24,349 nucleotides of DNA from Syntrophaceae bacterium UBA1163 (GTDB taxonomy: Bacteria; Desulfobacterota; BSN033; UBA1163), in contig DBZJ01000204.1 in assembly GCA_002311635.1 (NCBI GenBank), positions 1 to 24,349 on the forward strand. The letters are read 5' to 3'. Positions 1 to 24,349 of the stretch are shown here, one piece after another; positions within the stretch are counted from its first letter, which is position 1; each line of letters opens with the position of its first letter. The translations under genes were made by a program, and so were the position numbers. The notes below the pieces were generated by a model. It ran no database searches and was not told the DNA's origin. It was given only the letters and a program-made list of their open reading frames with translations.

Positions 1-1482
1 CCTTCCCATCTCCTCCCTCATGGTTGTGGACAGAGGGACGATATTCCCAGCCGAGATCACCAGATCGTGTTCATCCATCGGCCGGCCTGAATTGAAGGCT
101 TCGACCATCGCGCCATTGACCGCCTGCTCAATCTCCGCGCCGTTGAACCCTTCGGTCACTTTTACCAGCATATCCAGATTCACCTGCGATAGGTCGGCGC
201 CGTTTTTCTTCAGGTGGATAAAGAAGATGGACTTTCTTTCTTGAGCGTTGGGTAAAGTGACAAAGAAGATTTGGTCGAAACGTCCCTTTCGCAAGACCTC
301 CGGCGGCAGAAGTTCGATGACATTGGCTGTTGCGGCGATAAAGACAAAAACACTTTTTTCCTGCATCCAGGTGAGAAAGGAAGCAAAAACCCGGGATTGA
401 GTTCCCCCTCCGGCTTTTTGGCTTTGAATGCTGATGCCCGCTTCGATCTCGTCGATCCAGAGTACACAGGGTGCCACCGATTCCGCAGTTCGAAGGGAGA
501 CTTGCAGGGCCTCTTCCGGCTCCCCAATCGTCCCGTCATAGAGCCTTGCCATGTCGAGGTGGAGCAGAGGGACCTGCCAGAAGGAGGCGAATGCCTTGGC
601 GCAGAGACTTTTTCCGCATCCTGAGAGCCCTGTGATCAGGACCCCCTTTGGAAGTTGAAGACCAAAGGACTTTCCCTCGCTGCTCAAAACTTTGGCCCTT
701 TTCTTCAACCAGTCCTTGAGGTTTTCCAGCCCACCGATGTCCTCCAGAGCGGGCCGATTGACGATTAAATTGAGGATTCCCGATTTCTTGATGAGCTGCC
801 CTTTTTCTTCGATTACGGCATCGATCAAAGAGGCATCCACCGCGGTCCTTCCAATGAGGGCGCTCCGAAAGGCCCGGGCCACCTGGTCGAGAGAAAGGCC
901 GAGTGCTGCCTTCACCATTCGATCCTTGAGCTCCGGTGTCAGGGATTCCGCTAATTTGGACGTCTGAGGAGTTGCGGTGATGATTCCCATCAGCGTTCGT
1001 TCTACTTCGGTCGCGTCCGGCATGGGAAGCTCATAGACCATCATGTCCCGCTTGAGCTCCTCCGGGACGACCAGGACCGGAGCCAGTATGAAAAGCGTCG
1101 TGTATCGGTTTCGAAGAGCGCGATGCAGATCCTTCAACTTCCTCGGAAGGGAAAGGTCTGTGTTTAGAAAGGGATGGAGCCCCTCGAAGAGATAAAAAGC
1201 TTGTTCATTGCTATGGATGACTCTATCCAGGGCCTCCAGAGGATTCTTCGAATTCTCAATCGTTTCATTCTCGCCGGTTAACCCTTGGAAAGGATTCCAG
1301 ATGAAAACCTTGGGCCTTGGTTGAAAAGTGGCGCTCAGTTCTTTGAGAAGACCCTCCACGCGGTCTTCTTCGTCGGATTGGATATAAACGATGGAAGTCT
1401 TCGACAGGATGAACTTCTTCAAATCTTGCAGAATCTGTTGTTTTTTGGAGATCTCTTCCATAAAACCGTCCAAATTATACAT
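1..1482 (-). CDS. Ycf46-like AAA+ ATPase (C terminus cut by window edge)
   Basis: The reading frame is open for 494 codons from ATG at 1482 to the left window edge, so the C terminus is missing. Residues 1-250 form a non-catalytic helical N-terminal region, as in cyanobacterial/plastid Ycf46-type proteins. The AAA+ module follows: an entry segment around 248 ([12 protein letters not shown]), Walker A GLSGCGKS at 285-292, Walker B WIDEIE at 342-347 (D344, E345), a sensor-1-like ATAN, and the arginine-finger segment GRFD at 400-403. It should be a cytoplasmic ATP hydrolase, with substrate and role unknown. It is transcribed divergently from lgt. No Shine-Dalgarno precedes ATG 1482, and an in-frame ATG at 1461 lies just downstream of a consensus promoter, so the true start may be 1461. 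The family call is from motif order and is fairly secure; the biological role is unknown. Confidence 0.85.
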
Positions 1483-1502
1483 AAATTGACGGAGAACGTC
1501 AA
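1474..1502 (-). promoter_or_regulatory. sigma-70-type promoter for the AAA+ ATPase, with overlapping inverted repeat
   Basis: On the minus strand, TTGACG (1502-1497) and a perfect TATAAT (1479-1474) are separated by 17 bp. Transcription would start near 1467, a few bases before the ATG at 1461. A perfect 9-bp inverted repeat with a 5-nt loop (1483-1491 and 1497-1505) overlaps the -35 box and could be an operator. This is read directly from sequence; activity is inferred. Confidence 0.5.
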
Positions 1503-1527
1503 TTTTATTCTGCAGTCCGAAAAGTAC

Positions 1528-1556
1528 TTGAATGTTTGGTCATCGTCTAATAAAAT
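1528..1556 (+). promoter_or_regulatory. sigma-70-type promoter for lgt
   Basis: TTGAAT (1528-1533) and TAAAAT (1551-1556) are separated by 17 bp. This places transcription start near 1563, just before the AGGAGG ribosome-binding site (1566-1571) of lgt. The promoter is back to back with the ATPase promoter in a 95-bp divergent region. Confidence 0.5.
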
Positions 1557-1576
1557 TGGAAGATTAGGAGGAAATC

Positions 1577-2350
1577 ATGACCGTCAATTTTAATCCCATT
1601 TTGATCGACCTCGGACCCATTCGGGTGAGCTGGTACGGGTTGATGTATGTCCTCGGATTTTTCGCTTCCTATCTCCTGGTCCGGTATCAACTGAAGAAAA
1701 AAGATTTTGGGGTTTCGAAACTGGACGTAGAAAATCTCTATTTTTATCTCATTCTCGGCCTCATCATCGGAGCACGTTTGGGATATGTCCTATTCTATGA
1801 CCTTAAGATGTACCTCAACGATCCCCTTGAGATCTTCGCCATCTGGCATGGCGGCATGTCCTTTCACGGAGGGCTGATCGGCGTCCTGATCGTTGGGATT
1901 CTTTTTTCCTGGAAAAATAAGAAATCTTTCTGGAAGATCGCTGACCTCTTCATTGTCACGGCACCCGTTGGATTGGGCTTGGGAAGAATCGGGAATTTCA
2001 TCAACGGAGAGCTCTATGGCCGAGTGACTCACGTCCCCTGGGCGATGATCTTCGCGAACGACAAAGATCACCTTCCCCGGCACCCTTCGCAACTCTACGA
2101 AAGCGCGTTGGAGGGAGGCGTCCTGTTTCTGATCCTTTGGTTTCTCAAAGATAAGAAACTGCCCGACGGCGGGCTTTTGGCCGTCTTTCTTTCTCTTTAC
2201 GGGTTATTTCGAATTTTCCTTGAATTTTTCAGGCAGCCGGATTCCCAGCTCGGATTCGTCCTCGGCCCCTTCACCATGGGGCAGATACTCTCATCCTTTA
2301 TGATCGTCGGGGGCATTGTTCTCTTCCTCATTTTGAAGAGGAAGAAGTAG
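1577..2350 (+). CDS. lgt: prolipoprotein diacylglyceryl transferase
   Basis: Lgt is the inner-membrane enzyme that transfers diacylglycerol from phosphatidylglycerol to the lipobox cysteine of prolipoproteins, the first step of lipoprotein maturation. The 257-aa product has the usual family length and multiple hydrophobic segments. It carries the signature HGGMSFHGG with its conserved His near residue 91, and the GRIGNFINGE motif starting near residue 136 that contains the essential Arg and Asn. The start is fixed by AGGAGG five bases before ATG 1577. It is the first gene after its own promoter, stands alone on this strand, and converges on fumC with a 23-bp 3' overlap. The family assignment is secure. 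Confidence 0.97.
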   Translation: MTVNFNPILIDLGPIRVSWYGLMYVLGFFASYLLVRYQLKKKDFGVSKLDVENLYFYLILGLIIGARLGYVLFYDLKMYLNDPLEIFAIWHGGMSFHGGLIGVLIVGILFSWKNKKSFWKIADLFIVTAPVGLGLGRIGNFINGELYGRVTHVPWAMIFANDKDHLPRHPSQLYESALEGGVLFLILWFLKDKKLPDGGLLAVFLSLYGLFRIFLEFFRQPDSQLGFVLGPFTMGQILSSFMIVGGIVLFLILKRKK

Positions 2351-3743
2351 GGGCAATCATCCGTCGAGGGTCGAGTAAACGATTTATTTCTTCTTTTGGA
2401 AGAAGTTTCTCCTCCTCTATCACCTCACGAATGGTCTTATTCTGAAGGTAAGCCTTTTTTGCGATCCGGGCCCCTTCCTCGTATCCGATGACCGGCGTCA
2501 GGGCCGTGGCAAGGGCCAGACTTTTTTCGATCATCTCTTCGCAGCGCTTGCGGTCTGCCTTCAATCCCTTGACGCATTTTTTCGAAAAGTTGTCCACTCC
2601 GCTGGCGAGGAGAGACAGGGACTGCAGCAGATTGTAAGCGATCAATGGCATCATCACGTTGAGCTCGAAATTGCCGCTGAGCCCCGCCAGCGAGATGGCC
2701 GAGTCGTTTCCGATCACCTGAACGCATGTCTGGATCAGGGATTCCGGGATAACCGGATTGACCTTCCCGGGCATGATCGAAGAACCGGGCTGGGTGTCCG
2801 GCAGATGGATTTCTCCGATTCCGCACCGGGGGCCTGAACCCAGCCACCGGACGTCGTTGGCGATTTTTATCAGACTGACGGCCACCGTTTTTAAAGCCCC
2901 GCTCATCTCGACCGCGGCATCTCGAGCGCCCTGTGCCTCGAAATGGTCAATCGCCTCATGGAATGGATAACCGGTCGCCCGATTGATGATGGAGATCGAT
3001 TTCTTTGCAAAGAGGGGATGCGTGTTGATCCCCGTGCCCACCGCTGTCCCTCCCAATGGAAGTTCAAACAGGGACCTCATGGCCTTGTGGATTCTATGGA
3101 TGCCCAATTCCACCTGGCGGGCGTACCCCCCGAATTCCTGACCCAATCGGATCGGGGTGGCATCCTGGAGATGGGTCCTCCCGATTTTAAGGATGGAATG
3201 AAATTCTCTTCCTTTATTCTTTAAAGCCGTATGGAGATCGCTTAGCGCCGGGAGAAGTTTTTGGAGGAGGGTGATCGAGGCGATGTGGATGGCAGAAGGG
3301 AAGACATCGTTACTCGACTGGCCCAGATTCACATGGTCATTGGGATGAACGGGCCGGTAGATGCCTTTCTTGGTTCCCAAAACCTCGTTGGCGCGATTGG
3401 CAATCACCTCATTGGCATTCATGTTGGTGGACGTCCCGGAGCCGGTTTGAAAGATATCTACGACGAATTGGTCATCCCATCTTCCCTCCATCACCTCTTG
3501 AGCGGCCCTCTCGACCGCCCCGGCGATTCTTTTTTCGAGGAGGCCCAATTCGCGGTTCGTCCTGGCCGAACTAAATTTGACGAGGCCCAGGGCGTAGATA
3601 AACTCCCTTCCGAATCGCCAACCGCTCACAGGAAAGTTTTCAATCGCCCTTTGCGTTTGGGCCCCATAGTAGGCCTTTTTCGGAACCCGGACAGGACCCA
3701 TCGAATCTCTCTCTACTCGGTATTTTTGATCTGAGTTCGTCAT
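2328..3743 (-). CDS. fumC: class II fumarate hydratase
   Basis: This cytoplasmic, oxygen-stable fumarase interconverts fumarate and L-malate in the TCA cycle. The 471-aa length is typical. The N-terminal DSMG and GAQTQRAIENF, the TSTNMNANEV segment, GRTHLQDATP with its catalytic His, and GSSIMPGKVNP (residues 320-330, the catalytic Ser loop) are class II fumarase/aspartase superfamily signatures. The GSGPRCG segment favours fumarase over aspartase, although the NPVIPE tail after the loop is also seen in aspartases. AGGAGG lies six bases before ATG 3743. The 3' end overlaps that of lgt. Aconitase, citrate synthase and sdhAB nearby support a TCA role. Aspartate ammonia-lyase is the alternative, considered less likely. 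Confidence 0.9.
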   Translation of the reverse strand: MTNSDQKYRVERDSMGPVRVPKKAYYGAQTQRAIENFPVSGWRFGREFIYALGLVKFSSARTNRELGLLEKRIAGAVERAAQEVMEGRWDDQFVVDIFQTGSGTSTNMNANEVIANRANEVLGTKKGIYRPVHPNDHVNLGQSSNDVFPSAIHIASITLLQKLLPALSDLHTALKNKGREFHSILKIGRTHLQDATPIRLGQEFGGYARQVELGIHRIHKAMRSLFELPLGGTAVGTGINTHPLFAKKSISIINRATGYPFHEAIDHFEAQGARDAAVEMSGALKTVAVSLIKIANDVRWLGSGPRCGIGEIHLPDTQPGSSIMPGKVNPVIPESLIQTCVQVIGNDSAISLAGLSGNFELNVMMPLIAYNLLQSLSLLASGVDNFSKKCVKGLKADRKRCEEMIEKSLALATALTPVIGYEEGARIAKKAYLQNKTIREVIEEEKLLPKEEINRLLDPRRMIAPTSSSSK

Positions 3744-3806
3744 CTTTGGCCTCCTTCTTGTGGTTCATTCTGATTAATCCATCTGACGGAGAAGAGGGGA
3801 ATTCCT

Positions 3807-4268
3807 TTATTTTCGAAGCAGGCGTCTATCAAACATAAAACTTTCGGCAGTGGTAATAACCACTCTGTCCATGTCCGGATGCATTGGATTGATCAGTATG
3901 TTGAATTCATCCAGTACAACCACCGAAGGGACACGAAGCAAAAGTGAACGCATGGCTATGGCCCATTCGGATTCCAAGTCAGCCAATTCTGGGGGGGCGG
4001 GGTAGTCCCGCCAGTTCTTTGGCAGAACAGCTATCGAGATTTGTTCAACAGCGATGTCATCCGGTATTTCAAGACAGGCAATACTTAGATTGTTTGGTAG
4101 TAGGGATAAAGGGACGTGAACCAAAAACTCCAATGTGGCAAGCGATCTATTTTCTGAGGTATAAACGATAGGGATATCCTTTCGATTCCATCTTCCCCCA
4201 TACACCCTTGCTCCGGTTCCTGATAGATCGCGAATGGATCGAGTTTTAGCAATCCGAAAAACCTGCAC
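3807..4268 (-). CDS. RES-domain toxin of a type II toxin-antitoxin pair
   Basis: The 153-aa product matches the RES fold: an N-terminal FRIA segment, then GARVYGGRWN with the conserved Arg, IVYTSENRSLATLEFLVH with the conserved Tyr, Ser and Glu, and a hydrophobic C-terminal half. Characterised RES toxins (MbcT and relatives) are NAD+-degrading or ADP-ribosyltransferase-like enzymes, so this one probably depletes NAD+ when freed from its antitoxin. The start is GTG at 4268. It shares one base with the TAG stop of the upstream antitoxin, which implies translational coupling, and there is no separate promoter. The length is normal and nothing suggests inactivation. The pair sits between two TCA genes and looks like an acquired cassette. 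Confidence 0.88.
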   Translation of the reverse strand: MQVFRIAKTRSIRDLSGTGARVYGGRWNRKDIPIVYTSENRSLATLEFLVHVPLSLLPNNLSIACLEIPDDIAVEQISIAVLPKNWRDYPAPPELADLESEWAIAMRSLLLRVPSVVVLDEFNILINPMHPDMDRVVITTAESFMFDRRLLRK

Positions 4269-4699
4269 TAAGAGAGCACCCCGTGCTCGATTCGCCCAAG
4301 TTCATCGAGGACCATTTGCGTCCCGAACCTTGAGCTCAGTAGGTTGAGAGGCGTTCTATTCCCGAGTGCAACATTAGGTTGTTTCATCCAGAGGAGAAAA
4401 TGGTCTTTATCTTCGAAGACCTCAACGCCTTTTGCAACCACTTCGGCAATTTGTAAAATCTGTTCTGATACGGCGCGATTAAAATGTTGGCGAGAGTTGT
4501 ATCTTTGTATGGTCCGCCCGCTGATCGGTAGAAGTGCTGCCATTTGATCTATCGGAAAAGACAAATATCTCGCGAGATTCAACAGGGCACTTTTCGTCAC
4601 CCCGTGATCACTCAACGTGATCAAGTCTTGCCGCTTCTGTATTCTCATATGGAGCACTCTTTGTCCGCCTAATATTTTTTCAATGGCAGTTAATTGCAT
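4268..4699 (-). CDS. Xre/MbcA/ParS-type antitoxin (DUF2384) partner of RES toxin
   Basis: The 143-aa product has a helical N-terminal half with an Xre-like DNA-binding region (ALLPISGRTIQRY, about residues 60-75). Its C-terminal toxin-binding domain shows the family pattern PNVALGNRTPLNLLSSRFG followed by LGRIEHGVLS at the very end. It should bind and block the RES toxin and repress the shared operon. ATG 4699 is chosen because AGGAGG stands four bases upstream. An in-frame ATG at 4732 exists, but it lies inside the operator and has no ribosome-binding site. The gene overlaps the toxin by one base. Confidence 0.88.
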   Translation of the reverse strand: MQLTAIEKILGGQRVLHMRIQKRQDLITLSDHGVTKSALLNLARYLSFPIDQMAALLPISGRTIQRYNSRQHFNRAVSEQILQIAEVVAKGVEVFEDKDHFLLWMKQPNVALGNRTPLNLLSSRFGTQMVLDELGRIEHGVLS

Positions 4700-4720
4700 T
4701 TTGCCTCCTCTGTTCAATAT

Positions 4721-4751
4721 GACATTTGTCATTATTATAATGACATATGTC
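4721..4751. promoter_or_regulatory. palindromic operator/promoter of the RES-Xre operon
   Basis: A perfect inverted repeat with 9-bp arms and a 1-base centre spans 4727-4745. It is flanked by two copies of the decamer GACATWTGTC (4721-4730 and 4742-4751) spaced exactly 21 bp, or two helical turns. The minus-strand TATAAT (4739-4734) lies inside it. A TTGACA lies at 4766-4761, but 21 bp away, longer than usual. This is the expected site for autorepression by the antitoxin. Confidence 0.6.
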
Positions 4752-4834
4752 GCAATTCTTTGTCAAGAAAATAATGACGGAGGTGTAATGTCTTAAGATT
4801 ATAGGTAGTTCGAATAACGCTGTGGGAGATTTGA

Positions 4835-4863
4835 TTGACAAATTGGAGAGGCATCGATTATCA
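4835..4863 (+). promoter_or_regulatory. sigma-70-type promoter for aconitase
   Basis: TTGACA (4835-4840) and TTATCA (4858-4863) are separated by 17 bp, predicting a start near 4870. It lies inside the 5' extension of the open frame, which supports translation from ATG 4895 rather than the upstream TTG at 4835. Confidence 0.45.
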
Positions 4864-4894
4864 TTCCTGGGCTTGGTGCAAAGGAAGGGGATCG

Positions 4895-6838
4895 ATGGGT
4901 AAGAATCTCGTACAAAAAATTCTTGAGACGCATCTGGTCGGCGGGAGATTAACGCCCCATGAAGACATCGCCATTTCCGTTGACCAGACCCTCACGCAGG
5001 ATGCCACGGGCACGATGGCCTGCCTTCAGTTTGAGGCGTTGGGGATTCCGAGGGTCAGGACTAAGTTCTCGATCAGCTATGTGGACCACAATATGCTTCA
5101 GACCGGATTTGAGAATGCCGACGACCACCGATTCCTGCAGACCTTTGCCGCGAGATGCGGCATCTTCTTTTCCAAACCCGGCAACGGCATCTGCCATCAG
5201 GTCCACTTGGAACGATTTACAAAACCCGGGCAGGTCCTTCTGGGTTCGGATAGCCATACTCCCAATGCCGGTGCAATGGGGATGATCGCCATTGGAGTGG
5301 GCGGACTGGACGTCGCCCTGGCCATGGCGGGCGAGCCTTACTACCTCGAGATGCCACAGGTCGTCTTAGTGAATCTGAAGGGGAAGCTTCCTCCCTGGGT
5401 CGCGTCAAAAGATATCATGTTGGAGCTGCTGAGACGGTTAAGCGTTAGAGGAGGGGTGGAAAAGATCTTTGAATTTGGAGGGCCGGGAATGAAGAGCCTC
5501 TCTATCCCGGAAAGAGCTACCATTGCCAATCTGGGAGCGGAACTGGGAGCCACCACCACGATCTTCCCAAGCGACGAAAGAACCCTCGAATTCCTTAAAG
5601 CGCAGGGCAGGAAGAAAGACTGGATTCCCCTCGAGCCGGATAAAAATGCGGAATACGATCAGATCGTTGAAATCGATGTCAGCAGGCTGGAGCCTCTCAT
5701 TGCTCAACCTTCCAGCCCGGACAGGGTCTGTCCTGTCAGAGAGGTGGCTGGAAAACAGGTCAAGCAGGTTTGTATCGGGAGCTGTAACAATTCTTCCTAC
5801 TTCGATTTAATGAGTGTCGCTAAAATCGTAAAGGGGAAAAAGATCCATCCGGACGTCAGCCTCACCATTACCCCCGGTTCAAAGCAGGTCTTTGAGATGA
5901 TCGCCCGGGATGGGGCGTTGGCCGACCTGATCGGCGCCGGAGCACGCATTCTGGAGTCAGCGTGCGGCCCCTGCATCGGCATGGGACAGGCCCCTCCCTC
6001 TCGTGCCATTTCCGTCCGGACGATGAATCGGAACTTTCCGGGCCGGAGCGGAACACCGGAAGATCAGGTCTATCTGGCAAGTCCCTACGTGGCCGTCGCA
6101 AGCGCCCTGAAGGGATCCATCACCGATCCCAGAAAATTGGGTCCGAAACCACCTCGTGTCCCCATGCCTTCGAGATTCTTCATCGATGACAGCCCCATTC
6201 TTTCTCCCCGTTCAAGGCCGGAAAAAGTGGTGATCGAGCGAGGGCCCAATATCAAGCCTTTGCCCCTTCGCGGTCCCCTGGAGGATTGCATGGAAGGATC
6301 GGTTATTCTGAAAGTGGGGGACAATATTAGCACCGACGATATTCTTCCTGCCGGGGCCAAGGTCCTTCCTCTCCGATCCAATATCCCTGCCATTTCAGAA
6401 CACCTGTTCGAAAGGATCGATGCCCACTTCGTCAAGAGGACAAAGCAATTGGAAGGCGGGTTTGTAGTAGGGGGTGAAAATTATGGACAGGGTTCGAGCA
6501 GGGAGCATGCCGCTCTGGCTCCGATGTACCTCGGGATCAAAGCCATCCTGACAAAATCCTATGCCCGCATCCATCGTTCCAATCTGATCAATTTTGGAAT
6601 TCTTCCTCTGGCCTTTAAAGATCCTGATGAATTTATAAGGATCCAGCAGGGAGATTATCTCCGGATCGCAGGTCTGCGGAAAGGACTGAGGACAGGCGGT
6701 CTTCTCACGATTGAAAACGAGACCCAGAAGAGGTCCTTTGAAGTTTTGCACGGGCTCAACCAAAGAGAAATAGAGATCCTCCTGGCAGGAGGGTTGCTGA
6801 ACCATACCGCTTCCTCTGCAACGAAACGTCAAGCCTAA
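4895..6838 (+). CDS. acn: aconitate hydratase (Aquifex-type aconitase)
   Basis: Aconitase isomerises citrate to isocitrate through a [4Fe-4S] cluster in the cytoplasm. The 647-aa length fits the short bacterial form. Visible motifs are DQTLTQDATGTMA (30-42), GSDSHTPNAGAMGM, CIGSCNNSSYFD with cluster ligand C297, and SACGPCIGMG with ligands C357 and C360. The C-terminal swivel domain follows, with ISTDDILPAG and GQGSSREHAA. ATG 4895 is chosen because a purine-rich AAGGAAGGGG ends four bases upstream and the predicted promoter overlaps the longer frame. Citrate synthase follows downstream, giving two consecutive TCA steps, but a 714-bp gap with repeats separates them, so co-transcription is uncertain. 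Confidence 0.95.
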   Translation: MGKNLVQKILETHLVGGRLTPHEDIAISVDQTLTQDATGTMACLQFEALGIPRVRTKFSISYVDHNMLQTGFENADDHRFLQTFAARCGIFFSKPGNGICHQVHLERFTKPGQVLLGSDSHTPNAGAMGMIAIGVGGLDVALAMAGEPYYLEMPQVVLVNLKGKLPPWVASKDIMLELLRRLSVRGGVEKIFEFGGPGMKSLSIPERATIANLGAELGATTTIFPSDERTLEFLKAQGRKKDWIPLEPDKNAEYDQIVEIDVSRLEPLIAQPSSPDRVCPVREVAGKQVKQVCIGSCNNSSYFDLMSVAKIVKGKKIHPDVSLTITPGSKQVFEMIARDGALADLIGAGARILESACGPCIGMGQAPPSRAISVRTMNRNFPGRSGTPEDQVYLASPYVAVASALKGSITDPRKLGPKPPRVPMPSRFFIDDSPILSPRSRPEKVVIERGPNIKPLPLRGPLEDCMEGSVILKVGDNISTDDILPAGAKVLPLRSNIPAISEHLFERIDAHFVKRTKQLEGGFVVGGENYGQGSSREHAALAPMYLGIKAILTKSYARIHRSNLINFGILPLAFKDPDEFIRIQQGDYLRIAGLRKGLRTGGLLTIENETQKRSFEVLHGLNQREIEILLAGGLLNHTASSATKRQA

Positions 6839-7100
6839 AATCTGGAAGTATCTCCAATTCTACGATAGACCCTGTGAGCAGACAGGCGACCAGCTTCGAA
6901 AGCTTTAGAATTGCGGATTTTCGAGAGGGAGCGTCAATCATTCTTGTCACTGGAATTGAGGTTTTGATGAGGCAGACACGCATGAATTTACCCGATAAAA
7001 GGTTCCGCTCTAAAGCTTTCTCACCCAGCCGCCTGTTGGCTCACGGGCTTGGGTTCTCAAATTAGTGTCTTTCCATAAACTACGGTTTTCATAAGAGGGT

Positions 7101-7216
7101 GTCATTCCGGCCCCGATTTTCATCGGGATAAACTCCAGCCGGAATCCAGTGTTTTTTGACGGCTTCTGGATGCCCCCGTATCAAGTACGGGGCAGGCTTC
7201 TCAAGTCCGGCATGAC
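7101..7216. repeat. GTCATTCC-type palindromic intergenic repeat, copy 1
   Basis: The 116-bp element begins GTCATTCCGG and ends with the complementary CCGGCATGAC. It contains a GAATCCAGTG module and the self-complementary hairpin CCCCGTATCAAGTACGGGG. Its right half matches, in inverted orientation, the left half of the element at 10578-10689. Confidence 0.75.
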
Positions 7217-7271
7217 AGACTGACAGAGCTTACATATCATTGCGGCACAGTCTCCGGGGTGAGGATGTGTA

Positions 7272-7381
7272 ATCTAATACAAAAGCACTAAATATTTTGT
7301 AGGGCAACCCTTTAGGGTTGCTTTAAGCAAGGCTAAAGCCTTGCGCTACATGCAAAATGATTTAACGCGTTTGTATTAGAT
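7272..7381. repeat. MITE-like palindromic element with perfect 12-bp terminal inverted repeats
   Basis: The 110-bp element begins ATCTAATACAAA and ends with its exact reverse complement. Inside are two perfect hairpins, each with 8-bp arms and a 2-base centre (7304-7321 and 7327-7344). The flanking arms are also imperfectly complementary, so the whole element can fold into one cruciform-like structure. It has no coding capacity. Confidence 0.75.
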
Positions 7382-7552
7382 CGAATAGATCCCACACAAA
7401 ATAAGGTTCTTTTTAAAGCAATATACCGAATCGTCCTTATTTATTTCCTAATCCTTTCTTTATAATTTTATATTGGATTTGGGTGTTGATGTTTTTGCCG
7501 CGGCGATGTAGATTTACTTTAGAAGGTTCATGCGGGAGGATTCATAAAAAAG

Positions 7553-8737
7553 ATGGAGCAGATACAGGAAACGAAGAATATCGGCCTTCGGGGGGTGAAG
7601 GTCGCAGATACGCGCATCTCGGATGTCGACGGGGAGAGAGGGAACCTCATCTATCGAGGGTTAAATATCTGCGATCTTGTCGTTCATTCCACCTTTGAAG
7701 AGGTCTCCTACCTTCTGCTTTATGACCATCTCCCGCCAGCGGAGGAGCTGAAAAAGTTTCAGTCGGCGCTGATCTTCGAAAGGGAGATTCCGGAGGTCGT
7801 TTATCGATTTATGAAGACGATGCCGGTGACTTCTCATCCCATGGACATCATGCAGGCAGCCGTTCCTATTCTGGCGAGCCACGATCCTCAGTTGCACGAT
7901 GAGACGAGAGAAGCCAATTTCAAGAAAGCAATCCGGCTCATCGCAAAGCTGCCCGCCGTTGTGGCTGCGTGGGATCGTATTCGAAAGGGGAAAAAGCCAG
8001 TTCATCCCAATGCTGAACTGACCCATGCGGGAAATTTCTTATACATGTTGTCCGGATCTCTCCCTAACCAAGCCACGGGGCGGGATTTCGATATCTGTCT
8101 GATTCTCCATGCCGAGCATTCTTTCAATGCTTCCACGTTTGCGGGTCGGGAGGTGGCCTCGACCCATGCCCATCTCTACGCTTCCATCGGAGCCGCTCTT
8201 GGAGCGCTTTCCGGAGAGCTTCACGGCGGAGCGAATAGCGAGGTGATGAAGATGCTTCTCGAGATTGGAGATGCGGCTCGCGTGAAATCCTGGGTTTCCG
8301 AAAGACTCCAAAAGGGAGGCAAGGTGATGGGCATGGGTCATGCGGTTTATCACACCGAGGACCCCCGGGCGACGATCCTCAGAGGGATATGCAGCCGGCT
8401 GGCAGATCGTCTGGGAGATCGAAAATGGCTTGAATTGACGAAGGCGGTTGAGGCGGCTACCAAGGAGGAGTTTAGAAAGTTGAAGGGGAGGGATATCTAT
8501 CCCAATGTCGATTTCTACAGCGCTTCGGTCTATTACATGATGGGGATCCCGATCGACCTCTACACCCCTGTTTTCGCCATCTCGCGGATCTCAGGCTGGA
8601 CAGCCCATATCATTGAAGAGAAGTTTGCCGAAGCCCAACCCAAGCCCGAGCTCTATCGTCCGGATGCAGATTATGTGGGGACCTATTGCGGTCCCCAGGC
8701 CTGTCCGTATATTCCAATTGAAGAGCGATCGAAATGA
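7553..8737 (+). CDS. gltA: citrate synthase (citrate/2-methylcitrate synthase family)
   Basis: The enzyme condenses acetyl-CoA with oxaloacetate to form citrate, the entry step of the TCA cycle. The 394-aa product carries the family catalytic triad: H224 in [11 protein letters not shown]263 in GMGHAVYH and D320 in NVDFYSAS. The substrate segment [15 protein letters not shown] and the C-terminal [12 protein letters not shown] also fit. The length matches the short Gram-positive/methylcitrate-like type rather than the 430-aa E. coli type, so 2-methylcitrate synthase activity cannot be excluded. A GGGAGG at 7534-7539 is unusually far (13 bases) from ATG 7553, but no closer in-frame start exists. 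Its stop overlaps the sdhA start by four bases (ATGA), implying coupled translation. Confidence 0.93.
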
Positions 8738-10458
8738 TCTTCCAGCATAACATCGTCATTGTGGGAGCCGGCCTGGCAGGACTTCGGGCAGCGGTGGAGT
8801 GTGTGGGGCAGGCCAACGTGGCTGTGGTCAGCAAGGTTCTTCCCACGCGATCTCACTCCGGAGCGGCCCAGGGAGGGATTACCGCCCCTCTCGGCAATGA
8901 GGAAGAGGACCATTGGGAATGGCATTTCTACGATACCGTCAAGGGCGGCGACTACTTAGGGGATCAGGATGCCATCGAGATCCTGGTCAAGGATTCGCCG
9001 AGGGCCATCTATGAGCTGGAGCACATGGGCGTTCCATTCAGTCGGACCGCCGAGGGAAAAATCGCCCAGCGGAACTTCGGTGGCCATACCCGGGATTATG
9101 GAAAGAAACCCGTAAAGAGAGCATGTTATGCCGCAGACCATACCGGAAGGGTCGTTCTCGACACCCTCTTCGACCAGTGCCTCCGCCATCAGGCAAAATT
9201 CTATCCTGAGCACTACCTGCTTTCGCTGGTCATGGATAAAAGAAGATGCGTGGGAGTGGTGATCTACGATCTGGCTACAGGAGAAATCCATCTTCTTCAG
9301 GCCAAGGCCGTTCTGTTGGCCACCGGAGGGTGCGGAAAGGTATACACGACAACCTCCAATGGCAATGCAACCACCGGGGAAACTTTCAGCTTGGCGTACA
9401 ACCTGGGAATTCCGCTCGAAGATATGGAATTTGTCCAGTTTCATCCCACAGGGCTTTACCCTTTGGGCATTCTGGTCAGCGAAGCGGCAAGAGGCGAGGG
9501 CGGTTTTTTGCGCAACCGATTGGGCGAGCGGTTCATGGAGCGATATGCCCCGACCGTCAAGGATCTGGCGGCGAGAGATGTCGTCTCCAGAGCGATTCTC
9601 ACGGAGATCCGAGAGGGAAGGGGGATTGGCGGAAAGGGCTATGTCCATCTTGACCTCACTCATCTCGGGGAAGAGAAGATTCAGGAGAAACTCTGGGAGA
9701 TTGCTTCCTTTGCCAGAATCTACGCAGGAATTGATCCGGTCTACGACCCGGTTCCGGTGGCGCCCACCTGCCATTATATGATGGGAGGCATCCCCACGGA
9801 CGTCGATGGAAGGGTCCTGGCCGATGAGAATGGTTCGATCGTACCGGGACTGTACGCCGCCGGAGAATGCGCGTGCGTGTCGGTTCATGGGGCAACCCGA
9901 CTCGGCTGCAACTCGCTCCTCGATTTGCTTGTTTTCGGGAGAAGAAGCGGGTTGGTGATGAAAGACAAGATCAAGGATATTGATCATCCGTCCGCCTCGA
10001 AGGACAGCCTGAAATCGGCGGAAGAAAAGATCGCCCGATTATCGAGCCGTCACGGCCGAGAGAAAATCGATCCCCTCAGAAAAGAGATGCGGTCTGTGAT
10101 GATGGATTACGGGTCGGTCTTTCGAAATGAGGAAGGCTTGAAAAGGGGGATAGAGGAGATCCAAAACCTGAAAGGGCGCTACAAAGAGATTGGGGTGATG
10201 AACCAAGGAAAGACCTTCAATTATGAATTGATGGAGGCATTCGAGCTGGGCCATCAGCTTGACCTCTCGGAGGTGATCCTTTTCAGCGCCCTCCATCGAA
10301 GGGAGAGCCGGGGAGCCCACTATCGGGAGGACTTCCCGTCGAGAGCAGATCGATACTTTCTAAAGCATACCCTCGTTTTTCAAACCCCAAAGGGACCTGA
10401 AGCGAGATATAAACCCGTGAAGATCACGCGATTCCAACCCGAGGCGAGGGTGTATTGA
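8734..10458 (+). CDS. sdhA: succinate dehydrogenase/fumarate reductase flavoprotein subunit
   Basis: This is the catalytic subunit of complex II, oxidising succinate or reducing fumarate on the cytoplasmic face. The 574-aa product has the Rossmann FAD motif VGAGLAG (10-16) and [10 protein letters not shown] with H41, equivalent to the His that carries covalent 8-alpha-FAD in membrane-bound enzymes. It also has the substrate segment [20 protein letters not shown] with the catalytic Arg, [12 protein letters not shown], and the capping C-terminal helical domain. It is coupled to citrate synthase by a 4-bp overlap. The iron-sulfur partner follows only after a 340-bp repeat-rich gap, and no membrane anchor is visible. 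SDH and FRD cannot be told apart from this subunit alone. Confidence 0.95.
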
Positions 10459-10463
10459 GAAAA

Positions 10464-10497
10464 TGCAGATTTGGGATTGCAGATTGCGGATTGAAGA
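10464..10497. repeat. GATTGCGGATT short tandem-like repeat
   Basis: Just after the sdhA stop, variants of GATTGCNGATT occur in tandem. A related inverted form (ATTCCGCAATCCGCAATCC) is present near 21941-21960. The motif is a dispersed non-coding repeat. Confidence 0.5.
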
Positions 10498-10577
10498 GTA
10501 GCGAAACCTGAATTTGTTTATAATGAATGGGACAAATAACCAATGCAGTCATTCAGAGGAATTTCTTTCCTTTATTT

Positions 10578-10689
10578 GTCATTCCGGGCTTGACTAAGCC
10601 TGCCCCGTGCTTGGCACGGGGGAATCCAGTGTTTCTAAGCTGGATTCCCGCCGGAGTTTAACCCGTACTTGATACGGGGAGGGAATGAC
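10578..10689. repeat. GTCATTCC-type palindromic intergenic repeat, copy 2
   Basis: The 112-bp element begins GTCATTCCGG and ends GGGAATGAC, giving complementary termini. It holds the hairpin CCCCGTGCTTGGCACGGGG and two copies of GGAATCC/GGATTCC modules. Its left half matches the right half of the element at 7101-7216 in the opposite orientation. It lies between sdhA and sdhB. Confidence 0.75.
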
Positions 10690-10745
10690 GGCCTCGGAAA
10701 CAACGTAAAGAAGTGATGGATTCACTGCACTAGATATAACAGGTT

Positions 10746-10783
10746 GTCATTGCGAATCCCGCCTCGCGGGATGAAGCAATCTC
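10746..10783. repeat. GTCATTGCGA...GAAGCAATCTC repeat upstream of sdhB
   Basis: The element has the common ends GTCATTGCGA and GAAGCAATCTC around a perfect hairpin ATCCCGC-CTC-GCGGGAT (10756-10772). It ends 15 bp before the sdhB start codon, so any sdhB leader must include it. Confidence 0.65.
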
Positions 10784-10798
10784 GGTGCGGGGTTATAT

Positions 10799-11512
10799 AT
10801 GCTCATCAAATTGAAAATTTTTCGCTTTGATCCGGGCAAGGACGAGAAGCCTTACTACAAGACCTATGAGGTGGAGGCCGATTCGATGGATCGACTTCTT
10901 GATTGCCTCAACCGGATCCGATGGGAGCAAGACCCGACGCTCTCCTACCGATGGTCTTGCGGCCATGGCATCTGTGGATCGGACGGGATGAGGATCAACG
11001 GCATCTGCGGCCTTCCCTGTCAGAAGCTGGCCCGGGACTATAAAGAGGAGGTTCTGATCGAGCCTCTTCCGGTATTTAAGGTGATCAAAGATTTGATCGT
11101 GGATCTCGACCCCTTCTTTGAGAAGTACAATTCGATCAAGCCTTATCTGATCACAAAAGCTCCTCCACCCGACCAGGAAAGAAGTCAGTCGGCGGAGCAG
11201 CAGAACTTTCTTGGGAAAGCTATCCGTTGTATCCTCTGCGCCTGCTGCACGGCAGCCTGCCCCGTCAATCAGAATACGGAGACGGCAGGCTATGTCGGCC
11301 CTGCTGCCCTTGTCCGCTCTTTTCGGTATCTCTTTGATTCAAGAGATGAGGGTTCGGAGGAAAGGATTGCCCTCCTGGACCGCAAGGATGGCGCCTGGGG
11401 CTGCCAGACCCTGTGGAAGTGCACGGAGGTCTGTCCCAAAGAGATTCCCGTTACCAAGGAGATCGGCCAGATCAAGAAACGCATTTACGAAACCAAAGAT
11501 CCAAAAAAGTAG
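10799..11512 (+). CDS. sdhB: succinate dehydrogenase/fumarate reductase iron-sulfur subunit
   Basis: SdhB relays electrons from the SdhA flavin to quinone through three Fe-S clusters. The 237-aa product has an N-terminal ferredoxin-like domain with the [2Fe-2S] segment CGHGICGSDGMRINGICGLPC spaced as in the family (an Asp replaces the third Cys, as in E. coli SdhB). The C-terminal domain carries CILCACCTAACP and CQTLWKCTEVCP for the [4Fe-4S] and [3Fe-4S] clusters. There is no good Shine-Dalgarno before ATG 10799, only GGGG eight bases or so upstream, at the edge of a repeat. An upstream in-frame stop rules out an earlier start. The membrane anchor is not encoded nearby. Confidence 0.94.
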   Translation: MLIKLKIFRFDPGKDEKPYYKTYEVEADSMDRLLDCLNRIRWEQDPTLSYRWSCGHGICGSDGMRINGICGLPCQKLARDYKEEVLIEPLPVFKVIKDLIVDLDPFFEKYNSIKPYLITKAPPPDQERSQSAEQQNFLGKAIRCILCACCTAACPVNQNTETAGYVGPAALVRSFRYLFDSRDEGSEERIALLDRKDGAWGCQTLWKCTEVCPKEIPVTKEIGQIKKRIYETKDPKK

Positions 11513-11680
11513 GATGGAGGAAGTAACCGGTAAGGAGTTGAGCTCTCCCATTGTAAGCGAATATAAAGAGGCCTTCTTATATCCTGTTGCTGGAGCTTGG
11601 CGTGAGGAGGTTGATACGACGATGGTTTTCAACTCAAAGGCCATTGGGGATGGTATTTCATTTAGTGTGGATTGAGGATG

Positions 11681-12247
11681 CTACACCCCAATTATGTTAA
11701 ACAGTACGACGCTTATGAAAGTCAACAGATAGACGGCGAAGAAAACACTCGGCAGAATCCAGGTGAGGTGGCGTGGTTTAGCAGCGCCTATGAATCCGTC
11801 CATCCGGCAGAGACCCTTCACAGGATACTGCAGGAGCTCCTTCTTATCAGGGCTCTCTATATTCCGTATTTTGGGATCAAAAAAGATATCCTCATCAGAA
11901 CAAAAGCTCTCGCCTGATGAATCCATCTTTCGCTCAAGATATCTGGCTTGAAAATAACGAAGCTTCAACTTAAGTTGCAACCTCATCGCGGAGGCAATCC
12001 ATAATATGCAAACGAACATGCCGATAACGAACCAAAACAGGAAGCAATAGGTGCTTACGTAGAAATAGGATGAGCCGAATGGTTTCAGGGTATGAAGAGA
12101 GATACTCGAAGTAAAGAAGATAAAAATATTGACAATGAGATACACCAGTTCAGAACGGACGAGACGGTCCTCCGTGATACCAATCATATTCATTAACAGC
12201 AGGTATTTCTGCACCGTTTGCTCTATTTTCTCATTCGTTTCATCCAT
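11681..12247 (-). CDS. small integral membrane protein with three predicted TM segments
   Basis: I do not recognise a named family. The 188-aa product has hydrophobic segments at about 30-50 (LVYLIVNIFIFFTSS), 58-87 (YVSTYCFLFWFVIGMFVCILW) and 163-187 near the C terminus. Between the second and third is a soluble loop of roughly 75 residues with a basic stretch followed by an acidic one. The N-terminal 28 residues are soluble and helical-looking. GAAGGGGG about seven bases before ATG 12247 supports the start. It is transcribed opposite to sdhB and GH57, so it is its own unit. The layout resembles small helical membrane proteins of the RipA-like type, but that is only an impression. Confidence 0.7.
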   Translation of the reverse strand: MDETNEKIEQTVQKYLLLMNMIGITEDRLVRSELVYLIVNIFIFFTSSISLHTLKPFGSSYFYVSTYCFLFWFVIGMFVCILWIASAMRLQLKLKLRYFQARYLERKMDSSGESFCSDEDIFFDPKIRNIESPDKKELLQYPVKGLCRMDGFIGAAKPRHLTWILPSVFFAVYLLTFISVVLFNIIGV

Positions 12248-12448
12248 AATAACCCCCTTCTTTTGTTATCTGGTGGATCGTTTACAAGAGCCCGGAAAAT
12301 CAGCATACCATAACATCATTGAAGATAATAGAAAAAAATCTTTCTCCCTGGATGGTTTTTCCTCTAATATCTTTTGCCTTTTTTCTGGACCAAAAATTGT
12401 TTTGAAATCCGGGAAGATGTTCTGTAAGATAATAAATTGAGGTTACTC

Positions 12449-15001
12449 GTGGCCGATCCTTCGAAGAAAAAAGACGCCTATATCGCCATCCACGGTCATT
12501 TCTATCAGCCTCCCCGGGAGAACCCGTGGCTTGAAATCATCGAAACAGAAGAGAGCGCCCATCCCTTTCACGATTGGAATGAACGGATCGCCCTGGAGTG
12601 TTATCGGCCGAATGCCTATGCCCGGACCCTTGACGGGGAAGGGAAGATCTTGGATATCGTCAATAACTACTCCTCCATGAGTTTCAATTTTGGTCCGACG
12701 CTCCTCCCCTGGCTGGAGACGACATTTCCTTCTGTCTATCGGAAGATCCTTGAAGCAGACCAGCTCAGCCTGAAGCGGTTCGGCCACGGGAATGCCATTG
12801 CCCAGGTCTATGACCACATCATCCTGCCCCTGGCTAACGACAGGGATAAGGAAACCGAGGTTCTCTGGGGAATGGCCGACTTTGAGAAACGATTCCATCG
12901 AAAGCCTGATGCGATGTGGCTTCCCGAGACGGCCGTCAATTACGCAACCCTTCAGGTGTTGGTCAAACACGGAATAGGCTATCTCATCCTGAGCCCCTTT
13001 CAGGCGTCGAGGGTAAGGCCCTTCGGAGGAAAGCGATGGACGGATGTTTCGCAAGGTCGAATCGACCCTTCCCAACCTTACCGATGTTTTATGCAGGATG
13101 CGTCCGGGAAAAAACTCTTAGACCAGTTCATCGACCTCTTTTTTTATAACGGGATCATCTCGAAGGAGATTGCGTTTGGGGATCTCTTAAATGACGGCAA
13201 TACGTTCTGCAATCGGTTTCTGCAATTCTACCAGGAGTCGGCAGAAAGACCACAACTGATTCACATTGCAACGGACGGTGAAACCTACGGACACCACAAG
13301 AAATTCGGCGATATGGCCCTCGCTTACGCACTCCATCAAGGCTTTCCTTCCCGTGGGGTGGAGATCGTCAATTATGGGGCTTTTCTGAAGCGATTTCCTC
13401 CTGTATATGAGGTGGAGATTGATGAGGGGCCGAAGGGAGAGGGAACCTCCTGGAGTTGCAACCATGGGGTGGGAAGATGGAAAGAAGATTGCGGGGACAG
13501 TACGGGAGGAAGGCCCGGATGGAATCAGAAATGGAGGGGACCTTTAAGGGAAGCCCTTAATCTTCTGAGGGATGAACTCAGCCTGGTCTTTGAGAAAGAA
13601 GGAGAAAAGATATTTCGGGATGTCTGGCAAGCCAGAAACGGCTATATTGAAATCGTCCTTAATCGTTCTCCCCAAAGAATCAAAAGCTTCTTTGAACGGC
13701 ACGGGCTCAAAGGCCTTGACGAAAATGGTAGGATCAAGGGACTTAAGCTCCTGGAGATGCAGAGGCACGCCTTACAGATGTTTGCGAGCTGCGGCTGGTT
13801 CTTTGCAGACCTGTCAGGGCTGGAGACCATCATTATCCTTCAGCGGGCGGCAAGGGCGATCCAGTTGGCAGAAGAGCTGGCAAAGGGAGAGATTGAGAAG
13901 AAATTCCTTGAACATCTATCTGAAGCAGAAAGTAATCTTCCTGAAATGGGGAAGGGCGATCAAGTTTACCAGCGTTTGGTAAGACCGAAACGGGTCACAT
14001 CCGAAAAAGTCGTGAACCATTTTGCCATCACTTCTTTGCTCGATGGCGGGGAGGGAGAGAAAAAAATCTTCTCCTATCGGGTGGAAAAAATTCAGTATGA
14101 AAAGATTCAGAAAGAAGAGAATTTGTTGGTCATAGGCCAGGTAAGGGTGACCTCGGAGATCATCCCGGAGCCAAAAGAATTTCTCTTTGGACTGATTCCA
14201 TCGACGAGCGAGGTTTTTCGCACCTGGGTATCGGAAAAGAAGGAGGGCCTTCATTTCGATGTCCTGAAGCAAAAAGGACACGAGGGATTTGGAAAAGGTA
14301 GGGAGGAGATCGCCAAGGTTCTTACTTCCTTGTTCGGAGATCAGGTCTTCACCATGCGCGATACTTTTAAGGACGAGAGACAGGCCATCTTCCAAAAGCT
14401 GATCCAGAAAGAATTCGAAGAACACTGCCAGATCTACGCTGACCTTTTTGACCGGACGAAACTGGCTGTTGAAGCCTTAGCCAGAGAGGGGCTGGAGATT
14501 CCGTATGAGATTCGTGTGGCGGCGGAAGTCACACTCAGCGATCGTTTGTTTCAAGAAATAAAGGAGCTGAGAAGAGATTTTAAAGGGACGGTCGAAAGAA
14601 GGAAGATTGATGGGATTATCGAAGAGGCAAAGGAGCGCGGGTATCAGCTGAGGAGGGAGAAATCCCTCTCAGCTTTGAATAAGATATTAATGGAGAGGAT
14701 GAATGCCCTTCAGAAAAGCAAGGGTTCTGAACTTTCCCGTCAGTCAGAGGTGGCTGAGGAGGCCATGACACTCCTCGACCTGGCAAAAAAGTGGGGGTTC
14801 GAGATTTCCCTGGCGGAGGCCCAGAATTCAATGGGCGAAATACTGGAAGAATGTGTCGGGGATCTTGAAAAGTGCTGGTGGGAGAACGGGACTCCGAAGC
14901 TATTCTCCCCCAATCTCATCACCCTGGCAGGGAAGTTGGGATTCAATGTGGAGAGATATTCGAAAATAACTGGTCCAAGTAATTTGGCAGGCCAATCGTG
15001 A
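12449..15001 (+). CDS. glycoside hydrolase family 57 protein with DUF3536 domain
   Basis: GH57 enzymes act on alpha-glucans (amylase, branching or related activities). The 850-aa product begins with HGHFYQPPRENPW (15-27), the family region-1 motif. E160 in WLPETAVN is the expected nucleophile and D276 in TDGETYGHH the acid/base. The C-terminal two-thirds is the helical, charged region typical of DUF3536-type GH57 proteins. No signal peptide is seen, so it is cytoplasmic. GTG 12449 is preferred over the in-frame TTG 12437 because GAGG lies six bases upstream of it. The exact substrate is unknown. The last 190 bp are duplicated as decayed fragments at 21483-22048. Confidence 0.88.
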   Translation: MADPSKKKDAYIAIHGHFYQPPRENPWLEIIETEESAHPFHDWNERIALECYRPNAYARTLDGEGKILDIVNNYSSMSFNFGPTLLPWLETTFPSVYRKILEADQLSLKRFGHGNAIAQVYDHIILPLANDRDKETEVLWGMADFEKRFHRKPDAMWLPETAVNYATLQVLVKHGIGYLILSPFQASRVRPFGGKRWTDVSQGRIDPSQPYRCFMQDASGKKLLDQFIDLFFYNGIISKEIAFGDLLNDGNTFCNRFLQFYQESAERPQLIHIATDGETYGHHKKFGDMALAYALHQGFPSRGVEIVNYGAFLKRFPPVYEVEIDEGPKGEGTSWSCNHGVGRWKEDCGDSTGGRPGWNQKWRGPLREALNLLRDELSLVFEKEGEKIFRDVWQARNGYIEIVLNRSPQRIKSFFERHGLKGLDENGRIKGLKLLEMQRHALQMFASCGWFFADLSGLETIIILQRAARAIQLAEELAKGEIEKKFLEHLSEAESNLPEMGKGDQVYQRLVRPKRVTSEKVVNHFAITSLLDGGEGEKKIFSYRVEKIQYEKIQKEENLLVIGQVRVTSEIIPEPKEFLFGLIPSTSEVFRTWVSEKKEGLHFDVLKQKGHEGFGKGREEIAKVLTSLFGDQVFTMRDTFKDERQAIFQKLIQKEFEEHCQIYADLFDRTKLAVEALAREGLEIPYEIRVAAEVTLSDRLFQEIKELRRDFKGTVERRKIDGIIEEAKERGYQLRREKSLSALNKILMERMNALQKSKGSELSRQSEVAEEAMTLLDLAKKWGFEISLAEAQNSMGEILEECVGDLEKCWWENGTPKLFSPNLITLAGKLGFNVERYSKITGPSNLAGQS

Positions 15002-15084
15002 TAAACTGATTTTTTACACCCCTTGGCCTGCTGATTACGAAACCTGGAAAATGATGTTTATTGCATCTGGTGTATTTTACTTAC

Positions 15085-15246
15085 TTATGGCTTCTTAGGG
15101 TCTTTCTCTGTCTTGATTACTTCTTGTTCATAAGGTTCAGACATAAGCCGCTTCCAATCATCAAGTGGTCTCTCACCTTTGCCACTCTCAGGATGCCATT
15201 CCTTAATCCGTCTTGGCTTAGATTTACTGTTTGTCTTAATTGCCAT
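15085..15246 (-). CDS. small basic protein, 53 aa, unknown function
   Basis: The product is highly charged, rich in Lys, Arg and Glu, and has the motif RRIKEWHPESGKGERPLDDW. No domain is recognised. AGGAGG stands nine bases before ATG 15246, a strong signal for such a short frame. Its first 11 bases overlap the end of a 5'-truncated frame (15236-15406), which suggests it was once the second gene of an operon. Confidence 0.5.
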   Translation of the reverse strand: MAIKTNSKSKPRRIKEWHPESGKGERPLDDWKRLMSEPYEQEVIKTEKDPKKP

Positions 15247-15406
15247 TTGTTTTTGCCTCCTTTTGAGGCTTAACATATTTCGTCAGTTTGTACCAGACCC
15301 TATTAGGCCCTACCCCTTTATCGGAGGCCTCCTTTAATCCGGAGAGGATCTTCTCATGGGTTTGCCGATGATTACCGATTGGAATCCGGTATAGCGATAT
15401 GTATTC
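15236..15406 (-). pseudogene. C-terminal remnant of an unknown gene
   Basis: A 56-codon frame, from just after a stop at 15407-15409 to a TAA at 15236-15238, encodes a protein-like tail (YRIPIGNHRQTHEKILSGL... GVGPNRVWYKLTKYVKP). It has no start codon. It overlaps the start of the 53-aa gene by 11 bases, as in a coupled operon. The missing 5' part ends about 20 bp from the 71-bp dispersed repeat, so that repeat may mark a deletion or rearrangement junction. The original function is not recognised. Confidence 0.35.
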
Positions 15407-15424
15407 TCAACTTGATGACTTCAC

Positions 15425-15495
15425 GAAGAAGCAAGCGAAATATCCCTTTGCCAATTTTCAAAAAGGAGCCAATGGGGACAAATAACGGGTACACT
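15425..15495 (+). repeat. 71-bp dispersed repeat, copy 1
   Basis: The shared core is ATATCCCTTTGCCAATTTT, then GAGCC, GGGG and AATAACGGGTACAC. All three copies (15425, 20630, 21373) can be aligned without gaps over 71 bp. Weak similarity to copy 3 continues for about 25 bp past the end. Confidence 0.8.
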
Positions 15496-15685
15496 TGCCT
15501 ATCTGGAATTCGACCGGCGTATATTAACCTTCGCCCTTTGTAAATTCAGCTACAGGTATATAGAAGAGAGCATGTTCGCTTCTATTATGTTATATTGGTT
15601 TTAATTTGGAAATCAAAGTGGGTGAACTTTCGATTAGGTTTTACACGGGGAATACAAAGCCTCTTTCCGAAAGGATTGGAAGTTT

Positions 15686-16882
15686 TTGAAGCGAAGAGAA
15701 TTTCTAAAAGTGATGGCAGGAGTATCAGCGATGGTTGTTTATCCGTGGAAAGGTGTTGCAGGTGCATCCCAGACTCTTCAAGAGGGCAAGTCGCTTGCAT
15801 CCGGCCGGCCAATCCGAGTCCTTCTGGCTGGGGTGGGCCGAGGGGCTTCTGAACAGGTTATGAAGTTGGCGGTTCGAGCCGCAGCCGGAGCAACCACCGA
15901 TTTCTCCTGGCTGTCCAAAGGCGATTCTGTATTCATCAAGCCGGCCCTTAATTCAGGCAATCCCTATCCGGCCACGACGAACCCAATCGCCATCGGAGCT
16001 ATGGTCGAGCTCCTCAAGCAAAAGGGAGCCCGTCGGGTGATTGTAGGAGACATGTCCGGTATCGAGCACGTGAAACTCTCGCCCAAGGGACTTACCGGCA
16101 GTTCCCGCCGTTTGATGGAGGCTTCTGGCATGGCCCGGGCCGTCCAGGCGGCTGGTGGGGAGATCCATTTTTTTGAAGAAGCCGGATGGGACGCCTTTTA
16201 TGAAGATGCTCCAGCTGGCCGCCACTGGAAGCGTGGCCTGATGATGCCTAATATACTTAAAGAGGTAGAGCATATCATTCTCATGCCCCGTTGCGGCCGT
16301 CATGTGCTGGCAGGTAGTACACTAGGCCTGAAGGCTGCGGTGGGTTATTGGCGCACCGACACACGCCTGGAATACCATCGGGACGCATCCACCTTCCAGG
16401 AGAAGACGGCCGAGGGCAATACCGTCGAAACCTTACGCAAGAAGCAGCGGTTGGTGCTTTCCGCAGCAGATAAGATACTCACCACTTTTGGTCCAGATGA
16501 AGGTCACGTCTTCCAGCCGGAGAACGGCCTGGTAATCGCTTCGGAGTCGGTGGTGGCCCACGACATGGTGTCGCTGGCCTGGCTGTTAGAAAACAGGCGC
16601 AACTTTCCCGCATCAGGAAAGGAATGGTTCAAAGATAACAGTCAGTGGGTAGCCAGGATCGCCAATCACTATGTAGTCGGCAAATTGGGTGGATGGGGAC
16701 CGACTCTCGCTTCCGAAAAGCTAACCAAGAACGACATCAATGCCATTTGGGATGATCGGGTTCTCAACCATGCTTACCAGGTCTTCGGTGTCATGCCTAA
16801 GGTGATCCTAGAAGCGGCCAACAACGCCATTCCTGAAGATTTAAAGAAGCGACTAACCGAAACGACCACTCGTTCTGCCTGA
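15686..16882 (+). CDS. Tat-exported DUF362 domain protein
   Basis: The 398-aa product starts with a twin-arginine signal (MKRREFLKVMAGVSAMVV), so it is probably exported folded, possibly with a cofactor. Residues 50-380 match the DUF362 layout: VFIKPALNSGNPYPATTNPIA, then LLKQKGARRVIVGDMSG, then the HVLAGSTLGLKAAVGYWR segment. No cysteine-rich ferredoxin motif is visible, unlike some DUF362 proteins. The start is a TTG at 15686, chosen because it gives a complete Tat signal and has GGAAG just upstream; no better start exists. The gene stands alone with about 200 bp on either side. Function is unknown. Confidence 0.8.
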   Translation: MKRREFLKVMAGVSAMVVYPWKGVAGASQTLQEGKSLASGRPIRVLLAGVGRGASEQVMKLAVRAAAGATTDFSWLSKGDSVFIKPALNSGNPYPATTNPIAIGAMVELLKQKGARRVIVGDMSGIEHVKLSPKGLTGSSRRLMEASGMARAVQAAGGEIHFFEEAGWDAFYEDAPAGRHWKRGLMMPNILKEVEHIILMPRCGRHVLAGSTLGLKAAVGYWRTDTRLEYHRDASTFQEKTAEGNTVETLRKKQRLVLSAADKILTTFGPDEGHVFQPENGLVIASESVVAHDMVSLAWLLENRRNFPASGKEWFKDNSQWVARIANHYVVGKLGGWGPTLASEKLTKNDINAIWDDRVLNHAYQVFGVMPKVILEAANNAIPEDLKKRLTETTTRSA

Positions 16883-17093
16883 CGGCTCCGTATCCTCAAA
16901 TAACTCCATTGCAGAGTAAGGCATATTCATCAAGTTCTTACGTCGGTAAGGCTTCCACCTATAAGTTTTCAACTTTGGATAGCGTTGGGAGTTGACAGTT
17001 ACGATTTGAAATATGCGTAAAAGAGGTAGAGCCGTCTCTGAGTCTGCCTTCGGTCTTTGACAAGTGAATGTGGATCTTTTTTTAGAATCGAGG

Positions 17094-17540
17094 TTAGGAA
17101 AGCGATAGGTTATAGAAAAACCGTGGAGTGGAATTATGCATCGCGGACTTTTTTACACCAGAGGAAACTGCATATACCCTTATGTTGTCGCTTTTGGGAT
17201 CTGCCGGAAAGATGAAAAAGCCTTGTCGCTTAGGATCGTAACCCAAGGTTGACCCGACCAACACTTCGCCATCCATAAAAGTGACTTCCACTTTTTTACC
17301 AGAAGGCTTTTCTCCTTCAGTATACTTCTTCCGCTCATTATACAGGGAGTCCCCGATGAAATCCCGAACTATGAAGATAGCTTTCAGGCCTTTCGTAGAT
17401 ACTTCGATTGCCCCGCCAGAGGGGTTATCAGATGGAACAAGATGAAAACGTTCCGTATTCGGAAAAAAATCTTCAGTAACGCCTTTGATTAACTTACCAT
17501 CGCTAAAATGCACAACGACTTTAATCTTTTCCATCTCCAC
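17094..17540 (-). CDS. two-repeat beta domain protein (DUF6982-like), pilZ partner
   Basis: The 148-aa product contains two copies of a short beta-rich unit. The first (about residues 5-60) has VVVHFSDGKLIKGVTEDFFPNTERFHLVPSD. The second (about 82-138) has VEVTFMDGEVLVGSTLGYDPKRQGFFIFPADP. Such units are often found with PilZ proteins and are annotated DUF6982, a name I give from memory. It starts 11 bp after the pilZ stop, so the two form an operon and probably act in the same c-di-GMP-linked response. GTG 17540 or ATG 17534 could be the start. The molecular function is unknown. Confidence 0.65.
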   Translation of the reverse strand: MEMEKIKVVVHFSDGKLIKGVTEDFFPNTERFHLVPSDNPSGGAIEVSTKGLKAIFIVRDFIGDSLYNERKKYTEGEKPSGKKVEVTFMDGEVLVGSTLGYDPKRQGFFIFPADPKSDNIRVYAVSSGVKKSAMHNSTPRFFYNLSLS

Positions 17541-17551
17541 CTAACTCCCTA

Positions 17552-17968
17552 TTAAGGCTGATAACTTTGACTTGGAGGATTCTTCTCAGATTCAAATCGG
17601 CCACTAATCAGGAGGTTCAGCTTCCAACGATCCTCACCAAATATCTGAATAAACTCTAATCCATACTGGTATCCTTTCCAGTATTGGTTTCCTTTCAAAT
17701 CTTCTTTCGAATAAGGTTCCTGCCACACAATCTCCGCCACCGCTTTGAAGTCAGTCAATCTATACCCCTTTGGAAACAGGACAGTGATACTTAATTCCGT
17801 ACCAACCGGGATGTCTCTGGTGGATTCGATGAGAAAACCTCCCTCACTTGCATTCACAACAATCGCTCCACGTAAACAGGAGTCATTCGCATCCCGATAT
17901 GCTGCGGGCAAATCAATAAAAACCCGAGGATATCTTCTTCTCTCTCTGTTGTTCGATGATCCCTCCAT
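17552..17968 (-). CDS. PilZ domain protein (c-di-GMP receptor)
   Basis: PilZ domains bind cyclic di-GMP and relay it to motility, exopolysaccharide or transcription targets. The 138-aa product is essentially a single PilZ domain. The RRRYPR segment (about residues 10-15) supplies the RxxxR ligand-binding motif, and NASEGG (about 38-43) is the D/NxSxxG motif. The beta-barrel strands follow to about residue 125. Both ligand motifs look intact. AAGGAG lies a few bases before ATG 17968. Downstream is the duplicated-domain partner and upstream a 49-aa ORF. The target pathway cannot be read from this window. Confidence 0.88.
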   Translation of the reverse strand: MEGSSNNRERRRYPRVFIDLPAAYRDANDSCLRGAIVVNASEGGFLIESTRDIPVGTELSITVLFPKGYRLTDFKAVAEIVWQEPYSKEDLKGNQYWKGYQYGLEFIQIFGEDRWKLNLLISGRFESEKNPPSQSYQP

Positions 17969-17975
17969 CGTCTCC

Positions 17976-18125
17976 TTATACCTCCCGTTTTTCTATTACT
18001 AAATGGGTATCTCGTCTCAATCCATCTTCTGCACATAATTCGGACCCCTCAGCGGTAGGTGTCAGACTTGTCCTCTTTTCAAAACTAACCATGTCTGCGG
18101 TCACAAATGCCGTGGCCTTGACCAT
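17976..18125 (-). CDS. possible 49-aa leader ORF of the pilZ operon
   Basis: A short frame from ATG 18125 to TAA 17976 ends 7 bp before the pilZ start, and the pilZ ribosome-binding site directly follows its stop. The product (MVKATAFVTADMVSFEKRT...) has no recognised domain and only a weak GGAGAGGG-like signal 8-15 bases upstream. It may be a translated leader, a small gene, or chance. Confidence 0.3.
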   Translation of the reverse strand: MVKATAFVTADMVSFEKRTSLTPTAEGSELCAEDGLRRDTHLVIEKREV

Positions 18126-18204
18126 TTCGAGGACCCTCTCCGTTCTGAGATAAGCCGTTTAGGTTCGCCGCAGCACCTCTGCCCTCCCTCTTGAGGAAGA
18201 AAGA

Positions 18205-18243
18205 AACAAAAAAGGCAGAGCTATTTGACCCTGCCCTTTTTAA
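18205..18243. terminator. bidirectional rho-independent terminator
   Basis: GGCAG (18214-18218) pairs with CTGCC (18231-18235) across a 12-nt loop. An A tract lies on the left and a T tract on the right, so either strand gives a hairpin followed by U residues. On the minus strand it lies between the PAS gene and the pilZ operon. Confidence 0.65.
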
Positions 18244-18252
18244 TATAATTGG

Positions 18253-18332
18253 CGGGGGTTTTACCTAATCCACCCCCGAAGGTGTTTTGAAAGGAGGAGG
18301 GCGGTGGAATGAGCGAAATTAACCGCCTCCTC
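18253..18332. other. structured intergenic segment with two strong hairpins
   Basis: A perfect 7-bp stem CGGGGGT/ACCCCCG (18253-18259 with 18272-18278) is followed by a longer stem GAGGAGGGCGGT/ACCGCCTCCTC with one bulge (18294-18305 with 18322-18332). The terminator at 18205 is next to it. On the minus strand the order is hairpin, hairpin, terminator, then the pilZ operon, as in a regulated leader. The rest of the 18126-18563 gap shows only a small hairpin ATTGTC-TAAT-GACAAT near 18398. Confidence 0.45.
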
Positions 18333-18563
18333 TCGGAGAGGCATAATATATGCCAAATTTAAGAGTCCGAAATTACAGAGATCTTATTTTAAGGTTATTG
18401 TCTAATGACAATTTTGTTACCGTTTAGGACAAATTTGGCCCGGCCTCGCTATCAACACAATTCAAAAGAGACATAGCCACAATTTGCGGGCGATGATACC
18501 TCAGAACGTGTAACGGTTCCTCTGCCTCACAGAGTGGCAACAGCCGCGCCGGCGAGAAGGGAG

Positions 18564-18959
18564 TCAACGGCCCGAAGCCACAGTGCCCTTCATGAGCGCC
18601 GGATCAGCCCATTTCGTGATATCGATCGAAAAATGGATGTAGAGGTCTTTTTCACCAGCAATCGGCAGCCAGTAGGTGTCGAGAAATCGCTCGGCATACG
18701 GACCGACATTCCGTTTGGCCTGGTTTTCTTGCAGAGCGGCATTCGCCAGGCAAACTTCGTGGACCTCTTTAGATCCCGTCAACTGATAGCACTTGCTGCC
18801 GACCCTCACACCCATTTCCAGGGCCTTGGCGTTGGCCGCCTGGATCGTCCGATCCTTCGTCAGCAGCAAGACAATATGAGGGAACGGGTCCCACATCTTC
18901 CGAAACGCTGCAACGACTTCATCTCGTGTCCAAATCTTTTCCTGCTGTTTTTCTCCCAT
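18564..18959 (-). CDS. single PAS-domain protein
   Basis: The 131-aa product is almost entirely one PAS-like fold: FPHIVLLLTKDRTIQAANAKALEMG (strand-strand-helix), a central Cys-containing helical segment (KCYQLTGSKEVHEVC), and the C-terminal strands LPIAGEKDLYIHFSIDIT. No output domain is attached, so it would sense a ligand or redox state and act through a partner. Two cysteines (in GSKCYQL and HEVCLAN) are notable but do not form a known haem or Fe-S motif. GAGAGGTGA before ATG 18959 supports the start, and a good promoter lies about 130 bp upstream. It is adjacent to an IS110 element. Confidence 0.65.
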   Translation of the reverse strand: MGEKQQEKIWTRDEVVAAFRKMWDPFPHIVLLLTKDRTIQAANAKALEMGVRVGSKCYQLTGSKEVHEVCLANAALQENQAKRNVGPYAERFLDTYWLPIAGEKDLYIHFSIDITKWADPALMKGTVASGR

Positions 18960-19090
18960 GATGATTCACCTCTCAAGAAAATAATGCCGGTTTTCACGTC
19001 GCCGAAACCTGACAAGGCCGCTACTCCCCTCTCCCTGATCGACGGCAACGCCTGGGTTTTAGTGATAAGAATTTGCTCCGGGGCGAGTCG

Positions 19091-19120
19091 AATATACAAA
19101 AAAGAAGAGTAGTATGTCAA
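19091..19120 (-). promoter_or_regulatory. sigma-70-type promoter for the PAS gene
   Basis: On the minus strand, TTGACA (19120-19115) and TATATT (19096-19091) are separated by 18 bp. The predicted start near 19084 leaves a leader of about 125 nt before the PAS start codon. Confidence 0.5.
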
Positions 19121-19195
19121 TAAATAGGGGCCGAGAATTACCAATACAAGGAAAGCATGTATTACCAAGATGCCCAGTTGGGGAGTCAACTATCA

Positions 19196-20398
19196 TCAAT
19201 TCATTCTTGGATCGAATAATGTTTGGTTTCTCAACATTGCAAAGATCACTCTAATTAGTTTATGGGCAGTTGCCAGCACAGCCATTTTGTAAGGCAACCC
19301 ATCCTTTATTCGCTTCAAGTAGTATTGTTTGAATCGTTCATTAAATTGGATGACCTTCGTTGTCATAATCCAGATCACCCGTCTGAGATGTCGATTGCCT
19401 CGCTTGGAGATCTTTCCCTTCCTATCGATCTTCCCTGATTGGTAAACGGCCGGATCGAGCCCTGCCATTGCAATCACCTTTTTATGACTTTCAAACTGCT
19501 TAATATCTCCACCTATCTCGATCAGAAAATTCACTGCGCTCTTCTCCCCGATTCCCTTCATAGAGGTAAGGATATCCTTCTCTCCCTGTACCTTCCCTTC
19601 GCAGAGTTCGATGAGGATATCCGTAAGCTCTTGGAGATGTTCTTCCATCTGGATCAGTAAGGATGTTTTCTGTCTGAGAATGATCTCCTTCGTAGCGCTT
19701 GACGTCCCTACAGATACCCGTGCAGCCTTTAGGATTCGGTCCACCGATACATCGGTTTGCTTCCCATACGATCCCGGTATCAGTATCTTAGCTATCTTGG
19801 AACGCTTGGCCTGCTTTATTGAAGCAGCAGAAGGATAGTGGCACAGCAGACGGAGCATGGATTTGTTAAAAATACCCGAAATATGTTCCAATTCAGGAAA
19901 GGTCATGGTCAGTAACCGCTTGATTTCACTCTTGGTCGAACTCATCTGGTCCACCAGACTCTCTCGTTGCCTGGACAGATCTCTGAGATCTGAGATGTCA
20001 GAAGAGAGGATGGTTTGAGAAAGGGAATCTCGGTTCAGAAGAAGAAACTGTGCAATCACAGTGGCATCTTTCCTGTCTGTCTTGGTCTTGCGTAGCTGAA
20101 GCTTCACGAAATGAGAAATAAGCAAGGGATTAATCACCATCACGGTATACCCTAGGGAGATAAGGAAAGAATAAAGGTTGACATGATAGCAGGCGGTTGA
20201 CTCCATGCCCACCAGGACAGACTCCATGGAAACAGACAGGCCACAGAGTTGCTTGATCAGCTCTTCAAACCCCTTCCTGTCCATCGAGGTAGATAGACTA
20301 AAAAGTCTTTCCCCCTTCATGTTGATACAGCACCCATCGAATGTCTCCTTGGAAACATCGATACCCAGAAACCATCTGAACCGCTGTGTTTCGTCCAT
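19196..20398 (-). CDS. IS110-family transposase (DEDD recombinase)
   Basis: The 400-aa product has the IS110 N-terminal RuvC-like domain: FLGIDVSKETFDG with the first Asp, VGMESTACYH with the Glu, and KTDRKDATVIAQFL with the last two acidic residues. A coiled linker follows. The C-terminal transposase domain has MKGIGEKSAVNFL and GLDPAVYQSGK, whose Ser is the expected nucleophile, then KRGNRHLRR. Enzymes of this family recombine DNA under guidance of a bridge RNA in the characterised relatives. ATG 20398 is chosen because AGGAGG stands seven bases upstream; longer in-frame starts lack this. All key residues seem present, so it may be active. Confidence 0.92.
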   Translation of the reverse strand: MDETQRFRWFLGIDVSKETFDGCCINMKGERLFSLSTSMDRKGFEELIKQLCGLSVSMESVLVGMESTACYHVNLYSFLISLGYTVMVINPLLISHFVKLQLRKTKTDRKDATVIAQFLLLNRDSLSQTILSSDISDLRDLSRQRESLVDQMSSTKSEIKRLLTMTFPELEHISGIFNKSMLRLLCHYPSAASIKQAKRSKIAKILIPGSYGKQTDVSVDRILKAARVSVGTSSATKEIILRQKTSLLIQMEEHLQELTDILIELCEGKVQGEKDILTSMKGIGEKSAVNFLIEIGGDIKQFESHKKVIAMAGLDPAVYQSGKIDRKGKISKRGNRHLRRVIWIMTTKVIQFNERFKQYYLKRIKDGLPYKMAVLATAHKLIRVIFAMLRNQTLFDPRMN

Positions 20399-20404
20399 AT
20401 CCAT

Positions 20405-20611
20405 TCCTCCTTTCCATCTTGGCATGGCCAAAGCAGGAATTGCCTCCCGACCAATCCTCCATCGTGACAAGGATTCTATGATCCAATCAACTTATTATGG
20501 CTTGGGAGGCAGGGGACAGACTGTACTAAGGATTCTCAGATCCAGGAAGAAATGAGCCCTCCTGCCTTTCCATGGCTAATCAATAAACTTTCACCCACAT
20601 AGATTTATACT
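20405..20611 (-). ncRNA. candidate bridge RNA region of the IS110 element
   Basis: This non-coding stretch lies between the element's end and the transposase start, where characterised IS110 members encode their bridge RNA. It holds a direct repeat, AGGATTCTATGATCCA (20470-20485) and AGGATTCTCAGATCCA (20529-20544), identical but for two adjacent bases, as would suit two guide loops sharing a core. GGGAGGCA (20504-20511) can pair with TGCCTCCC (20441-20448), and the overlapping AGGCAGG (20507-20513) can pair with CCTGCCT (20561-20567). Guide matches were not verified. Confidence 0.4.
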
Positions 20612-20629
20612 ATGAATTGATGGTAGGAG

Positions 20630-20700
20630 GAAGAAACAAGCGAAATATCCCTTTGCCAATTTTTAGGAATGAGCCGGTGGGGAGAAATAACGGGTACACC
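20630..20700 (+). repeat. 71-bp dispersed repeat, copy 2
   Basis: It aligns without gaps to 15425-15495 and 21373-21443. It begins within a few bases of the IS110 border, and the similarity of the other copies on its left side (ACGAAGA) is lost here, suggesting the IS inserted at its edge. Confidence 0.8.
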
Positions 20701-20759
20701 TGCAAAGGGTGATGATCGGCCAACAATAAGAGTTGATGATCTGTGTTAGCAACAGGGAA

Positions 20760-21206
20760 TTATCGGCATAGCTTCCGATACAGGGCTCCAATTGGCTGCT
20801 CTTCCATCACAGGAGCCCATTTATCCGATTGTTCCCTGTGGATGGCGCAGGGAGTATCGTCTCCTTCTCCCGGACAAAGCATAAAAAATTTTCTGCGCCA
20901 CTCTTTTCTCGGACAGTTTATTTCAGTCACGTTTATCTGGTAGACTACCTTCTCATACTCACTCCCAGCGAATCCCCTGGACCTCAATACTTCTTTCGTC
21001 TTGAAGACTTCTTTCCACCAAACCCTTACGATCCTCTCTGGAGATCTTGAGACGGTACCAGGGTCGTAATAAAAATCGCACTCTGCATCGCTCAAGAAGA
21101 ATTCCCAGTTCCCACTGTCTCCATATGCTCCGGTTTGAATCTCTACAAGACCGATCATCACAAGCACGATTCCCCATATCATCCATAATCGTCTCTTTTT
21201 GCCCAT
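20760..21206 (-). CDS. secreted surface-adhesin-E-like protein
   Basis: The 148-aa product has a Sec signal peptide: a basic MGKKRR start, a hydrophobic core WGIVLVMIGLVEI, and a likely cleavage after GAYG (about residue 29). The mature part (WEFFLSDAECDFYYDPGTV, then VRVWWKEVFKTKE, then W..PVMEEQPIGALYRKLC) follows the small beta-sandwich pattern of the Haemophilus surface-adhesin E family. Four cysteines probably form disulfides. AGGGAAAG before ATG 21206 supports the start. In most bacteria such domains are periplasmic proteins of unknown role, and adhesion is not implied. Confidence 0.65.
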   Translation of the reverse strand: MGKKRRLWMIWGIVLVMIGLVEIQTGAYGDSGNWEFFLSDAECDFYYDPGTVSRSPERIVRVWWKEVFKTKEVLRSRGFAGSEYEKVVYQINVTEINCPRKEWRRKFFMLCPGEGDDTPCAIHREQSDKWAPVMEEQPIGALYRKLCR

Positions 21207-21372
21207 AATCTTTCCCTTTTCTGTTTAGATCTCTTTGTTTGACGGATCCTCGGAACAACAGGGACGGCCTGCCAGATTGACGATTACCGTCTCGAAATGG
21301 TGATTATCTACATTGTTCATTTGCGGTTGTAATATAAACCTTTTTTAGGGTTTTAGGAAATGAAAAGTACAC

Positions 21373-21443
21373 GAAGAGGCAAACGAGATATCCCTTTGCC
21401 AATTTTCAAAAATGAGCCGATGGGGAGAAATAACGGGTACACT
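21373..21443 (+). repeat. 71-bp dispersed repeat, copy 3
   Basis: It aligns without gaps to 15425-15495 and 20630-20700. The GH57-derived fragment starts 39 bp beyond its right end. Confidence 0.8.
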
Positions 21444-21482
21444 CAGTCATCTGCAATTCAACGGGCTGTTGCCCAAATGCAG

Positions 21483-22048
21483 CCGGAGGCTCAGAATTCA
21501 ATGGGCGAGATCACTCTTGTCCAAAATAGGATTCTCAACGCAGAGACGCAAAGGACGCAGAGAAACCAATTTTCTATTTGGCGGTGAGCCTCTCGACAAG
21601 CTCAAGGCCCTGAGCAAAGCCGAAGGGAGGCCGCAAAATAAAAAGGCTTCTGTTACTCTGGGATAGGGCCCTTAATAGTTTGTATAGCCTTCAAAGATTC
21701 CCGGTTTTATGGTCGAAGGGGAGCGTTTCTGATCCAACCTGCCTTCGCCGAAGCGGCTTCGCGCAGGCAGGTCGCCGTCTCCCGATTGGGTCAGAAGAAA
21801 GATCTTTCTCAGCGACCTCCGCGACTCTGCGGTAAACCTGATTTCACCACATTCAACCGTTCTTGCACAGCAGTAAGGCGAGATACTGGAAGAATGTGTC
21901 GGGAATCTTGAGCTTACTGGTGTGGAGTTTTTGACTTTAGATTCCGCAATCCGCAATCCGGAATGGTAATCACCCTGGCAGAGAAGTTGGGGTTCAATGT
22001 AGAGAGATATCCGAAAATAACTGGTCCAAATAATTCAGCAGGCCAATC
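21483..22048 (+). pseudogene. decayed, interrupted fragments of the GH57 gene 3' end
   Basis: Three blocks match the end of the GH57 gene in order: 21483-21511 with 14813-14841, 21878-21911 with 14834-14867, and 21969-22048 with about 14921-15000. The last block differs at about seven positions, all transitions that I can see, and lacks the stop codon. The first two blocks overlap in GGCGAGAT, as if an insertion had duplicated its target. The sequence between blocks two and three contains a GATTCCGCAATCC repeat. Confidence 0.75.
21512..21877. mobile_element. MITE-like insertion with CGCAGAG inverted arms
   Basis: The segment interrupts the GH57 fragment and is bordered by a direct repeat GGCGAGAT(C)ACT. 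Inverted arms lie at 21539-21562 and 21808-21831 and match at 19 of 24 positions. Between them are a TCGACAAGCTCAAGG-type module and a large hairpin (CCTGCC...GGCAGG) at about 21739-21772. There is no transposase, so it could move only in trans. Confidence 0.5.
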
Positions 22049-22240
22049 ACGCTTTCTGCAAACGCATTAACACAAAATGTAACGATTGAAGAATTGCCCG
22101 CCTTGCTCTGTGGTTTACATTTCTCCCTGTGAGTAAAGTGTATAATGTAGCTTTGACCCAGGTCCCCCCCTACAAAGGCACCCTTTCAAAGGAATCTGTC
22201 TCCCCTTGTAAAAAAGAAATTCTTATGCTACGTTACAACA

Positions 22241-22393
22241 TGAGGCACCTGTACCAATTGATTTTTGTCGCTGATCCAGCGGCGATTGCTGCAAAGGTTA
22301 GCCTTATTTGCCCCTTCGCGATTTATTGCTTGCGCTATTGATCGCGACTGACATGCGCTTGGGATAAGCAGAATTGAAATTGCAGGTGCCTTG
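22241..22393 (+). ncRNA. candidate retron msr-msd RNA
   Basis: The ends form an a1/a2-type duplex: 22241-22259 pairs with 22378-22393 (14 Watson-Crick and 2 G-U pairs, with a 3-nt bulge at 22252-22254). Enclosed are a stem TTGTCGCTG/CAGCGGCGA (22265-22273 with 22277-22285), a stem GCAAA-GG/CC-TTTGC (22291-22311), and TCGCGAT/ATCGCGA (22316-22322 with 22341-22347). G22260 directly follows a1, where a branching guanosine is expected, but the usual AGC context is absent. It lies directly upstream of a retron-type RT. Size and position fit; the function is inferred. Confidence 0.55.
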
Positions 22394-23965
22394 CCTCCCT
22401 TGTCTGCTTTCACCATATCGTATTTTAATGGTACTCAGGTGAGTGTTACTTTATCAGATGATGGAGCTCAGCTAAAGAGTAAATTTCTTTCTCTTAAGAC
22501 TCCCCAAGATATCGCGACCCTACTGGATGTTCCTTATAATCGTCTGATTTACCACCTTTACAGAAAACCTCCTGCAGATCGATACACAACCTTTACAATT
22601 GGAAAAAATAACGGCGAACTTCGGACCATATTAGCCCCAATTTCTTCTTTAAAGATCATCCAGAGGAAATTAAAGCAGGTATTAGAAAATGCTTACACAC
22701 CTAAGCCCTCCGTTCACGGCTTTGTATTAACCAAGAGTATACTAAGCAATGCGAGAATGCACACGAAACAGAGATACGTATTTAATGTTGATCTCAAAGA
22801 CTTTTTCCCTACGATAAATTTTGGTCGAGTCAGGGGCATGTTTATGGGTTTCCCTTATAAACTCCCTAAGAATGTTGCCACTGTACTGGCTCAAATTTGT
22901 TGCTTCAATAACCAACTTCCACAAGGGGCCCCCACATCACCAATTGTTTCGAATATGATCTGTGCCCATCTTGATAGTGACTTACAGCGTCTTGCAAAAA
23001 CTAACAAATCCATTTACACAAGATATGCAGACGACATCGCTTTCTCAACTTCAACAAGATCCTTCCCTCCATCGATAGCCACCATTGATAAGCTTGGTCA
23101 AGTGCAAGTTGGCAGAAAGTTAAACACGATCATCGTGAACAATGGTTTCGAAATTAAGCCAAACAAAGTTTGGTTACGGCAGAAAGACCGAAGACAGTTA
23201 GTGACAGGCCTGGTGGTCAATCAATTTCCTAACGTCCGCAGAAAATACACCAATCAAATTCGGGCAATGCTATACGCTTACTCCAAATTCGGACTCAAAG
23301 CAGCAAATGAAGAGTTTTTAAAATCATATGACCAAAAACACAGAGGGCCAACCAAAAATGCTCCGCGCTTTCAACTTGTCCTCAAGGGAAAACTTGACTT
23401 TCTTTCCATGATCAGAGGCAAAGACGATCCGCTTTACCTCCGTCTCGTTAATCAATTAAAATCAATAGGCCTCCTAGAGCGATTTGATTCACTTATAAGG
23501 TCAACAGACCATCAAGCGCGTGGTTATGAAGTGCAGAGTTTACTCAAGGAGGTGTTCGAAGTCTATGCGATTCCTGTGACGGGAAGCTTTACTCGAAATA
23601 AAGGCGCAGAGCAGATCGACGGCGCCTTTGAATTTGATGGCTGGCACTATATAGTCGAATGTCGCTGGCGCCAAGAAATTGCTAATGTTCGAGAACTTGA
23701 CGGTTTACATGGTCAAGTCTGTCGCGCAGGCAAACAAACCATGGGGCTCTTTTTGTCCATCAATGGATGGTCAAAGAATGTCCCCGAATTACTTAAACAA
23801 AATCCAGAAAAAGCAATACTGTTAATGGACGGCGAAGACTTATATATAGTACTTTCCGCTATAGTAACGCTTCCCAATCTTCTAAGAGCTAAGCTTGCCA
23901 GACTAAATCTCTATGCAGAACCCTTCTACTCTGCCAAAGAACTCATCTTGAAGGAGGGGTCGTAG
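22391..23965 (+). CDS. retron-type reverse transcriptase fused to a PD-(D/E)XK-like nuclease domain
   Basis: The 524-aa product has an N-terminal RT (about 30-330) and a C-terminal restriction-endonuclease-like domain (about 376-490). The RT shows NARMH (120-124, the retron NAxxH motif), DLKDFFPTI, QGAPTSPIVSN, the catalytic YADD (212-215) and VTG (271-273, the second retron hallmark). The nuclease part has GYEVQSLLKEVF, QIDGAFEF with D410, VECRW with E423 and R425 where Lys is usual, and GLFLSINGWS. It would make branched msDNA from the adjacent RNA, with the nuclease as a toxic effector released on phage infection, as in other retrons. TTG 22391 is the first possible start, with AGGTG just before it; GTG 22439 is the alternative. 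Base composition is visibly AT-richer than that of the metabolic genes. Confidence 0.88.
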   Translation: MPPLSAFTISYFNGTQVSVTLSDDGAQLKSKFLSLKTPQDIATLLDVPYNRLIYHLYRKPPADRYTTFTIGKNNGELRTILAPISSLKIIQRKLKQVLENAYTPKPSVHGFVLTKSILSNARMHTKQRYVFNVDLKDFFPTINFGRVRGMFMGFPYKLPKNVATVLAQICCFNNQLPQGAPTSPIVSNMICAHLDSDLQRLAKTNKSIYTRYADDIAFSTSTRSFPPSIATIDKLGQVQVGRKLNTIIVNNGFEIKPNKVWLRQKDRRQLVTGLVVNQFPNVRRKYTNQIRAMLYAYSKFGLKAANEEFLKSYDQKHRGPTKNAPRFQLVLKGKLDFLSMIRGKDDPLYLRLVNQLKSIGLLERFDSLIRSTDHQARGYEVQSLLKEVFEVYAIPVTGSFTRNKGAEQIDGAFEFDGWHYIVECRWRQEIANVRELDGLHGQVCRAGKQTMGLFLSINGWSKNVPELLKQNPEKAILLMDGEDLYIVLSAIVTLPNLLRAKLARLNLYAEPFYSAKELILKEGS

Positions 23966-24349
23966 GTTCCAAAACAACTTCACACTTGAGGGAGAGGCAA
24001 TGGAAGAATCGGAGTTGCGGTCGGGCATACAGAAGAAAAAAATGGAGACAGATTCGCCACTTCTTGAGTATTAGAGGGCTGGCTGTGGTGATCATTAGGA
24101 ATGCTACAACATAATTTGTGAAAGACAGGATTTGACCTTACAGGCACTGTCAAGTTTTGCGTTGACTTCTTCCTGAACTCATCTTTTTTGGATTTCCCAC
24201 CACGATCCAACACTTCAAATAGAAATCAACAAAATTCCATCGGCTTTTTGGCCACCAAAATTTTTACACGATTTGACACTTGCTTGTACAAAGCGCAGTA
24301 CGATAAAAAATTCTTTTCACAACGTCAGGTAACGTCAAGTGTTTTGTGT
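23966..24349. other. gene-free right end of window
   Basis: I see no supportable gene here. Near the edge, TTGACA at about 24274 and a direct repeat AACGTCA (24326 and 24336, 10 bp apart) could belong to the control region of a gene beyond the window. No retron partner gene follows the RT within this stretch. Confidence 0.5.

Follow-up and report, generated by a model that had tools for sequence, protein, structure and literature searches.

Retrons that encode reverse transcriptase (RT) and effector on a single chain are known with several effectors. The first-pass annotation of the DNA studied here had named Ec67 as the precedent for a fused effector; that precedent stands, and there are more, with PADLOC holding single-gene models for RT-Protease_XI and RT-TIR_XII. 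The RT-Toprim protein of Eco2 is described (PMC12405507) as a self-inhibited, msDNA-bound trimer that is thought to be released upon degradation of the msDNA by phage DenB. Here, we report a locus in which one gene joins a retron RT to a PD-(D/E)XK, restriction endonuclease-like (REase) domain, a restriction-type effector unlike those of the fused retrons compared here.

The window, by which we mean the whole stretch of DNA analysed (24,349 bases), is one entire contig of the 248 that make up a 4.08-Mb genome. Ordinary metabolism fills most of it (fumarase, aconitase, citrate synthase and a family-57 glycosidase), and a succinate dehydrogenase/fumarate reductase flavoprotein and an Fe-S protein are also encoded. 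An AAA ATPase gene truncated by the contig edge (1-1482, minus strand) matched PADLOC IetA (1.2e-19), probably through its AAA domain only. Elsewhere in the genome are another retron-like RT, 305 aa long (G000:C49:34102-34797, L042), and a group II-type RT (G000:C16, L002), each with its best NCBIfam score below the cut-off. The features of the retron and its surroundings are as follows.

19196-20470, minus strand: IS110 transposase gene (Pfam scan)
22241-22393, plus strand: retron ncRNA (msr-msd) of some 150 nt, predicted from the a1/a2 repeat, a covarying msr hairpin and a held-out model
22241-22253, plus strand: a1 arm, with Watson-Crick core AGGCACCTG at 22243-22251 and 13 pairs when G-U is counted
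22265-22285, plus strand: msr hairpin, loop UGAUCCA, 7 pairs, covariation over eight loci
22294-22305, plus strand: candidate for a second, small hairpin in the msr, AAGG-UUAG-CCUU, spotted by eye in the sequence and alignment
22316-22347, plus strand: msd stem, predicted from a 14-nt inverted repeat with 79% complementarity between its arms (22316-22329 and 22334-22347)
22381-22393, plus strand: a2 arm, with core CAGGTGCCT at 22383-22391, holding TTG 22391-22393
22442-23965, plus strand: RT-REase fusion gene, probable GTG start (listed ORF 22391-23965 from TTG)
22457-23485, plus strand: retron RT domain with thumb, residues about 23-365 (PADLOC and Eco2 fold)
23510-23860, plus strand: core of the PD-(D/E)XK nuclease domain (approximate residues 374-490), carrying Q382, D410, E423 and R425

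The gene had been described as lacking a partner on either side. Upstream, the nearest of ten Pfam-scanned ORFs is the IS110 transposase gene, which ends 1.9 kb away; downstream, the contig stops 384 nt past the end of the gene (23965), so a partner gene could lie beyond it. The interval from the IS110 gene to the retron contains short ORFs, of which the one scanned with PADLOC (20763-21206) gave no match, and both copies of a 70-nt direct repeat (20630-20699 and 21373-21442; 89% identical, 743 nt apart).

The ORF at 22391-23965 (plus strand) spans 524 codons, and the motifs first read from it are present, namely NAxxH (N120-A121-R-M-H124), YADD (212-215) and VTG (271-273) in the RT part, and EQIDGAFEF, VECRW and GLFLSINGWS in the C-terminal part. 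In an alignment of the window protein with 45 listed homologues (46 proteins in all), N120, A121, D214, D215, V271 and T272 are invariant, as are D410, E423, G459 and W460 of the nuclease domain, and H124 and G273 occur in 45; this near-invariance argues that the motifs are not chance. The TTG at 22391 is probably not the start, since the codon falls inside the ncRNA a2 arm and the first residue of many relatives (MSL...) aligns at V18, here a GTG at 22442. Translation therefore probably begins at that GTG, giving 507 aa. It sits 48 nt past the a2 arm; at L046, a second RT-REase locus, an ATG lies 36 nt past its a2.

Directly ahead of the gene lies the third retron component, which the first-pass annotation had missed: a predicted, structured msr-msd ncRNA bounded by a1/a2 inverted repeats. 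An inverted-repeat search returned perfect 9-nt arms (22243-22251 and 22383-22391); the 9-bp core was equalled in 3 of 300 shuffles and the 13 pairs with G-U in 1 of 300. L046, which is frameshifted in its nuclease part and is, with the window, one of two RT-REase loci analysed at the DNA level, has different arms (16 nt) at similar spacing and shares a block around GTCGCTGATCCAGCG. The same element precedes three RT-trypsin genes (L001, L022 and L023), an RT-Toprim-like gene (L054) and two unfused RTs (L052 and L053), so that six of the eight ncRNAs belong to sister retrons whose effector is a different one or is encoded separately. Over the eight loci, own arms pair across 9, 16, 10, 8, 10, 10, 10 and 7 bp, versus a mean of 5.6 and a maximum of 9 for the 56 cross-locus pairings; taken alone, the arms are not significant at L054 (27 of 300 shuffles as good) or L022 (99 of 300; 158 with G-U). 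The msr hairpin, aligned from sequence rather than fitted to a structure, is paired in 98.2% of cells; five of its seven pairs vary on both sides (reached by 3 of 500 shuffles), and its covariation score of 0.714 was equalled by none of 500 shuffles (mean 0.416), the highest value on sliding being 0.286.

A covariance model built from the six non-RT-REase loci, with the window and L046 held out (R2), matched both of these loci, the window at 22247-22325 with 32.1 bits (E 0.0002) and L046 with 25.3 bits (E 0.01), whereas 11 other loci gave no match. Run against the window's own 4.08-Mb genome (150 of 326 first-look candidates scored), it returned the window site as its sole match at E <= 10 (E 0.0106). 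An msr model trained with the window included (R1) matched 8 of 35 sources, every one a training locus, and gave no match in the other 27; as these include the single-gene retrons L016, L017, L018 and L047, this msr is not a feature of the entire clade. As an informal sign, the letters of an N-terminal extension in another RT-REase protein (P0060) look like a translation of L046's msr region. The two unfused RTs, of the same clade and with the same msr (L052, 2450-6053, on a Geminocystis plasmid; L053, 2450-6032, on Picosynechococcus pAQ5), each precede a 262- or 301-aa protein with no PADLOC match and no Pfam match above cut-off, then an ATPase whose available part matches a WYL profile (6e-8 and 2e-9); these loci are possibly another untyped retron.

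The RT-REase fusion recurs widely. Of 7,999 homologue candidates scored, 7,924 fell under E 0.001, with resemblance counted anywhere along the query, and the best 120 of these (window included) cover 75-99% of it at lengths of 424-588 aa. In 395 genomes from the phylum of the window, no match other than the window's own spans the whole profile, and four genomes of the same genus gave no match at E <= 1e-30, which suggests horizontal spread. A 309-aa protein from a Rhizobium ruizarguesonis plasmid (L055, 2740-3669), adjoining a SIR2 gene, matches fusion residues 297-519 without the RT core.

The C-terminal domain contains the alpha-beta-beta-beta-alpha-beta core (helix, three strands, helix, strand) and matches nuclease folds, as had been proposed, at moderate Foldseek TM-scores (0.4-0.5); the matches include the modification-dependent enzymes MspJI and AspBHI and FokI-type cutters. 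A profile match to the superfamily was obtained for relatives, Pfam Mrr_cat (PF04471) matching 17 of the 46 aligned proteins (E <= 0.01, best 3.2e-8), and not for the window protein itself. The fused PD-(D/E)XK-fold domain is the putative effector. The superfamily's catalytic Lys is Arg (R425) in the window protein and in 29 of the 46 in total, and the combination of Gln (Q382) for the helix Glu with this Arg occurs in 19. Such substitutions would fit a domain that is inactive, serving DNA binding or assembly, with the true effector beyond the contig end or elsewhere, as would the short distance to that end and the Lys found in stand-alone relatives (81 of the 81 that fit the motif pattern among 120 listed, 39 not fitting). 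D410 and E423, however, are kept in every aligned protein and hence in all 29 Arg forms; in the tree of the 46 proteins, Lys and Arg have interchanged at least three times and four Arg rows nest in a Lys clade, a pattern expected where either basic residue is tolerated and not where the site is decaying; and the best 120 listed homologues retain most of the query's length. We regard an inactive domain as unlikely. The recurrent Lys-Arg change at a normally fixed catalytic position is a question separate from gating.

It is likely that the locus is a retron of one ncRNA and one RT/effector protein, with an msDNA-inhibited nuclease that is freed by phage and acts by abortive infection. The RT would reverse-transcribe the msd portion into a short DNA that remains joined to the RNA (msDNA), and the RT-msDNA complex would keep the C-terminal nuclease inactive. 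A phage product that destroys, modifies or binds the msDNA would release the nuclease, which, probably in dimeric or higher-order form, would then cut DNA inside the cell and so stop phage growth by abortive infection. What was computed here is the domain make-up, the ncRNA prediction with its structure, the clade and the conservation of the acidic residues. Eco2 is the analogy by which msDNA would hold the nuclease off until phage attack on it, and by analogy we infer msDNA synthesis, the trigger, DNA as the target and, for the single-gene RT-REase retron, a role in anti-phage defence.

Bound msDNA might also guide or license cutting rather than only inhibit it, given a nuclease and RT-msDNA on one chain and fold matches among MspJI, AspBHI and FokI-type enzymes; Eco2, the nearest studied relative, is reported as self-inhibited (PMC12405507), and we think a guiding role improbable. 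We are equally doubtful of a broader reading, in which the locus represents an untyped, widespread retron class with an msDNA-gated single-chain nuclease, repeated Lys/Arg active-site shifts (Gln/Arg in the window) and msDNA that licenses or directs cutting. With the ncRNA located, the system is directly testable in a cassette of roughly 1.8 kb.

NAxxH, YxDD and VTG are marks of retron RTs, and all three occur in the window protein. PADLOC 2.0.0, NCBIfam 20.0 and Pfam matched it in the RT part alone; among the PADLOC matches the type XI RT profile scored highest, the best RT stretch covering residues 30-364, and the fold match to Eco2 covers residues 23-391. The RT groups with retrons, as first proposed, over group II by profile and over group II and DGR by fold (the RT tree contained no group II or DGR row), and Rfam, where a group II ribozyme would have counted toward an intron, gave no match at the locus. 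Assignment to the retron class, and not to group II introns or DGRs, is supported. RVT_1 is carried by DGR and group II RTs as well as by retrons, but retron profiles and fold, an identical full-length architecture in many clusters and the ncRNA make a group II or DGR enzyme carrying an unrelated tail, or an accidental fusion through misassembly, scarcely credible.

Stand-alone relatives of the nuclease (L010, 991-1989; L035; L036; L039; L043; P0122) share with the window protein the Mrr_cat/FokI-type core fold and the QxD...ExK/R motif but have no joined RT. The window domain is 36% identical to P0122 (labelled Trichlorobacter thiogenes) over 138 residues. The L036 protein, encoded by a genome (G217) from the phylum of the window, is 100% identical to P0122 over its length, so that phylum is probably Thermodesulfobacteriota. 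With L036 as query, 1,722 proteins were retrieved at E <= 0.001. A weak match of L010 to EAD1 fell below cut-off.

Three single-gene types were considered for the window protein and rejected. Type I-C (Ec67/Eco2, RT-Toprim) carries Toprim where the window has PD-(D/E)XK; PADLOC I-C profiles are confined to the RT part, reaching residue 361 at the furthest, the C-terminal fold is REase, and the loci L017 and L018 are unmatched by the msr model. Type XI (RT-trypsin-like protease; L001, L016, L022 and L023) supplies the highest-scoring RT profile, and the msr hairpin is shared by L001, L022 and L023, of which L001 and L023 also have clear a1/a2 arms; at L016 the msr was not found. Its effector, unlike that of the window, is a serine protease, and PADLOC XI covers type XI proteins over nearly the full profile, whereas the window match stays in the RT part, ending at residue 364 (profile 325 of 510), with no trypsin Pfam match. 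Type XII (RT-TIR) resembles the window in its single gene and related RT but has TIR as effector, and the match ends at residue 359-361 (profile 330-333 of 475-478). No description of the RT-REase fusion turned up in the literature searched, though it may be listed elsewhere. A restriction-type effector here joins Toprim, trypsin and TIR fusions in single-gene retrons, with a closely related RT throughout and an msr in common with some of them, a natural series for how one RT-msDNA core gates unrelated effectors.
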